A stretch of DNA of 64,000 nt from contig ARRA01000007.1 of the NCBI GenBank assembly GCA_000384935.1, positions 1-64,000 of the forward strand, in the 5' to 3' direction. Source of the DNA: a gamma proteobacterium SCGC AAA076-P13 (GTDB lineage Bacteria > Pseudomonadota > Gammaproteobacteria > Magnimaribacterales > D2472). Both the position numbers and the translations under genes were made by a program. Positions 1 to 64,000 of this stretch are shown here, one piece after another; the stretch's first letter is position 1, and each line of letters begins with the position of its first letter. A model generated the notes under the pieces. It saw nothing but the letters and a program-made list of their open reading frames with translations, made no database searches and had not been told where the DNA came from.

Positions 1-1
1 A

Positions 2-46
2 GAAAGAAATCAAGGAGCTAAGGATAATCTCACTTTAGACCCCTAA
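2..46 (+). CDS. C-terminal tail of a gene that starts before the window
   Basis: Fourteen codons are open from the window edge to a TAA at 44-46, reading ERNQGAKDNLTLDP. A terminator hairpin follows within 15 bp, which is what one expects behind a real 3' end. The fragment is too short to assign to a family, and chance openness over this length cannot be excluded. Confidence 0.3.
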   Translation, partial: ERNQGAKDNLTLDP

Positions 47-58
47 GGATCTCGAATT

Positions 59-88
59 AAAAAGACAGAGCTAGCCTCTGTTTTTTTT
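59..88. terminator. Bidirectional intrinsic terminator between convergent genes
   Basis: A six-base-pair stem ACAGAG/CTCTGT (65-70 with 76-81) closes a CTAGC loop. Eight T residues follow on the plus strand and a run of A residues (59-63) precedes it, so it can terminate in both directions. It lies 13 bp beyond the oadB stop on the minus strand and just after the plus-strand tail that enters the window. Confidence 0.8.
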
Positions 89-100
89 CGTCCGGAGTTT

Positions 101-1387
101 CTACCCTAGGAACTTTATCATTACACCTGCAGCAACAGCAGATCCAATAACACCGGCGATATTAGGACCCATGGCATGCATAAGTAGATGGTTTTGTGAG
201 TTGTATTCTAAACCTACCTTATTAACAACTCTTGCAGCCATTGGAACTGCTGAGACGCCAGCGGCACCAATAAGAGGGTTTATTTGATCTTTGCTAAATA
301 GGTTCATAATTTTTGCAACAATAACCCCAGACGCAGTCCCTATAGCAAAAGCAATCATACCAAGTATGAGTATTCCTAGAGTTTCAGGAGTAAGAAATTT
401 ATCAGCAGCTAACTTAGATCCTACTGCAAGCCCCAGAAAAATAGTAACTATATTAATTAATGAATTCTGAGCGACATCACTAAGCCTATCAACAACAAGT
501 GATTCCTTCATAAGGTTTCCTAAACATAGCATACCTAGAAGAGGTGTCGCACTAGGAAGCAAAAGACCAACAAGCAGCAACAGCATTATAGGAAACACTA
601 TTTTTTCAGATTGTGAAACATCTCTTAACTGAACCATCGATATCTGTCTTTCATTTTCAGTTGTAAGGGCTTTCATAATTGGTGGCTGTATAAGAGGAAC
701 AAGCGCCATGTATGAATATGCAGCAACCGCTATAGCGCCAAGAAGTTCAGGTGCTAATATAGAAGAAACATATATAGCAGTGGGACCATCAGCCCCTCCA
801 ATAATACCTGTTGCGGCGGCCTGCTTTAATGTAAATTCAATTACCCCGAAATAATCCAAAGCAAGAGCACCCATCACTGTTGCAAAAATACCAAACTGGG
901 CTGCAGCACCCAGAATAAGTGTTTTAGGGTTTGCTAGAAGCGGACCAAAATCTGTCATAGCCCCAACACCCATAAATATTAAAAGAGGAGCAATTCCTGT
1001 CCCAATTGAAACTTCATAAAATGTATAAAGAATACCTGGCTTATATCCAAGATTTTGAGCCTCGTTATTTATAGCAATCAAATCGGTATATGAGATATCT
1101 TTTAATGCGATCACAAGATCCTGATTTAAGCTAAAAAATTTTTCAAGTATTGTTTCAATATGATCAGAATTATTCAGATAAATTAATTTTTCAATGGGGC
1201 TTAGCGCAAGACCAATTTCTGGAATATTAGTCAGGATGGCACCAAACCCAATAGGCAGAAGAAGCAGTGGCTCAAATTTTTTGCTTATAGCCAAGTAGAG
1301 CAAAAGAAGACCAACAACAATCATTATTGATTGATTGAATGTCAGGCTAAAAATCCCTAATGTACTTATAAAATCAAAAAAACTCAT
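101..1387 (-). CDS. oadB: Na+-translocating decarboxylase beta subunit (OadB family)
   Basis: This is the integral-membrane subunit of the oxaloacetate decarboxylase-type sodium pump. It decarboxylates carboxybiotin delivered by the alpha subunit and exports Na+. The polytopic hydrophobic sequence carries the family motif [13 protein letters not shown] with the conserved Asp near residue 200, and a conserved [12 protein letters not shown] segment near the C-terminus. A TTG at 1393 is in frame, but the ATG at 1387 is better: GAGGTG lies 8 bases upstream of it and only 2 bases from the TTG. The ATG follows the oadA stop by 2 bp, consistent with translational coupling. Length (428 aa) is normal. 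Order on the minus strand is oadG-oadA-oadB. A methylmalonyl-CoA or glutaconyl-CoA decarboxylase beta subunit would look similar, but the alpha subunit points to oxaloacetate. Confidence 0.93.
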
Positions 1388-1389
1388 TA

Positions 1390-3144
1390 TCAAACCACCT
1401 CAAACAAAGGATCGCCAACATTGACCTTGTCACCATTACTAACAAATATATTAATAATATTTCCTGCATGCGGAGTTTTTATTGTTGTTTCCATTTTCAT
1501 GGCCTCCAGAACAATTACAGTATCATCTTCTTTAACATCATCCCCCTTGCTTTTAATGATAGAGAATATATTCCCACTAAGCGGTGCTCTTATGATTTCA
1601 CCATTTTCTTTTTGATAATTAGGGCTATCAGTAATTTCTTTTGAAGTGTGACCTTGATTTAGTATTTCAGGCTTATCAGTTTTAGAGTACTTCACCATGT
1701 AATCATTACCATCTATAGATACATTATAAAAATTACCTTCTTTAGCAGTAAACTCCAATGGCGACTTTTCAAAATAATCTGCATTATCTATATTTTCAAA
1801 AAATTTAACACCAACCTCTGGGAAGAGAGCATAGGTCAGAATATTTTCTTCAGTTTCTTTGATAGAAATTTTCTTTTCGTGAGTTATTTTTTTGAAAGAT
1901 TCTTTTATTTGATTAAATTCATCATTACCTAAAAGATCAGCAGGTCTGCATGTTACTGCTAAACCACCCTCAAGGATATTTTCTTGAAGGTCGACATCTA
2001 CCGGGGCAGGGGTTGCTCCATATTCTCCTTTCAAAAGAGCAGCAGTTTCTTTGGTGACTGTTTTATATCTTTCACCACTAAGAACATTTATAACAGCTTG
2101 AGTACCAACAATTTGTGATGTTGGAGTTACTAATGGTATGTATCCTAGATCTGATCTAACTTTTGGTATTTCATCAATAACTTCATCAAATCTATCAATT
2201 GCATTCTGTTCTTTTAATTGATTCTCAAGATTTGTTAACATACCACCAGGTACTTGAGACGAAATTATTCGAGCATCAACTCCTCTAAGGGAGCCCTCAT
2301 ACTCAGCATATTTTTTTCTTATTTTTCTAAAATGCGTAGCTATTGGAACCAGCTTATCTAGCTCAATATCTGTATCAAATTGTGTCCCTTTAAGAATACC
2401 TACAAGTGTCTCAGTTGCAGAGTGACCATACGTCATGCTCATAGTAGATATTGATGTATCAACATTATCTAAACCAGCCTCTATACACTTAATTGCAGTT
2501 GTCGTAGACATTCCTGTTGTCGCGTGGCTATGAAGATGAAGCGGGATCTCAATTTCTTCTTTTAGTCTTGAGACTAGCTCAAATCCTACATAGGGATCTA
2601 AAAGACCAGCCATATCTTTAATAGCAATTGAATGACAGCCAAAGTCTTGAAGTTGATGTGAAAGATCGACCCATGTTTGAAGATTATGAACTGGACTTGT
2701 TGTATATGATATTGTTCCTTGCGCATGCCCATCAAACTCAATAACAGCCTTTAGTGCTGTTTCCATATTTCTAGGATCATTCAGTGCATCAAATACTCTA
2801 AATACATCCACACCATTCAATTTTGCTTTTTCAACAAATTTATAAACAACATCATCTGCATAGTGTTTATAGCCCAATAAATTCTGACCTCTCAATAGCA
2901 TCTGCTGAGGTGTGTTTGGCATATTAGATTTAATTTTTTTGATTCTTTCCCATGGGTCCTCTCCTAAATATCTAATGCATGAATCAAAAATTGCACCACC
3001 CCAAGATTCAACAGACCAATAACCAACTTGATCCATATCATAAAGCACCTGTTCCATGTCTTCATACCTTAATCTTGTTGCAAGTAAAGATTGATGAGCA
3101 TCTCTTAGTACAACGTCAGTAATTCCAATTTTTTTTGAACTCAT
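1390..3144 (-). CDS. oadA: Oxaloacetate decarboxylase alpha subunit, biotin-dependent
   Basis: This is the carboxyltransferase subunit that moves CO2 from oxaloacetate to biotin, giving pyruvate. An HMGL/DRE-TIM-like barrel occupies roughly residues 5-270, with [17 protein letters not shown] at the N-terminus and the metal-binding [11 protein letters not shown] motif. A conserved carboxylase domain follows (about 290-460), and a biotinyl domain ends the protein. The biotin-accepting lysine is K550 in EAMKMET. Length (584 aa) is typical of OadA. The gene lies 3 bp after oadG and 2 bp before oadB, so the three form an operon. A pyruvate carboxylase B subunit has the same architecture, but the adjacent beta and gamma subunits decide for the sodium pump. 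Confidence 0.95.
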
Positions 3145-3147
3145 GGT

Positions 3148-3369
3148 TTAAACTCGCTTATTAATTTGATTGATTATGCGTATATGATTATCAGGAATAT
3201 TCAAAGTCTCTGGGCTCTCATCTTGATTAGATTTCGTATTAGGTGAATCTTTAAATATTAGAGACGAAAGGTTTATTAATAAAATTAGCAATCCAAGGAA
3301 AGTGAATACAGTCATCATGCCTGTAAGCATTAAATCCAAACCTTGCTCTATGACTAGGAAAAACTCCAT
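3148..3369 (-). CDS. oadG: Oxaloacetate decarboxylase gamma subunit, small membrane anchor
   Basis: This 73-residue protein has one hydrophobic helix (about residues 12-36, LMLTGMMTVFTFLGLLILLI) followed by a polar tail, the usual form of OadG, which stabilises the alpha-beta assembly. Sequence conservation in this family is low, so the call rests on size, topology and its place as first gene before oadA. No clear Shine-Dalgarno sequence precedes the ATG. Its promoter must lie in the 130 bp shared with the divergent gap gene. Confidence 0.82.
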   Translation of the reverse strand: MEFFLVIEQGLDLMLTGMMTVFTFLGLLILLINLSSLIFKDSPNTKSNQDESPETLNIPDNHIRIINQINKRV

Positions 3370-3465
3370 ATAAGGAAATGATTATAAAAAACAGAATAAT
3401 TATACAACAAATGAATGCTATATATATGAAAATATTATACAATAAATCATATTTTAACTTATATA

Positions 3466-3480
3466 TGTAAATAATTTACA
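3466..3480. promoter_or_regulatory. Predicted HexR operator upstream of gap
   Basis: TGTAAATAATTTACA is a perfect 7-1-7 palindrome, 20 bp before the gap start codon and in the gap/oadG divergent region. It fits the published gammaproteobacterial HexR consensus (TGTAATTWWATTACA-like), and a nearly identical palindrome precedes aceE next to hexR itself. A TATATT at 3482-3487 right after it may be the -10 element, which would place the site where a repressor blocks RNA polymerase. The match to HexR is an inference from the motif and the gene content. Confidence 0.75.
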
Positions 3481-3499
3481 TTATATTAATATTAGATTT

Positions 3500-4537
3500 A
3501 TGAAAATTGCTATAAATGGTTTCGGTAGAATTGGAAAAAATATTGCTAGGCACTTGATCGCTAATAATTATTTGGCAGCTCAGGGTGGTGATTTAGAGCT
3601 TGTTGCAATAAATGATCTTGGGAGTATTGAATCTAATGCTCATTTACTTAAATTTGATTCTCTCCATGGTCAAATAGCAAACAATATTTCTGCAGAAGCT
3701 AATGAAATTATTGTTGATGAATCCTCTATAAAATATTTTTCTCAAAGAGATCCATTGGAACTTCCATGGTCTGATTTAGATATAGATATTGTTTTTGAGT
3801 GTACTGGAATTTTTACAGATAGAGTTAGTGCTCAGAAACATCTAAATGCTGGAGCTAAAAAAGTGCTTATATCAGCGCCTGCTCAAAACCCAGATAAGAC
3901 TATCGTGTATGGAGTTAATCATGAAACCCTTTCGCATGATGATAAGATTATTTCAAATGCATCATGCACGACTAATTGCCTTGCTCCTTTAGCTAAGGTA
4001 ATTAATGATAACTTTGTACTAAAAAGTGGTTTAATCAATACTATTCATGCAAGCACAAACGACCAGAGTTTATTAGATGTTGCTCATTCTGATTTATACA
4101 GAGCAAGGGCTGCATCAGCATCTATCATCCCATCCAAAACAGGTGCAGCAAAGGCTATTGGGCTAGTTATTCCTGAACTTGAAGGCAAGCTTAATGGAAT
4201 GGCAACTAGAGTCCCTGTTCTTAATGTTTCCTTGTTAGATATGACCTTTGAAACAGAAAAAAAATTCTCTACACAAGAATTAATTGATTCAATTGTTCTT
4301 GCAGCAGGCTCAAGTATGAACGGCGTATTATCTATATGTGATTTACCTCTAGTAAGCTCAGATTTTAATCATAATGATTCATCATCAATATTTGACCTTA
4401 ATCATATTTATCAAATAGGTAATCAAACTAAAATTTTAGCTTGGTACGATAATGAGTGGGGATTTTCAAAAAGGATGCTTGAAATGTGCTTGTATATCAA
4501 AAACCTTTCAAAAGTATCTTTAAAAGAAAGTGCATAA
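3500..4537 (+). CDS. gap: Glyceraldehyde-3-phosphate dehydrogenase
   Basis: It oxidises glyceraldehyde 3-phosphate to 1,3-bisphosphoglycerate. The N-terminal Rossmann motif INGFGRIG (residues 4-11) binds NAD. The catalytic cysteine is C156 in SNASCTTNCLAP, followed by the phosphate-binding IHASTNDQ segment with its histidine, and NEWGFSKRM near the C-terminus. Length is 345 aa, slightly longer than the usual ~335. Together with pyk it handles the glyceraldehyde 3-phosphate released by KDPG aldolase (Eda). It is first in a plus-strand run gap-pyk-marC-pgl and sits directly behind the predicted HexR operator. No Shine-Dalgarno sequence is visible before the ATG. Confidence 0.96.
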   Translation: MKIAINGFGRIGKNIARHLIANNYLAAQGGDLELVAINDLGSIESNAHLLKFDSLHGQIANNISAEANEIIVDESSIKYFSQRDPLELPWSDLDIDIVFECTGIFTDRVSAQKHLNAGAKKVLISAPAQNPDKTIVYGVNHETLSHDDKIISNASCTTNCLAPLAKVINDNFVLKSGLINTIHASTNDQSLLDVAHSDLYRARAASASIIPSKTGAAKAIGLVIPELEGKLNGMATRVPVLNVSLLDMTFETEKKFSTQELIDSIVLAAGSSMNGVLSICDLPLVSSDFNHNDSSSIFDLNHIYQIGNQTKILAWYDNEWGFSKRMLEMCLYIKNLSKVSLKESA

Positions 4538-4588
4538 AGTTAAGATCTTCTTCATTGGAAGGACTTTATGTATTAATATGCTCTAATC

Positions 4589-5998
4589 ATGAACTTCACA
4601 CGTACTAAAATAATTTGCACAATAGGACCAGCCACCCAGGATATTGGTTCACTCAGGCGTTTACATATGAGTGGTATGAATGTTGCTAGGATTAATATGT
4701 CTCATGCAACACATAAGTCTGCTAAAGCTGTAATAGATAGGATTCACAAAATTAATAATGATCCTAAATTTAACTATGGAAAGATAGGAATTCTTTTAGA
4801 TACACAAGGACCTGAAATCAGAACCGGTGATACCGAATTGACAATGGATTTAAAGGTGGGTGATGAAGTGACTCTTACTGTTAGAGATCAGGTTGATGTA
4901 GAAACTTCTTCAATAAAAATTAATTACAAAGATTTAATTAAAAGTGTGAGTGAGGGATCAAAAATATCTGTTGATAATGGATTAATTAATTTTAAAGTAC
5001 TATCCAAGGATGAGGAGACATTGCTTTGCAAGGTTCTTGATGGAGGAAAGTTAGGTTCTAAAAGGCATGTAAATCTTCCTGGCGTAAGAGTTAATCTTCC
5101 ATCAATAACATCTAAAGACCTTGATGATATAGAGTTTGGAATGATGAATAATGTTGATTTTATAGCTTTATCATTTGTTAGAGATAGCGAGGATTTAGAA
5201 AAGCTTCAAAAAATCCTAGATTCCAAAAAATCCAAAGCAAAGATAATAGCAAAAATTGAAAATCAAGAAGGTTTGGATAATATTCATCAAATAAGTAAAG
5301 CCTCATGGGGTGTCATGGTTGCAAGGGGAGACCTTGGAATTGAAACGAGTTTAACGGACCTTCCTAATATCCAAAGAAGAATAATGCATGCTTGTGCTAA
5401 ATGGGGTAGACGATCAATTGTTGCTACCCATCTGCTTGAATCAATGATTGAGAACCCAACTCCGACTAGGGCCGAGGTAACAGACATTGCAAATGCTATG
5501 TATGAAGGGGCCGATGCAATAATGCTCTCTGGAGAAACCAGTGTCGGTAAGTATCCTATAGATTGTGTAAAGTTTTTAAAATCTATTGCTTTAAAAACTG
5601 AAAAGTTTAAGACGCTGGAATATGAAAAGAGTTTTTCACCAAATTCAGACTGGCAGCACATTGGCCTAGCAGCTAAAAATTTAGCTGAGTCTATCAAAGC
5701 TGATGGCATTATTGCTATAACAAGAACTGGTAAAACAGCGCAATATATATCTAACTCTAAGCCAAATGGCATACCTATATTTACTTTTACCGGAAATAAA
5801 AAAACCTTAAGCCAATTAACTCTTGTTGGCTCTACTGAATCTTTTTACCTACCCAATCTATCCAATCACGAAAAAACTTTAGAAAATGTTTCTAAAGTTT
5901 TAAAAAAATATTATGGTCGCGATGGAATGAAATTTATTATGGTTTCTAGTATTTTCTCTGAAGAACACTCTGAAGCTATTCAAATTATAAACATATAA
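4589..5998 (+). CDS. pyk: Pyruvate kinase
   Basis: It converts phosphoenolpyruvate and ADP to pyruvate and ATP. The sequence opens with TKIICTIGPAT and has GMNVARINMSHA, LLDTQGPEIRTG, the active-site segment IIAKIENQEG with its catalytic lysine and glutamate, and MVARGDLGIE. The barrel, B and C domains are all present in 469 aa, the normal length. It lies 51 bp after gap and 1 bp before marC, so it is probably co-transcribed with both. Whether it corresponds to PykA or PykF cannot be settled by eye. Confidence 0.96.
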   Translation: MNFTRTKIICTIGPATQDIGSLRRLHMSGMNVARINMSHATHKSAKAVIDRIHKINNDPKFNYGKIGILLDTQGPEIRTGDTELTMDLKVGDEVTLTVRDQVDVETSSIKINYKDLIKSVSEGSKISVDNGLINFKVLSKDEETLLCKVLDGGKLGSKRHVNLPGVRVNLPSITSKDLDDIEFGMMNNVDFIALSFVRDSEDLEKLQKILDSKKSKAKIIAKIENQEGLDNIHQISKASWGVMVARGDLGIETSLTDLPNIQRRIMHACAKWGRRSIVATHLLESMIENPTPTRAEVTDIANAMYEGADAIMLSGETSVGKYPIDCVKFLKSIALKTEKFKTLEYEKSFSPNSDWQHIGLAAKNLAESIKADGIIAITRTGKTAQYISNSKPNGIPIFTFTGNKKTLSQLTLVGSTESFYLPNLSNHEKTLENVSKVLKKYYGRDGMKFIMVSSIFSEEHSEAIQIINI

Positions 5999-5999
5999 A

Positions 6000-6629
6000 A
6001 TGTTTGATACTTTTCTAGAAAGCACGATATTAATGTTTGTTGCCATAGACCCAATTTCATTGGTTCCAATTTTTGCTGGTTTAACAACCGGGCTTACAAA
6101 AGAGCAAGTCAGATCAGTATATATAAGGGCATCTGCAGTATCTCTTGCAGTCTTATCTTCATTTTGGTTATTTGGTAATGCAATTCTTGATGTTATGAAC
6201 ATCAGCATGGATTCTTTTAGGATTATTGGTGGTTTATTTTTAATAGTTATAGCTTTTCAAATGGTCTTTGAGCAAAGGCAGGTCAGAAGACAAAATACTG
6301 CTGATACAGCAGTTGATGATGAGACAATTAAATCCATTGCCATTTTCCCGCTTTCTATACCCTTAATAGCTGGACCTGGAGCAATGGCAACTAGCCTTTT
6401 GTTGTCGAAAGAATCTTATGCTAATTTTACTGATGCAGCCATATCGTATTTACCTATTTTAGTCGTTATTTTTATAGCAACACTTGCAATGTGGCTATCA
6501 TCAAAACTAGCTTCAAAATTAGGACCAACTATTATTACGGTTGTTCAAAAAATATTTGGTTTACTTCTTGGAGCTCTTGCAATTGAATTTGTTATTGAAG
6601 GAATAAGAAACTCATTTAATATAATCTGA
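6000..6629 (+). CDS. MarC/YchE-family inner membrane protein
   Basis: This 209-residue protein has about six predicted membrane helices and the MarC-type pattern: an N-terminal AIDPISLVPIFAGLTTG, RIIGGLFLIVIAFQM in the middle and a central PLSIPLIAGPGAMATSLLL motif. The molecular function of MarC proteins is unknown; early links to antibiotic resistance have not held up. Its start codon is 1 bp after the pyk stop and its stop is 2 bp before pgl, so it is embedded in a glycolytic operon. A role in export of small metabolites is possible but unproven. Confidence 0.88.
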   Translation: MFDTFLESTILMFVAIDPISLVPIFAGLTTGLTKEQVRSVYIRASAVSLAVLSSFWLFGNAILDVMNISMDSFRIIGGLFLIVIAFQMVFEQRQVRRQNTADTAVDDETIKSIAIFPLSIPLIAGPGAMATSLLLSKESYANFTDAAISYLPILVVIFIATLAMWLSSKLASKLGPTIITVVQKIFGLLLGALAIEFVIEGIRNSFNII

Positions 6630-6631
6630 AA

Positions 6632-7252
6632 ATGAATAATAATTCAGCACGTATATACTCTATTTTATCTTACGCTATAAAAAATAAAGGGTCTGCTTCA
6701 TTTATTGCAAGTGGAGGTTCAAGTCCTGTTCCTATATTTAAAGATCTTAGTACCTCAAACCTTGACTGGGCTAATATAGAAGTTACCTTGGTAGATGATA
6801 GGTCTGTGAATAAGAGTCATGTCGATTCCAATGAAAAATTATTAAATGATAATTTATTCATAAATAAAGCCTCTAATGCTTCTTTTATATCTTTGAAATC
6901 AGACCCATCCGAGGTTCATAAAATTAAACAACCCTACGACTTAATGCTATTAGGGATGGGGGAGGATGCTCATTTTGCATCACTATTCCCTTCTATGATT
7001 AATACAAATATAGAATATTTTAATATTGATTCTAAGCCTGAAATAATTTATACCGAACCACTAGGGAGTCCGCAGCATGAGCGTATTAGTATGAATCTAG
7101 CAATGATTTTAAATTCTAAAAATATAATTTTATTGGTTTCTAATTCCAAAAAGCTTGATGTGCTAACAAAGGCTAAGACAAATAAAAATCTACCCTTATA
7201 TTATTTACTTAACCAAAAATTAGTTGATATAGAGATATTAAAAACTTATTAA
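6632..7252 (+). CDS. pgl: 6-phosphogluconolactonase
   Basis: It hydrolyses 6-phosphogluconolactone between Zwf and Edd. The protein shows the SugarP-isomerase-like fold motifs: ASGGSSPVPIFKDL near the N-terminus, TLVDDRSV followed by SNEKLL, and LLGMGEDAHFASLFP. The last motif has Ala where most relatives have Gly (GMGxDGHxASLFP), and DDR replaces the usual DER; both are mild changes. At 206 aa it is shorter than the common 220-240. It is separated from zwf and edd, which lie on the other side of hexR, but both groups carry the same predicted HexR operator. It ends in a 4-bp tail-to-tail overlap with hexR. Confidence 0.88.
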   Translation: MNNNSARIYSILSYAIKNKGSASFIASGGSSPVPIFKDLSTSNLDWANIEVTLVDDRSVNKSHVDSNEKLLNDNLFINKASNASFISLKSDPSEVHKIKQPYDLMLLGMGEDAHFASLFPSMINTNIEYFNIDSKPEIIYTEPLGSPQHERISMNLAMILNSKNIILLVSNSKKLDVLTKAKTNKNLPLYYLLNQKLVDIEILKTY

Positions 7253-8085
7253 ACTCGTGTTTTTTCTATATTTTTAATTACTTCGTCCTTTCGATCATCA
7301 AATCTTTTCCCAAACCTTGCTTGAACAGTAGCAGATAAAATATCAATAATTGCTAAATGAGCAAGTCTTGAAGTCATTGGAATATGAAGATTATTTTCAA
7401 GATGAGTATGAATATGAAGAACAACATCTGATAACTTTGCAAGAGGTGAATTTTCAGAGGTAAGAGCAATTGTTTTAACTCCATTCTTTTTTGCAACTTT
7501 AGCAGTTTCGACAATTTCAGTTGTTCTGCCGGTGAAAGATATAAGTACCAACAGATCACCTTCTTTCATCATTGATGCAATCATCCTTTGGTTAATATAG
7601 TCAGTATGAGCTACCACAGGTATACCAAATCTAAAAAATTTATGTTGAGCATCTAGTGCAACTGGACCAGATCCACCTAGCCCAAAAAATGTAATGCTTT
7701 GCGCTGAAGCTAAGAAGTCTGTAGCTTTATCTATTGCTTCAGGATTTAGATTTTGTCCAACACTCACAATTGTAGACTGGATATCAGCCATAACCCTTTT
7801 GACAACTTCAGGAGTATCTTTGTCTACATTAAATCTATCCAATAATTCATTAGTATTTGTTATTTCTTGTGCAATTTGTATTTTAAAAGCTGGATAACCT
7901 TCAAACCCAAGTTTTTTACAAAACCTATTAACAGTTGGAAGACTTACCCCAGCATCACTGGCAAGCGATGTAATGGACTGATTAATAACTTTAGAAGGGT
8001 TGTTTAAAACAGATAAAGCAATCCATTTCTCTGACTTGCTGAGCTTTATCTCTCCATTTACTAGGTTATCTAAAATCATGTTCAT
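7249..8085 (-). CDS. hexR: RpiR/HexR-family regulator of central carbon metabolism
   Basis: This is a transcription factor with an N-terminal helix-turn-helix (about residues 38-75, SITSLASDAGVSLPTVNRF) and a SIS sugar-phosphate-binding domain (about 120-260, GLGGSGPVALDAQHKF and LISFTGRTTEIVE). In gammaproteobacteria HexR senses KDPG, the Edd product, and controls zwf, edd, eda, gap, pyk and aceEF, which are the genes around it here. Length (278 aa) is usual. It is divergent from aceE with a 15-bp palindrome between them. The ATG at 8079 is an alternative start: the best -10 (TATAAT at 8093-8088) would put the transcript start near 8081, making that form almost leaderless. Confidence 0.92.
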   Translation of the reverse strand: MNMILDNLVNGEIKLSKSEKWIALSVLNNPSKVINQSITSLASDAGVSLPTVNRFCKKLGFEGYPAFKIQIAQEITNTNELLDRFNVDKDTPEVVKRVMADIQSTIVSVGQNLNPEAIDKATDFLASAQSITFFGLGGSGPVALDAQHKFFRFGIPVVAHTDYINQRMIASMMKEGDLLVLISFTGRTTEIVETAKVAKKNGVKTIALTSENSPLAKLSDVVLHIHTHLENNLHIPMTSRLAHLAIIDILSATVQARFGKRFDDRKDEVIKNIEKTRV

Positions 8086-8087
8086 TC

Positions 8088-8114
8088 ATTATAGCTATAT
8101 GTAATTTATTTACA
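8088..8114 (-). promoter_or_regulatory. Predicted hexR promoter overlapping the operator
   Basis: Reading on the minus strand, TTGTAA (-35, inside the 8100-8114 palindrome and its flank) and a perfect TATAAT (-10, 8093-8088) are 16 bp apart. The HexR palindrome therefore covers the -35 element, implying autorepression. The transcript would begin within a few bases of the hexR start codon. Confidence 0.5.
8100..8114. promoter_or_regulatory. Predicted HexR operator between hexR and aceE
   Basis: TGTAATTTATTTACA is an imperfect 7-1-7 palindrome (6 of 7 pairs match). It differs from the HexR consensus TGTAATTWWATTACA at one base and is almost the same as the site before gap. Lying between hexR and the long aceE operon, it could control both. 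A TATAAT at 8125-8130 is a candidate -10 for aceE, so the palindrome would fall in its -35 region. Confidence 0.75.
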
Positions 8115-8124
8115 ATATTCAATA

Positions 8125-8130
8125 TATAAT
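8125..8130 (+). promoter_or_regulatory. Candidate -10 element of the aceE operon
   Basis: A perfect TATAAT lies 70 bp upstream of aceE, and the HexR palindrome occupies the -35 region at about the right distance. No good -35 hexamer is visible, as in many AT-rich or activated promoters. It is the only strong candidate found for the 21-kb gene run that follows. Confidence 0.4.
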
Positions 8131-8199
8131 GTGATTAATGTATATTTTTAACATCATCTAAAGTAAAATGAGATACTTAATTTTAAGAGGTAACTAGAT

Positions 8200-10833
8200 T
8201 TGTCAAAAGACTTAGATCCAATTGAAACAAATGAATGGTTGGAAGCAATCAATAGCGTTATAAAAGAAGAGGGTATTGAAAGAGCCTCTTTTATAATGAC
8301 GAAATTAGCAAAGAAATTAAATGAAGAAGGGGCAACACCTTCTTATAATTTAACAACTCCTTTTAGAAATTCTATTCCTGCAAAAGATGAAGCTTCTATG
8401 CCTGGCGATTTATTTATGGAAAGAAGAATAAGATCTCTTATTAGATGGAATGCTCTTGCTATAGTTTTAAGAGCTAATATGAATGATGATGATCTAGGTG
8501 GACACATCTCTACTTTTTCATCAGCAGCAACTTTATATGATGTTGGGTTTAATTATTTTTTTAAAGGATCAGAAGGTCAACTTGAAGATTTAATATACTA
8601 CCAGGGTCATTCTTCTCCAGGAATTTATGCAAGAAGTTTTTTAGAAGGTTATCTTAATGAAGAAGACTTAGATAATTTTAGACGTGAGGTTAAAAAGCCT
8701 GGATTATCATCTTATCCACATCCATGGCTAATGCCTGAATATTGGCAGTTCCCTACAGTTTCAATGGGTTTGGGGCCAATAATGGGAATATATCAGGCTC
8801 ATATTATGAGATATATGTCGGCTAGAGGTCTTGTCCCAAGGGATGATAGAAAAGTATGGGTTTTTTGTGGCGATGGAGAAATGGATGAACCAGAATCGAA
8901 AGGGGCAATTGCTCTTGCTGGTAGAGAAGAGTTAGAAAATTTAATTTTTGTTATTAACTGTAATCTTCAAAGACTTGATGGTCCTGTTAGAGGAAATGGA
9001 AAAATTATTCAGGAACTTGAGGGTTCATTTAGAGGTGCTGGCTGGAACGTTATAAAAGTTGTTTGGGGTCGAAAATGGGATCCTATTATGGCTAAAGATA
9101 AAGAAGGCAAGTTACAAGACATAATGGATGCAGTTCTTGACGGTGAGCTACAAAATTTTAAAGCAAAAGGCGGTGCTTATACTAGAGAAAACTTTTTTGC
9201 CAAAGACCCAAGTGTTCTAGAAATTGTTGATGACTTAACTGATGAGGATATATATAAGTTAAATAGAGGTGGTCACGACCCATATAAGGTTTATGCAGCA
9301 TACCATAAAGCAGTTCATTCAAAAGGTGCTCCCACTGTTATTTTAGCCCTTACAACAAAAGGTTATGGAGTTGGCTCAAGAGAAGCTGATAATACAACCC
9401 ATCAAGTTAAGAAGCTTTCAATGGAAAATATTAAATCCTTTAGAGATAAGTTTAGTATCCCAGTTTCTGATGATGAGATTGAATCAATACCCTATGTAAG
9501 ACCTGCTGAAGATTCTCCTGAGATACAGTATTTAAAAAAAACACGCCAAGGTCTAGGCGGTTCAATACCTAGAAGAAGAAACACTTCAAAAGTTTTATCA
9601 CCTCCAAATGATTCAGCTTTCAGTAAGCTTTATGAAGGGACTGGTGAAAGAAAAATTTCAACCACAATGGCAGCGGTTAGAGTTCTTACTGATCTATTAA
9701 AGGATAAGGAAATTGGAAAAAGAATAGTTCCAATAGTACCTGACGAAGCTCGCACATTTGGTATGGAAGCTTTATTTAGACAGGTAGGAATATATTCATC
9801 TGCGGGTCAAAATTATGAGCCTGAGGATGCAGATAAAGTAATGTGGTACAAGGAATCTAAAGAAGGTGTGATGCTTGAAGAAGGCATTACAGAAGCAGGC
9901 GCTTTCTCAGCATGGTCTGCTTTAGCAACAGCTTATTCTAATTATGATTATCCAATGATACCTTTTTACTTATTCTACTCAATGTTTGGTTTTCAAAGAA
10001 TTCACGACCTAGCATGGGCTGCAGGCGATGCTCAAGCCAAAGGGTTCTTAATTGGAGCCACGTCAGGCAGAACAACATTGAACGGAGAAGGGCTGCAACA
10101 CCAAGATGGACATAGTCATATTTTATCTTCAACAATACCAAATTGCTTATCGTATGACCCTGCATTTTCTTATGAAGTTGCTGTAATTATTAAAGATGGA
10201 ATACAAAAAATGTATGTCGATCAAGAAAATTATTTTTATTACATTACAACAACAAATGAAAACTATGAACATCCACCAATGCCTAAAGATTCAGAAGAAG
10301 GAATTATTAAAGGAATGTATAAGATTCTTGGTTCAAAAAAATCTGTAATAAGGCTACTTGGATCCGGTTCAATATTAAGAGAGTCCATAAAAGCAAGAGA
10401 TATCCTCTCTAGTTATAAAATAGAGTCCGAGGTTTGGAGCGTTACTAGCTTTAATCTACTTAGAAAAGATGGAATGGAGGTTGAAAGGTTTAATCAATTA
10501 AATCCCAGCTCTAATGAAAAAAAATCATACGTTGAGGAATGTTTTAGTATTAATCCTATGCCTGTAATTGCCTCAACGGATTATATGCGGTCATATGCAG
10601 ATCAAATAAGGCCTTATATAAATGAAGATTTCACTGTCCTTGGAACAGATGGTTTTGGACGAAGCGATTCTAGAGAAATGCTCAGAGAATTTTTTGAGAT
10701 TGATGCAAATAGCATTGTTAGGGCCTCAGCATATTCCTTATATAAAAGTGGAAATCTTGAAAAGGATATTTTAGATAAAATATATAAGGATATCGGTGTT
10801 GATTCTGAAAAAGTTAATCCCTGGGAAGCTTAA
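8200..10833 (+). CDS. aceE: Pyruvate dehydrogenase E1 component, homodimeric type
   Basis: This is the thiamine diphosphate enzyme that decarboxylates pyruvate and acetylates the lipoyl group of AceF. The ThDP motif is visible as VFCGDGEMDEPES running on to INCNLQRLDGP, and later the transketolase-like segment FQRIHDLAWAAGDAQAKGF is conserved. Length (877 aa) is close to E. coli AceE (887). The start is a TTG at 8200: AAGAGG lies 9 bases upstream, and the resulting N-terminus (MSKDLDPIETNEWLEAI) aligns with E. coli AceE. The stop overlaps the aceF start (TAATG). It opens the long operon behind the predicted HexR operator. No lpd gene for the E3 component is present in this window. Confidence 0.96.
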   Translation: MSKDLDPIETNEWLEAINSVIKEEGIERASFIMTKLAKKLNEEGATPSYNLTTPFRNSIPAKDEASMPGDLFMERRIRSLIRWNALAIVLRANMNDDDLGGHISTFSSAATLYDVGFNYFFKGSEGQLEDLIYYQGHSSPGIYARSFLEGYLNEEDLDNFRREVKKPGLSSYPHPWLMPEYWQFPTVSMGLGPIMGIYQAHIMRYMSARGLVPRDDRKVWVFCGDGEMDEPESKGAIALAGREELENLIFVINCNLQRLDGPVRGNGKIIQELEGSFRGAGWNVIKVVWGRKWDPIMAKDKEGKLQDIMDAVLDGELQNFKAKGGAYTRENFFAKDPSVLEIVDDLTDEDIYKLNRGGHDPYKVYAAYHKAVHSKGAPTVILALTTKGYGVGSREADNTTHQVKKLSMENIKSFRDKFSIPVSDDEIESIPYVRPAEDSPEIQYLKKTRQGLGGSIPRRRNTSKVLSPPNDSAFSKLYEGTGERKISTTMAAVRVLTDLLKDKEIGKRIVPIVPDEARTFGMEALFRQVGIYSSAGQNYEPEDADKVMWYKESKEGVMLEEGITEAGAFSAWSALATAYSNYDYPMIPFYLFYSMFGFQRIHDLAWAAGDAQAKGFLIGATSGRTTLNGEGLQHQDGHSHILSSTIPNCLSYDPAFSYEVAVIIKDGIQKMYVDQENYFYYITTTNENYEHPPMPKDSEEGIIKGMYKILGSKKSVIRLLGSGSILRESIKARDILSSYKIESEVWSVTSFNLLRKDGMEVERFNQLNPSSNEKKSYVEECFSINPMPVIASTDYMRSYADQIRPYINEDFTVLGTDGFGRSDSREMLREFFEIDANSIVRASAYSLYKSGNLEKDILDKIYKDIGVDSEKVNPWEA

Positions 10834-12110
10834 TGGCAGATTTATTAACAATTAACATACCCGATCTTGGTGAAGTTGAAGAAGCTGAAGTTATTGAGAT
10901 ATGTGTTGAGATTGGTCAGAAAGTAGAATCTGAGGATCCCATAATGGTTCTTGAAACAGATAAAGCTGCAATGGAAATACCAGCATCAGTGGATGGGATT
11001 ATTAAAACTATTAAGGTCTCAGTTGGAGATATAGCAAAAACTGGAATGCCTTTTGTCGACATAGAGACAATTCATCAGAATAAAAATATTGATGAAAAAA
11101 TAGATTCTAATAAGTTACCAGATCCTATAAAAGATATAGAAGAAAATACATTAGCTGCAAAAACAGAAACCCAAATACACAATACAACAACGCAACCTAC
11201 TAATTATCAAAATAGCTCGATTCATTCTGGCCCTGCCACAAGAAAACTTGCTAGAGAATTTGGAATTAATCTTAATGAGGTCAAGGGGAGTGGGCCAAGA
11301 GGAAGAATCTTAAAAGAGGATCTTCATTCTTATGTAGCTAATAGGTTAAATAACAATACTCAATCAGGATTTCAACAAACTCAACCAGATGTTGACTACT
11401 CTAAATGGGGTGAAGTGAAGATTGATAAATTATCTAAATTTCAAAAAACTGCTTCTAAAAATCTTCACACCTCTTGGATTAACATACCTCATGTCACTCA
11501 ACATGATGATGCAGATATTACTGATCTTTTAGATTTAAGAAAGAAACTTAATATTGAACATAATCTAAAGGTTTCTCCGCTTGCATTCATTATCAAAGCA
11601 ACCGTTGAGACGTTAAAGCTTTTTCCAATAATGAATACATCCTTGACTGCTGATTTATTAAGTATCGTTCAAAAAAATTATTTTAATATAGGGATTGCAG
11701 TTGATACCCCAGATGGATTGATTGTTCCAAATATTAAAAATACACAAGATAAATCAATTCTTCAAATATCAGATGAAGTTTTTAAATTAGCTGAACTTGC
11801 AAAAAATAGAAAATTAAAAGTTGATCAACTTAAGGGTGCAACTTTTACTATTTCTTCACTCAGCGGGATTGGAGGCAAGTATTTCACACCAATTATTAAC
11901 CCGCCAGAAGTTGGAATATTAGGTCTGTCCAAAACATTCAATCACTTATCTATGGAAAATGGAGAGTTAAGAGAATCAAAACAAATGCCAGTCTCTTTAT
12001 CTTATGATCATAGAGTCGTGAATGGCGCCTATGCTGCTAAATTTATTTCTGAATTATCTAACCAACTTAATAAAACTCAATTTCTAGAGGAAATCTTTCA
12101 TGACACTTAA
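10833..12110 (+). CDS. aceF: Pyruvate dehydrogenase E2, dihydrolipoyl acetyltransferase
   Basis: It transfers the acetyl group from lipoate to CoA and forms the complex core. Domains in order are one lipoyl domain (about 1-80, lipoyl lysine K44 in LETDKAAMEIP), a flexible linker rich in N, T and Q, a peripheral subunit-binding domain (about 131-168, GPATRKLAREFGI) and the catalytic domain (about 190-425). The active-site motif is DHRVVNG with H393; the Asn at 397 replaces the Asp of E. coli HxxxDG, a variant I recall from Pseudomonas-type enzymes. Only one lipoyl domain is present, where enterobacteria have three. It overlaps aceE by 1 bp and zwf by 11 bp. Confidence 0.95.
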   Translation: MADLLTINIPDLGEVEEAEVIEICVEIGQKVESEDPIMVLETDKAAMEIPASVDGIIKTIKVSVGDIAKTGMPFVDIETIHQNKNIDEKIDSNKLPDPIKDIEENTLAAKTETQIHNTTTQPTNYQNSSIHSGPATRKLAREFGINLNEVKGSGPRGRILKEDLHSYVANRLNNNTQSGFQQTQPDVDYSKWGEVKIDKLSKFQKTASKNLHTSWINIPHVTQHDDADITDLLDLRKKLNIEHNLKVSPLAFIIKATVETLKLFPIMNTSLTADLLSIVQKNYFNIGIAVDTPDGLIVPNIKNTQDKSILQISDEVFKLAELAKNRKLKVDQLKGATFTISSLSGIGGKYFTPIINPPEVGILGLSKTFNHLSMENGELRESKQMPVSLSYDHRVVNGAYAAKFISELSNQLNKTQFLEEIFHDT

Positions 12111-13557
12111 TACGTTTTCTTTATATTTATTTGGTGGTACCGGAGACTTATCAAATAGAAAGCTTCTTCCAGCAATGTTTCGACAAGAAATTCTATCTAC
12201 TTTTGATGAAGAAAGTGAAATAGTGGGTATTGGTTCAAAAGAAATCTCTTCAGATGAATATACATCCATGGTTAAAGAATCATTATCCAATTATTTTCAT
12301 GGTTTTGATGATCATGCTGATTCATGGGCACTATTTTCTAAAAGATTGCGTTACATAAAATTAGATATTAATTCTGAAGATGATTGGATTAATTTTCAGA
12401 AACTACCAGAAGAAAGATCAGTTATTCTCTATTTAGCCACACCTCCATTTTTATATAAAACGATATCAAATAATTTGAAATCTTATAACTTGGTTAATAA
12501 AAACTGTAGAGTTGTTGTTGAAAAGCCATTAGGAACTAATTTAGAAACTTCTAACGATATAAATGACTCATTAGCTCAGGGGTTCGAAGAGCATCAAATA
12601 TATAGAATTGACCATTATTTAGGAAAAGAGGCTGTTCAAAATTTATTAGCTTTGCGATTTGGAAATACGATCTTTGAGAGAAGTTGGTCTAATGCGGCCA
12701 TTGATCATGTTCAGATAACTGTTGCAGAAGACCTAGGTGTTGAAGGTAGGGGAGATTACTACGATGATACCGGTGCTTTAAGAGATATGGTACAGAACCA
12801 TTTACTTCAAATACTTTGTCTTATTACTATGGAGCCCCCGGTCTCTATTAGCAGTGAGTCAGTTAGAGATGAAAAATTAAAAGTGCTTAAATCCTTACAG
12901 TCTTTTAATAAAGATAATATTAAAATTGACTCTGTTAGAGCTCAATACACTGATGGTATTTCAAAAGGCAAAACAGCCTGCTCTTATAATGACGAAGAGG
13001 GAGTTGATTCACTAAAAAATACTGAAACTTTTGTTGCTCTTAAAATTGCTATTAATAATTGGAGGTGGGCAGGAGTTCCATTTTATATAAGAACAGGCAA
13101 GAGAATGGAATCAAAGTCTTCTGAGATTGTAGTCAGATATAAAAATGTACCCCATAATATTTTTTCTGATCAAAAGTCTCTAGCACCCAATCAATTAGTT
13201 CTTAGAATTCATCCTGATGAAGGTATTGATTTAAAACTAAATACAAAGAAACCTGATGTAACTGGTTTTGACTTGCAGGAACTCCCGCTAGATTTAAATC
13301 TTCATGATTATAATGAAATTGGCCATCAAGACTGTTATGAAAGGTTGCTTTTAGATGTCATAAAAGGAAATACAGCACTATTTGTTAGAAGGGATGAAGT
13401 AGAAGCTTCTTGGTCTTGGATAGATAATATTATTAATTTATGGAAATCAGAAGACGTTCCAATGGAAGACTATATTTCTGGTAGCTGGGGCCCATCAAAC
13501 TCAGATCTTCTTTTAAAAAGAGAATACAGGTCTTGGAAAAATGGAAATAAGAAATAA
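12100..13557 (+). CDS. zwf: Glucose-6-phosphate 1-dehydrogenase
   Basis: It oxidises glucose 6-phosphate to 6-phosphogluconolactone with NAD(P)+, the entry to the Entner-Doudoroff pathway. The N-terminal dinucleotide motif is FGGTGDLSNRKLLPAMF and the active-site signature is YRIDHYLGKEAVQN, with VVVEKPLGTNL between them. Length (485 aa) is normal. The ATG overlaps the aceF end by 11 bp and has GAGG 9 bases upstream, which supports this start. edd follows after 2 bp. Cofactor preference cannot be read with confidence. Confidence 0.96.
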   Translation: MTLNTFSLYLFGGTGDLSNRKLLPAMFRQEILSTFDEESEIVGIGSKEISSDEYTSMVKESLSNYFHGFDDHADSWALFSKRLRYIKLDINSEDDWINFQKLPEERSVILYLATPPFLYKTISNNLKSYNLVNKNCRVVVEKPLGTNLETSNDINDSLAQGFEEHQIYRIDHYLGKEAVQNLLALRFGNTIFERSWSNAAIDHVQITVAEDLGVEGRGDYYDDTGALRDMVQNHLLQILCLITMEPPVSISSESVRDEKLKVLKSLQSFNKDNIKIDSVRAQYTDGISKGKTACSYNDEEGVDSLKNTETFVALKIAINNWRWAGVPFYIRTGKRMESKSSEIVVRYKNVPHNIFSDQKSLAPNQLVLRIHPDEGIDLKLNTKKPDVTGFDLQELPLDLNLHDYNEIGHQDCYERLLLDVIKGNTALFVRRDEVEASWSWIDNIINLWKSEDVPMEDYISGSWGPSNSDLLLKREYRSWKNGNKK

Positions 13558-13559
13558 AA

Positions 13560-15347
13560 ATGAACAGTAAAATTATTGAAATTCAAAAAAGAATCGAAGA
13601 AAGAAGTAAAACTTTAAGATCTGATTATCTTAATAAAATAAATCTAGCTTCTGAGCACAGCCAGTCTGCTAGAAAAAATATGGGATGTAGTAATATTGCC
13701 CATGCATTTGCTTCATGTGACAAAGCTCAACAAGGAGATGCTGCTGATGGTGCTGATGTCATAGGTATCATTTCTGCATATAACGATATGTTGTCTGCTC
13801 ATGCACCTCTCAAAGATTACCCAGATGTAATTAAAGAATCATCATTAAAAAGAAACGCAATTGCTAGAGTTGCGGGTGGCGTTCCTGCAATGTGTGATGG
13901 CATTACTCAAGGAGAGCCAGGGATGGAACTGTCTCTATTTAGCAGAGATGTCATTGCCTTATCAACAGCTGTAGGTCTTTCTCACAATGTTTTTGATGCT
14001 GCAATCTGCTTAGGTGTTTGTGACAAAATAGTACCCGGCATGGTAATTGGTTCATTAAGTTTTGGGCATTTACCATTAGCATTTATTCCAGCAGGACCTA
14101 TGCCAACTGGTATTTCTAATTCTGATAAAAACGAGGTTCGTAAAAAATTTGCTAACGGAGAGGTGGATAGATCTACTTTAATAAGTACAGAGCAAGCTGC
14201 TTATCACTCATCTGGTACATGCACATTTTATGGAACAGCGAATACAAATCAACTTATTATGGAGGTTATGGGGTTGCAGCTTCCAAGCTCCTCATTTGTT
14301 TCGCCAGAATCAGATGAAAGACAGCTAATAATAGATAGAACTGTTCAATCCGTTCTTAATTTAAAAAATAAAGGCATGAAGACAGGTGAAATGTTAAATG
14401 CAAAAAGTTGGGTCAATGGAATGGTTGGATTGATAGCCAGTGGAGGCTCTACTAACTTGACTATCCATTTAATAGCTATGGCTGAGGCTGGTGGATTTAG
14501 TATCACTTTGGAGGATATGAACGAGCTATCTTCTATAGTTCCAACTATAACTAATGTATATCCAAATGGATCAGCGGATGTAAATGAATTTCATGAGGCT
14601 GGAGGCGTCGCAGCTTTTATAGGGTCTCTTATAGATGGAGGTTTTTTATTTTCTGATGTAGAGACACTTATTGGAAATGACCTAAATATTTATAGAAATA
14701 AAATTGAAATAAAAAATAATGAACTAGTTTGGGATGCCCCGGCTAAAATTTTAGATCAAACCATTATTAGAGATACAAATAATCCTTTTAATAATTCAGG
14801 TGGACTTAAATTAATGGAAGGTAATATTGGGAGGGGGATAATAAAAACATCCTCATTAAAATCATCCTCATCTATTATTAAAAGCAAATCACTTGTTTTT
14901 AATACTCAAGAAGATGTTCTTGAAGCTTTTGGACTAGGTAAGCTTAATAGGGATTGTATAATTGTGGTTAGAGGACAAGGCCCATCTGCTAATGGTATGC
15001 CTGAATTACATAAACTAACCTCTCCTTTAAATGTTTTGCAGTCTAAGGGATATATAGTGGCAATCATCACTGATGGAAGAATGTCTGGTGCTTCAGGAAG
15101 TGTACCAGCTGTAATTCATATAACACCGGAAGCTAATGCTGGTGGGTTGATTGGCAAGATTAAAGATAATGATGAAATATTAATAGACATAAGTAATGGA
15201 ACTTTTGATCTCCAAGTTGACCAAGAAACACTCGACAATAGAATATTATATAAAGTTTCCAATAACTCAGAAGGAATTGGAAGAGAGCTTTTTAAATCAT
15301 TTAGAGAAAATGTTAAATCTGTAGATACAGGAGCATCGATATTCTAA
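13560..15347 (+). CDS. edd: Phosphogluconate dehydratase
   Basis: It dehydrates 6-phosphogluconate to 2-keto-3-deoxy-6-phosphogluconate. This is the IlvD/Edd family of Fe-S dehydratases. Candidate cluster and active-site cysteines are in [21 protein letters not shown] and [15 protein letters not shown], and the conserved [19 protein letters not shown] lies near the C-terminus. [21 protein letters not shown] is Edd-like rather than IlvD-like. Length (595 aa) fits Edd (about 600). It is 2 bp after zwf and its stop overlaps the eda start (TAATG). Confidence 0.96.
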
Positions 15348-15958
15348 TGGATGTAATTCAGCTTATAAAAAATCTAAAAATCATTCCTTTAGGCACTTTA
15401 GTTTCAGAAGAAGAAGTAATAGGAATTTGTAATAGCTTGAAAACTGCAGAAGTTCCAATTATTGAGGTAACACTGAGAGATGAAAGAACTAGGAATATTT
15501 TAAAATATTTTAAAAATTACCCTGAAATTAAGCTTTGTGTAGGAACTGTTAGAGATATAAAAGATATTGATCTAGCTATCGATTCAGGCGCATCTCTTGT
15601 TATTACACCTGGGTTTTCATCAACCCTATCAAATTATGCTATTCAAAAAAATATACAACTAATACCAGGCACTCAAACACCCTCAGACATAATGCAAGCT
15701 TCAGAATCTGGTCATAGAATATTAAAATTTTTTCCAGCTGAACTTTCTGGAGGTGTTGATAGAATTAATGCTTATAAATCAGTTTTTCCAGATATAACAT
15801 TTATACCAACAGGTGGGATTAATGAGGTTAATATGAGTAGTTATTTGAGCCTACAAAATGTTATGGCAATAGGATCATCATCAATGATCCCTAATGATCT
15901 TATTAAAAACAAGCTCTGGGATGAGATTACCGAAAGGCTAAAAAATTATAAAATATAA
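15347..15958 (+). CDS. eda: KDPG aldolase
   Basis: It cleaves 2-keto-3-deoxy-6-phosphogluconate to pyruvate and glyceraldehyde 3-phosphate. Typical features are the EVTLRDERTRNIL segment with the catalytic glutamate, PGFSSTLSNYA, PGTQTPSDIMQA and the Schiff-base lysine in RILKFFPAELSGG. Length (203 aa) is normal. It overlaps edd by 1 bp. With zwf, edd and pgl the complete Entner-Doudoroff route is in this window. The next gene, the symporter, begins 35 bp later behind its own strong ribosome site. Confidence 0.95.
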   Translation: MDVIQLIKNLKIIPLGTLVSEEEVIGICNSLKTAEVPIIEVTLRDERTRNILKYFKNYPEIKLCVGTVRDIKDIDLAIDSGASLVITPGFSSTLSNYAIQKNIQLIPGTQTPSDIMQASESGHRILKFFPAELSGGVDRINAYKSVFPDITFIPTGGINEVNMSSYLSLQNVMAIGSSSMIPNDLIKNKLWDEITERLKNYKI

Positions 15959-15993
15959 ATAGATAAAGAATAAATTCATATTGAGGGGAAGAT

Positions 15994-17559
15994 ATGTTTA
16001 ATACATTAGATTGGATAATTGTTGGCACATATTGCTTGGGCATAATTTGCTTAGCTACATATGTTTCTAGAACTCAATCAGGAAAAGAAAGAAGTGCTGA
16101 AGATTATTTTCTTGCAGGAAGATCTCTTCCTTGGTGGGCAATTGGAGCCTCTTTAATAGCTGCAAATATATCTGCAGAACAAATTATAGGAATGTCAGGA
16201 CAAGGTTTTGTTGTTGGCATGGCTATTGCAGTTTGGGAGCTTACCGCAGCAATTGCGCTTATAGTAATGGCTAAGTTTTTCCTTCCCTTATTCTTAGAAA
16301 AAAGAATTTATACAATGCCTCAATTTTTAGAACAAAGGTTTGATAAAAGAGTTAGCCTTGTTTTATCATTTTTTTGGCTCGTTATTTATATTTTTATTAA
16401 TCTAACAACTGTTTTATGGTTGGGTTCTTTGGCGATAAACACTCTAACTGGCCTATCTCTTACTAATGGTTTAATTATTTTAGCGATTCTATCCCTTGCT
16501 TATTCCTTGTCAGGTGGTTTAAAAGCTGTAGCAATGACAGATATTATTCAAGTAGTTTTGCTTATATTTGGTGGTCTGGCAGTTTCCTTTATTGCCCTAG
16601 GAAAAATTTCTGAAGGCCAGGGGGTAATACAGGGTTTAAATATAGTCTATACAGAACTACCTGAGAAATTTGATATGATTCTATCCCCAGATAATCCCTC
16701 TTATCAGGATCTGCCTGGTATCTGGATACTAATTGGAGCTGGTGTATGGATTGGGCACTTTGCTTATTGGGGCTTCAATCAATATATTACTCAAAGGGCT
16801 CTTGGTGCAAAATCAATTAAAGAAGCACAAAAAGGTGTTATGTTTGCTGCTTATTTAAAACTCTTAATGCCCATAGTTATAGTTTTACCTGGTATATGTG
16901 CTGCTATACTTTTTCCAGTTTTAGAAAAATCAGATCAAGCATATCCTACGATGATGTCACTTTTACCAAATGGTCTTTTAGGTTTAACTTTTGCTGCTTT
17001 GATTGCGGCCATAGTCTCCTCTTTAGCATCAATGACAAACAGTATCAGTACTATATTCACAATGGATATATATAAAACTTTTTCAAGTAAAGATATTTCT
17101 CAAGCAAAATTAATTAGTACAGGCCGAAAAGCAGTAGTTGTGTCATTACTAATAGCAGTATTTGTAGCTAAGCCTCTGCTTGGCAGTTTTGATTCTATTT
17201 TTCAATTTATACAAAACTTTACAGGTTTATTTACTCCTGGAATATTAGTAATATTCTTAGTTGCTCTATTCTGGAAAAAAGCTACAACTCTATCAGTGCT
17301 AGTTGCAGCTATGTCATCACTTATATTATCCGCAGTGATGCTTAATCTTCTTCCGGATTTTTCATATATTCATAGAATGGGTATTGTATTTTTTGCCTCA
17401 GCATTTGGGTGTTATATAACTTCTTTAATTCAAGGATACCAAGACCAACCAAAAGCAATTGATTTAAAAGGTATTGATTTCAGTACTTCAAAATCATTTA
17501 ACTTTAATGCTGTAATTATTGTAGGTATTCTTACTATAATTTATGGAATATTTAGTTAA
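15994..17559 (+). CDS. Sodium:solute symporter, SGLT-like, probable glucose uptake
   Basis: This is a 521-residue SSS/SLC5-family transporter with about 13-14 membrane helices. The N-terminus has the family pattern SAEDYFLAGRSLPWWAIGASL followed by NISAEQIIGMSG, as in Vibrio vSGLT and its relatives. A good Shine-Dalgarno (GAGGGGA) precedes the ATG. Its place between eda and a beta-glucosidase with glucokinase downstream suggests that glucose released outside the cytoplasm is the substrate; other sugars are possible. Sodium coupling fits with the oadGAB sodium pump at the start of the window. Confidence 0.88.
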   Translation: MFNTLDWIIVGTYCLGIICLATYVSRTQSGKERSAEDYFLAGRSLPWWAIGASLIAANISAEQIIGMSGQGFVVGMAIAVWELTAAIALIVMAKFFLPLFLEKRIYTMPQFLEQRFDKRVSLVLSFFWLVIYIFINLTTVLWLGSLAINTLTGLSLTNGLIILAILSLAYSLSGGLKAVAMTDIIQVVLLIFGGLAVSFIALGKISEGQGVIQGLNIVYTELPEKFDMILSPDNPSYQDLPGIWILIGAGVWIGHFAYWGFNQYITQRALGAKSIKEAQKGVMFAAYLKLLMPIVIVLPGICAAILFPVLEKSDQAYPTMMSLLPNGLLGLTFAALIAAIVSSLASMTNSISTIFTMDIYKTFSSKDISQAKLISTGRKAVVVSLLIAVFVAKPLLGSFDSIFQFIQNFTGLFTPGILVIFLVALFWKKATTLSVLVAAMSSLILSAVMLNLLPDFSYIHRMGIVFFASAFGCYITSLIQGYQDQPKAIDLKGIDFSTSKSFNFNAVIIVGILTIIYGIFS

Positions 17560-17570
17560 TAGGTATATAT

Positions 17571-20111
17571 ATGAAAAGAAGTATATTTATTTTAACTATT
17601 TTGCTCACTTCTGCCTGCAGTCAAGAAATAGCGCAATCAGAAAAATTACTTAATAGTTCTGTAGATTGGTCAAATGCGAATTCTTGCGCAGTGACTATAG
17701 ATGACAACATGATAAATAATTTATTAAAAAAAATGACCTTAGAACAGAAGGTTGGTCAAATAATAATGCCAGATATTGATGAAGTTAATCCAGCTGAAGC
17801 TAAAGCTTATCAGCTAGGTACATTTTTAAATGGCGGTGGGAAATTTCCTAACAAAAATAAGAATAGTTCTATTAATGATTGGAAAAAACTAAGTAAAGCC
17901 TATTATGATGCCTCTCCTGTTGTTGATGGGATAGTAATACCTATTTTATGGGGTACAGATGCAGTTCATGGCCATAACAATGTTATTGGGGCAACAATTT
18001 TCCCACATAATATAGGTCTGGGATCAACAATGAACCCTGATCTTATTAAAGATATTGGAGAGGCTGTAGCGAAAGAGGTTTTATCTACTGGCATACCCTG
18101 GACATTTGCTCCCACAATAGCAGTTCCACAAAATGATTTATGGGGAAGAACCTATGAAGGATATTCAGAAGATCCTGAGCTTGTAGCTCTTCTTGGGACG
18201 GCAATGATCAATGGACTTCAAGGAGAGGGAGAGGAATTTCTAGATTATCATCACGTTCTAGCAACTGCAAAACACTTCTTAGGAGATGGCGGCACAAAAA
18301 ATGGAGTAGACCAAGGCAATACCGTTATTAGCGAACAAAAACTAAAAGATATTCATGGTAAGCCATATTTTGATGCAATAAACTCATGCATTCAATCAAT
18401 TATGGCAAGTTTTAATTCATGGAATGGTCAGAAAGCCCATGGCAGTGAGTATCTATTAAATAATATCCTTCGCGATCAAATGGGGTTTAGGGGCCTTGTT
18501 GTTGGGGACTGGAATGGGCATGGACAAGTTCCTGGGTGCTCAAAAGAAAGCTGCCCAGAATCTTTCAATGCTGGGGTAGATATTTTTATGGCTCCTGATG
18601 AATGGAAACCTCTTTATGCAAACACCTTAAGGCAAGTCAGGGAAGGTACCATTTCAGAAGAAAGATTAGATCAAGCTGTTAAAAATATATTATCTGTGAA
18701 ATACCTCTTAGGTATGTTTGATGGAAGAAAACCCCATGAATATCCTTATAATTATATTGGTGTTTCAAGTCATAGGGATATAGCAAGGCAAGCAGTAAGA
18801 GAGTCAATTGTCCTGCTTAAAAACAATAACAAAACACTTCCAATATCTTCAAATAAGCATATTTTAGTTATTGGCCAATCAGCAAACAAGATCACAAAAC
18901 ATATGGGTGGCTGGACAATCACTTGGCAGGGCAGGGAAAATACTAACGATGAATTCCCAAACTCACTAAGCATTTTTGATGCAATTAAATTAAAAGCAGA
19001 GTCCATTGGAAGTACTGTAGAGTTTTCGAGCAATGCACTTTATAACAAAAAGCCAGATCTTGTTATATTTGTATATGGAGAAGATCCATATGCTGAAGGG
19101 GATGGTGATAGAAACAATCTGTTTTATCAAAACCAGGACAAATATTTTAAAAACTACATGGAACAGATTAATAACCAAAAAATTTCTTCAGTTTCTTTAT
19201 TTATTTCAGGCCGACCACTCATTATTAATGAGGAACTAAATTTATCAGATGCATTTGTGCAGCTATGGCTTCCAGGATCTGCAATAGAGGGAGTAACAGA
19301 TGTAATTTTTACTGATAAGGAAAATAATATATCTCATGACTTTAAGGGAAGGCTATCTTATTCTTGGCCTAAAATTTCATCTCAATATGAGCTAAATTTT
19401 GGAGATGAAGACTATGACCCATTATTTGAATATAAGTATGGCCTTACTTATAAAGATAATACATTTATAGATACAATTAATATCGAAGGTGCTATTCCAG
19501 CTGCCCCCGAGATAACTTTGTTTGTTGGTTCTGCGTACCCATCATACAGAGAAGTAATATCTTATTTTGATGCTAATAAAAATGAAAACATGTATGAAGG
19601 GATTAGCTCTGACATATTTGAACATTTAAAATCAGGTATTACTATTAGCAAATTTGATTTTAAAAAACAGGATGATGCAAAGACAATTGATTTTGGTAAT
19701 AAAGATATATTTAAAAGCTGGCAAATAGCTAGTGGATCAAGCGAAGATTTAACCTACATGAACCAAGGCGCAATTCAACTTGTCATTAGACCAAAAAAAA
19801 TAGCTAATCAAAAAATTAGCTTCAATATTGGCTGCTCTAAATCGCAGGAAACTATTGATAAAACTAACTCTAGTATTTGTTATCAGTCCTTTGATTTATC
19901 AAACAATCTTAATAGTAACACCTTAAATACATGGCAAGTTATTGAGATACCTCTTGCATGTTTGCAAGTGGATAACTTTGATATTACTTCAATTACGTCT
20001 AGAGCATCAATAGCAACCCAAGGAAATTGGGTAGTTGATGTTCACTCATTGAAATACATAAATAACAAAGGCTACAATGCTTGCAAAATAACATCAGAAA
20101 ATTATGAGTAA
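17571..20111 (+). CDS. GH3 exo-beta-glucosidase lipoprotein (ExoP-like)
   Basis: This glycoside hydrolase family 3 enzyme should release glucose from beta-1,3/1,4-glucan oligosaccharides. The N-terminus is a lipoprotein signal with C16 in LLTSAC. The GH3 N-terminal barrel contains WGTDAVHGHNNV, KHFLGDGGT and the catalytic nucleophile D313 in GLVVGDWNGHG. The second GH3 domain follows (SIVLLKNN, LVIFVYGEDPYAEGDGD). The last ~180 residues form an extra galactose-binding-like domain, the layout of marine ExoP enzymes of about 840 aa, and this one is 846. Location is probably the periplasm or outer membrane. It starts 11 bp after the symporter and overlaps glucokinase by 8 bp. Confidence 0.92.
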   Translation: MKRSIFILTILLTSACSQEIAQSEKLLNSSVDWSNANSCAVTIDDNMINNLLKKMTLEQKVGQIIMPDIDEVNPAEAKAYQLGTFLNGGGKFPNKNKNSSINDWKKLSKAYYDASPVVDGIVIPILWGTDAVHGHNNVIGATIFPHNIGLGSTMNPDLIKDIGEAVAKEVLSTGIPWTFAPTIAVPQNDLWGRTYEGYSEDPELVALLGTAMINGLQGEGEEFLDYHHVLATAKHFLGDGGTKNGVDQGNTVISEQKLKDIHGKPYFDAINSCIQSIMASFNSWNGQKAHGSEYLLNNILRDQMGFRGLVVGDWNGHGQVPGCSKESCPESFNAGVDIFMAPDEWKPLYANTLRQVREGTISEERLDQAVKNILSVKYLLGMFDGRKPHEYPYNYIGVSSHRDIARQAVRESIVLLKNNNKTLPISSNKHILVIGQSANKITKHMGGWTITWQGRENTNDEFPNSLSIFDAIKLKAESIGSTVEFSSNALYNKKPDLVIFVYGEDPYAEGDGDRNNLFYQNQDKYFKNYMEQINNQKISSVSLFISGRPLIINEELNLSDAFVQLWLPGSAIEGVTDVIFTDKENNISHDFKGRLSYSWPKISSQYELNFGDEDYDPLFEYKYGLTYKDNTFIDTINIEGAIPAAPEITLFVGSAYPSYREVISYFDANKNENMYEGISSDIFEHLKSGITISKFDFKKQDDAKTIDFGNKDIFKSWQIASGSSEDLTYMNQGAIQLVIRPKKIANQKISFNIGCSKSQETIDKTNSSICYQSFDLSNNLNSNTLNTWQVIEIPLACLQVDNFDITSITSRASIATQGNWVVDVHSLKYINNKGYNACKITSENYE

Positions 20112-21021
20112 AGTACTATTAATCGACATTGGTGGAACAAACTTACGATATGCTTATTCTGACGGCGATCTATCTTCACTTAATGATACAAATAAAATTA
20201 AACTTTCTTGTATTAAAGGGTTTAATGATATTTTAAAAAATCTTACTGAAGGTGAAGACGTTGATAGCTTAGTTATATCTGTTGCTGGACCAAAAATTAA
20301 TGGCTCAATTACTATGACTAATAGAGATTTCTCTATCAACGAGAAAGATATACAAGACTCATTTAATTTTAAAACATGTTATTTACTGAATGATTGGGAG
20401 TCTATTGGGCATAGCCTGGCAGCTTTTGATGAAAGGGATATATCTCTAATAAAAGATGGCACTGAGTTTAATGGTAATAGTTTTTTTATTGGTCCAGGCA
20501 CTGGCCTTGGTGCCGCATTACTAATTGGTGATGACAAAGTTACTCCAACTGAAATTGGAAATACTACTGGCCTCACAAAGGCACTTTTAAAAAACTATTC
20601 TATTAACAATGATGATCATTTTAGAACACTCGAAGATGTATTGTCTGGTAAGGCTATTTCTAGAATTTATGAATACAAGACAGGAGTTATAATGACCTCT
20701 GAAGATATAGTTGCTCGTTATGGCTCTGATGATGATATGGCCAATCTTGTTATAGATGGGTTTATTAAATCTTTAGCTGAGACAATTTCAGATATGGCAT
20801 TAACTTTTATATCAGGTCGAGGCGTTTATATTGCAGGCGGTCTTATAAGATCAATTTTTAAAATTATGGATAAAGATAAGTTCATTGAATATTTTTATGG
20901 TGATAAAAAACTAGTACATCTGCAAATTCTTGAGATGATTAAGATTGGCGTTGTAAAAAAAGAACACGCCTGTCTTCACGGCAATCTTAACTTTTATAAA
21001 AAAATAATTAATAAGGCATAA
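20104..21021 (+). CDS. glk: Glucokinase
   Basis: It phosphorylates glucose to glucose 6-phosphate with ATP. The ATP-binding phosphate-1 motif is LLIDIGGTNLRYAY at the N-terminus. LLNDWESIGHSL contains the usual catalytic Asp (xNDWxA region), FFIGPGTGLGAALLIGD is the family signature, and GVYIAGGLI lies near the C-terminus. Length (305 aa) fits the E. coli-type Glk family (about 320). It overlaps the GH3 gene by 8 bp, coupling glucose release or import with its phosphorylation before Zwf. Confidence 0.93.
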   Translation: MSKVLLIDIGGTNLRYAYSDGDLSSLNDTNKIKLSCIKGFNDILKNLTEGEDVDSLVISVAGPKINGSITMTNRDFSINEKDIQDSFNFKTCYLLNDWESIGHSLAAFDERDISLIKDGTEFNGNSFFIGPGTGLGAALLIGDDKVTPTEIGNTTGLTKALLKNYSINNDDHFRTLEDVLSGKAISRIYEYKTGVIMTSEDIVARYGSDDDMANLVIDGFIKSLAETISDMALTFISGRGVYIAGGLIRSIFKIMDKDKFIEYFYGDKKLVHLQILEMIKIGVVKKEHACLHGNLNFYKKIINKA

Positions 21022-21027
21022 CAAATT

Positions 21028-24000
21028 ATGACAAACCGAAAAGATCTGTATCTTGGGGATAGCTTAATAAATGCATCTGAATTAACTATCGAAGGAAAAG
21101 AGGTTGTTATAAATGACGAGAACTTCTATAAGATTTCAAACGTCAATAAGATGAGACCATTTTTTATGAGCATTGTTAGTGCTTATGATCATTGGCTTTT
21201 CATTTCATCAACAGGTGCTCTTAGTGCCGGAAGAAAAGACAGTAATAATGCATTATTTCCCTATTACACTGATGATAAAATTACTGAATCTTATGAGATA
21301 ACAGGAAGTAAATCTATATTTCATGTGCACAAAGGAAATAAGGATTATCTTTGGGAGCCTTTTACAAAAACCTCTGATTTTGTATATCAAAATAATCGAA
21401 ACCTCTATAAAAACTTAAGAGGTAATAAAATAATTTTTGAAGAGATTAATAATGATCTAGGTATTAAGTTTTCATATCAATGGACGACATGTGACAAATA
21501 TGGTTTTATAAAAACATCTTCGATAAAAAACCTAAATAACGAAGATATTTCAGTTACATTGCTTGACGGCATCCAGAATATTTTACCTTGGGGTCTTGAT
21601 GAGGGCATTCAAAGCAATACAAGTAATCTAGCTGACGCTTATAAAAGAAATGAGTTAGATAGAAATTCAAAAATTGGTATTTTTGCTCTTAGTGCAACTA
21701 TTGTTGATAGGGCTGAGCCAAGCGAGGCTTTAAAATCAAATGTAGTTTTTCATCTTGGCCTTAAAGAAAATAAAATACTTTTATCATCTCTTCAGTTAGA
21801 TAAATTTAGAAAAGGTTTCAATGTAGATGAGGAGACTGATGTAAAAGCTGAAAAGGGTGCTTATTTTATTCATTCATTTTTAACTTTAAAAAGTGGACAG
21901 AAAGAAGATTGGGTACTTGCGGCTGATATTAGTAAATCTTCTTCAGATATTTTAAAACTAAAAAATGATTTATCTGTAAGCAAAAATATAATCAAAGATA
22001 TTAATCAAGAAATTCTTAAATCATCTAATGAGCTCTATAAACTTGTGGGTTCTTCTGATGGTATTCAACTCTCAAATGATAGAAGAAGAAATATTAGGCA
22101 TTTCGCTAATACCTTATTTAATATCATGAGAGGCGGAATATTTGATAAAGACTACATTGTAGAAAAGTCTGACTTTATACAATATATAACTCGTGCCAAT
22201 AAAAATTGTTTAAATCAAATGAAAACAACTTTTTTAGAGTGGCCTGATCATTTTGATCTTACATTTTTAAGAAATACTATTGATCAAAGCAACTCTCAAG
22301 ATTATAAAAGGCTTGCTACAGAGTACTTACCAATTAAGTTCAGCAGAAGGCATGGTGATCCAAGTCGACCATGGAATAAATTTTCTATTAACACAAGAGA
22401 TGATATTACAGGCGAAAAGGTTTTAGATTATCAAGGCAATTGGAGAGATATTTTTCAGAACTGGGAAGCATTAGCTTATTCATATCCTCAGTTTATTGAT
22501 GGCATGATATATCGATTTTTAAATGCATCTACTTTTGATGGATATAATCCATATAGATTAACTAAAGATGGCTTTGATTGGGAAACAATAGAAGCTGATA
22601 ATCCATGGTCTTATATAGGTTATTGGGGTGATCATCAAATAATATATCTTCTAAAATTTTTAGAATTTTCTGAAAAATATTTTCCTCAAAGACTAAACTC
22701 CTTTCTTCAGAAAAATGAATTTGTATATGCTAATGTCCCATATGCTATCAAGGATTATAAATCTATTTATAAAGACCCTAAAAATACAATAGATTTTAAT
22801 TTTGATTTATCGGAAAAAATTGAATTAGACAGAGAGAAAGAGGGTGCGGATGGAGCAATATTAAAGAACTATCAAGGGTCAAAACATCAAGTAAATTTCT
22901 TTGAAAAAATATTAACTACAATTTTAGCTAAACTTTCGAACTTTATTCCTGATGCTGGCATCTGGATGAATACACAAAGACCAGAATGGAATGATGCAAA
23001 TAATGCTTTAGTTGGAAATGGGGTTTCAATGGTAACTCTCTTCTATTTAAGACGCTTTTTAAGTTTTTTTATTACTATTCTTAAAAATGATAATGCGCCA
23101 TCATTTGAAATCTCTACTGAATTATTCCATTTCTTTGAAAAACTCAACTCATCCTTCACCAAACTAACATCAAGTTTATCTGGTAAAGCTCGTAAGAATT
23201 TTGTTGATGAAATTGGAGAAAGTGCTGCTGAGTACAGAGATAGGATTTACACATCTAATTTTTCAGGATTTAAAGAGCATTTAGACAGAGATAAGGTAAT
23301 TAATTTTCTTGAAATGGTGCAACAAGCTTTAGAAGAAACAATTGATACCAATAAAAGAAAAGATGGTTTATATAATGCATATAATCTTGTAAGCCTGGGT
23401 ATTAATGAAATCGCTATTGATAGACTTCCTGAGATGCTTGAAGGTCAGGTTGGAGTCTTGAGTTCAGGCTACCTTTCTGAAGAAGAAAGTTTAGCAGTAT
23501 TAGACAGCCTAAAAAGCAGTTCTTTGTTTTGGGATGAGCAATACAGCTATATTCTCTACCCAAATAAGAATTTGCATGGCTTTTTAGATAAAAACATTAT
23601 TCCTGAAATTGAATTTAATAAATCATCTCTTTTGCCTTTATTGGTTAAAGATGGCAATCAATTGATTGTAATAAAAGATATTTATAATAAATATCACTTT
23701 AATAGTTCATTTCATAATGCTAGCTGCTTAATTAGAGAGTTAGACAATTTACCATCGAAATATAGCGAGCTTGCAAGAGAAGAAAAGAATTTAATATTAG
23801 ATATTTTTGAAGTTGTATTTGATCATAAATCCTTTACGGGTAGGTCTGGTACCTTTTATGGTTATGAGGGTCTGGGTTCCATTTATTGGCATATGGTATC
23901 AAAATTATTATTAGCCTCAGCAGAAGTTACACAAAGTTCTATTGATAAAAATATTGATCCAAAAACAATAGGGAGATTGTTTGATCATTATTTTGAAATA

Positions 24001-24474
24001 AATGAAGGCATAGGTGTTAACAAATCTCCAGAATTATATGGGGCATTTCCAACTGATCCTTATTCTCATACCCCAAGAGGTAGAGGTGTTCAGCAGCCAG
24101 GAATGACAGGACAAGTTAAAGAAGATGTGATTAGCAGATTTTATGAATTAGGTTTTTTTGTTGCGAATGGAAAGATTAGCTTTGAACCCACTTTGTTACG
24201 CAAAAATGAATTTATGGCTGAAGAAAAATCCTTCAAATTTGTTAACTTAAGCAATGAAATTGAATATATGCCTATTAGATCAAATTCGTTAGCCTATACA
24301 ATTTGCCAAGTGCCAGTTATCTATAGCTTGTCAGACAAGGAAGACATAACAGTTATTACCATGGATGGTTCTCAAGAAACTATTAATGGTCATCAGCTAA
24401 ACTTTGAAACCTCACAAAACATATTTAACAGAACAAACTTAATAAAGGCGTTGCATGTAAGCATTAAAAAATGA
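21028..24474 (+). CDS. Probable beta-1,3-glucan phosphorylase, GH149-like
   Basis: This is a very large cytoplasmic protein (1148 aa, no signal peptide). GH149 beta-1,3-glucan phosphorylases are of this size and use phosphate to release glucose 1-phosphate from laminari-oligosaccharides. The key segment is TQRPEWNDANNALVGNG with D656, placed like the catalytic Asp in the WND motif of GH94-related phosphorylases. WSYIGYWGDHQIIYL and the C-terminal FPTDPYSHTPRGRGVQQPG are also distinctive. The GH149 assignment is from recall of motifs and size, not from a search; GH94 or GH161 are alternatives in the same clan. It lies 6 bp after glk and overlaps the following GH17 by 4 bp. No phosphoglucomutase gene for the product is in the window. 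Confidence 0.72.
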   Translation: MTNRKDLYLGDSLINASELTIEGKEVVINDENFYKISNVNKMRPFFMSIVSAYDHWLFISSTGALSAGRKDSNNALFPYYTDDKITESYEITGSKSIFHVHKGNKDYLWEPFTKTSDFVYQNNRNLYKNLRGNKIIFEEINNDLGIKFSYQWTTCDKYGFIKTSSIKNLNNEDISVTLLDGIQNILPWGLDEGIQSNTSNLADAYKRNELDRNSKIGIFALSATIVDRAEPSEALKSNVVFHLGLKENKILLSSLQLDKFRKGFNVDEETDVKAEKGAYFIHSFLTLKSGQKEDWVLAADISKSSSDILKLKNDLSVSKNIIKDINQEILKSSNELYKLVGSSDGIQLSNDRRRNIRHFANTLFNIMRGGIFDKDYIVEKSDFIQYITRANKNCLNQMKTTFLEWPDHFDLTFLRNTIDQSNSQDYKRLATEYLPIKFSRRHGDPSRPWNKFSINTRDDITGEKVLDYQGNWRDIFQNWEALAYSYPQFIDGMIYRFLNASTFDGYNPYRLTKDGFDWETIEADNPWSYIGYWGDHQIIYLLKFLEFSEKYFPQRLNSFLQKNEFVYANVPYAIKDYKSIYKDPKNTIDFNFDLSEKIELDREKEGADGAILKNYQGSKHQVNFFEKILTTILAKLSNFIPDAGIWMNTQRPEWNDANNALVGNGVSMVTLFYLRRFLSFFITILKNDNAPSFEISTELFHFFEKLNSSFTKLTSSLSGKARKNFVDEIGESAAEYRDRIYTSNFSGFKEHLDRDKVINFLEMVQQALEETIDTNKRKDGLYNAYNLVSLGINEIAIDRLPEMLEGQVGVLSSGYLSEEESLAVLDSLKSSSLFWDEQYSYILYPNKNLHGFLDKNIIPEIEFNKSSLLPLLVKDGNQLIVIKDIYNKYHFNSSFHNASCLIRELDNLPSKYSELAREEKNLILDIFEVVFDHKSFTGRSGTFYGYEGLGSIYWHMVSKLLLASAEVTQSSIDKNIDPKTIGRLFDHYFEINEGIGVNKSPELYGAFPTDPYSHTPRGRGVQQPGMTGQVKEDVISRFYELGFFVANGKISFEPTLLRKNEFMAEEKSFKFVNLSNEIEYMPIRSNSLAYTICQVPVIYSLSDKEDITVITMDGSQETINGHQLNFETSQNIFNRTNLIKALHVSIKK

Positions 24475-25706
24475 AGAATTTATTTATTATTTCTTTTTTT
24501 TTAATAGCTTTATGTAGCAAATCTGGAGACTTGGTTATGAGCAAGAACGCAAAAGATATTATCGGTAATAATAGTTATCCTGCGATATCTTATGGAGGTT
24601 ATAGAGGAAAATCTCGAGAGATCCAACCTTCAATTGAGGATATTAAAGAAGACCTTAAGATAATGTTTGCTCAAGGTTTTAGGATCATTAGAACATATGA
24701 CCTTCATCATCCTTTTGCTGAAAATACGCTCAAAGCTATAAGTGAACTTAAGAACTCAGACCCAGATTTTGAAATGTATGTGATGCTAGGTGCATGGATT
24801 CAGTGCAAGGATGCATTTAAAGATGTACCAATCCATAATGAAGAAGATTTAGAGGGTAATAAAGTTGAAATAGCAGAGGCTGTTAGATTGGCTCAAGATT
24901 ATCAAGATATCGTAAAAGTCATTGCTGTTGGTAATGAAGCTATGGTGCATTGGGCAACAAGTTATCATTTAGAACCAAAATATATTTTAAAATGGGTAAA
25001 GCATCTTCAAGATCTCAAAATTAATGGAACTATTAATAATAATATATATATAACAAGTTCTGATAATTTTGCATCTTGGGGCGGTGGTTCAGAGGAATAT
25101 CATAATGACGACCTAGATGAATTAATAAAGTCTGTTGATTATGTATCTATGCATACCTATGCATTCCATGATACTTATTACAATCCAGTTTTTTGGAATC
25201 AGTCTGAAAATTCAGAAGATTTAAGTAAAAAAGATATTATTAAAAAAGCCATACAAAACGCTATTGAGTACGAGCTTAGTCAATTCAATAGTGTTCAAGA
25301 ATATGTTCATGGTATTGATTTATCAAAGCAAGTTCATATTGGAGAAACAGGATGGTCAAGTGTAGCTTCAGATCTATATGGTTATGGTGGTACGGAAGCG
25401 GCAGATGAATATAAGCTGGGACTATACTATGAGATGATTACCGATGTGTGTGTAGCTAAATCAATTTCTTGTTTTTATTTCTCTGCATTTGATGAGCCAT
25501 GGAAAGATTCACAAAATGAAAATGGCTCTGAAAATCACTTTGGACTTTTTACTGTTTATGGCGAAGCAAAATATCCATTATGGAAAAAAGTAGATCAAAA
25601 TGTATTTGATGGATTGTCTAGAGGAGGCAACCCTATTAAAAAAACTTTTAATGGCGATTTTGATGCTTTATTAGAGACTTCAAACTTACCTCCAATTAAT
25701 AAATAA
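24471..25706 (+). CDS. GH17 endo-beta-1,3-glucanase, exported
   Basis: This family 17 glucanase should cut internal bonds of beta-1,3-glucan such as laminarin. The acid/base residue is E156 in IAVGNEAMVHW and the nucleophile is E292 in HIGETGWSS, the two GH17 hallmarks in the right order. The N-terminus (MKNLFIISFFLIALC) is a hydrophobic export signal. The cysteine at 15 does not make a standard lipobox because Leu precedes it, so type I cleavage or membrane anchoring are both open. Length is 411 aa. It overlaps the phosphorylase gene by 4 bp (ATGA) and is 2 bp from the next hydrolase. Confidence 0.9.
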   Translation: MKNLFIISFFLIALCSKSGDLVMSKNAKDIIGNNSYPAISYGGYRGKSREIQPSIEDIKEDLKIMFAQGFRIIRTYDLHHPFAENTLKAISELKNSDPDFEMYVMLGAWIQCKDAFKDVPIHNEEDLEGNKVEIAEAVRLAQDYQDIVKVIAVGNEAMVHWATSYHLEPKYILKWVKHLQDLKINGTINNNIYITSSDNFASWGGGSEEYHNDDLDELIKSVDYVSMHTYAFHDTYYNPVFWNQSENSEDLSKKDIIKKAIQNAIEYELSQFNSVQEYVHGIDLSKQVHIGETGWSSVASDLYGYGGTEAADEYKLGLYYEMITDVCVAKSISCFYFSAFDEPWKDSQNENGSENHFGLFTVYGEAKYPLWKKVDQNVFDGLSRGGNPIKKTFNGDFDALLETSNLPPINK

Positions 25707-25708
25707 TT

Positions 25709-26704
25709 ATGAAAATTTTTTTGCAATTTCTTTTTTTAATATTTGTAGTTTCAGCACATTCTATTGAAGTTACGATCTCTAACAATACTTTGCTTGTAAA
25801 TAACAACCCATTTTATATGAAGGGGATTTGTTATCATCCAGTTGAAATTGGAAAAACAAAAAGAAACTTTATAAATTTGGAAGAAGATTTATTACTCATG
25901 CAAGAGGCTGGTATAAATACTGTTAGAGTCTATGAGCCTATTGATGATATAGCAGTATTAGATCAATTTAAAAAAGCTGGAATTAAGGTTGTTATTAGTT
26001 TTGGATATAATCAACAAGGTAAATTCGATATCGTTTCAGGTACTTTTATTAACTACATCAGAAAATATAAAAATCATGATGCAATTTTAATGTGGGAGCT
26101 TGGAAATGAATATAACTATAATCCACAATGGTTTGGTGGGGATATAAATAATTGGTATAAATCCATGGAACTTGTTTCTCAGATTATACAAATAGAAGAT
26201 CCAAGTAGGCTGGTTTCTTCTGCACATGGTGATCTGCCAAGTAAAGATGCTCTTAAAATAGCTTCTAGTATCAATATTTGGGGTATGAATGTTTATAGAT
26301 GGGATGAGCCGGCATCTATATTTGAAGAGTGGAAAAAACTTAGTAAAAAACCTATGTATTTTGCTGAGATTGGAGCTGATAGTTTCATGACAAAATCAAC
26401 ATCTAAATACGATAAAGGCGAAAATCAACAAGCTCAAGCTGACGCTAATAAAAAAATTATCAGCGAGGTATTAAATAATTCAGATAAAAATGTTGGCTCT
26501 TTTGTTTTTCAGTTCACAGACGGTTTATGGAAAGCAGGAAATCCAAGTGAACAAGATACCGGTGGATCAGCTCCAAATAGCGATGGAACACCATATGACG
26601 GCACTGCAAATGAAGAGTACTGGGGCATAGTAGATATAAATAGAAATAAAAAAATAACTTTTGATGTAATAAAAAATTCTTATACAAATTTTGAAGTTAA
26701 TTAA
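25709..26704 (+). CDS. Secreted clan GH-A glycoside hydrolase, probable beta-glucanase
   Basis: This 331-residue protein has a signal peptide (cleavage near VSAHS/IE) and a TIM-barrel glycosidase sequence. FYMKGICYHPVEIG and AGINTVRVYEPIDD resemble GH2 C-terminal, GH5 and GH72 barrels. Likely catalytic glutamates are E134 in WELGNEYN and E220 in YFAEIGADSF. The exact CAZy family could not be fixed by eye. Its place between a GH17 and a sugar transporter suggests action on beta-1,3-glucan or its branches. The C-terminal part has a low-complexity stretch (EQDTGGSAPNSDGTPYDGT), perhaps a metal or substrate loop. It follows the GH17 stop by 2 bp. Confidence 0.75.
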   Translation: MKIFLQFLFLIFVVSAHSIEVTISNNTLLVNNNPFYMKGICYHPVEIGKTKRNFINLEEDLLLMQEAGINTVRVYEPIDDIAVLDQFKKAGIKVVISFGYNQQGKFDIVSGTFINYIRKYKNHDAILMWELGNEYNYNPQWFGGDINNWYKSMELVSQIIQIEDPSRLVSSAHGDLPSKDALKIASSINIWGMNVYRWDEPASIFEEWKKLSKKPMYFAEIGADSFMTKSTSKYDKGENQQAQADANKKIISEVLNNSDKNVGSFVFQFTDGLWKAGNPSEQDTGGSAPNSDGTPYDGTANEEYWGIVDINRNKKITFDVIKNSYTNFEVN

Positions 26705-26730
26705 CTATATGAATCCAGGGGGGACTTCAT

Positions 26731-28161
26731 ATGAATAACGTAGAAAATATAACTAATAGCGTTTCGTTGGGCCAGAAAATAGCGTTTGGCCTTGGAATGT
26801 TAGCTAATCAACTTTTTCCAGCATTACTGTCAATATTTATTGTTGTGTTAATCCAAGATCTTGGATTTAATCCACTACTGTATGCGGTTATTGCTTTTGT
26901 ACCAAGATTTATTGATGCTTTAACAGATCCATTAATGGGTTTTATATCTGATAATACAAAATCTAAATGGGGTAAAAGACGACAGTATGTTTTTGTTGGC
27001 GGTATATTAACAGGTATCGCATTCATATTATCTTGGCAGCTTTATCCTGAAAATGGTGAGACTTATAATTTTTGGTATTTCTTAATATTTAATCTAATTT
27101 TTTATCTTGGTATTACAATTTTTGGTGTGCCATTTGTAGCTATGGGTTATGAAATGAGTGAAAATTTTCATGAAAGAACTAAAATCATGGCAGTCTCTCA
27201 ATTTATAGGTCAATTTGCATGGGTTCTCGCTCCGTGGATTTGGATTATTATTTATGATCCAACCATCTTTGTTGATGCTGCAACAGGAACACGAACTCTT
27301 TCAATTATATTTGGTGTGTTATGCACTTTGCTTGCAATAATTCCTGCTATTTTTATTAAGAGCAAATCAACACTTAATGATGATCATTTAGTTCCTCTTA
27401 CAAGAGACAATGTTGGAAAGAGTATTATTAATATTTTTTATATATTTGGAGATGCTTGGAAAAACATCCCATTTAGAAAACTTTGTATTGCAACTTTTCT
27501 AGTCTTTAATTCATTTCAAACTATTGCTGCCTTTTCATTCTTTATCATTGTGCACTACTTATTCTCTGGAGATGCATCTGCAGCAGGTATTTGGCCCGCA
27601 ATGCATGGAAGTGTTGGCGCTATTGTTACCACATTTCTAGTAATACCTTTGGTATCAAAAATGGCTCAGTCATATGGAAAAAAAGAGACCTTTATAATAT
27701 CTCAGTGCGTATCTATTATAGGCTATGTCCTTTTTTGGTTTTTGTTTATACCCGGTAAGCCGTATATGTTTTTGTTTGCACTGCCTTTCTTCTCATTTGG
27801 TATTGGTGGGCTATTTACTTTAATGATGAGCATGACAGCAGATGCTTGTGATTATGAGGAATTAAGAAAAGGTCTTCCAAGAAAAGAGGGATCATTTGGC
27901 GCAATATATTGGTGGATGATAAAGCTTGGTACTGCCCTTGCAGGACTTATATCAGGTCTGATTATGTACTATGTTGGTTTTGCAGGTGATGCTTCAACAC
28001 AGCCTGAAGGTGCTCTTACTGGTCTTAGAATAGCTTACTCTACAATACCAGTGGTAGGAACACTATTTGCTATTTATGTAATGCGTGACTACGAAATAGA
28101 TGAACAAAGAGCTGCTGAGATTAAAAAACAATTAAATCAAAGAAACGAAGGAGTAAGCTAA
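26731..28161 (+). CDS. GPH-family MFS transporter, probable gluco-oligosaccharide uptake
   Basis: This 476-residue, roughly 12-helix transporter belongs to the glycoside-pentoside-hexuronide:cation symporters (MelB-like). The diagnostic loop is FIDALTDPLMGFISDNTKSKWGKRR in part, with the conserved DxxxDPxMGxxxD pattern (about residues 58-72), and a second conserved stretch MTADACDYEELR (about 367-378). The substrate is inferred: short beta-glucans made by the exported GH17, GH-A and GH3 enzymes would feed the cytoplasmic phosphorylase and second GH17. A very strong ribosome site (AGGGGGGA) precedes the ATG. Na+ or H+ coupling cannot be told from sequence. Confidence 0.85.
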   Translation: MNNVENITNSVSLGQKIAFGLGMLANQLFPALLSIFIVVLIQDLGFNPLLYAVIAFVPRFIDALTDPLMGFISDNTKSKWGKRRQYVFVGGILTGIAFILSWQLYPENGETYNFWYFLIFNLIFYLGITIFGVPFVAMGYEMSENFHERTKIMAVSQFIGQFAWVLAPWIWIIIYDPTIFVDAATGTRTLSIIFGVLCTLLAIIPAIFIKSKSTLNDDHLVPLTRDNVGKSIINIFYIFGDAWKNIPFRKLCIATFLVFNSFQTIAAFSFFIIVHYLFSGDASAAGIWPAMHGSVGAIVTTFLVIPLVSKMAQSYGKKETFIISQCVSIIGYVLFWFLFIPGKPYMFLFALPFFSFGIGGLFTLMMSMTADACDYEELRKGLPRKEGSFGAIYWWMIKLGTALAGLISGLIMYYVGFAGDASTQPEGALTGLRIAYSTIPVVGTLFAIYVMRDYEIDEQRAAEIKKQLNQRNEGVS

Positions 28162-28163
28162 AA

Positions 28164-29048
28164 ATGTCTTTAAGAGATGAGAAAATTAAATCATTGCTTG
28201 GATTAAATCTAGAAAGTCTTTCTGAGAATGAATTGAAAGAACTAAGCAGTGAAATCCTTGAAAGTAAAGTCCATGGAATATGCTTTAGTTTATATGAAGA
28301 TGAGCAACAGCCAGGTGATTTCGTATCTGATGAGCAGATTGAAAGAAGATTAAAAATATTAAAACCTTACACAAACTGGATTAGAACATTTTCTTCAACT
28401 GATGAGCATGCAAGGATTGCTCAAATAGCAGTTGATATGGGTTTTAAAACCTTAGTCGGAGCTTGGCTTAGCGACGATTTAAAAAGTAATGATAATGAAA
28501 TAGAAGGACTTTTAGAATTAGCTTCAAAAGGGCTAGTGAATATTGCTGCAGTTGGTAATGAAGTTATTTATAGAAAAGAGCTAGCTGAAAATGAACTTAT
28601 TTCTTATATAAATCATGTTAAAGAAAATATAAATAACATACCTGTTGGTTATGTTGATGCTTACTATGAGTTCAGAGATAGGCCTAATATAACAAATGCT
28701 TGTGATGTTATTCTTGCTAATTGCTATCCATTTTGGGAGGGATGCGCATCAGAGTATTCTTTGCTTTATATGAAAGATATGTTTCAGGAAGCTACCAAGG
28801 CTGCTAATGGTAAAAAAGTTATAATTACTGAAACAGGCTGGCCTAGTGCTGGTAGCGACCTATGGGGAGCACATCCATCTTATAAAAACTATTTACAATA
28901 CTTCATTAATACACAGCTTTGGTCTAAGAATAATAATATTGATATTTTTTATTTTTCATCTTTTGATGAATCTTGGAAAGTTGATAGTGAAGGTGATGTT
29001 GGGGCCTATTGGGGTTTATGGGATAAAAATGAGGAGCGTAAATTTTAA
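28164..29048 (+). CDS. Second GH17 enzyme, without export signal
   Basis: This shorter GH17 protein (294 aa) starts with a hydrophilic N-terminus (MSLRDEKIKSLLG), so it should stay in the cytoplasm. The acid/base is E133 in IAAVGNEVIY and the nucleophile is E223 in VIITETGWPS, a textbook GH17 pair. Acting after import, it could trim oligosaccharides for the GH149-like phosphorylase, or transglycosylate as some GH17 enzymes do. It is the last gene of the run starting at aceE, 2 bp after the transporter. Only a weak hairpin follows. Confidence 0.88.
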   Translation: MSLRDEKIKSLLGLNLESLSENELKELSSEILESKVHGICFSLYEDEQQPGDFVSDEQIERRLKILKPYTNWIRTFSSTDEHARIAQIAVDMGFKTLVGAWLSDDLKSNDNEIEGLLELASKGLVNIAAVGNEVIYRKELAENELISYINHVKENINNIPVGYVDAYYEFRDRPNITNACDVILANCYPFWEGCASEYSLLYMKDMFQEATKAANGKKVIITETGWPSAGSDLWGAHPSYKNYLQYFINTQLWSKNNNIDIFYFSSFDESWKVDSEGDVGAYWGLWDKNEERKF

Positions 29049-29050
29049 AT

Positions 29051-29073
29051 AGAAAGATTGAATTTCTTTTATT
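29051..29073 (+). terminator. Weak hairpin after the glucan operon, possible terminator
   Basis: AGAAA (29051-29055) can pair with TTTCT (29063-29067) around a 7-base loop, and a T-rich stretch follows. The stem is short and A/T-only apart from one pair, so termination is doubtful. No better signal is visible between 29049 and the L33 gene. Confidence 0.25.
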
Positions 29074-29093
29074 CTCATTTTACTATTTTTGTG

Positions 29094-29099
29094 TATAAT
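29094..29099 (+). promoter_or_regulatory. -10 element of the L33 gene
   Basis: TATAAT preceded by GTG (an extended -10-like TGTGTATAAT) ends 11 bp before the L33 start codon. Initiation about 7 bp downstream would leave a 5' leader of only a few bases, so translation would be essentially leaderless. No strong -35 is visible. Confidence 0.5.
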
Positions 29100-29110
29100 T
29101 CCACTCTATT

Positions 29111-29305
29111 ATGGCAGATAAAAAACAAACTAAAGTATATTTAATCCCTGAAGGCGAAACTCGTGATAGTCATACTTATCACTATACTGCGATTAAAACC
29201 AGGAAGTTTACTCTTGAAAACAAGAAGATGAGACTTAAGAAGTTTAATCCAGCTAAGAGGGTTCATGAATGGTTTGTTGAAGCTAAGCTTCCGCCACATA
29301 ACTAG
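29111..29305 (+). CDS. rpmG: Ribosomal protein L33, divergent
   Basis: The 64-residue basic protein matches bL33 over its central and C-terminal part: HYTAIKTRKFTLENKKMRLK continuing to KKFNPAKRVHEWFVEAKLP, compared with the usual FYTTxKNKRxxPEKLELKKFDPxxRxHVxYKEAK. It has a longer N-terminus (MADKKQTKVYLIPEGETRDS), an insertion of a few residues before the YT motif, and lacks the KNKR sequence. Normally rpmG follows rpmB (L28); here it stands alone with its own promoter and faces a minus-strand gene. It may be the only L33 or a second, specialised copy. Confidence 0.72.
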   Translation: MADKKQTKVYLIPEGETRDSHTYHYTAIKTRKFTLENKKMRLKKFNPAKRVHEWFVEAKLPPHN

Positions 29306-29309
29306 GGTT

Positions 29310-30413
29310 TTATCCTTCTAATCGCAGCTCGGTTGATGAAATATCATCTCTAAAACTGCCTTCTTCAAAACCAGTACATCTACTCTTAATATTTTCAGGT
29401 ATTACGATATCTCTTAAAGAGATGAACTTCTTATTTACCTTTCTGCCAAAAACAAGAAAATTAATATTATGATCATTGAACCTATCTATATGATCAAGCA
29501 TATCTTTTTTATTTGAGTAAAACTTTTCATCAAACACTCTCATTAGCGTATCTGCCCCAATTATAAAAACAGAATTAGGAAACATTTCTGCTTTTTCACT
29601 AAATCTTCCAGCAGAAGTCATTACCCAGCTATCGTTATCAGTAAACTGATCAAGTGTTCTTTTTATTTCATGAAAAGTTAATGGTGGTTTATCAGCATTT
29701 CTTGCGCAAATCTCAAAAGTAGCTCGCATGCCAGTTTTTTTCTCAGCCAGCTCTCTCATTCTTAGATGGCCATCGTGAAGGGGGTTGAATGATCCTGGAA
29801 AAATTAATTCGGGTGTAGAGCGGTCACTAGATATAAAATTTACATCATTATTTAATAGTTTTTTCCATGATTTTTCCGCTTTAATTGTATGAATAACTGG
29901 TATTTCATCATGATGTGGCATATTTTTTTCAATACCACAGCATTCTGCTACTAAACTTAAAACATACTCAGTTATCAGTTGCTCTTCTTCTTCGCGAGAC
30001 CTCGATCCTTTTATTAATAAACATTCTATAGATTTAGTAAAAGATTCAGTTTGAACTGATATGTAGAATTTATGATCACCAATCTTTGTATAAGTTGTTG
30101 CTAAACTTGCTGTAACAGAAATACCTATAAGATATTTTTTTTTGTATTCTGGATCAATTTGCATGCATTTTTTATATGCATTAGCTGCCATACTAAGAGA
30201 TGTATTTAGAGAGCAATAATGATCAGGTTTCCTATTAAGAAATAAATCCATTGATTTTTTAGAGTAAGGTATATATGACTCAAGCACCGTATTACTTGCT
30301 CCTGGAACCTTTAATAATGAAGAAATGGCATTAGTTCCTCCTCCACTAGAAACAAATGTAATCCTATACTTAGATTCATGTATTTTTTGAATTAGTTTTG
30401 TATTATTGGTCAC
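29310..30413 (-). CDS. CinA/PncC-type amidase fused to a NadD-like nucleotidyltransferase
   Basis: Two domains are joined in 367 aa. Residues 1-165 resemble the CinA C-terminal domain (nicotinamide-nucleotide amidase PncC): TFVSSGGGTNAISSLLKVPG gives the catalytic-serine region (S22/S23) and YIPYSKKSM the Tyr/Lys region. Residues ~198-367 are a nucleotidylyltransferase with the HxGH motif in FPGSFNPLHDGHLRM (H213 and H216) and ISSTELR near the C-terminus, the NadD-type ISSTxxR. A fused NMN deamidase and NaMN adenylyltransferase would recycle NMN to the NAD precursor NaAD. The function is inferred from domains; relatives with this layout are known in eukaryotes from memory. It ends 4 bp after the convergent L33 stop. 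Confidence 0.72.
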   Translation of the reverse strand: MTNNTKLIQKIHESKYRITFVSSGGGTNAISSLLKVPGASNTVLESYIPYSKKSMDLFLNRKPDHYCSLNTSLSMAANAYKKCMQIDPEYKKKYLIGISVTASLATTYTKIGDHKFYISVQTESFTKSIECLLIKGSRSREEEEQLITEYVLSLVAECCGIEKNMPHHDEIPVIHTIKAEKSWKKLLNNDVNFISSDRSTPELIFPGSFNPLHDGHLRMRELAEKKTGMRATFEICARNADKPPLTFHEIKRTLDQFTDNDSWVMTSAGRFSEKAEMFPNSVFIIGADTLMRVFDEKFYSNKKDMLDHIDRFNDHNINFLVFGRKVNKKFISLRDIVIPENIKSRCTGFEEGSFRDDISSTELRLEG

Positions 30414-30481
30414 TTATTTTTTATGATGTAATTTTCTTATATTTTAACCTATTAAATATTAATCATTGATAGAATAACTTT

Positions 30482-31342
30482 ATGAAACGTATTTTCTTAT
30501 TTGTTTTAATTTTAATAGTTACGAATACAAATGTATTACATGCAGCTGCAATTAATCAAATCACATATGCTTATTGGGACAAACCTGATGTAGAAATTTT
30601 TTATGTTACACCAAAAAAAATAGATAAAGATACACAGTTATTATTTGTTATTCACGGTAACAGCAGAAATGCTAAAGATTATATTTCAGCATGGATTCCA
30701 TACGTTAGTAATAAAAATATTATTGTAGTTGCGCCTCAATTTGATAAGAGTAATTTTAGATATTTTTTTCTTTTAGAGTCTGCAACGTCATCAGGGTCAA
30801 TAAATAATAATTCTGATGATTATATTCATAAATCAATATCTTCGTTTTTTGATTTTTTCCAAAGTAAATTTTCATTATCAACTAATAAATATAAGATGTT
30901 TGGTCATTCAGCTGGTGCTCAATTCACCCATAGATACATGTTGCTGAGTAATGATAAAAGAATTTCAAATGCCGTAGTTGCTAATGCTGGTTGGTATACA
31001 TTCCTTAATGGGAATAATTTTCCTTATGGAATTAAAAATACACCAATAGACATATCAAGCGAGCATATCAAATGGTTTATGTCCAATAGAACTTCTTTGT
31101 TAATTGGAGACAATGACGTTAATTTAAAGAGTGTTAATTCATCAAAAGGAGCTCAAAAACAAGGCATTACAAGGGTTGATAGAGCAAATAGTTTTTTTGA
31201 GTCATTGATAAATATTTCTGACAACAACAATATTCCATTTAGATGGGGTTATAAGGTTGTTGATAATGCAGGTCATGATTATATGAAGATGACACCTGTA
31301 GCAGCAAAAATACTATTAGAGGATGTTAGTTCCTTTGATTAG
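30482..31342 (+). CDS. Exported alpha/beta hydrolase
   Basis: This 286-residue protein begins with a signal peptide (MKRIFLFVLILIVTNTNVLHA). It has the alpha/beta hydrolase elements: an oxyanion region LLFVIHGNSRNA, the nucleophile elbow MFGHSAGAQ with S143, a likely acid in LLIGDNDVN (D210 or D212), and the histidine H265 in NAGHDYM. It recalls PHB-depolymerase-like or feruloyl-esterase-like secreted esterases, but the substrate is unknown. It is divergent from the CinA fusion and overlaps the photolyase-family gene tail to tail by 4 bp. Confidence 0.72.
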   Translation: MKRIFLFVLILIVTNTNVLHAAAINQITYAYWDKPDVEIFYVTPKKIDKDTQLLFVIHGNSRNAKDYISAWIPYVSNKNIIVVAPQFDKSNFRYFFLLESATSSGSINNNSDDYIHKSISSFFDFFQSKFSLSTNKYKMFGHSAGAQFTHRYMLLSNDKRISNAVVANAGWYTFLNGNNFPYGIKNTPIDISSEHIKWFMSNRTSLLIGDNDVNLKSVNSSKGAQKQGITRVDRANSFFESLINISDNNNIPFRWGYKVVDNAGHDYMKMTPVAAKILLEDVSSFD

Positions 31343-32835
31343 TTTGTATTATTTTCAATAAATTCTTCAGCTTTACTTAAGATTAATTTCTTTCTTTGAG
31401 GGTCTAATTTAGATAATGCATTCACCATTAAAGATAGTCTTGGGTTGCCTTTAAAAAAGTTAAGGTTATTCTCTATAAATCTCCAGTAAAGTCCATCAAC
31501 GACATCACACCATTCACCTTTCTTATGATTTGACATTCTAAGCATATAGCTAGAACCACAAATATATGGTTTTGTAGAGAATATCCCACCATCTGCAAAA
31601 GTCCCCATACCATAAACATTCGGCACCATAACCCAGTCAGCTGAATCTATATACATTTCCATAAACCACTTGTAAATTTCATCAGGATGAATTCCTGAAA
31701 GATTCATTAGATTTGAAATAATCATTAACCTATTAATATGATGCGTATATCCAAGGTTATTAGATTCAATAATAGCAGTATCTAGAGGAGGTATGCCCGT
31801 CGAACCCTTGTACCAGCTGTCTGTTAGATTTTTGCTATGAGACCAAAAATTGGCTTGCTTGTATTGAGGCATGTTATCCCAATAAACTCCCATAATAAAT
31901 TCTCTCCAGCCTAGAATTTGCCTTATAAAGCCTTCTACAGAATTAATTGGAATAGCACCATTAGATTCTTTGTATTTATTTTCTGCTGATTTAATGCACT
32001 CCATCGGGTCAAGAAGCCCAGCATTAAAATATGGTGATAGTAACGAGTGGTACATAAATGGATCATCTTTATTGATAGCATCTTGGAAACTTCCATAATT
32101 AGGTAAGTAAATTTCTAGGAATTCAAGAAATAAATTCCATGCATGTTCGTGAGTAACAGCCCAATTAAAATTTTCTAAGTCACCAGGGGATGAATTAAAG
32201 ATATCCTCAATTTCTATCATTACCTCAACAGTTATAGAGTCAGTTTTGATCTTATTTCTTTGAGGAACTTCAACTTTGAGTTGAGAGATGCCTTTCCTAT
32301 TTTCTTTATCAAAATTCCACTTCTCTCCAAGAGGTTTCCCATCATCATCCATCAGAATATTAAATTTCTTTCGAAGCCACCTGTAGTAATACTCTTGGAT
32401 TGTTGTCTTTTTTCCCTCTGACCAGGCATTAAAATCTTCTATTGTTGATATAAATTTTTTATCATCAAAAACTTTCAATTTAATTTCGTGTGACTGGCAG
32501 AAGTACATTAGGTCTTTAAGAGTCTTAAAATCCGATGGTTTTGATACATAAAGATTACTAAAAGGGCTTTTCTCATGAAGAGAATCAAGATAATTAATAA
32601 GACTTAGGCTTCTTTCTTTCTCAATTTTTACGTGAATTAAATTATGATGTTTTAATAATTCTTTAAAATGCCTAAATGCACTTATTAAAAATACAAGCTT
32701 ATGTTTATGATGCGAAATTTCGTAAAAAGTCTCTATTGGTTCATACAATAAAATTTGATCATCACCTTGAATAACCTTAAGAACCTCATTATTAAGTGAA
32801 AGTTGATCGGGAAAAATTAAACCAATTGAACTCAT
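31339..32835 (-). CDS. Photolyase/cryptochrome-related protein (FeS-BCP/PhrB lineage) with altered cluster site
   Basis: This 498-residue flavoprotein family member shows an N-terminal Rossmann domain (IGLIFPDQLSL, typical of deoxyribodipyrimidine photolyase-related proteins) and the C-terminal FAD domain with NSVEGFIRQILGWREFIMGVYW, TGIPPLDTAI, HHINRLMIISNLMNLSGI and GMGTFADGG. Relatives such as Agrobacterium PhrB hold a 4Fe-4S cluster with four cysteines, three in a C-terminal loop that includes CxxC. Here the loop is short (RMSNHKKGEWC), CxxC is missing, and only C280, C426 and C443 lie nearby. It may repair (6-4) photoproducts or act as a blue-light sensor, with a changed or absent cluster. 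Confidence 0.82.
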   Translation of the reverse strand: MSSIGLIFPDQLSLNNEVLKVIQGDDQILLYEPIETFYEISHHKHKLVFLISAFRHFKELLKHHNLIHVKIEKERSLSLINYLDSLHEKSPFSNLYVSKPSDFKTLKDLMYFCQSHEIKLKVFDDKKFISTIEDFNAWSEGKKTTIQEYYYRWLRKKFNILMDDDGKPLGEKWNFDKENRKGISQLKVEVPQRNKIKTDSITVEVMIEIEDIFNSSPGDLENFNWAVTHEHAWNLFLEFLEIYLPNYGSFQDAINKDDPFMYHSLLSPYFNAGLLDPMECIKSAENKYKESNGAIPINSVEGFIRQILGWREFIMGVYWDNMPQYKQANFWSHSKNLTDSWYKGSTGIPPLDTAIIESNNLGYTHHINRLMIISNLMNLSGIHPDEIYKWFMEMYIDSADWVMVPNVYGMGTFADGGIFSTKPYICGSSYMLRMSNHKKGEWCDVVDGLYWRFIENNLNFFKGNPRLSLMVNALSKLDPQRKKLILSKAEEFIENNTN

Positions 32836-32874
32836 TAATTAACAGTTTACAAGAAAATAATATTTTTAGATGCT

Positions 32875-33867
32875 TTACAGTTTCAAATCAACACTACTAA
32901 CTACATTTCCATCTATATTTTTAATACTCATTTGAAGTGTTTTTAATTTGCTATCAATAACTAGCAGGCCATAATTTTCTTTATTAAAAACTTTTCCAAC
33001 CATAAGAGCATCAGTTTCATCTGCTCTCATGATAACGTTAGCCTTGATAGGTCTATTCATTGATGAGGACGTAACTTCAAATAAATTATTGTCATTGTAT
33101 ATAGCTGCTTTATGCCTATCTCCAGAGATAATTATAGTTCTGGCATTGGTATTTTTAATATTAGCTATGAGTCTTTTCATTTCATTAGGAAAGAGTGACC
33201 ATTTTTCGTACCCATGCTCTGTGGGCAGCACTTGTATAGAGGATATTAAAATTACAACATCGGCATTAATTTTAAGCGTCTTTTCAAGCCACACCCATTG
33301 ATCATTTCCAAGAATAGTTGCTCCTTCAGCTTTATTAATTCCAAAAAGGGGATAACTACCCTTAAGCTTTATTAAATTTGATCTAAAAAATCTTGTATCC
33401 AATGCCACCAAATGAACCTTTAAACCCTCAACATTTATTAGTTTATTAAAGTAAGTGCCATCTCTTTTATATCTATCATCAGCTGGGGGGATATTCCAAA
33501 AATCTAAAAATATTTTTTCTGATTCAAATTTGTTCTTATATGACCCACCGCCATCATTAATTCCATAGTCGTGGTCATCCCAAACAGCCTCAATTTCTAT
33601 ACCATTTAGCCAATCCGGAATCATTATCTTCTGTTTGTTATATGCGGACTGCATATTTTTTAAATCCCCAGAAGGCAAATCCCCATATACATTATCACCA
33701 AGAAATATGAATGAATTAATAGATTCTTTTTTAATGGAATCCCATATAGGTTGAGGTGCATTCTGATCTAAACATGACCCAAACCCAATGATATATTTTT
33801 CAGCGTTAGCAGTATTAGCTATAAATATAATTATTAAAAATTGGTACAGTCGAGTATATAATTTCAT
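32875..33867 (-). CDS. PhoD-like phosphatase, exported
   Basis: This 330-residue metallophosphatase of the alkaline phosphatase D group has a signal peptide (cleavage near NTANA/EKY). Motifs are IIGFGSCLDQ, FIFLGDNVYGD (D58, N59), AVWDDHDYGINDGG (residues 94-107) and IIISGDRHKAAIY near the C-terminus, all PhoD metal-site regions. PhoD enzymes hydrolyse phosphate mono- and diesters and need Ca2+/Fe3+. At 330 aa it is smaller than classical PhoD (over 450) and lacks its N-terminal domain. No Pho box is visible in the 22 bp before the divergent lipoprotein gene, so PhoB control is uncertain. Confidence 0.83.
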   Translation of the reverse strand: MKLYTRLYQFLIIIFIANTANAEKYIIGFGSCLDQNAPQPIWDSIKKESINSFIFLGDNVYGDLPSGDLKNMQSAYNKQKIMIPDWLNGIEIEAVWDDHDYGINDGGGSYKNKFESEKIFLDFWNIPPADDRYKRDGTYFNKLINVEGLKVHLVALDTRFFRSNLIKLKGSYPLFGINKAEGATILGNDQWVWLEKTLKINADVVILISSIQVLPTEHGYEKWSLFPNEMKRLIANIKNTNARTIIISGDRHKAAIYNDNNLFEVTSSSMNRPIKANVIMRADETDALMVGKVFNKENYGLLVIDSKLKTLQMSIKNIDGNVVSSVDLKL

Positions 33868-33889
33868 CTAACTATTATAACTTTTGTTC

Positions 33890-34636
33890 ATGAGACTAAT
33901 ACTTAAAAACATTTATTTTTTACCACTTTTTCTTTTTTTGGTATCTTGTAATAACAAAGAAAACGATTCGATTTCTTTAAATAGCCTTATTGTTCCTGAA
34001 TATACATTCACACAAGATTTTTTTTATTGTGATCTTGAAGAGTCTTCATCACTACTTAATCTTGAATCTTTTCTTTCAACACTTGTTGCTAAATATCAAA
34101 AGGAGCTATCAATATTTAATAATATAGATGTTTTATTTCCAGAATCGCAGCAAGAAGTCAGTAGATTTATTTTCTCAATTCGCTCAAGCAATAATCTTGA
34201 TGCCCTTAAGCGTTTCATAGAGATATTAGAAACAGAGGGTCTAAGTAGTATTTCTTCTTGCATATTTTCAACTGACCAATTAAGTGGTCTGGATATGAAT
34301 AATTCCATCAAAGTAAATACTAGTGATTTTATAAACATTGAAATACTGAGATGTAAATATAATACTGATTATAACTATGGTACTTTTAGAATAGCCACTG
34401 ACAGGTTTATGAGTTCAGTAGGGAGATTAAAAATGCCTTATAGCTTTTCATATATTAATTCATTGCAAGCAGATACAGATTTTTTATGGATTAATTCATT
34501 TCCTATAAATGATTACAAAGATTTTTTAGAAAAAAATTGGATCAAGGAAGAGGAATCAAAAGCTATTAAAGATGAGTTTAGTGAAAATGCAACTTGTCTC
34601 GACTCGAAGAAATACAAGTCTTATAGCTTGATTTAA
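33890..34636 (+). CDS. Lipoprotein of unknown function
   Basis: The start is placed at the ATG at 33890 rather than the in-frame TTG at 33884. The 248-residue product has a clean lipoprotein signal with LVSC as the lipobox and acidic, polar residues just after. I do not recognise the family. The mature part has three spaced cysteines (in FFYCDL, SSCIFS and LRCKYN, plus one near the C-terminus) and repeated amphipathic segments. It is divergent from the PhoD-like gene, separated by about 22 bp, and ends before a strong terminator. Confidence 0.6.
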   Translation: MRLILKNIYFLPLFLFLVSCNNKENDSISLNSLIVPEYTFTQDFFYCDLEESSSLLNLESFLSTLVAKYQKELSIFNNIDVLFPESQQEVSRFIFSIRSSNNLDALKRFIEILETEGLSSISSCIFSTDQLSGLDMNNSIKVNTSDFINIEILRCKYNTDYNYGTFRIATDRFMSSVGRLKMPYSFSYINSLQADTDFLWINSFPINDYKDFLEKNWIKEEESKAIKDEFSENATCLDSKKYKSYSLI

Positions 34637-34660
34637 ATATTAGATTTAATAAGTTCTAAA

Positions 34661-34685
34661 AAAGGAAGCATTTAGCTTCCTTTTT
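34661..34685 (+). terminator. Intrinsic terminator after the lipoprotein gene
   Basis: AAAGGAAGC (34661-34669) pairs with GCTTCCTTT (34675-34683) around an ATTTA loop, ending in a T-rich tail. The A/T symmetry lets it work in both directions, but only the plus-strand lipoprotein gene ends here. Confidence 0.85.
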
Positions 34686-34688
34686 ATT

Positions 34689-34694
34689 TATAAT
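34689..34694 (+). promoter_or_regulatory. Candidate -10 element of tRNA-Gly
   Basis: A perfect TATAAT lies 14 bp before the mature tRNA 5' end. The region where a -35 would be is occupied by the terminator hairpin, so the promoter is packed directly behind it. Confidence 0.45.
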
Positions 34695-34708
34695 GATTTT
34701 TCAAAATA

Positions 34709-34783
34709 GCGGGTATCGTATAATGGCTATTATAAGAGGTTTCCAACCTTTTGATGAGAGTTCGATCCTCTCTACCCGCTCCA
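34709..34783 (+). tRNA. tRNA-Gly (anticodon UCC), CCA encoded
   Basis: The acceptor stem GCGGGTA (34709-34715) pairs with TACCCGC (34773-34779), with discriminator T and an encoded CCA at 34781-34783. The anticodon stem AGAGG/CCTTT closes a 7-base loop TTTCCAA with anticodon TCC at 34742-34744. The T arm is GAGAG-TTCGATC-CTCTC. All four arms are present, so it should be functional and read GGA (and GGG by wobble). Confidence 0.95.
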
Positions 34784-34787
34784 TTAG

Positions 34788-35513
34788 TTATCTAATTACA
34801 ACACCACTAAAATCTGCTGTATTACATGTAAAACTATCAACATACATATTTGCATATTCAGAATCCATGAACTTTCCAAGTGCATAATCTTTATCACTTT
34901 GATCTGCCCATAAGTCCAGCCAAACAAAGTCAGCTTTAGGATCTGTATCAAACATAGGGTTCAAGAGGACATTCCAATATGTATCGCTCCAAACAGTAGA
35001 ATCAACAGCATTTTTAAATTCTTTAAGGTTAGAGGAGTCACTACCTTCATTATAGTTACAAAAATGAAATCTATTCAAAAAAGACCCTGAGTTATTTTCA
35101 ACTCTAGGCTGAGCAACATCAGTGACCTCAAATGGGAAAACATTTTCTATACTAAAGCTCATTATTCCATTTATTGACTCTGCCCAATTATCTTGAGCTC
35201 CACTAGAGTTCCACCAATCCCATCCAGCATTTCTTGCTGACATTGAAGGCCATCTCATGACCCATATAAAATCAAAACCGTCATTAGATTGGCTAGGGGT
35301 AAGTATGTTTGCACCCAGCATGTCCATCCCCGATTCTGTGATAACAACATTCCATTCATTAATTAATTTCGCTAGATTTTCTGAATTAAAGTCTGGTCCT
35401 GCGTTATGCCAAACATATTCAACTATAGGTTTTTCTTGTTGTCCTTGCATGTCTGACTGAGAGCAAGAGATTATAAATATTGAGGTAAGTGTTAAGAGTG
35501 TTATTTTTTTCAT
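34788..35513 (-). CDS. Lipoprotein with a duplicated alpha/beta domain, unknown function
   Basis: The 241-residue product has a lipoprotein signal ending in FIISC. The mature part looks like two copies of one domain of about 105 residues: WHNAGPDFNSENLAKLINEW with FDFIWVMRWPSMSARNAGW in the first half, and FCNYNEGSDSSNLKEFKNAV with ADFVWLDLWADQSDKDYAL in the second. This pattern suggests a dimeric alpha-beta barrel folded from a tandem repeat. It is rich in Trp and Asp. I do not recognise a named family. Its stop lies 4 bp from the tRNA-Gly CCA end on the other strand. Confidence 0.6.
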   Translation of the reverse strand: MKKITLLTLTSIFIISCSQSDMQGQQEKPIVEYVWHNAGPDFNSENLAKLINEWNVVITESGMDMLGANILTPSQSNDGFDFIWVMRWPSMSARNAGWDWWNSSGAQDNWAESINGIMSFSIENVFPFEVTDVAQPRVENNSGSFLNRFHFCNYNEGSDSSNLKEFKNAVDSTVWSDTYWNVLLNPMFDTDPKADFVWLDLWADQSDKDYALGKFMDSEYANMYVDSFTCNTADFSGVVIR

Positions 35514-35576
35514 GATTTATTTTTTTTGTTAATGGTTAATCTTCATTCACCTATTTATACCACAAAAAATAAAAAT

Positions 35577-35607
35577 ATAAAAAAAGCAGACTATAAAGCC
35601 TGCTTTT
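35577..35607 (-). terminator. Intrinsic terminator after the prepilin peptidase gene
   Basis: On the minus strand AAAAGCAG and CTGCTTTT form an eight-pair stem (35607-35600 with 35589-35582) around a ten-base loop, followed by further T residues. It lies 46 bp beyond the stop of the minus-strand prepilin peptidase gene. The rest of 35514-35652 shows nothing else I can name. Confidence 0.75.
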
Positions 35608-35652
35608 AGTGACCTAGGGGAAATGAATTAAGAGGGCATTCAAAGGTCTTAT

Positions 35653-36453
35653 TTATAAGACAATAAGAATATCTATTAGTTCATAAAAACTTAAAATTAC
35701 ATACATAAATAATCCACAAATAAGACCTGAGCCCAGTGGAATTTCATCTGATGTAGACTTTTTTCTCTGCATGAAATAGATTATTAATGAAGATAGTGAT
35801 CCAAATAATAATACTAATGGTAGGTAAAAAGGCCCTATAAGCGCTCCAATACCACCGAATAAAATAAAATCTCCACCTCCTATACCATCCTTCTTCCTAA
35901 AAAATTTATAAACAGCATTTACAAGCCATAGCGAAAAGAATCCAACCATAAAACCATAAAAAATATATAAAGCAGGGGTGACATTAAAATATGAACTTTG
36001 TTCTGAAATGAATAAACCAAAGAACATATTTGAAATCAGGCTAATAAAAATAAATAAAATATTTAAAGAGAGAGGAAGATAGAAAAATTTGAAATCAAGA
36101 ATAAGAAGAACATAAAGTAGAGTAAAAATAATATAGCTAAATAAAGTTATTTCTGAAAACCCAAAATAATGGAAAATACTTAAACCAACCAATAAATGAA
36201 TAGCTTCATTCATTAGATAAATAAATGAAATTTTATTATTGCAAAAAGTACACTTACCATAATTTAAAAGATAACCAATCAAGGGGATAAGATTTTTATT
36301 TGATAATGTATGTTTGCACTGCGGGCAATGAGATCTTGGATAAAATAAATTAATTTCTTTGTTACCAAACTCCATTAAAGGCAATCTATAAATTAATACA
36401 GACGAAAAGCTACCAATTGATAAGAATAGAATTGATAATATAAATTCATGCAT
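35653..36453 (-). CDS. Prepilin peptidase / leader methyltransferase (GspO/PilD)
   Basis: This is the polytopic aspartic protease that cleaves the leader of type II secretion pseudopilins and methylates the new N-terminus. A cytoplasmic zinc region with two CxxC pairs (HCPQCKHTL and KCTFCNNK) follows the first helix. The catalytic aspartates should be those in LILDFKFFYLP and in GIGGGDFILF (GxGD). Length (266 aa) is normal. It lies about 9 kb before the gsp cluster and is the likely processing enzyme for GspG-K. No pilBC genes are beside it, in contrast to the common pilD context. It follows a small membrane-peptide ORF and ggt on the same strand. Confidence 0.92.
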   Translation of the reverse strand: MHEFILSILFLSIGSFSSVLIYRLPLMEFGNKEINLFYPRSHCPQCKHTLSNKNLIPLIGYLLNYGKCTFCNNKISFIYLMNEAIHLLVGLSIFHYFGFSEITLFSYIIFTLLYVLLILDFKFFYLPLSLNILFIFISLISNMFFGLFISEQSSYFNVTPALYIFYGFMVGFFSLWLVNAVYKFFRKKDGIGGGDFILFGGIGALIGPFYLPLVLLFGSLSSLIIYFMQRKKSTSDEIPLGSGLICGLFMYVILSFYELIDILIVL

Positions 36454-36465
36454 TGAGTTGCAGAG

Positions 36466-36555
36466 TTATTTTTTTCTAGTTATATAAAAACAAAAAAATA
36501 ATAATAGAAGTGCTGGAATAGCATAGGCACCTATAACAAGTAATTTATCAATCAT
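36466..36555 (-). CDS. 29-residue single-pass membrane peptide
   Basis: This short ORF starts with an ATG that overlaps the ggt stop (ATGA) and has AGGAG 7 bases upstream, a strong ribosome site. The product has a polar start (MIDK), one hydrophobic helix (LLVIGAYAIPALLLLFFCFY) and a basic end (ITRKK). Tight coupling to ggt and a location 12 bp before the prepilin peptidase gene argue that it is translated. I know no family for it; it could be a small accessory or anchoring protein. Confidence 0.6.
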   Translation of the reverse strand: MIDKLLVIGAYAIPALLLLFFCFYITRKK

Positions 36556-38294
36556 TTAATATCTCCTGAAGCATAACTATCGGGTCTTCTGAAATCACCA
36601 TATCCATAGTAAGAACCATTTTTTTTCATAATTAACTGTAAATTAGTTTGAGGTTCAATTATTTTTATATTGTAACCCGCATCCAACAACCATTTTTTAG
36701 AATTCTCTTCAATATTAAATTCTATTTGAAGTAAGTCGGGTTGCCATTGATGATGAACTCTTCTCGCCTTAATTGCATCTTCCACATTCATATCAAAATC
36801 TACCATATTTAAAATTGATTGAAGAACTGCTGAAATAATTTTTGCGCCACCCGGTGATCCAGTTGTAAAGTAAAAATCGCCATCTTTAAAACCTATTGTT
36901 GGAGTCATTGAGCTTAATGGTCTTTTATTTGGAATAATCTCGTTTGCTTTTGCTCCAAGGAGTCCATATTGGTTTGGAACCCCTGGAGATACTGAGAAGT
37001 CATCCATCTCATTATTCATCAAGATCCCAGTTCCCTTGATAACAACGCCCGATCCAAAGCTTGAATTTAATGTATAAGTTGATGAGACAATATTTCCATG
37101 ACTATCTACAACTGAGAAATGTGTAGTTTCATTACTTTCAGTATCTAAGTAGTTGCCTGGTTTAATTTTAGTTGATGGCATAACTTTGCCAATTTCTATT
37201 TTATTAAAGATGTTATTAGCATAGGCTTTGCTTGAAAGATTTTTTATCGGAACATTAAAATAGTCAGGGTCACCTAGATATTTTGATCTATCTGCATATG
37301 CGTACTTCATAACTTCACCTAGAACATTAATATATTCTTTTGAGTTATGACCTAAAGAATGCAGATCAAAGTTTTCAAGAATATTGAGCATTTGTATTAT
37401 GTGAACTCCGCCGGAGGATGGAGGAGGCATTGTCACAATTTTTGTATTTCTATACTCAGATACTAAAGGATCCCGCCACTTAGGTTCATATTCCTCTAGG
37501 TCTTTGATGGAGATTATTCCACCATTCTTACTCATGTCATCTGCAATTTTTTTAGCAACAGACCCTTTATAAAAACCGTCACGTCCCTTATCTGCAATGA
37601 CAGATAGGGTTTTAGCTAAATCGACCTGAACAAATAACTCACCATTAAATATTGGATACTGTTTCTGAAATATATTTTTTGTTTCCTCAAAAACTGAAAG
37701 TTTTGCATTATATTTAATTAGCATATCTGACATATAGGGTGAAATTTCAAAACCATCTGATGCGAATTTTATTGCAGGCCTTAATAACTTCTCCCACTCC
37801 ATTGATCCAAATTTTTGATGAACAGCCCACATACCTGCAACTGTTCCAGGAACTCCGCTTGATAAATAACCTAAAGTTGATTTATTTGGAATCACAGTAC
37901 CATTTTCATCTAAATACATGTCTTTGGTTGATAATAATGGCGCTTTTTCTCTGTAATCAATTGCATAATTCTTCTTTGATTTAATGTCATGAAGGACCAT
38001 AAACCCTCCGCCGCCTATATTTCCAGCCCTTGGAAGTACAACAGCCAAAGTGAAGCTAATAGCAATAGCAGCGTCATATGCATTACCACCCTGATTTAAA
38101 ATATCTTCACCCACTTTTGTTGCAAGATAGTGTTGAGTAGTTACCATTCCATTGGAGCCAAACGCAATCATTTTTTGTTCTGGGATGTATTTAGCCGGAT
38201 TTACTGTTCCTATTGCAGTAAATGATTGAGTTGATAAAGTTGAGCAAAATACCGTTGCTAGAATAATAGAATATATTTTATTTAAATTTATCAT
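36552..38294 (-). CDS. ggt: Gamma-glutamyltransferase
   Basis: This exported N-terminal nucleophile hydrolase cleaves gamma-glutamyl bonds of glutathione and related peptides. The precursor (580 aa, signal peptide in the first ~25 residues) is cut itself into large and small subunits before the catalytic threonine. Here that residue is T390 in the segment SNETTHFSVVD. Other motifs are GNIGGGGFMVLHD, GVPGTVAGMW, MPPPSSGGVHI and TGSPGGAKII (oxyanion region). Length agrees with E. coli Ggt (580). It is 3 bp after the acyl-CoA synthetase gene on the same strand. Confidence 0.95.
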   Translation of the reverse strand: MINLNKIYSIILATVFCSTLSTQSFTAIGTVNPAKYIPEQKMIAFGSNGMVTTQHYLATKVGEDILNQGGNAYDAAIAISFTLAVVLPRAGNIGGGGFMVLHDIKSKKNYAIDYREKAPLLSTKDMYLDENGTVIPNKSTLGYLSSGVPGTVAGMWAVHQKFGSMEWEKLLRPAIKFASDGFEISPYMSDMLIKYNAKLSVFEETKNIFQKQYPIFNGELFVQVDLAKTLSVIADKGRDGFYKGSVAKKIADDMSKNGGIISIKDLEEYEPKWRDPLVSEYRNTKIVTMPPPSSGGVHIIQMLNILENFDLHSLGHNSKEYINVLGEVMKYAYADRSKYLGDPDYFNVPIKNLSSKAYANNIFNKIEIGKVMPSTKIKPGNYLDTESNETTHFSVVDSHGNIVSSTYTLNSSFGSGVVIKGTGILMNNEMDDFSVSPGVPNQYGLLGAKANEIIPNKRPLSSMTPTIGFKDGDFYFTTGSPGGAKIISAVLQSILNMVDFDMNVEDAIKARRVHHQWQPDLLQIEFNIEENSKKWLLDAGYNIKIIEPQTNLQLIMKKNGSYYGYGDFRRPDSYASGDIK

Positions 38295-38297
38295 GTT

Positions 38298-39935
38298 TTA
38301 ACTCTCTGCTATTTCTAGGGCCCATTTATAATCTGCTTTTCCGTTAGGAGCTCTTTTTACCTCATCAACAAACTTTATCATTTTTGGAAGTTTATACCCT
38401 GATAAATGATTCCTAGTATTTTTTATTAAATCATCAAAAAGTATTTCTTTATTTTTTTCAAATGATGCAACAGCGACAACCTTTTGACCAAATTTTTCAT
38501 CATCTATGCCTACCACCAAGCAATCATATATATTCGAATCGAGCTTTATTGCTTCTTCAACCTCTTCTGGGTAAATTTTTTCACCTGCTGAGTTTATACA
38601 ATTACTACCTCTTCCAAGAAGTGTGATGCTGCCATCAGATTCGACCATGGCGTAGTCTCCAGGAAAGCTGTATCTGATTCCATCAAAATCTTTAAATGTT
38701 AATGCAGATTTTTCTGGATCTTTGTAATAACCTATAGGAACTAAACCACTTGTTCCAATTTTTCCTCTTACACCTGATCCAGGTTCAACAAGCTTATTTT
38801 CATCACTTAAAACTATAACATTGCTATTCATTTTAAATTTTGCTGTTTGTGCAGGCTTATCTCTTGAAGACATTGATGAGCCCATGCCGCCCTCACTTGA
38901 GCCCATTGAATCAAATAAATTCATATCATGATGCTTAAGAAGACCTTCTTTTACCTTTGCACTCCAAATGACACCACTCGAGATTAGTGTTTGCAAGCTT
39001 GAAATGTCATAGGGTTTATTCTGATCTTTTGCTTTATCAAGTTCAGCAAGAATTGGTTTTGCAAATGCGTCACCAACAATAACCATTGTTTTTGCTTTTG
39101 AAGTTTTTACTTGATTAAGGAGTAATTCTGGATCAAGTCCAAGACTAGGGACAGTAATGATTGTGCCTCCAAGAACATGAGTAAGAAAACCACCTAAAAA
39201 CATTCCTGTTCCATGCATTAAAGGGCAGGCTATAAGGCAGCTATTCAATAGATTATTTTTATCCATTTTCTTAAGTATAGGCTCAAGTTTTAATAGATTG
39301 TCTCTATTTCTAACATCAGGAACTTCATACCCTTGTTGTTTTAATGTGCCAAACATAGAAGTTGCAAAACCTCCATGAGTATACATAACACCTTTAGGCA
39401 TACCTGTGGTTCCACCTGTATAAATCATATAAGTATTATCTTCACTTCTTATGATTCTTTCCATCTGCTGATGTTGATTAAGTATGTCGTTATATTTAAT
39501 AGCAAATGGGAGATCTTTAATAGAATCATTACCAACCTGAATCCACGTTTTAATATTTGGAAGTTCTTTTACAATTTCTTCAACTTGATCTGCATAGCAT
39601 GATTGAAAAAAAATTGCTTCGGCGTCTGAGTTATCAAGAAGATAAATCAATTCTGCAGACTTATATCTATAGTTAACATTTATTGGCACTCCCATAACTT
39701 TAAAAGTTGCAAACTGTGCTTCGAGGTACTCATTGCTATTATGAAGATATAGACCAACTTTTGAGTCTTCCTTAATACCTTGTGAATATAAAAAAGATGC
39801 TAACTTTGCTGAATCTTGTTCGTACTCTCTCCATGTCTTCTTATTCTCACCGCAAACTATTGCTATACGATTAGGAATAATATCTGAAACATGTTCCCAA
39901 ATATTTGCAAAATGTAGATCGTGAGAATTAAGCAT
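38298..39935 (-). CDS. Acyl-CoA synthetase (AMP-forming), first of a divergent pair
   Basis: This ANL-superfamily ligase activates a carboxylic acid with ATP and CoA. The P-loop is YTGGTTGMPKGVMYTHGG, and the A5, A8 and A10 regions appear as DSMGSSEGG, LLGRGSNCINSAGEKIYPEEVE and RAPNGKADY with the catalytic lysine. The sequence is nearer to the FadD3-like synthetases than to classical FadD, but chain length or ring specificity cannot be read. Length (545 aa) is usual. It is divergent from a second synthetase across about 85 bp. Confidence 0.88.
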   Translation of the reverse strand: MLNSHDLHFANIWEHVSDIIPNRIAIVCGENKKTWREYEQDSAKLASFLYSQGIKEDSKVGLYLHNSNEYLEAQFATFKVMGVPINVNYRYKSAELIYLLDNSDAEAIFFQSCYADQVEEIVKELPNIKTWIQVGNDSIKDLPFAIKYNDILNQHQQMERIIRSEDNTYMIYTGGTTGMPKGVMYTHGGFATSMFGTLKQQGYEVPDVRNRDNLLKLEPILKKMDKNNLLNSCLIACPLMHGTGMFLGGFLTHVLGGTIITVPSLGLDPELLLNQVKTSKAKTMVIVGDAFAKPILAELDKAKDQNKPYDISSLQTLISSGVIWSAKVKEGLLKHHDMNLFDSMGSSEGGMGSSMSSRDKPAQTAKFKMNSNVIVLSDENKLVEPGSGVRGKIGTSGLVPIGYYKDPEKSALTFKDFDGIRYSFPGDYAMVESDGSITLLGRGSNCINSAGEKIYPEEVEEAIKLDSNIYDCLVVGIDDEKFGQKVVAVASFEKNKEILFDDLIKNTRNHLSGYKLPKMIKFVDEVKRAPNGKADYKWALEIAES

Positions 39936-40020
39936 AATTAAGTTTATTTTTTATAAATTGAATGGCTATAATAACTTTTCTGATAGTAAAATAAATAACT
40001 TTAAATAAATATACAAAAAC

Positions 40021-41715
40021 ATGAATATGAATGATATCTATAATGAGGTTCTTAAATCTCAAACTGCTCCAGGCCAACTTTTTGAAACTAAAGATGTAAT
40101 AAACGACCAAGGAGTAACATTTAAAGAGTATGTTCATTTTCCGGATAGCCTAAGAGGTTTTTTAGATTTTGGGCTAGCTCATGGAGATAAAGACTGGCTT
40201 GTATATGAAGGCGAAAGATTTACATATAAAGAAGTTTTCGAAAAAAGTGCTCAGTTAGGTAATGCATTAATTGATGCTGGAATTGAAAAAGGAGATAGAG
40301 TTGCAATTTGTATGCAAAATAATCCTGAGTATGTTTTTTCTTACCTTGGCATTCTGGGTATTGGCGCTGTTTGCGTTCCATTAAATTCCTGGTGGGTGCC
40401 CTCTGAAGTTATATATGGACTTGAACATTCTGATGCTAAATTATTAATCGCCGATGAAAGACGATTAAAAGGTCTTGAGTCTTTACCAAAAATTAAAAAA
40501 ATCTCTACAACATATGCACCAGATGATTCCTTTATATTATTTAATGACTTTATCAATGGTCATGGTTCTAGTTTCCCAGAAATAAATATTGAAAGAAATG
40601 ATAACGCAACTATTTATTATACCTCTGGCTCCACAGGTAGACCAAAAGGGGTACTTTCATCACAGAAAGGAGTAATAGCAACTATGTTTAGCTGGGGCTG
40701 CTATTCTGCTGTCACTGGAGAGGTTGCAAAAATGAATGACCCAGATGCCACTCCTGTGGTGGGTCCTGATCTTGCTATTCTTCATTGCGTGCCTCTTTTT
40801 CATGTCACTGGGAGCCACGCTGGGCTATTAATGTCTATATTGGCTGGTAGAAAAATAGTAATGATGAGGAAATGGGATGCTGGCCATGCACTTAAGTTAA
40901 TAGAAGATGAAAAAATATCAGATATAACTGGTGTTCCAACTCAAACCTGGGAATTACTCAACCATCCAGATAGGCTAAATTATGATTTATCAAGCTTAAA
41001 AACTCTTGGCGGCGGAGGTGGCCCAAGGCCGGCAGAGCATGTTAAGTTGCTTGATGAGGAGTTTGAAGGCAGGCCAGGTATTGGCTATGGCTTATCTGAA
41101 ACTAATGCGTGCGGGACTCTAGGAAATGGAGATGAGTATATTAACAACCCATCATCAGCTGGCAGGGTAGTTCCTCCTGTCACAGAGATCAGAATTATTG
41201 ATGACGAATGGAATGACGTTGAGGAAGGTGGCTTGGGTGAAATAGCTATTAAATCTATGGCAAATATGGTTTGTTATTGGAAGAATCCAGAAGCTACTAA
41301 GGAATGTATAAATGATGATGGTTGGTTCAAGACAGGCGACTTGGGTAAATTTGACGGACCATTTTTATATATTATAGACAGAGTTAAAGATATGGTTATT
41401 AGAGGGGGTGAAAACATTGCATGCCCTGAAGTTGAAGGAGCAATATACGAACACTCAGATATTCTTGAAGCATGTGTATTTGGGATACCTGACGAAAGGC
41501 TGGGTGAGATTTTATGTGCTTCAATTGTATTAAGAGATAATAAAGTCATGACATCAGAAGATCTAAAGTTATTTTTGGCAGATAAATTAGCTGCCTTTAA
41601 AATACCGCTACAAATTTATTTTTCTGATTCTATATTACCGCGACTGGCTTCTGGAAAATTTGATAAGCCATTGCTTAGAAAAGAATTTTCAAGCAAATTT
41701 GAAAAAACTCTTTAA
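40021..41715 (+). CDS. Acyl-CoA synthetase (AMP-forming), second of a divergent pair
   Basis: This is another ANL-family ligase (564 aa), only distantly similar to its neighbour. The P-loop is IYYTSGSTGRPKGVLSSQKG. GYGLSETNACGT forms the A5 motif, WFKTGDLGKF the A7 motif, IIDRVKDMVIRGGENIACPEVE the hinge (A8) and LASGKFDKPLLR the A10 lysine region. It resembles long- or medium-chain fatty-acid CoA ligases. It ends 49 bp before phoB, with no evident terminator between them. Confidence 0.88.
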   Translation: MNMNDIYNEVLKSQTAPGQLFETKDVINDQGVTFKEYVHFPDSLRGFLDFGLAHGDKDWLVYEGERFTYKEVFEKSAQLGNALIDAGIEKGDRVAICMQNNPEYVFSYLGILGIGAVCVPLNSWWVPSEVIYGLEHSDAKLLIADERRLKGLESLPKIKKISTTYAPDDSFILFNDFINGHGSSFPEINIERNDNATIYYTSGSTGRPKGVLSSQKGVIATMFSWGCYSAVTGEVAKMNDPDATPVVGPDLAILHCVPLFHVTGSHAGLLMSILAGRKIVMMRKWDAGHALKLIEDEKISDITGVPTQTWELLNHPDRLNYDLSSLKTLGGGGGPRPAEHVKLLDEEFEGRPGIGYGLSETNACGTLGNGDEYINNPSSAGRVVPPVTEIRIIDDEWNDVEEGGLGEIAIKSMANMVCYWKNPEATKECINDDGWFKTGDLGKFDGPFLYIIDRVKDMVIRGGENIACPEVEGAIYEHSDILEACVFGIPDERLGEILCASIVLRDNKVMTSEDLKLFLADKLAAFKIPLQIYFSDSILPRLASGKFDKPLLRKEFSSKFEKTL

Positions 41716-41764
41716 ATATTCTGCAAAAAGAGTATAAATATTGCTGTGATTATTAAATATTACT

Positions 41765-42457
41765 ATGTCTAAAAAAATTCTAATCATTGAAGATGAACCT
41801 GATATTCGAAAGACAATTGAATACAATCTTGCAAGAGAAGGCTTCGAAATCTATACCGCAGCATCAATTGGAGAGGGCAGATCAATTCTTAATGATTCAT
41901 TCGCGTTACTAGTTTTAGATCTGATGCTTCCAGATGGCTCTGGTTTAGATTTATGTAGAGAAATTAAATCTAATAAAACCTTATCAAATATTCCTATTGT
42001 TATATTGACAGCAAAAGATGACGAGGTAGACAAAGTGGTTGGTTTTGAGCTGGGTGCAGATGATTATGTAACTAAACCTTTTAGTGTTCGAGAGTTAATT
42101 CTAAGAATTAAAGCCATCTTAAAAAGAGGTAATAAAGAAACTCATGAAACAGTAGAAATAGAACGTCAATTTGGAGATCTTGTTATTGATGTAGACTCTC
42201 ATGAGGTTTTTGTTAACAAAGAGCAAGTAGTATTGACTGCCTTGGAGTTTAGATTATTAAAACAACTTATTGACAGAAGGGGTAGAGTTCAGTCAAGAGA
42301 CCAACTTCTTTCAGATGTATGGGGTTATAGCTCAGATGTAACAACAAGAACTGTTGATACGCACATAAAAAGGCTTCGAGAAAAACTCGGATCAATGGGA
42401 AAATATGTGCAAACGATCAGAGGAGTTGGTTATAAATTTTCTAGAACGCCTGAGTAA
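41765..42457 (+). CDS. phoB: Phosphate-response regulator PhoB
   Basis: This OmpR-type response regulator has a receiver domain (residues 1-120, phosphoacceptor D52 in LLVLDLMLPDGSG, lysine in VTKPF) and a winged-helix DNA-binding domain (about 130-228, ALEFRLLKQLIDRRGRVQS and TRTVDTHIKRLREKLG). The effector domain and pairing with a PAS-containing kinase fit PhoB well. When phosphorylated by PhoR it should bind the Pho box at 44255-44283. It is 5 bp ahead of phoR. Confidence 0.92.
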   Translation: MSKKILIIEDEPDIRKTIEYNLAREGFEIYTAASIGEGRSILNDSFALLVLDLMLPDGSGLDLCREIKSNKTLSNIPIVILTAKDDEVDKVVGFELGADDYVTKPFSVRELILRIKAILKRGNKETHETVEIERQFGDLVIDVDSHEVFVNKEQVVLTALEFRLLKQLIDRRGRVQSRDQLLSDVWGYSSDVTTRTVDTHIKRLREKLGSMGKYVQTIRGVGYKFSRTPE

Positions 42458-42462
42458 AATAT

Positions 42463-44223
42463 ATGGGAATTAGATCCCGGATATTTTTAATTGTTTTCCT
42501 GTTATTAACAGTAAGCATTGCAATTACATATGTGGTTGCTGAGAGAGACCTAACTAGAACTTTTAAACTTCAAATAGTTGATGAACTAGAAAAACAAGCC
42601 AACCTTCTTGTTGCCTCAGTTGATAATCTCAATAAATTTTCTAATATAAATGATGCAGATAATGCAGCTAATGAATTAGGCAAAGCTTCAAATTCAAGAG
42701 TAACATTTATAACTAATAATGGTGACGTAATTGGTGATTCGCAACTAGAAATAGAGCAAATATCATCTCTTGATAATCATGCTTCAAGAGAGGAGTTTGT
42801 TGATGCCTTAAAAAACGGAAATGGGTGGTCGTCGAGGTACAGTAATACCCTTAATCAAGATCTTCTATATTTTGCAATTAAAGACAACCAAGAAATCAAC
42901 CCTAATATAATTAGAGTTGCAGTGCCTTTAAATTATCTGGATAAAATAACAGATACATTAGGTCTATCTGTTATTTTGCTATTTGCAGTTGTATTTATTG
43001 TGTCAATTATAGCAAGTGGTGTTGCTGCCAATTTTCTATATTCAAATATTCAGGATTTAGCTGAAGCGGCTAATAGTATCTCTAAAGGTGTTCTTAAAAA
43101 TGATAATTTGAAATTATTACCAACTCAAAGAGTTGATGAATTTGGCACGGTTGCCCGATCAATATCTCAAATATCTGAAGATTTAAAAAATCAAATAAAA
43201 ATGATTGCTAAACAAAGAGATCAATTTGGTTTAGTTTTAGATGATCTTGGAGAGGGTATTATTGTAACTAATAAAAAAGGTGACGTTGTTTTTACCAATG
43301 AGCAAGCATCAATTATTTTACATATAGACGATTTATCAAATACAAATATAAAAAAATTAGATATTCCAGCTCTTAATTATCTTTTTAAGAGAGTAAAAAA
43401 TAAAAAAAGTGCAGATATTGAATTTGAAATTGAAATAGATAACAAAAATACTCAATGGGTTCTTGGTTCAATGAATCAATCTAAGACCACTGGAGAATTT
43501 ATTTTAGTTGTTCATGATATAACCCAACTTCGTCAGCTTAACTCAATGAGAAGAGATTTTATATCGAACTTATCTCATGAATTAAGAACCCCTGTGAGTG
43601 TTATTAGGGCAAATTCCGAAACTCTGCTTGATGGCGCATTAGAAAATAAAAAGGATGCAAAGGTATTTGCTAAAGCCATCTTACATAACTCTGAAAGATT
43701 GTCGTTAATGGTTTCCGATTTAATAGATTTATCAAGAATTGAATATGGCGACTTGAAACTTAATATTGTTCCGATCGATCTTGATAGTTTTATCGAACCT
43801 TTTATTTTATCCATGGAAAGCCTCACAAAAAAGAAGGGCATTAATCTTACATACAAGCCAGCACATAAAACAAAAATTAAAGCTGATGTTCAGGCACTTG
43901 AAAGAATTTTAACTAATTTGATTGATAACGCCTTCAAGTACTCTCCTGAAGAATCTTTCATTGAGATCTCTACCAAGCAAGATGATAATAATGTAAGAGT
44001 TATGGTTTCTGATAATGGTATTGGAATTTCTGAAGCTGATAAAGGACATATCTTTGATAGATTTTATAGAGCTGCGTCGGCAAGAGCTTCACACAACAAA
44101 GGAAGTGGTCTAGGGCTGGCTATTGTAAAAAATCTGGTTAATAGTCTAAACGGAGAAGTTGGGGTTTCGTCTGGCTCATCTGAGGGCTCTATTTTTTGGT
44201 TTACATTGCCATCTGGGAAGTAG
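42463..44223 (+). CDS. phoR: Phosphate-regulon sensor kinase PhoR
   Basis: The 586-residue histidine kinase has a membrane helix at about 5-25, a periplasmic loop (26-165), a second helix at about 166-190, HAMP, a PAS domain (about 250-350), HisKA with phospho-acceptor H372 in SNLSHELRTP, and HATPase with NAFKYS, DNGIGIS and GSGLGLAIVKN. E. coli PhoR lacks a sizeable periplasmic loop; here it is ~140 residues, as in PhoR/PnpS of other lineages. No pst genes or phoU are present in the window, so signal input must come from elsewhere. The start follows phoB by 5 bp. Confidence 0.9.
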   Translation: MGIRSRIFLIVFLLLTVSIAITYVVAERDLTRTFKLQIVDELEKQANLLVASVDNLNKFSNINDADNAANELGKASNSRVTFITNNGDVIGDSQLEIEQISSLDNHASREEFVDALKNGNGWSSRYSNTLNQDLLYFAIKDNQEINPNIIRVAVPLNYLDKITDTLGLSVILLFAVVFIVSIIASGVAANFLYSNIQDLAEAANSISKGVLKNDNLKLLPTQRVDEFGTVARSISQISEDLKNQIKMIAKQRDQFGLVLDDLGEGIIVTNKKGDVVFTNEQASIILHIDDLSNTNIKKLDIPALNYLFKRVKNKKSADIEFEIEIDNKNTQWVLGSMNQSKTTGEFILVVHDITQLRQLNSMRRDFISNLSHELRTPVSVIRANSETLLDGALENKKDAKVFAKAILHNSERLSLMVSDLIDLSRIEYGDLKLNIVPIDLDSFIEPFILSMESLTKKKGINLTYKPAHKTKIKADVQALERILTNLIDNAFKYSPEESFIEISTKQDDNNVRVMVSDNGIGISEADKGHIFDRFYRAASARASHNKGSGLGLAIVKNLVNSLNGEVGVSSGSSEGSIFWFTLPSGK

Positions 44224-44254
44224 TTACTTTACTTTTTCTATAAATTATATTATT

Positions 44255-44283
44255 CTGTCACACAAATGTCACATAAGTGTTAC
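44255..44283 (+). promoter_or_regulatory. Three-repeat Pho box
   Basis: CTGTCAC, ATGTCAC and GTGTTAC begin at 44255, 44266 and 44277, exactly 11 bp apart with AT-rich 4-bp spacers. The E. coli consensus is CTGTCAT repeated at 11 bp, so this is a strong PhoB site. It lies 32 bp behind phoR and 31 bp before the small ORF at 44315, and 262 bp before gspC. Its orientation suits activation of the small ORF and possibly of the gsp genes behind it. Confidence 0.85.
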
Positions 44284-44314
44284 ATTAATGAAATACACAT
44301 ACTGGAGTGTTTTG

Positions 44315-44401
44315 ATGGTTAAGACAATATGGAAAAAATTTCATACTTTTATGAAAGCAGGAAGACTTAATAAGGTTGTAAAGATATCTGGCCTTAGATA
44401 A
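44315..44401 (+). CDS. 28-residue basic peptide directly behind a Pho box
   Basis: An ATG at 44315 follows GGAG by 7 bases. The 28-codon product starts MVKTIWKKFHTF and ends VVKISGLR, with eight Lys/Arg and no acidic residue, and could form an amphipathic helix. An in-frame ATG at 44288 would add nine residues but lacks a ribosome site. I do not recognise a family. The placement suggests a phosphate-starvation-induced peptide, or a leader peptide for the gsp operon. Without comparison to relatives the coding status stays uncertain. Confidence 0.5.
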   Translation: MVKTIWKKFHTFMKAGRLNKVVKISGLR

Positions 44402-44545
44402 GAGATTATTTTACCTATCTCGTTTAGTTTAAATATTTTTTATTTACCTTTTTAGTAAATAATTTATCATTCAATTTTTATTGAAATTATCACTTAAATA
44501 TTTAGCTACCATTATAAAATAAGCTACACTTAAAACATATTTTGT
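44402..44545 (+). promoter_or_regulatory. AT-rich leader before the gsp operon
   Basis: This 144-bp stretch contains a perfect 6-bp inverted repeat TTCAAT-TTTT-ATTGAA at 44470-44485, flanked by direct TTATCA repeats (44464-44469 and 44487-44492). A TATAAA at 44513-44518 may be a -10 for gspC. No GC-rich hairpin with a T tract is seen, so transcripts from the Pho box could read through into gspC. Confidence 0.35.
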
Positions 44546-44950
44546 ATGTTTAATTTTAAGTTAATAAAAAAGATTATAATTTTGGTTATCGCTATTCCAT
44601 CGATACTATTACTCATATTTTTTGGAACTCAGCTTAACATCAATCCAAAGATTAATAGTTTTGAAATACTCAATGTTGTAGATGTCAATGCATCTGGAAA
44701 TTCTCAAATCGAAGAGCTCAATAACGATTCAAGCAAACAATCAAATATATCCTTTCAATATAAATTAATTGGGTATCGGTCTGGTGGGTCTGACGCTTCT
44801 GTTATAGTAAAAAAATCTAATAAGGAATTTGTTGTATCTGTTGGACAAAAACTAGAGGGTGTCTTTGAGCTAATTGAAGTTAACCAAAATGAGGTAATTT
44901 TTAAAGATGGTGATAAATTATATAAAATTGAAAATTTAGTGGGTAAATAA
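44546..44950 (+). CDS. gspC: Type II secretion GspC, short form without PDZ domain
   Basis: GspC links the inner-membrane platform to the secretin. The 134-residue product has one N-terminal membrane helix (about 8-28) and a periplasmic homology-region domain (about 75-132, SFQYKLIGYRSGGSDASVIV and VSVGQKLEGVFELIEVN). The C-terminal PDZ or coiled-coil domain of longer GspC proteins (about 270 aa) is missing. Identification rests on the HR-domain pattern and on position before gspD, 1 bp away. Confidence 0.8.
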   Translation: MFNFKLIKKIIILVIAIPSILLLIFFGTQLNINPKINSFEILNVVDVNASGNSQIEELNNDSSKQSNISFQYKLIGYRSGGSDASVIVKKSNKEFVVSVGQKLEGVFELIEVNQNEVIFKDGDKLYKIENLVGK

Positions 44951-44951
44951 G

Positions 44952-46808
44952 ATGAATTTAGATTTAAATAAACTATTAATATTATGCATTTTTGTATCTT
45001 CATCATCGCAGCTTTTTGCAGATGATTCTTTCATATTAAATTATGAGGATGTTGATATTAAAAAAGTAACTCAAGACATAGCTCAGTTTTCAAAAAAAAC
45101 CATAATCTTAGATCCTAGAGTTAAGGGTAAAATTACTATTTATTCTAATGCAGAACTAGACAGAGACCAAGTATGGAATGTATATCTCAGAACACTTCAG
45201 GTAAATGGATTTAGTATTATTTCAGAAGAGGGTTTTGTTAGAATTATTCCAGAAAATGAAGCTACAAGAGATTTAAGCATCTCAACAAAAACTTTAGGTG
45301 ACTTTGAGACTGTTGTAATACCGCTTACTAACAGATCTGCTGATGAAATTCTTCCTATGGTAAAGCCTATTACCGGTAGGCAAGCTCATCTATCTAGCAT
45401 TCCATCAATTAATTCTATTCTTTTGGTAGATAGGGGGAGTAATGTTGAAAGAGTTAATCGACTTATTTTAGATCTTGATAAAAATAATACTGCAAAAATA
45501 TCAATAACTAAGCTTGAAAACTTGTCGCCTATTGAAGCTGTAAGAATTTTAGACAAGTTAAAAGCACAAAACAATCCAACAATAAGTAAGTTTATTGCAA
45601 TACCTTTTAGCCCAACTAATTCAGTCATAATATCTGCAAATGATTTTGTTACTAATAATATTAACCTTACTTTGCAATCTCTTGATGCTGATGTGACTTC
45701 TGATGATTCGGTGGATGTTATTTATTTAAAATATGCAAAGGCAGCTGATATTTCTGCAATTCTTAGTTCTATATCAAGTAGTTTTATTGCAGATGCAGAT
45801 GGTAAGAAAACTGTTATTACACATCATGAAAAAACTAATTCTTTAATAATTTCATCTGCTGAAGCTAACCTCGATACGATTAAAAATATTATTTCAAAAC
45901 TAGACATTAGAAGAGCTCAAGTTCTCGTTGAAGCTATTATTGTTGAGCTTTCTGAAACCGCTGCAAAAAATCTTGGTGTTGAAACTATTTATAATGGAAG
46001 TGATAGTGACAGTGTGCCTATTGGAGTTACAAGGTTCGGAGGAACTGGGCCTGATTTATTATCTATTGTTGGAGCTGCCAGCGATGATCAGGATGTTACC
46101 TTAAACACTTCAGCTCTATCCTCGCTCCTAAACACCCAAGGACTCGTTACTGGATTTGGTGATCTTTCTGATGGCGGTGATAAATTTATAGGAATAATTA
46201 ATGCTATTGCTCAGGACACTAACTCAAATATCTTATCAACTCCATCAATTTTGGCAATGGATAATGAAACTGCGAATCTAGTTATTGGTCAGGAAATACC
46301 TATTACAACAGGTGAAAGCCTAGGCACCAGCAATGCTAACCCATTTAGAACTACATCAAGGCAGGAAGTTGGGATTAAGCTTGAAGTTACACCACAAATA
46401 AATGAAGGAAGCTCTGTAATACTTAATATTAAACAAGAGGTATCTGGAGTAGCTGGTGTTATTACAAGTGGAATAGACTTAATTACAAATAAGAGAGTCA
46501 TAGAAACAACAGTGCTAGTCGATAACGGTCAAATCATTGTTCTAGGTGGCTTAATTGATGAAGATACACAAGAAACAGTTTCAAAGGTTCCAATTTTAGG
46601 TTCAATTCCAATACTTGGTAAGTTGTTTCAGTCCTCTTCATCTACCGTGGTTCAAAAAAATCTAATGGTTTTTTTAAGGCCTACTGTCATTCTTGATTCA
46701 GATATATCAAATCAATTGTCTAATGATAAATATAATTATATTAAAGCTAGGCAAGTTCTTACTGGAGAATCAACACAACTTATTGACCTTACACAGTCTG
46801 AAAATTAA
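44952..46808 (+). CDS. gspD: Type II secretion secretin GspD
   Basis: This is the outer-membrane channel of the type II system. The 618-residue protein has a signal peptide (cleavage near LFADD), an N0 domain (FILNYEDVDIKKVTQDIAQF), repeated N1-N3 domains and the secretin core, with VLVEAIIVELSE, NILSTPSILAMDNETANLVIG, VGIKLEVTPQIN and NGQIIVLGGLIDED. The core is complete. No separate pilotin (GspS) gene is seen. It is in the usual order after gspC and before gspE. Confidence 0.95.
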   Translation: MNLDLNKLLILCIFVSSSSQLFADDSFILNYEDVDIKKVTQDIAQFSKKTIILDPRVKGKITIYSNAELDRDQVWNVYLRTLQVNGFSIISEEGFVRIIPENEATRDLSISTKTLGDFETVVIPLTNRSADEILPMVKPITGRQAHLSSIPSINSILLVDRGSNVERVNRLILDLDKNNTAKISITKLENLSPIEAVRILDKLKAQNNPTISKFIAIPFSPTNSVIISANDFVTNNINLTLQSLDADVTSDDSVDVIYLKYAKAADISAILSSISSSFIADADGKKTVITHHEKTNSLIISSAEANLDTIKNIISKLDIRRAQVLVEAIIVELSETAAKNLGVETIYNGSDSDSVPIGVTRFGGTGPDLLSIVGAASDDQDVTLNTSALSSLLNTQGLVTGFGDLSDGGDKFIGIINAIAQDTNSNILSTPSILAMDNETANLVIGQEIPITTGESLGTSNANPFRTTSRQEVGIKLEVTPQINEGSSVILNIKQEVSGVAGVITSGIDLITNKRVIETTVLVDNGQIIVLGGLIDEDTQETVSKVPILGSIPILGKLFQSSSSTVVQKNLMVFLRPTVILDSDISNQLSNDKYNYIKARQVLTGESTQLIDLTQSEN

Positions 46809-46816
46809 CCTTAGTA

Positions 46817-48316
46817 ATGGAAAACTTTAAGGATCAAGAAGGTCTATCCAACATACTCCCATATGATTTTGTAAAAGAAAATGATGTTTTGGCATTCAGT
46901 GACGGAGATTCCTTTTCAGTAATATCGCCAAATAATTTATCTGATGACATTTATCATGAAATACAAAGATTTCTTAAATCTAATTTCTCTTTTTCATTAT
47001 GCAAGTCTGATTATTTTAATGACTTGTTAACAAGTAGTTTTTCAATTAATAAAGACTCAACATTACTGTCTGAAGAACTTACAGATGAGTTTGATTTGCA
47101 AAGTTTTGCCGGAAGCATTTCTGCTACCGAAGATTTACTAAGTGGAAGTAACGATACGCCAATAATAAAATTAATAAATGGGATAATTAGCCAAGCTGTT
47201 AAAAATAGAGCCTCCGATATTCATTTTGAACCATACGAAGATACCCTTATTGTAAGATTTAGAGTTGATGGTATTTTAAAAGAAATTCTTAAGCAGGATA
47301 GTAAAATAAGCTCTGTGTTAATATCAAGAATAAAGATAATATCAGGACTTGATATATCTGAAAGAAGACTACCTCAAGATGGAAGGGTATCTTTATCCCT
47401 TGGAGATAAGGATATTGATGTAAGAGTATCTACGTTGCCATCATCTTATGGTGAAAGAATAGTGCTAAGACTTTTAGATAAGCAAGCTTCTCAAATTAAT
47501 ATTGATGACCTTGGATTGCCGTCAGTAATTCTAAAAAACTACAAATCATCTTTAAAAAATTCCGAAGGCATAATTTTATTTACAGGTCCTACAGGATCAG
47601 GTAAAACAACAACACTATATTCTGGATTAAGACATCTAAGCGATTCTTCTCAAAATATTTTAACTGTTGAAGATCCTATTGAATATACGTTAAATGGGAT
47701 TGGTCAAACCCAGGTAAATACAAAAACAGGATATACCTTTGCAAAAGGATTAAGAGCCATACTTCGTCAAGATCCTGATGTTGTAATGGTTGGTGAGATG
47801 AGGGATGTTGAAACAGCACAGATTGGCATTCAGGCTAGTCTTACGGGTCATCTTGTGCTATCTACAGTTCATACTAATAGTGCTGTGGCTGCTATAACCA
47901 GATTAAGAGACATGGGAATCGAGTCGTTTCTGCTTGCATCTAGTTTAAGAACTGTAATCTCACAAAGATTAGTCAGACGTCTATGTTTAATATGTAAAAA
48001 AGAAGAATCACCTTCAAAGGATTCTATTAAGCTATTTAATTTAAATACTAATAAAAAGGTGTTTATATCTTCTGGGTGTGATGCCTGTTCAAATACAGGT
48101 TACCAAGGAAGAATTGCAATTGCTGAATGCATTCAAGTAGATAAAACTTTAAAAGAAATGATACATAATAATGCTTCAGAAAATTTAATATCAGAACATG
48201 TCTTTAAAAACAATCAATCAATCGATGAGGCTTCCTCAGAATTAATTTCAAAAGGTATTACATCTTGCGAAGAGCTCATAAGAATTAACAATCTTCAAGA
48301 AAATGCCAGCTTATAG
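46817..48316 (+). CDS. gspE: Type II secretion ATPase GspE
   Basis: This cytoplasmic ATPase drives pseudopilus assembly. The N-terminal ~110 residues bind GspL, and the ATPase core contains ASDIHFEPY, Walker A GPTGSGKTT (residues 257-265, K263), the Asp box TVEDPIEY, Walker B-like QDPDVVMVGEMRD and the His box LTGHLVLSTVHTN. A zinc region with CxxC pairs (LCLICKKEE and GCDACSNTGYQGR) is present. Length (499 aa) is typical. It overlaps gspF by 14 bp. Confidence 0.95.
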   Translation: MENFKDQEGLSNILPYDFVKENDVLAFSDGDSFSVISPNNLSDDIYHEIQRFLKSNFSFSLCKSDYFNDLLTSSFSINKDSTLLSEELTDEFDLQSFAGSISATEDLLSGSNDTPIIKLINGIISQAVKNRASDIHFEPYEDTLIVRFRVDGILKEILKQDSKISSVLISRIKIISGLDISERRLPQDGRVSLSLGDKDIDVRVSTLPSSYGERIVLRLLDKQASQINIDDLGLPSVILKNYKSSLKNSEGIILFTGPTGSGKTTTLYSGLRHLSDSSQNILTVEDPIEYTLNGIGQTQVNTKTGYTFAKGLRAILRQDPDVVMVGEMRDVETAQIGIQASLTGHLVLSTVHTNSAVAAITRLRDMGIESFLLASSLRTVISQRLVRRLCLICKKEESPSKDSIKLFNLNTNKKVFISSGCDACSNTGYQGRIAIAECIQVDKTLKEMIHNNASENLISEHVFKNNQSIDEASSELISKGITSCEELIRINNLQENASL

Positions 48317-49499
48317 CTACTCAGCAATAGACCCAAATGGTTTAAAAAAGAAGGGTTTACTTAGTGCTCAGTCTGAAAGAGAAGCAAGAAAATTAATAAA
48401 AGAATTAAACCTCACACCAATTAATGTATCTGAAACTAACGGTAATCTTTCAAGGATATCTAGAGTAAAAACAAAAGATATTGTCATAATGACTCGGCAG
48501 ATGGCTACATTGCTAGAAGCTAATACATCGATTATAGATGCATTAAAGATAACCTCAGATCAATGTGTTAACAAGAATCTAGTCCATATTTTATTAAATC
48601 TAAGGGAAGATATTATTCAAGGAAAAAGGCTAGGGGTCTCTATGAATAAGTATCCAGGAGTATTTACTAATACTTATACTTCACTGGTTACAGCAGGAGA
48701 TTCCTCAGGTAATTTAGACGTGATATTTGATAGGCTGGCTGACTATTTAGAGGAAAGCGCATCCATAAGACAGAAAGTTATTTCAGCTTTAACCTACCCA
48801 GTTATATTAATAGGATTTTCAATAATAGTAATAATATCCTTACTAGCATTTGTTTTGCCACAGGTTGTAGGGCAGTTTGTTAAAGCTGGAGCTGAATTAC
48901 CTTTTATTACTAAAGCTTTGCTGGCAATTTCGAATAATATAGGAATTATAATTATTTCGTCTGTTTTGGTAATAATTTGCTTCACTTATTTTTATAAATA
49001 TTTTGTTAAACAAGCTAACAACCATACCAATGTTCATAAAAAAATACTTGGAATCCCTTTGATTGGAAACTTTTTATTAAATTCAGAAATTGAAAGGTTT
49101 TCAAGTACCATGAGTTTGCTTCTTGAGTCAGGGACTAATTTAGATGTAGCTCTTGATGAGTCATCTAAAATATTCACTAATAAATTTTTATCGAAGAGTA
49201 TTTCAGACACTAGGCAAGATGTTGTTGAAGGAAAGGATTTTATATTTTCGTTAAAGAAAAAAAATGTTTTCCCAGATATTTTTATACAACTATTATCTAG
49301 TGGGTATAAATCAGGTAACTTGGTAAAAATGTTTTCAAAAGTCTCAGAATTTATGAAAAATGAAATTGAATCAAAGAGATCAGTACTCTTGTCATTATTG
49401 GAGCCATTAGTAATTATATTTATGGGTGGATTTATTATGCTTATAGTTCTAGCTATACTAATACCTATAATGCAAATGAATACTTTAGCTTTAGGATAA
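48303..49499 (+). CDS. gspF: Type II secretion inner-membrane protein GspF
   Basis: The 398-residue platform protein shows the tandem GspF domain layout with three membrane helices (about 170-195, 220-240 and 370-395). MPAYSYSAIDPNGLKKKG is the usual N-terminus, and TRQMATLLEANTSIIDALK and TMSLLLESGTNLDVAL mark the two repeats. It overlaps gspE by 14 bp, so translation is coupled, and gspG follows 3 bp later. Confidence 0.94.
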   Translation: MPAYSYSAIDPNGLKKKGLLSAQSEREARKLIKELNLTPINVSETNGNLSRISRVKTKDIVIMTRQMATLLEANTSIIDALKITSDQCVNKNLVHILLNLREDIIQGKRLGVSMNKYPGVFTNTYTSLVTAGDSSGNLDVIFDRLADYLEESASIRQKVISALTYPVILIGFSIIVIISLLAFVLPQVVGQFVKAGAELPFITKALLAISNNIGIIIISSVLVIICFTYFYKYFVKQANNHTNVHKKILGIPLIGNFLLNSEIERFSSTMSLLLESGTNLDVALDESSKIFTNKFLSKSISDTRQDVVEGKDFIFSLKKKNVFPDIFIQLLSSGYKSGNLVKMFSKVSEFMKNEIESKRSVLLSLLEPLVIIFMGGFIMLIVLAILIPIMQMNTLALG

Positions 49500-49502
49500 A
49501 TT

Positions 49503-49931
49503 ATGAATAAATATAATAAAGGTTTTACAATGATTGAACTTATGGCTGTTCTAGTTATTTTAGGTATTTTAGCCACTATAGTTGTTGTAAATACTGCCCC
49601 AGTATTCCAAAGAGCTAACCTTGAAAAAATTAAAGCTGATATGTCTCAAACAGGAAAAGCCTTGGAGCTATACAAGTTTAATGAGCTGTCATACCCAACA
49701 ACTTCACAGGGCTTAATAGCGCTTGTTAACCCACATTCAGAATTAAGAAATCCATTTTTATATCCTGAGGATGGTTATATCTCATCTGAACCTCTTGATC
49801 CATGGGGCAGGGAGTACATTTATGAAAACCCACCCAGAAGGGCAAAAAAATATGATCTATACACTTTAGGTGCAGATGGGATGCCTGGGGGAACTGGTGA
49901 GGATTCTGATATTGGAAATTGGATGCAATAA
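49503..49931 (+). CDS. gspG: Type II secretion major pseudopilin GspG
   Basis: This 142-residue protein forms the body of the pseudopilus. A short leader (MNKYNKG) is cut before FTMIELMAVLVILGI, with the conserved Glu at +5. The C-terminal domain has the typical calcium-site region (YTLGADGMPGGTGEDSDIGNW) and ENPPRRAKKYDLYT. Length and motifs are standard. Its 3' end overlaps the likely start of gspH by 20 bp. Confidence 0.95.
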   Translation: MNKYNKGFTMIELMAVLVILGILATIVVVNTAPVFQRANLEKIKADMSQTGKALELYKFNELSYPTTSQGLIALVNPHSELRNPFLYPEDGYISSEPLDPWGREYIYENPPRRAKKYDLYTLGADGMPGGTGEDSDIGNWMQ

Positions 49932-50412
49932 AAAAAAGAAAGGCTTCACTTTAATTGAGGTTCTTGTTGTACTAGTTATTATAGGCATAACATCATCATT
50001 GTTATTTCTTAATATAGGCCTGTCTGACACAGTTTCAAAAAATAAGCTGTCTTTAAATACTCTTTTTAATTATCTTTCTGAAGAAAGCATTATTACTGGA
50101 AATCTAATAGCTTGGCATGCCAATGATAAAAAAGATTTTATATACATAATAGACCACCAGATGCAAAAACAAATGCTTTTAGATAATACCCAGTCGCCAT
50201 GGAAAAATTTTTCTTCCAACAGTAAAACATTTAAGTATTTTGATGGTTCTATTATGCAATTAGATAAGAATGATTTGAGTAAACCGCTTATTATTTTCTA
50301 CCCTTCAGGAGAAAATTCGGGAGGAGTAATAAGTATTTCTTCTTCAAATTTCATCCAAGAGATTACAATTAACAATAATGGAAAAATTGAAACCAAAATT
50401 ATTGAATACTAA
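49912..50412 (+). CDS. gspH: Type II secretion minor pseudopilin GspH
   Basis: The protein has the prepilin motif KKKKG/FTLIEVLVVLVIIGI. No ATG lies near it. The in-frame ATG at 49870 would give an unusual 25-residue leader within gspG, whereas a TTG at 49912 has GAGGA about 8 bases upstream and gives an 11-residue leader, so the TTG is chosen. The product is then 166 aa, normal for GspH. It overlaps gspI by 35 bp. Confidence 0.82.
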   Translation: MEIGCNKKKKGFTLIEVLVVLVIIGITSSLLFLNIGLSDTVSKNKLSLNTLFNYLSEESIITGNLIAWHANDKKDFIYIIDHQMQKQMLLDNTQSPWKNFSSNSKTFKYFDGSIMQLDKNDLSKPLIIFYPSGENSGGVISISSSNFIQEITINNNGKIETKIIEY

Positions 50413-50764
50413 AAAAGGCTTCAGTCTTTTTGAAATTGTTATTGCTTTGGCAATTTTAAGTACATCCCTATTGGTAATTTATAACTTAATTTTATCTACG
50501 AGCGTATCTGTATATAAATTAGAAGATCATTACTTGGCTAAAGAAGTAGCTAATAATAGAATCGCACTAATTAATACCATTGAAAAGCCCTCAAAGCCCA
50601 TAAATAGAAATGGAATGGACCCAATGGGAGGCAAGAATTGGAAGTGGGAAGAATCGTTTTATATTGGAATTAGTGATGAATTTCTAGAATATGAGATATT
50701 AATTAAGTCTGAAGGTTCAACACAATATATATATAGAACAAAAGGATATTTAGTTAATGAATAG
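50378..50764 (+). CDS. gspI: Type II secretion minor pseudopilin GspI
   Basis: The 128-residue protein carries leader MEKLKPKLLNTKKG and the pseudopilin start FSLFEIVIALAILSTSLL with Glu at +5. The C-terminal part (EVANNRIALINTIE, KWEESFYIG) matches the small GspI domain. It overlaps gspH by 35 bp and gspJ by 8 bp. Assignment as I rather than another minor pseudopilin is from order and size. Confidence 0.85.
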   Translation: MEKLKPKLLNTKKGFSLFEIVIALAILSTSLLVIYNLILSTSVSVYKLEDHYLAKEVANNRIALINTIEKPSKPINRNGMDPMGGKNWKWEESFYIGISDEFLEYEILIKSEGSTQYIYRTKGYLVNE

Positions 50765-51350
50765 GGGGTTTACAATAATAGAAGTACTAATTTCACTTGT
50801 CATACTTTCGATAATTACATTAATCACATCAAATATACTTAAGTCATCTTTAGATACAGAGTATCAAACAACAAATTATCTTAATAAAATAAAAGATATC
50901 AATTTATCTTCAAGTAAAATTAGAAGAGATCTTAGGCAAATTGTAAACATCACATCTCGTGACTTTTATGGAAATAATATGTCTGGCAGTTTTGTTGCAA
51001 ATCAAGGTATGAATTCAATTATTTTTAATAGCAAAATTAGTTCTATTGCTAATGATGTATCTCCAATTAAAAGGGTTGAATATATTTATGAAGACAAACA
51101 AATTAAGAGAAGACAATATTTTTCTTCAAATCCATATGATCAAAACCAATTTATAGAGTCATTAATCCTAAGGAATGTTGATGATTTAAATTTTAGTTTT
51201 TTAAGTTCTAATAAGTGGCACTCTTTTTGGCCTGTTAACAATGCTTCATCAAAGCAAATACCAAGGCTAATTAAGATAGAATTCACTTTAGATAAAAAAT
51301 CATATACATGGATAATTGAACCTAACATCTCGTATGTATCTCAAAACTAG
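50757..51350 (+). CDS. gspJ: Type II secretion minor pseudopilin GspJ
   Basis: The 197-residue protein has the very short leader MNRG and FTIIEVLISLVILSIIT. The larger C-terminal domain, with RRDLRQIVNITSRDF and VEYIYEDKQIKRRQYF, resembles GspJ, which sits with I and K at the pseudopilus tip. It overlaps gspI by 8 bp and the chosen gspK start by 17 bp. Confidence 0.85.
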   Translation: MNRGFTIIEVLISLVILSIITLITSNILKSSLDTEYQTTNYLNKIKDINLSSSKIRRDLRQIVNITSRDFYGNNMSGSFVANQGMNSIIFNSKISSIANDVSPIKRVEYIYEDKQIKRRQYFSSNPYDQNQFIESLILRNVDDLNFSFLSSNKWHSFWPVNNASSKQIPRLIKIEFTLDKKSYTWIIEPNISYVSQN

Positions 51351-52308
51351 TAATAAAGGGGTTGTTTTAATATCAGTCTTGTTAATAATTTTATTATTGT
51401 CATCTGTCGCTGTTGTTATTGGAAATAATTATTTAATATCTTTAAAAAGAGCTACTTATCTTGAATTCCAGTCTACTTCATTAAATGTCTTTAAAAATCT
51501 TGAGTCTTTGGCATTAAAAAAAATAGACATAGAGCTTAAATTTAATTCCAATAAGCTGTCCCGAAATAACCCCTTACTTAATAACGATTTATATTTTGAG
51601 ACTGATGTAGGGATAGTTACTGCAAAAATTTCAGATAATTCAAATTGTTTCAATATAAATGCCTTGGTTATTAAAAATAAAAAAAATTATATCGAAAATA
51701 AGAAATCAATAGATGCTTTTAGAAAATTTATGAGATTTCAATCTGTTGATAATAATTTAATTGAAGAGATGATCGACCAAGTTATTGATTGGATTGATCT
51801 TGACTCTGATCCTCGCGCATATGGTCTTGAAGACTATTTTTATTCTGGACCACTAAACAACCCAAAAGAATATACAGGAAGAAGATTATTTTTTAGTGTT
51901 GATGAGCTAAAAGGCATTCCAGCTTTTAGAAAGATTAATTGGCAGATTATAAAAAATAATTTTTGTAGTATTAATACTAACTCAGAACTTACACTAAACT
52001 TAAATACATTAAATCTTGATGACTCTTATTTACTATCTTCCTTTTTTCCAAATTTAGCTTTGAGTGAAGCTGAGTATATTATTGATACTATTCCTGATGA
52101 GGGCATTGAAAACTTCAACTCTTTAAAATCTCTTCACCCTATGAAAGATTTTGAGGCGCAATATGGAAATATTAAATTTTCTTCATCAACCTTTGACCTT
52201 ACTACTCTCATAACTAATGATAACTTTTCTGTTTTATCTATTAGCAAAATAATTCATGATAAGAACAAAAATAGCTATATTATTTCAAGAACATATAATG
52301 GTATTTAA
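51334..52308 (+). CDS. gspK: Type II secretion minor pseudopilin GspK
   Basis: GspK caps the pseudopilus. The ATG at 51334 is preferred over a TTG 18 bp upstream because it gives leader MYLKTSNKG before VVLISVLLIILLL. As usual for GspK, the +5 Glu is absent. A large (324-aa) globular part contains VTAKISDNSNCFNIN, the helix-hairpin-like segments IDQVIDWIDLDSDPRAYGLE and the SVDELKGIPAF motif typical of GspK. gspL follows directly. Confidence 0.9.
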   Translation: MYLKTSNKGVVLISVLLIILLLSSVAVVIGNNYLISLKRATYLEFQSTSLNVFKNLESLALKKIDIELKFNSNKLSRNNPLLNNDLYFETDVGIVTAKISDNSNCFNINALVIKNKKNYIENKKSIDAFRKFMRFQSVDNNLIEEMIDQVIDWIDLDSDPRAYGLEDYFYSGPLNNPKEYTGRRLFFSVDELKGIPAFRKINWQIIKNNFCSINTNSELTLNLNTLNLDDSYLLSSFFPNLALSEAEYIIDTIPDEGIENFNSLKSLHPMKDFEAQYGNIKFSSSTFDLTTLITNDNFSVLSISKIIHDKNKNSYIISRTYNGI

Positions 52309-53457
52309 ATGAATACCTATATTGCAAATTTTCTAGACAGCTCATGCAAATCCTTTGATTTATATTCTTGTAATAAAGGGCTTATATCTAGTGAACGTTT
52401 CTTAGATATAGATGACTTAAAAAACCTAGATAATAGTTCTTTATTGGTAGTTTTAATACCTTCAATATTGATAACTTCATATCAAAACTTAAAAAATACA
52501 GACTTATCTGAAGATATTAATTTAGCTAATTTTATATCAGATATTGATAATAAAATCGTAGATCAAATTTCATACAATGAGTTTCTTTTTCACGAGAAGA
52601 ATGCTTTTATTATTAACAAGGTGATATTAGAAGATTTAAACAAATCACTAACTCAGCTAGACACTAATATTATATTAATGCCAGAGTATTCTTTTTTTCG
52701 GCATGAGAATGACGAAGATGTAATATTTGAACTAAATAATAAATTTATTTTTTCTAACTCAGATGGAACTGGTACAAGTGTATCAAGAGATAATCTGGAA
52801 CAATACTGTCAGATAATTTCTGAATTCAAGGATGGCTATGACCCTGTAATTTATAGTGAACATAAATTTTTAAAAGCAAAATATCCTCATTCAAGTTTTG
52901 TTACTTCTGGTCTTGAGAGCTTTTTCAACCAAGACTTTAAAAGATTTCCTAACTTTTATGAGTTTTATTTGTCATATCAATCAGTAAAAAGAAAATTTAA
53001 TTTTACTATTGCCCAATTATTGATAATTCTAATAGGACTGTCTTCTTTCTTTTTATTACCATCAATGCTTATTAAAAATAATAATAATAATGCATTGGTT
53101 TATAAAAAAGCGACATTTGATATTTTTACTGCCATAAATAAAGATATTAAAAAAGTAGTTAGGCCGAGATCCCAAATAGATTCAATCATGAATCAAATTC
53201 CTTTAGATAAAGTCAATAATGTTGAACTTCCATCTTTAAATTTTCTTGATCAAGTTAGCGATGAGTACTTAGATCGAATTTATGTCAATTTTAATGACTC
53301 AACTGTTGTAATAGATATTAGTGGAATGCCTTTAATGCAATACAATCTGATAAAAAACCTTTCACAACAATTTGGTGTAGGTATTCTTAACGAAGAGGTT
53401 CTATCACCAAACAACATTGTTTCTGGAACAATAACATTGAGCCTGCTAAATGAATAA
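52309..53457 (+). CDS. gspL: Type II secretion assembly-platform protein GspL
   Basis: The 382-residue protein has an actin-like cytoplasmic domain (residues 1-230) that would bind GspE, a membrane helix at about 237-258 (FTIAQLLIILIGLSSFFLL) and a periplasmic ferredoxin-like domain. Sequence similarity in this family is weak; identification depends on topology, size and position between gspK and gspM. It overlaps gspM by 8 bp. Confidence 0.85.
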   Translation: MNTYIANFLDSSCKSFDLYSCNKGLISSERFLDIDDLKNLDNSSLLVVLIPSILITSYQNLKNTDLSEDINLANFISDIDNKIVDQISYNEFLFHEKNAFIINKVILEDLNKSLTQLDTNIILMPEYSFFRHENDEDVIFELNNKFIFSNSDGTGTSVSRDNLEQYCQIISEFKDGYDPVIYSEHKFLKAKYPHSSFVTSGLESFFNQDFKRFPNFYEFYLSYQSVKRKFNFTIAQLLIILIGLSSFFLLPSMLIKNNNNNALVYKKATFDIFTAINKDIKKVVRPRSQIDSIMNQIPLDKVNNVELPSLNFLDQVSDEYLDRIYVNFNDSTVVIDISGMPLMQYNLIKNLSQQFGVGILNEEVLSPNNIVSGTITLSLLNE

Positions 53458-53893
53458 ACTATTAAAAAGCTTAAAATCTCGTGAAATTTATTTACTTATA
53501 GCTTCTTTTCTTTTATTACTATTATTTGGGGTTGGCATCTTGTTATCTTCAACTTACAACACTTACAACATATCAGTAAAAAATCTAGATAAAGAAAAGG
53601 GCGACTATGAATATGTATTTAAAAAGTCATACCCGCTAACTCAGGCCACCAAACAAGCTAAAATAAATCTTGCCTTGGTGAATAAGATTATCCTTTCAAA
53701 TGAGATCTATAAGAGTATTTCAAATGTATCTCTTGAGGATTCAGATATGCTTGTCATATCTTTTAACTCAATTGACCTTGGTATGGCTATTCTACTAGCC
53801 GAGGAAATAGTCAATTCATCCTCAATGAGTATTTTAACGATAGAATCAAATAGAGTTGATGATGGAGTAACTATTAAACTTTCGTTTATTTAA
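53450..53893 (+). CDS. gspM: Type II secretion protein GspM
   Basis: This 147-residue protein has a short cytoplasmic start, a membrane helix (about 13-33, IYLLIASFLLLLLFGVGILL) and a periplasmic part of ferredoxin-like type, the layout of GspM, which pairs with GspL. It is the last gsp gene, and no gspN follows. It ends in a 4-bp tail-to-tail overlap with the GppA/Ppx-like gene. Confidence 0.8.
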   Translation: MNKLLKSLKSREIYLLIASFLLLLLFGVGILLSSTYNTYNISVKNLDKEKGDYEYVFKKSYPLTQATKQAKINLALVNKIILSNEIYKSISNVSLEDSDMLVISFNSIDLGMAILLAEEIVNSSSMSILTIESNRVDDGVTIKLSFI

Positions 53894-54750
53894 TCTTTAT
53901 AGATTGATATTTTTTTTGAATAAAGTTCATGAAATGTTTTTACAGCAATTGAATCTGAAACTCCCCACTTTGTTGATTCAATATTCCTAATCTCAAGTTT
54001 ATTTATTATCATGAGATAAATTTTTAAAGCATAATCTATAACATCTGCTCTATCTGGCTGAAGTTTAAATTGAGATATTTTTTCTTCTTGATTTAAGGTT
54101 GTTAATTCTTTAGATTTTTCAATAAACAAATTCGAAGTTATTTGTTTACATTTATAGATATTTAAAAACGATTTTATACTTCCACCTAGTCCGATGAGTG
54201 TATCTATGTCACTTTGTTTATTAAGCCACTCAGAAAGGCGCAACCATTCATTTTTATCGTCTTTACCGAGCATAGATCTTACTGCACCCAACTGAAAAGA
54301 TTGAATAATATGGTCTCCATTTTTATATATATAAATTTCAGTACTGCCACCACCAACATCAACGTAAATCTTATTTTTACCTTCTTGAGCTTTTGGATGA
54401 AACCTTATTAATTTAGCCTCTTCTAACCCTGAAATAATTCTTATAGGATGATTAATGTTATTTTCAACATATCTTCTAGCATTTTCAGAATTGGCTGTAT
54501 CTCTAAAAGCACTGGTTGCAACAATTTCATACATTTTAATATTATTTTTTAAAAAATTATCCTGATATTTTACTAATGTACTGACAAGTTCATTTAATTT
54601 GTTATCTGACAGAAGGCCTGTACCAAAAACCTCTGCACCAAGTCTTATTGGTGATCTGATGCCTTCAATAAAATCAATAGTTGTAGGGCTTGTATTAAAC
54701 ACTTTTGATTTAATGGCATTTGTACCAATATCAATGGATGCTATTTTCAT
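53890..54750 (-). CDS. GppA/Ppx-family phosphatase
   Basis: This ASKHA-fold protein (286 aa) starts with IASIDIGTNAIKSKVF, the phosphate-1 loop, and has YVDVGGGSTEIYIY as phosphate-2. Full-length Ppx has an extra C-terminal domain (about 500 aa), absent here, so the protein resembles short Ppx2/GppA forms. It would cleave polyphosphate or pppGpp. The TAATG junction with ppk2 upstream on the same strand favours a polyphosphate role. Substrate cannot be told from the sequence alone. Confidence 0.85.
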   Translation of the reverse strand: MKIASIDIGTNAIKSKVFNTSPTTIDFIEGIRSPIRLGAEVFGTGLLSDNKLNELVSTLVKYQDNFLKNNIKMYEIVATSAFRDTANSENARRYVENNINHPIRIISGLEEAKLIRFHPKAQEGKNKIYVDVGGGSTEIYIYKNGDHIIQSFQLGAVRSMLGKDDKNEWLRLSEWLNKQSDIDTLIGLGGSIKSFLNIYKCKQITSNLFIEKSKELTTLNQEEKISQFKLQPDRADVIDYALKIYLMIINKLEIRNIESTKWGVSDSIAVKTFHELYSKKISIYKD

Positions 54751-55589
54751 TATGTATCGTCACTATATTTAGTAATTATCATAAATTGTTCGTAGGTAAG
54801 ATTATCAAAACGAACTCCTTCAATACTTGCTGAATAATTAGATATAGCTTTCGACCATTTCACTGGCTTTAGTATTTTTTTATTTTCATAATCCATCTTA
54901 TTCAGAAGGTACCTTAAGGCTGTTAATCTACCTATCATCTTATTATTTGAATTAATCATTACCCATGGCGATAGCTCAGTAGCAGTTCTTGAAAACATTT
55001 GTTCTTTATAGAAAGTAAAAGCATCCCATTTAGTTACAATTTTTTCATCATTTTTAGATAGCTTCCAATATTTTAATTGAGAATTTTTTCTTGCATTCAT
55101 CCTTCTTTCTTGTTGATCTCTTGATAGTGAAAAATAAAATTTAGTAATCTCAACATTATTTAAAATATGATCTTCTTCCCACTTATTAACTCTATTCATA
55201 AATGTTCTATATTGATTTTCAGAACAATATCCCATAATTGGCTCTGTTATTGCTCGCGTATACCATGATCTGTCTAAGAATGAGATCTCACCATTTTGAG
55301 GTATAACTTTCCCCCATCTTTGAAACCAATGAGATGACTCCCATTTAGATGGAATTCCTAATTGAACATAGTTAAAATTATTAGGCCTCAAGTATTCAGA
55401 AAAGAATTTTATTGCAGAACTTTTTCCTGCAGTGTCTCTACCTTCAAATACAATGCATAACTTCCTATTATTTTTAATAACATCCTCTTGAAGCTTTAAT
55501 AATTCAATTTGAAGTCTTCTTTTTTCCAATGCGTATGCTTTGGCATGAAGTCTTTTGTATTCTGATTGATCTAAAGATATAAGATTCAT
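54750..55589 (-). CDS. ppk2: Polyphosphate kinase 2
   Basis: PPK2 enzymes transfer phosphate between polyphosphate and nucleotides. The 279-residue protein has Walker A GRDTAGKSSAIKFF, the middle segment SSHWFQRWGKVIP, Walker B and lid region FLDRSWYTRAITEPIMGYC, and the C-terminal KWDAFTFYKEQMF. It is a single-domain form, as in class I or III. The preferred nucleotide and direction (making GTP/ATP or polyphosphate) cannot be assigned. It overlaps the GppA/Ppx gene by 1 bp and is divergent from pit, with a Pho-like site between. Confidence 0.92.
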   Translation of the reverse strand: MNLISLDQSEYKRLHAKAYALEKRRLQIELLKLQEDVIKNNRKLCIVFEGRDTAGKSSAIKFFSEYLRPNNFNYVQLGIPSKWESSHWFQRWGKVIPQNGEISFLDRSWYTRAITEPIMGYCSENQYRTFMNRVNKWEEDHILNNVEITKFYFSLSRDQQERRMNARKNSQLKYWKLSKNDEKIVTKWDAFTFYKEQMFSRTATELSPWVMINSNNKMIGRLTALRYLLNKMDYENKKILKPVKWSKAISNYSASIEGVRFDNLTYEQFMIITKYSDDT

Positions 55590-55619
55590 TTATATATGTA
55601 TTGTTTATTTCACTAAAAA

Positions 55620-55648
55620 GTAAATGTAAATTCACATGAATGTAACAA
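55620..55648 (-). promoter_or_regulatory. Pho-box-like repeats between ppk2 and pit
   Basis: On the minus strand TTGTTAC, ATGTGAA and CATTTAC recur at 11-bp steps (55648, 55637 and 55626 downwards). The first repeat resembles the GTGTTAC of the strong Pho box behind phoR; the others are weaker. Orientation favours ppk2, but the divergent pit gene (ATG 55695) could also use it. The sequence match alone is modest, and the phosphate gene context raises its likelihood. Confidence 0.4.
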
Positions 55649-55694
55649 CCAGAAGTTCTAATGCATATATTAAATTTATATAACAGGTAAAACA

Positions 55695-56957
55695 ATGGAA
55701 AATTTATTCTTAGATCCTACACTTATCCTTATTATAGCGGCTTTTGCTGGGTTTTTCATGGCATTCGGAATTGGTGCAAATGATGTTGCTAATGCTATGG
55801 GAACATCTGTAGGAAGCAAGGCCATAACATTTAAGCAAGCTATATTTATTGCTGCTATCTTTGAATTTTTAGGCGCATATTTAGCTGGAGGTGAAGTCAC
55901 ATCAACAATTAGAAAAGGAATAGTCGATCCAGATCTCTACATAGGAAAAGAAAATATATTTATTATTGGAATGCTATCTGCATTATTGGCTGCAGGTACA
56001 TGGCTTCTAATAGCAAGCTCTAAGGGCTGGCCAGTATCTACAACGCATTCCATTGTTGGTTCTATAGTTGGGTTTGTAATAATATCAATGGGCTTTCAAG
56101 CCGTTTCTTGGGATAAAGTCGGAACCATTGCTGCTAGCTGGGTTGTCTCGCCTGCAATTTCAGGAACAATGGCATTTTTTATATTTTTAAGTGCTAAGAA
56201 ATTTATCCTAGATAGAAAAGATCCAGCACAAGCGGCTGTATCTTTAATACCTCTTTACAGTTTCTTTGTAGCTGTAATTATAGGTTTAGTTACTGCTAGA
56301 AAAGGCTTGAAACATGTAGGTTTGCCTCTCACTGATAATGAGGTTGTTTTAGTTACAATAGCATTTGGATTAGTTGTCACAGTAATTACATACATTCTTT
56401 TAAATATAAACAAAGAAAAAATTAAAAAGAATGGTGTTGAATCAGCTTTTGCTGTTCTTATGATAGTTACTGCATCAGCTATGGCCTTTGCTCATGGCTC
56501 AAATGATGTAGCAAATGCTATCGGTCCAATGTCTGCAATAATTAGCGTTGCATCAGAAGGAGCAATTGGAGCAAAATCAGCAGTTAGTCCCTGGGTTTTA
56601 TTGATTGGTGGAGTGGGTATAGTTTTTGGTTTGGCTATGCTGGGAGGTAGGGTTATCAAAACTGTTGGTAGTAAAATTACTACACTAACTCCTAGTTTAG
56701 GATTTTCAGCTGAGATGGCAGCCGCATCTACTGTTGTAGCTGCGACTTACATAGGATTTCCTATATCAACAACACATACGCTTGTAGGAGCTGTTATTGG
56801 GGTAGGTCTTGCTAAAGGTGTTTCTCATCTAGATCTGAGCTCTATAGGTAGAATCATCCTTTCTTGGGTAGTAACAATACCTGCTGGCGCTACATTAACA
56901 GTATTGTTTTATGTTTTATTAAGATTTATTGAAACCTTAATGACAGTAGGGGTTTAA
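55695..56957 (+). CDS. pit: Pit-type inorganic phosphate transporter
   Basis: This low-affinity phosphate permease (420 aa, about 10-11 helices) has the two inverted signature repeats GANDVANAMGTSVGSKAIT near residues 27-45 and AHGSNDVANAIGP in the second half, plus PVSTTHSIVGS and PISTTHTLVGA. An in-frame ATG with AGG about 9 bases upstream fits the start. Pit proteins are H+-coupled, while close PiT relatives use Na+. The usual upstream phoU-like gene (DUF47) is absent; polyphosphate genes are divergent instead. Confidence 0.93.
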   Translation: MENLFLDPTLILIIAAFAGFFMAFGIGANDVANAMGTSVGSKAITFKQAIFIAAIFEFLGAYLAGGEVTSTIRKGIVDPDLYIGKENIFIIGMLSALLAAGTWLLIASSKGWPVSTTHSIVGSIVGFVIISMGFQAVSWDKVGTIAASWVVSPAISGTMAFFIFLSAKKFILDRKDPAQAAVSLIPLYSFFVAVIIGLVTARKGLKHVGLPLTDNEVVLVTIAFGLVVTVITYILLNINKEKIKKNGVESAFAVLMIVTASAMAFAHGSNDVANAIGPMSAIISVASEGAIGAKSAVSPWVLLIGGVGIVFGLAMLGGRVIKTVGSKITTLTPSLGFSAEMAAASTVVAATYIGFPISTTHTLVGAVIGVGLAKGVSHLDLSSIGRIILSWVVTIPAGATLTVLFYVLLRFIETLMTVGV

Positions 56958-56971
56958 TTAATAGCTCAAAC

Positions 56972-57568
56972 TCAAGAGTTTTGATTAATCCAATTAAGTA
57001 AATAGGAAAGGCTCGCTCTGTGGGCCTCGATCCTTCCAACCTCATTTAACTCTCCGTTTTCTTTTGCATTTAATGCAAATACAGAGAGGATAAGTTGAGT
57101 AAGTACTCTATAGACACCACTTTTATTATACATATCAGGAAGCTCAATATTATTATCGATAAAGCATTCAATAGAACTTGCTAAGCCGTGCATAGATTCA
57201 GATGACATTGGAGGACTTACTGTATTTTTTAAAATAATTAATTGAGCAGCTTTGGAAGATCTAAAAAATTTATACATCACCTCAACCGTCTTTAAAACAA
57301 TTACAGAAACTTGATTAGTTTCAAGCGGGGTTAATTCCTCTCTAAATACATTTTCACAATCTTTAAAATAACCCTTAATCATCATTGCTTTTAAAGAGTC
57401 AGTTGTAGGAAAAAATTTATAAGTAGAGGTTCTCTTTAGGCCTGAATATTTTGCAATATTTGAGATCGTTATAGCTTCAAGACCATCGTTAAGAAGAATT
57501 GATTCAGCGGTTTGAAGAATAAGTTTTACTCTTTTCTTACTTCTTTCTTGCTTGGCAATTAATTCCAT
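56972..57568 (-). CDS. TetR-family transcriptional regulator
   Basis: The 198-residue protein has the TetR helix-turn-helix at about residues 15-55 (SILLNDGLEAITISNIAKYS, then TSTYKFFPTTDSLKAMM). The C-terminal ligand domain shows no features that reveal an effector. It lies 45 bp behind the phytase gene on the same strand and may be co-transcribed with it; pit ends 15 bp away on the other strand. A small palindrome before the porin (58812-58826) is one conceivable target. Confidence 0.85.
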   Translation of the reverse strand: MELIAKQERSKKRVKLILQTAESILLNDGLEAITISNIAKYSGLKRTSTYKFFPTTDSLKAMMIKGYFKDCENVFREELTPLETNQVSVIVLKTVEVMYKFFRSSKAAQLIILKNTVSPPMSSESMHGLASSIECFIDNNIELPDMYNKSGVYRVLTQLILSVFALNAKENGELNEVGRIEAHRASLSYLLNWINQNS

Positions 57569-57613
57569 TATTAGATTATGGACAAATGTTTAGAAAAGTA
57601 AAATACATATTAG

Positions 57614-58675
57614 TTATTCATCTATTTTATCAAGGACATCTTTAATAGAAACAAATTTAAAATTTTGTTTTCTAATTGATCCTGCGCCATCATTACTTCC
57701 ATCTTGAACCACCAACAAGCCTTTAGGAAATAATGGCCCTAGGTTGTTGTTTACAACATCAACTCCATCTGTATCCGTAACAGCATCAATAGATCCATTT
57801 CCAACAATATTAAAGCTATTTATAAAATTATGTGGGTATCTTCGGCTATAAATGTTTAAAGTACTATTACCTTGAGAGGAAAGGATAACGAATCCTTCAT
57901 TAGTGTTTGATTTATAAATTGTTACTCCTTCAGGATCGCCAACAATATTGCCTGATCTGGTATCAATAATAATTGGAGCACTAAAATCAAGATTTTTATT
58001 GATTTTGTAAGCTCTTAAAATCCCTCTATCTTGTTCCTCAGAAATAAATAAAGTTGAATTATCAGAATCATAAACACAACCTTCAGACTGTGTAGCATCT
58101 TGGTTGTTAAATGTATGCAATAATTTTAAGTTATCACGATATGACCATAATTGAACTCTTGATCCCTCATCTTCAGTGATGAATGCAATATTACCAAAAT
58201 ACTCGTGATGTCCTGAACAGACCCCATATACAATCATATCTGCATGACCTTTTAGAGTTGATTTAACTGGAAGCTTAAATGTATTAGATTCTATATCTGA
58301 GTTCATTTTATTGTTATCTAAAACCCAAAGATCTAAGGAGCTATCATTTCTATTAGAGCCAAATAGCAAAGTAGTTTTTGAAATGTCGTCAGAAATTATG
58401 TCTATGTTATTAATATTTCCCGCAGGAGAAAAATCAAGTGTTTCTGCTTTTAGATTGTATGTATAAATACCATTATATTTATCCGTTCCAAATACTAGTG
58501 AATTATTAATATTTATATTATTAATCCATATTGCAGGATCATCAGCATCTCCATTTATCTTAACTTGGTCTGTTTCATATATTGATATAACAGAGAATGC
58601 ATTCAATTGGCATATAGAAAAAAAACATAAAAGATACAAAGAGTAGATTTTTTTAAGAATTGAATTTTTATTCAT
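57614..58675 (-). CDS. Beta-propeller phytase, exported
   Basis: This 353-residue enzyme should release phosphate from phytate, with Ca2+. A signal peptide ends near CQLNA/FS. Family motifs are GDADDPAIWIN at the start of the propeller, LFGSNRNDSSLDLW, SQGNSTLNIYSR and GLLVVQDGSNDGAGS near the C-terminus. Length is typical for the six-bladed phytases (about 350). It is the most plausible exported substrate in the window for the Gsp system, though periplasmic retention is possible. It is divergent from a porin gene, with Pho-like repeats between. Confidence 0.9.
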   Translation of the reverse strand: MNKNSILKKIYSLYLLCFFSICQLNAFSVISIYETDQVKINGDADDPAIWINNININNSLVFGTDKYNGIYTYNLKAETLDFSPAGNINNIDIISDDISKTTLLFGSNRNDSSLDLWVLDNNKMNSDIESNTFKLPVKSTLKGHADMIVYGVCSGHHEYFGNIAFITEDEGSRVQLWSYRDNLKLLHTFNNQDATQSEGCVYDSDNSTLFISEEQDRGILRAYKINKNLDFSAPIIIDTRSGNIVGDPEGVTIYKSNTNEGFVILSSQGNSTLNIYSRRYPHNFINSFNIVGNGSIDAVTDTDGVDVVNNNLGPLFPKGLLVVQDGSNDGAGSIRKQNFKFVSIKDVLDKIDE

Positions 58676-58752
58676 AGCCTATTATATGTTGTGGTACTAA
58701 CATATATATAATTTTACTATTATTATTTATGGTAGTTCATATTTAACATAAT

Positions 58753-58770
58753 GTTACATTCTAGTGTCAC
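58753..58770 (-). promoter_or_regulatory. Pho-box-like repeat between phytase and porin
   Basis: On the minus strand GTGACAC and ATGTAAC are 11 bp apart with an AT-rich spacer, about 78 bp before the phytase start. Each matches the CTGTCAC-type unit at five of seven positions. On the plus strand GTTACAT/GTGTCAC could also serve the porin. The match is weak by itself; the phosphate-related genes on both sides are the main support. Confidence 0.35.
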
Positions 58771-58889
58771 TTTAGTAATTTATGAAACTTTGAAGTTAAT
58801 CTTTTGAAAAGAGTGTTATTCACACTATGAGTAATTCATTTATATATGGAATAATTGCATTTTTTAACATTAATCATATAAAAATAAGC

Positions 58890-59840
58890 ATGAAAAAAAA
58901 TTTTTACAAAACTCAAAAAAGAACTACTCAATCAATTAATAATTTTTCTCTACTTTCTTTATTACTTTGCATGAGTACTTTTAATCTTACTGCTACTGAT
59001 ACTGAGATTTATGGAAAAATAAATTTAGATCTTCTTTCTACAGAAGTAGACTCTAAAACTTCCTCCGAAACTAATAGCAATGCATCAAGGCTTGGATATA
59101 AAGCAAAGTTTAAGTTATCAGATAAAGTAAATTTCCTAATTCAAATTGAAAATGAAATAGATGTAACAGATGGAAAGGCAGATAAAAATAAAGTACTTAA
59201 ACAACGTAATACATTTATAGGTATTTCAGGTAATTTTGGAAAACTTTTTGTTGGAACTCATGATACTGCTTTTAAGAAATCACAATTGAAAGTTGATTTA
59301 TTTAATGATACTAAATCAGATATAAAAAACCTTTTTGTAGGTGAAAACAGATCCCAGGACTTAGTTGGTTACACATCTCCAGAAATAATAAAAGGATTAA
59401 AGGTTACTCTTAATAATATTAAAACATCTAGCAAAAGTTATCAGTCTTATTCATTTGACTATAACGCAAATAATTTTAAATCATCATTTGGAATAGATTC
59501 AGGTCTTAAGGGTTATGAAAGTAAAAGATTTGCTATATTAAAACCAATTAAGAACAGCACACTTGGTTTTCTATATCAAGAATCTATTAATGCTGAAACA
59601 TCTAACAAAGAATCAGGTTATGTTGCTAGCTTAAAACATAAATTATCATCAAAATCTTCTTTAATGTTTCAAGCATCCGAGTCTGATATTAAGCTTATTG
59701 GTGGAAAGCAGAATGCTATTGGATACTCATACCAATATAATTCAATATTGAAATTATTTACAAGCTACTCAAAAAGATCTCAATCAGATAGTTTAAAAAA
59801 CAAAAAAATGATTAGCGCAGGGTTTGAGCTGAAGTTTTAG
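58890..59840 (+). CDS. Gram-negative porin
   Basis: This outer-membrane beta-barrel protein (316 aa from the ATG at 58890) has a positively charged signal peptide (MKKNFYKTQKRTTQ, then FSLLSLLLCMSTFNLTA). The mature start TEIYGKINLDLLS is typical of porins, as are SRLGYKAKFKLSDKVNFLIQIE, FIGISGNFGKLFVGTHD and a C-terminal aromatic (SAGFELKF). An upstream in-frame ATG at 58827 would put 21 residues before the signal and is unlikely. Basic residues are common, and with the phytase and pit next door an anion or phosphate preference is plausible but not shown. Confidence 0.85.
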   Translation: MKKNFYKTQKRTTQSINNFSLLSLLLCMSTFNLTATDTEIYGKINLDLLSTEVDSKTSSETNSNASRLGYKAKFKLSDKVNFLIQIENEIDVTDGKADKNKVLKQRNTFIGISGNFGKLFVGTHDTAFKKSQLKVDLFNDTKSDIKNLFVGENRSQDLVGYTSPEIIKGLKVTLNNIKTSSKSYQSYSFDYNANNFKSSFGIDSGLKGYESKRFAILKPIKNSTLGFLYQESINAETSNKESGYVASLKHKLSSKSSLMFQASESDIKLIGGKQNAIGYSYQYNSILKLFTSYSKRSQSDSLKNKKMISAGFELKF

Positions 59841-59863
59841 ATCCTAAATTATATTTATTTCTT

Positions 59864-59890
59864 AAGGCTCCTATAGAGCTTTATTTTATT
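59864..59890 (+). terminator. Intrinsic terminator after the porin gene
   Basis: AAGGCTC (59864-59870) pairs with GAGCTTT (59876-59882) around a CTATA loop, followed by ATTTTATT. It lies 24 bp behind the porin stop and reaches into the end of the convergent epoxide hydrolase gene. The reverse orientation has no good T tract. Confidence 0.65.
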
Positions 59891-60999
59891 AACTTTGATA
59901 TAAAATTTACTATGTCTTCAGCCAAAACTTCAGGCTTTTCCATGGCAGCAAAATGACCACCATCATACTCATTCCACTGAACTACATTATAGATTTTTTC
60001 AGCCCAAATTTTTGGAGGGATCATGATATCCTTTTTAAATATAGCACCTGCCATTGGTTGAGAGACTTTATTAAATGAAAAGCCAAACTCCCCATTTTCT
60101 TTATATAACCGAGCTGATGAAGGCGCTGATTCTGTAAACCAATACAATGAAATAATACTTAAAACTTCATCATTCGTAACAACTAATTTATTAGTTCTTT
60201 CATCAAACCAACCATAAAATTTTTCTGCAATCCATGCCGCCAGACCAATAGGTGAGTCATTAAGACTATAACCTATAGTTTGTGGCTTTGTTCGTTGTAT
60301 TTCATAGTAACCGTATCCTTGATTTTTATATTTATTAAAATTTTCTAATAACTTCAATTCATTTTGTGTAACGCCTTGCATAGGATCTTGATTATCAGGA
60401 GGGAATGCAATTACAAGATTTAAATGAATACCAATACAATTATTAGGGTAAAGCTCTGCCATCCACTTACTCACAGTTGCTCCCCAGTCACCTCCTTGCA
60501 CTACATATTTATCATAACCAAGAGCACCCATTAACTCATGTTGAATTCTTGCAATTTTCTCTGAATCCATACCTTTTTCTGTGGGCTTATCAGAAAATCC
60601 GAAACCTGGCATAGAAGGGCATATTATATCTATTGGGATTTTTGATTTTTTATGGATTATAGGAATAATTTTTAAAAACTCTTGAATGCTGCCTGGCCAC
60701 CCATGAGTCATAATAAGTGGAACGGCTCCTTCTTTATCAGATTTAGAATGAAGAAAATGAATTTTAAGCCCAGAATTGGATTTAAATTTATAACTACCAA
60801 TTTTATTTAACTCTTCTTCATGATTCCTCCAGTTAAAAGAGTTCAGCCACTCATTTGATAAGTTTTTTAAAAAACTCATTCCTGTTCCATGTGACCAATA
60901 TTCATCATTTATCTCATCGGGCCACCTTGTAAGTGTTATTTTTTGGTGTAATTTATTTATTTCTTCGTCAGAAATATGAATATTAAATTTTTCTATCAT
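59881..60999 (-). CDS. Epoxide hydrolase-like alpha/beta hydrolase
   Basis: The 372-residue protein begins with an EHN domain (about 1-90, FNIHISDEEINKLHQKI and TRWPDEINDEYW), found in microsomal-type epoxide hydrolases. The catalytic domain has HGWPGSIQEFLKI (oxyanion), the nucleophile D171 in VQGGDWGATVSKWM and a C-terminal GGHFAAMEKPE with the catalytic His. There is no signal peptide. The natural substrate is unknown. It starts 86 bp from the divergent DedA gene. Confidence 0.87.
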   Translation of the reverse strand: MIEKFNIHISDEEINKLHQKITLTRWPDEINDEYWSHGTGMSFLKNLSNEWLNSFNWRNHEEELNKIGSYKFKSNSGLKIHFLHSKSDKEGAVPLIMTHGWPGSIQEFLKIIPIIHKKSKIPIDIICPSMPGFGFSDKPTEKGMDSEKIARIQHELMGALGYDKYVVQGGDWGATVSKWMAELYPNNCIGIHLNLVIAFPPDNQDPMQGVTQNELKLLENFNKYKNQGYGYYEIQRTKPQTIGYSLNDSPIGLAAWIAEKFYGWFDERTNKLVVTNDEVLSIISLYWFTESAPSSARLYKENGEFGFSFNKVSQPMAGAIFKKDIMIPPKIWAEKIYNVVQWNEYDGGHFAAMEKPEVLAEDIVNFISKLIK

Positions 61000-61085
61000 T
61001 TTTTAAATAGTGATTCTTGTTGAACATACTATATGCGAAACTAATAATTAAAGTAAAATATCCTATATAACCTCTATCTAATATT

Positions 61086-61589
61086 ATGTTTGAAAAAATT
61101 GAATTATATTTAAATACAAATGCAGAATATGCTTGGATGGTTATTTTTTTCTTTGCTTTTATTGAGTCCTTTGTTTTATCAGGAATTGTTACATCCAGTG
61201 CAATTTTATTTTCAATTTGCATATTTATATACAACACAGAACTCTTATCTATCTACTATATTGTTCCATTGGCAGTATTAGGTGCACATTTAGGAGACAT
61301 GACTAGTTTCTTATTTGGCAAAACCATAGGTCCGCAAATTCTAACTACAAAAGTTATGGTGAAAAGACAGAAAACGATAATAAGAGCGCAAAAATTTTTA
61401 GATAAAACTGGTTCTTTCACTGTTCTGCTTGGAAGATTTATACCCGCAGTAAGACCAATAGTTCCCTTTTTACTTGGTATTTCTGACTTAAAGGTTGTAA
61501 GATTTTATATTGCAGATCTCATTGCTTGTCTTTTGTGGGGATTAGCTTTGGGGTTTTTAGTAACGGGAGTTGGCTCCTTTTTTGGATAA
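61086..61589 (+). CDS. DedA-family membrane protein
   Basis: The 167-residue protein has four to five hydrophobic segments and the DedA/VTT core: LGAHLGDMTSFLFGKTIG, then FLDKTGSFTVLLGRFIPAVRPIVPFLLG with the conserved GRFxPxxR motif, and WGLALGFLVTGVG. Some DedA proteins flip undecaprenyl phosphate or act in membrane lipid balance. This one lacks the extended N-terminus of the E. coli proteins (about 220 aa). A 61-codon membrane protein follows 5 bp later. Confidence 0.85.
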   Translation: MFEKIELYLNTNAEYAWMVIFFFAFIESFVLSGIVTSSAILFSICIFIYNTELLSIYYIVPLAVLGAHLGDMTSFLFGKTIGPQILTTKVMVKRQKTIIRAQKFLDKTGSFTVLLGRFIPAVRPIVPFLLGISDLKVVRFYIADLIACLLWGLALGFLVTGVGSFFG

Positions 61590-61594
61590 TTCAA

Positions 61595-61780
61595 ATGTTG
61601 AGTATATTTATATTAACAATTAGTACTATAGCTTTAATCTATTTGCTTGTTCAGTTAGTAAAAGCTAAACAGCAGGGTAAGTTTCTGCAAACTCTTAGAG
61701 ACTTGCTTGTTATTGCATTGGCTATTCTAATGACGTTTGCAATTTTCTATATTGGTTATAGGGTCTTTAGAGTTTTTTAA
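61595..61780 (+). CDS. Small two-helix membrane protein, unknown function
   Basis: From the ATG at 61595 the product is 61 aa, with hydrophobic stretches at about 2-21 and 40-58 separated by a basic loop (VKAKQQGKFLQTLRD). Longer in-frame starts exist inside the DedA gene but are unlikely. It is 5 bp after DedA and 4 bp before the HIT gene start, so it fits an operon. No family was recognised. Confidence 0.6.
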   Translation: MLSIFILTISTIALIYLLVQLVKAKQQGKFLQTLRDLLVIALAILMTFAIFYIGYRVFRVF

Positions 61781-61784
61781 TTTT

Positions 61785-62126
61785 ATGACTGAAACTCTCT
61801 TTGATAAGATCATCAAAAAAGATATTCCTGCTGATATTATTTATGAAGATGAAAAATCTATTGTAATCAAAGATATCAACCCGCAAGCTCCAGTTCATCT
61901 ACTAATCATTCCAAAAAAAAATATACCAATGCTCTCAAGTGCAAATGAGGAAGACAAGGAAATTTTAGGCCATCTTATGTTAGTTGCAGGAAAGGTTTCA
62001 AAAATACTAAAGTTAGATAATACATTTAATATTGTTATTAATAATGGAGCAAATGCAGGTCAAACTGTATTCCACCTTCACCTACATTTACTTTCTGGTA
62101 AATCCTTTAACTGGTTGCCGGCTTAA
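61785..62126 (+). CDS. HIT-family nucleotide hydrolase (HinT-like)
   Basis: The chosen ATG at 61785 gives 113 aa and the standard N-terminus TLFDKIIKKDIPADIIYEDE. A longer frame to 61737 would overlap the previous gene and has no support. The histidine triad is in TVFHLHLHLLSG, close to the E. coli HinT form HIHMHLLGG. HinT enzymes hydrolyse adenosine phosphoramidates and lysyl-AMP. It overlaps a minus-strand small ORF at its 3' end. Confidence 0.9.
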   Translation: MTETLFDKIIKKDIPADIIYEDEKSIVIKDINPQAPVHLLIIPKKNIPMLSSANEEDKEILGHLMLVAGKVSKILKLDNTFNIVINNGANAGQTVFHLHLHLLSGKSFNWLPA

Positions 62127-62221
62127 TAAAAAATATAAGCGGCTAGGCCAAGTAGAAATACTATAAAACCAATCCCTACTACAAAGAATGAACCAAATTT
62201 AATTGTTGTTATATCATCCAT
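62123..62221 (-). CDS. 32-residue single-pass membrane peptide
   Basis: This minus-strand ORF has a very strong ribosome site (GGAGGGGG, 8 bases before the ATG). The product has a short acidic start (MDDITTIKFG) and one hydrophobic helix (SFFVVGIGFIVFLLGLAAY). It overlaps the HIT gene stop by 4 bp tail to tail. The Shine-Dalgarno quality is among the best in this window, which argues for translation. No family is recognised. Confidence 0.6.
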   Translation of the reverse strand: MDDITTIKFGSFFVVGIGFIVFLLGLAAYIFY

Positions 62222-62317
62222 TTTAAATTCCCCCTCCAAAAAATATAACAAAAATATAATGATTAGCAAGGTAAAAATTAATATAGAATATCAATTAGAA
62301 ACCTATATTTATAAATT

Positions 62318-63577
62318 TTGAACAATTCAACAACCACAGTTTTTAATAAAAAAGTAAAGTCATGGATAGCATATGATGCTGGAAACTCTGCTTTTGCAAC
62401 TACCGTGGTTGCTGGTTTTTTTCCTGTTTTTTATAATCAATATTGGGCTAGTGGTATTGATGTGGATGATGCAACTGTATATAAAACCTTAGCCTTAGCA
62501 ATTTGTAATTCAATTGTCTTACTTACTGCACCATTTATTGGCGCTATCACAGATATAAATAACGCTACTAAAAAAACTCTTATTTTATTTACAACCATTG
62601 GAGCTTTATTTGTAGGTTTACTATCTATACTTCCATTAGGTTCGTGGTTATATGCCTTAGTTTTCTTCTGTATTGCAAATTATTGTTTTGCCGTAGGTCA
62701 AATACCTTATGATAAGATTTTAACTAAAATAGCACCACAAAATAAGCTTTCACAAATATCAAATCAAGGATATGCCTGGGGTTATCTTGGCGGTGGGACT
62801 CTATTTCTTGTTAATGCATTAATGTTTCTTTACTGGGATAAAATAGGCCTTCAGTCTTCTGCAGATGCAGTTAAACTGTCATTTATTATGGTTTCCATCT
62901 GGTGGTTTGCCTTTATGCTTCCTATTAAACAAAACTATAAAGAAAATATTCTCCATCACAAAAAAACATTTTTAATAAATGAATCCTTCAAAAATATTCT
63001 CACTACTTTGAGATCTATTTCTCAATACAGAAATGTTTCTTTATTTTTATTAGCTTTCTTTCTTTTTATTGATGGCGCTCATACTGTTATTTATCTTGCA
63101 GCAGATTTTGCTCTTAATGTTGGCTTAAAGGCTAATGATGTTATTCCTGCACTAATTTTAGTTCAATTTGTAGCATTTCCAGCAACACTTCTTTGGGGTT
63201 ATATAGCTGATAAATATGGTGACAAGCCAGTTTTATTTATTACTATTCTTTTTTACATATTTATTATATTTTTCTCAACCACTCTCTCATCCGCTTCTGA
63301 ATTTTATATTTTAGCAATTTTAGTTGGTGGCGTTCAGGGAGGTATTCAAGGAAGCTCTCGAAGCTTATATGGAAAAATTATCCCACCTGAGAAAGCAGGA
63401 GAATTTTTTGGAATCTATAATGTCTTAGGAAGAGCAGGTGCTATATTTGGACCATTAATGGTTGGTGGCTTATTAGCTCTTTATGGTGATGTAAGAATTT
63501 CACTACTTCCTATAGCAGTCCTATTTATCCTTGGCGGGCTAGTCTTATTAAAAGTAAAAGAATCGAATGAAATTTAG
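62318..63577 (+). CDS. MFS transporter, UMF1/Atg22-like
   Basis: The 419-residue, roughly 12-helix transporter opens with KVKSWIAYDAGNSAFATTVV, the signature of the UMF1 branch, which is related to yeast vacuolar amino-acid effluxer Atg22. GGVQGGIQGSSRSLYGKIIP in the second half also fits. It begins with TTG at 62318; no ATG is available before conserved sequence, and no clear ribosome site is seen. The bacterial substrate is unknown. pdxJ overlaps its end by 11 bp. Confidence 0.85.
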   Translation: MNNSTTTVFNKKVKSWIAYDAGNSAFATTVVAGFFPVFYNQYWASGIDVDDATVYKTLALAICNSIVLLTAPFIGAITDINNATKKTLILFTTIGALFVGLLSILPLGSWLYALVFFCIANYCFAVGQIPYDKILTKIAPQNKLSQISNQGYAWGYLGGGTLFLVNALMFLYWDKIGLQSSADAVKLSFIMVSIWWFAFMLPIKQNYKENILHHKKTFLINESFKNILTTLRSISQYRNVSLFLLAFFLFIDGAHTVIYLAADFALNVGLKANDVIPALILVQFVAFPATLLWGYIADKYGDKPVLFITILFYIFIIFFSTTLSSASEFYILAILVGGVQGGIQGSSRSLYGKIIPPEKAGEFFGIYNVLGRAGAIFGPLMVGGLLALYGDVRISLLPIAVLFILGGLVLLKVKESNEI

Positions 63578-64000
63578 TCTTAATCTAAACAAGATAGCTC
63601 TTTTAAGAAATGCAAGAGGTGAGAATAATCCTTGTCTTGAAGGATTTGCAAACTCAGCTATTAATCTTGGCATAGATGGTCTTACACTACATCCAAGACC
63701 AGACCACAGACATGCAACAAGTAATGATGTGATTTCGCTAGCAAATTTAGCTAAATCAAGAAATGTTGACTTTAATTTGGAAGGCAATCCATTTTCAGAG
63801 GAACTTAATGAGTTCATGGGTTTTAATAATCTTGTAAAAGTATGTCAGCCAGAACAAATAACACTCGTACCTGACTTGCCTAATCAAATTACATCAGACC
63901 ATGGTTGGGAGTCTGGCGATCATGACCAAAAATTAAGAGAGTCAGTAAGGTTGCTCAAGAGCCTTTCTAGCAATTCACAAATCTCTTTATTTGTAGACCA
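63567..64000 (+). CDS. pdxJ: Pyridoxine 5'-phosphate synthase, partial (cut by window end)
   Basis: PdxJ makes pyridoxine 5'-phosphate from 3-amino-2-oxopropyl phosphate and deoxyxylulose phosphate. The open frame from the ATG at 63567 runs past the window edge (about 144 codons seen of ~240). It begins MKFSLNLNKIALLRNARG and has LTLHPRPDHRHATSNDV, FNLEGNPF, QITLVPDLPNQITSDHGW. This is the HPRPD type seen in Bacteroidetes and Xanthomonas rather than the E. coli LREDRRH type. The usual start pattern (xLSVNxNKIAxLRNxRG) confirms the ATG. It overlaps the transporter by 11 bp. Confidence 0.9.
   Translation, partial: MKFSLNLNKIALLRNARGENNPCLEGFANSAINLGIDGLTLHPRPDHRHATSNDVISLANLAKSRNVDFNLEGNPFSEELNEFMGFNNLVKVCQPEQITLVPDLPNQITSDHGWESGDHDQKLRESVRLLKSLSSNSQISLFVD

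Follow-up and report, generated by a model that had tools for sequence, protein, structure and literature searches.

In regulation of the MgrB-PhoQ type, a response regulator induces a small protein, which then acts back on the sensor kinase of that same system. SAR86 bacteria are among the most abundant in the surface ocean. In the genomes considered here, they carry PhoBR, but PhoU is undetectable and Pst is mostly missing.

Small proteins linked to the Pho system have been described before. DUF1127 small proteins, including YjiS of E. coli and SDP1-3 of Agrobacterium, bind to PhoR and dampen the Pho response (PMC12501420). YtfK of E. coli is a small protein tied to the PhoB regulon (PMC8600398). 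As for phages, host PhoB binds the cyanophage promoters of pstS, gp43, and uvsX (PMC10976474), and host pst and phoB go up on infection by pelagiphage HTVC027P (PMC12753301). What is new in the present analysis is an unnamed micropeptide family, common to SAR86 and, as judged from profile matches, 261 viral contigs.

The micropeptide locus

The window, that is, the whole 64,000-nucleotide stretch of DNA analyzed, contains adjacent phoB and phoR genes, whose best family matches are of the PhoB and PnpS/PhoR types, both under the equivalog cut-offs (Table 1). A sequence-only reading had pointed to three repeats at exactly 11 bp before a tiny ORF, to a proper ribosome site and a position right after phoR, and to a basic product of 28 residues. 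All of these observations were confirmed. The repeat units are TGTCACA (44256-44262), TGTCACA (44267-44273), and TGTTACA (44278-44284), the GGAG site occupies 44304-44307, phoR ends at 44223, and the peptide, MVKTIWKKFHTFMKAGRLNKVVKISGLR, has a net charge of +8. The ORF comprises 28 codons, from ATG 44315 to TAA 44401. In the window, its frame stays open in the 5' direction as far as TTG 44159. Since the open frame of relatives is mostly 29-57 aa, ATG 44315 is the likely start, and most relatives also have a purine-rich site upstream. By its layout, the gene is monocistronic.

Table 1. Positions of the features discussed, in window coordinates.
Feature	Position	Strand	Basis or remark
phoB response regulator	41765..42457	+	best match TIGR02154 PhoB 1e-69, under equivalog cut-off
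phoR sensor kinase; sCache-like, HAMP, PAS, HisKA, HATPase	42463..44223	+	TIGR02966 3.6e-71, under equivalog cut-off
Pho box, three TGTNACA units, period exactly 11 bp	44256..44284	+	sequence, shuffles, relatives
Shine-Dalgarno GGAG	44304..44307	+	7 nt 5' of ATG 44315
28-aa micropeptide gene, MVKTIWKKFHTFMKAGRLNKVVKISGLR	44315..44401	+	codon conservation, viral relatives
gspC-like gene, first of the type II secretion genes; neighbor outside the unit	44546..44950	+	weak match; gspD next
ppk2	54807-55589	-	domain matches
Weaker two-unit box, ppk2-pitA gap	55630..55647	+	supports the motif as a Pho box
pitA	55695-56930	+	domain matches

Within the window, a single site matches the three-unit pattern with zero mismatches, and shuffles yield 0.02 matches at up to three mismatches. 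In a genome-wide scan by pattern matching, the box of the window was the sole three-unit match at up to two mismatches in the 1.3-Mb genome, apart from its own 11-bp shift. Downstream of the peptide, an AT-rich stretch of 35-40 bp (44430-44466) shares 83-86% identity with other sites in several genomes of the same genus and could represent a small repeat or low complexity.

Conservation and coding status

Profile searches identified orthologs of the micropeptide in 24 of 107 SAR86-family genomes, distributed over three genera; these genomes are largely environmental assemblies, many of them incomplete. Synteny is kept at 20 loci, where the peptide lies between phoR and gspC/gspD. Codon conservation in relatives, which the sequence-only reading had named as a check, bears out coding selection: over 18 orthologs, the pooled pN/pS is 0.284 in frame, compared with 1.00 and 2.28 once the frame is shifted. 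Seven aligned relatives keep both box and ORF, with identical start, stop, and length, amid divergence of both flanks. The opposite pattern raised in the same reading, a frameshift behind a retained box, occurs at one of the 20 phoR-slot loci (G060), where the box is now directly followed by the gene of a secreted 94-aa protein. On these comparisons, the ORF is almost certainly a real micropeptide gene.

Elsewhere in Gammaproteobacteria (369 genomes), no credible homologs were found, and two weak matches in sister families look like chance. No Pfam or NCBIfam model fits the peptide, a sequence search of the PDB gave no match, and a PHROGs search returned weak matches only, with E above 0.03. 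An amphipathic antimicrobial helix was considered and dropped, as the helical moment of the peptide is not above that of shuffles.

Evidence for Pho control

The same type of motif is found independently of the peptide. Weaker 11-bp pairs precede pstS in two other genomes (G014 and G017), and the genome of the window has a poorer one. Weaker 11-bp pairs are also found in the pitA-ppk2 gap, where they are kept across most of the genus. For this reason, the TGTNACA motif can be regarded as a Pho box. The features by which Pho-regulon membership was judged, namely an upstream array of 11-bp repeats and genes for both PhoB and PhoR in the genome, are present. It is likely, given these sequence features, that the peptide is under Pho control, with PhoB presumably binding the box and inducing the gene.

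The earlier proposal of a translated basic peptide driven by a Pho box is thus supported by codon conservation, by a box kept amid diverging flanks, and by boxes of the same type at pstS and pitA-ppk2. The accompanying claim, that such a peptide falls outside the known Pho regulon, stands only in part: the family was not found among known ones, but small Pho-linked proteins are known (YtfK, PMC8600398; DUF1127, PMC12501420).

A further possible Pho target was noted in G001, a genome in which Pst is not detectable. There, a two-unit 11-bp box is located 5' of the gene of an exported 162-aa protein (L072:1480-1660).

Linkage with PhoR

Among the 107 SAR86-family genomes, PhoR is encoded in 81 and a full PstS in 3. 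PhoU (PF01895) was undetectable in all 107, while 13 of 14 control genomes were positive. The phoB-phoR loci of genera g1, g6, and g9 (L082-L111, L126-L132) were compared by phylogeny. In the tree of the PhoR kinase domain, sequences group by downstream cargo: the peptide-type g1 sequences join g6, and those g1 sequences that lack the peptide join the g9 sequences that lack it. Trees in which g1 or g9 is forced to stay whole are rejected by the AU test (p 0.0003 and 0.0005). The trees of phoB and of the upstream acyl-CoA ligase, which are quick trees with modest support, follow the genera. The peptide follows the PhoR allele and not PhoB. This split between the histories of phoR and cargo and of phoB and ligase suggests that phoR was exchanged between genera along with the cargo downstream of it. 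Such a joint exchange is consistent with a working pair, but it could also result from physical linkage alone. It was also observed that phoB, only a few bases 5' of phoR, tracks the genus tree despite the exchange of phoR and cargo.

In g9, the peptide occurs only alongside a short PhoR without a periplasmic domain. Most PhoR-bearing SAR86 genomes are without the peptide, and consequently it is not a general PhoU substitute. Binding of the peptide to PhoR, suggested in the sequence-only reading, is possible. Indirect support comes from the absence of PhoU, the split in the PhoR tree, the AU tests, the contrast with phoB and ligase, and the DUF1127 precedent (PMC12501420). The peptide could instead act at the membrane on a phosphate transporter or polyphosphate enzyme such as PitA or PPK2, whose genes lie about 11 kb away in the window and share the same box type; the predicted membrane tether of one viral form agrees with this. 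As co-segregation is with PhoR alleles, and pitA is also present in same-genus genomes that have no peptide, this target is improbable.

Next after phoR in other SAR86 clades (L131:4778-7729, L132:312-3275) come a gene for an exported protein of 984-987 aa without a Pfam match and then a TonB-receptor-like gene.

Relocated copies

Four genomes of one genus, which form a single derived clade on the PhoR tree, have gspC directly after phoR. In these genomes, the peptide is found elsewhere, beside a photolyase-related gene, at a distance of approximately 9-10 kb from phoR where both share a contig. The relocated copies retain TGTNACA pairs at 11 bp, and in L042 a terminator-like hairpin is located 3' of the peptide. 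Their unit spacing is partly irregular (11, 9, 9, 11 in L044), which makes PhoB control of these copies less certain. For the copies beside the photolyase-related gene, a LitR/CarH light-regulator box is a conceivable alternative.

The relocation bears on the earlier suggestion that the peptide is a leader whose translation controls the downstream gsp genes. Its position upstream of gspC in 20 loci agrees with such a role. However, the spacer between peptide and gspC is unconserved, the RNA fold is no better than that of shuffles (z -0.62), no Rfam match comes near the gathering score, and no gsp genes were found among the neighbors of viral copies at the best 80 viral loci. In the four genomes described above, phoR is followed directly by gspC with the peptide 9-10 kb off, a layout that rules out a gsp leader function; the suggestion, with a negligible probability, was abandoned.

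Viral relatives

When IMG/VR was scanned with the family profile, 474 pattern matches came up, 261 of which encode a relative (E-values are relative to the candidates), and the reversed-profile control gave 39 pattern matches and 0 relatives. SAR86 and viral sequences have the core [WF]xxFHx[FLI]MK[SA]GR[LI]NKV[VIC]K in common. Residues beyond the search pattern, the F before it and NKV[VIC]K after it, are kept too. Viral kinship of the peptide is therefore very likely. Most of the viral forms are free peptides, about 21-34 aa long, that start at an ATG of their own; ten unique forms are without a standard start. Neighborhoods were read for the best 80 viral loci, where copies follow regA or uvsX, lie antisense within the regA-hsp20 gap, or are near a terminase gene. 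Given these several contexts, either the core was acquired by phages on several occasions or it moves around in their genomes. Among cultured phages, a search of 50,697 phage records with four variants of the query turned up no credible match. Judged by RegA, the closest phage in culture is Pelagibacter phage Mosig, in which the core is absent near regA.

At 11 viral loci, the peptide takes a form of 51-55 aa that combines a predicted N-terminal membrane helix with the C-terminal core. This tethered form is preceded by three or four units at 11 bp (1-4 mismatches of 18) and is found on T4-like, Pelagibacter-phage-like contigs. Over all viral loci, 26 of 839,342 positions match at up to two mismatches, the boxes themselves included. 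For a form of 53 aa, the predicted fold (mean pLDDT 69, a low confidence) comprises a membrane helix at residues 3-24 and helices at 32-41 and 44-52, with a break at a conserved Ser-Gly. Membrane binding, which the sequence-only reading had raised, is possible in view of this viral helix, although the helical moment of the SAR86 peptide gives no sign of it. By its charge, the core of the tethered form should stay inside the cell. This argues against a secreted antimicrobial or signal peptide, an idea suggested by the short, cationic sequence with aromatic residues. With no signal sequence or processing genes seen and the helical moment mentioned above, such a role is very unlikely.

A second viral group has a box followed by genes for a secreted protein of about 100 aa and the peptide, with nearly overlapping stop and start. 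The box is perfect in L340 and weaker in L341 and L342. This two-gene cassette was found at viral loci L324:8713-9190 (the same as L340), L341, L342, and L343, as well as in SAR86 genome G060 (L134). The secreted protein of the viral cassette is 39% identical to that of G060 (E 2e-20), and the cassette is therefore common to host and virus. The boxes themselves suggest that PhoB may bind them. On a T4-like viral contig, 11-bp TGTNACA arrays, some of them perfect three-unit matches, precede a 379-aa replication-region gene and a short ORF (L286:14190-14230, 16603-16655).

Most viral copies are without a Pho box, and for this reason the main rival to the PhoR reading is a general takeover target. 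According to this alternative, the peptide binds a general component, for example RNA polymerase, the ribosome, or RNA, and thereby slows the cell down or reprograms it, which SAR86 would use in phosphate starvation and phages for takeover. It is favored by the strongly basic character of the peptide, by a core that is very constant over different phage contexts, and by the setting of most viral copies, which lie without a Pho box beside regA, hsp20, DNA polymerase, uvsX, or terminase; such a replication-operon setting suggests a broader target. However, the phoR slot, the host and viral Pho boxes, and the tethered viral form fit a membrane or phosphate target better, and a general target is considered possible but doubtful.

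Proposed function

In the proposed mechanism, low phosphate would lead PhoB-P to act via the three-unit Pho box, and the peptide would be made. The product would be a short basic linear-motif peptide, probably cytoplasmic and positioned at the inner membrane, where it may act on the machinery of phosphate sensing, with feedback on PhoR as the likeliest mode. A need for this input in SAR86 would arise from the lack of PhoU and, mostly, of Pst. This reading, a PhoB-induced inner-membrane peptide acting on phosphate sensing and most likely on PhoR, is put forward tentatively; PhoR as the specific target is a somewhat more tentative choice, and the location and direction of the effect are likewise inferred. 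Marine phages may use the peptide to hold the host phosphate programme in the state they need. The broadest version is unlikely, though conceivable: a starvation effector that takes the place of PhoU-type control of PhoR, or circumvents it, in streamlined ocean bacteria, and that several kinds of marine phage captured, some with a Pho-box promoter, to steer the host phosphate programme.

A Pho-boxed peptide that travels with phoR provides a concrete candidate input to phosphate sensing. That more than 260 viral contigs encode the core of this peptide, in some cases behind Pho-type boxes, points to a target that host and virus both want held in phosphate stress. The peptide is short enough for direct synthesis and testing.

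Comparison with known systems

DUF1127 proteins resemble the micropeptide in being very short, basic, and linked to phosphate metabolism, but there is no sequence relation between them. Membership in DUF1127 was considered and dropped, with no PF06568 match and a profile comparison probability of 0.2%, and no DUF1127 was found in the genome of the window. DUF1127 proteins are not known to occur beside phoR or in phages. YtfK is longer than the micropeptide and is reported to act on SpoT (PMC8600398); no family match connects the two. The cyanophage targets of PhoB are transporter and replication genes, whereas here the putative target, as the boxes suggest, is a micropeptide gene. MgrB is a membrane protein, whereas the SAR86 peptide is without a membrane helix and one viral form has a predicted one. 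By analogy with MgrB, feedback of the micropeptide on its sensor kinase is proposed.
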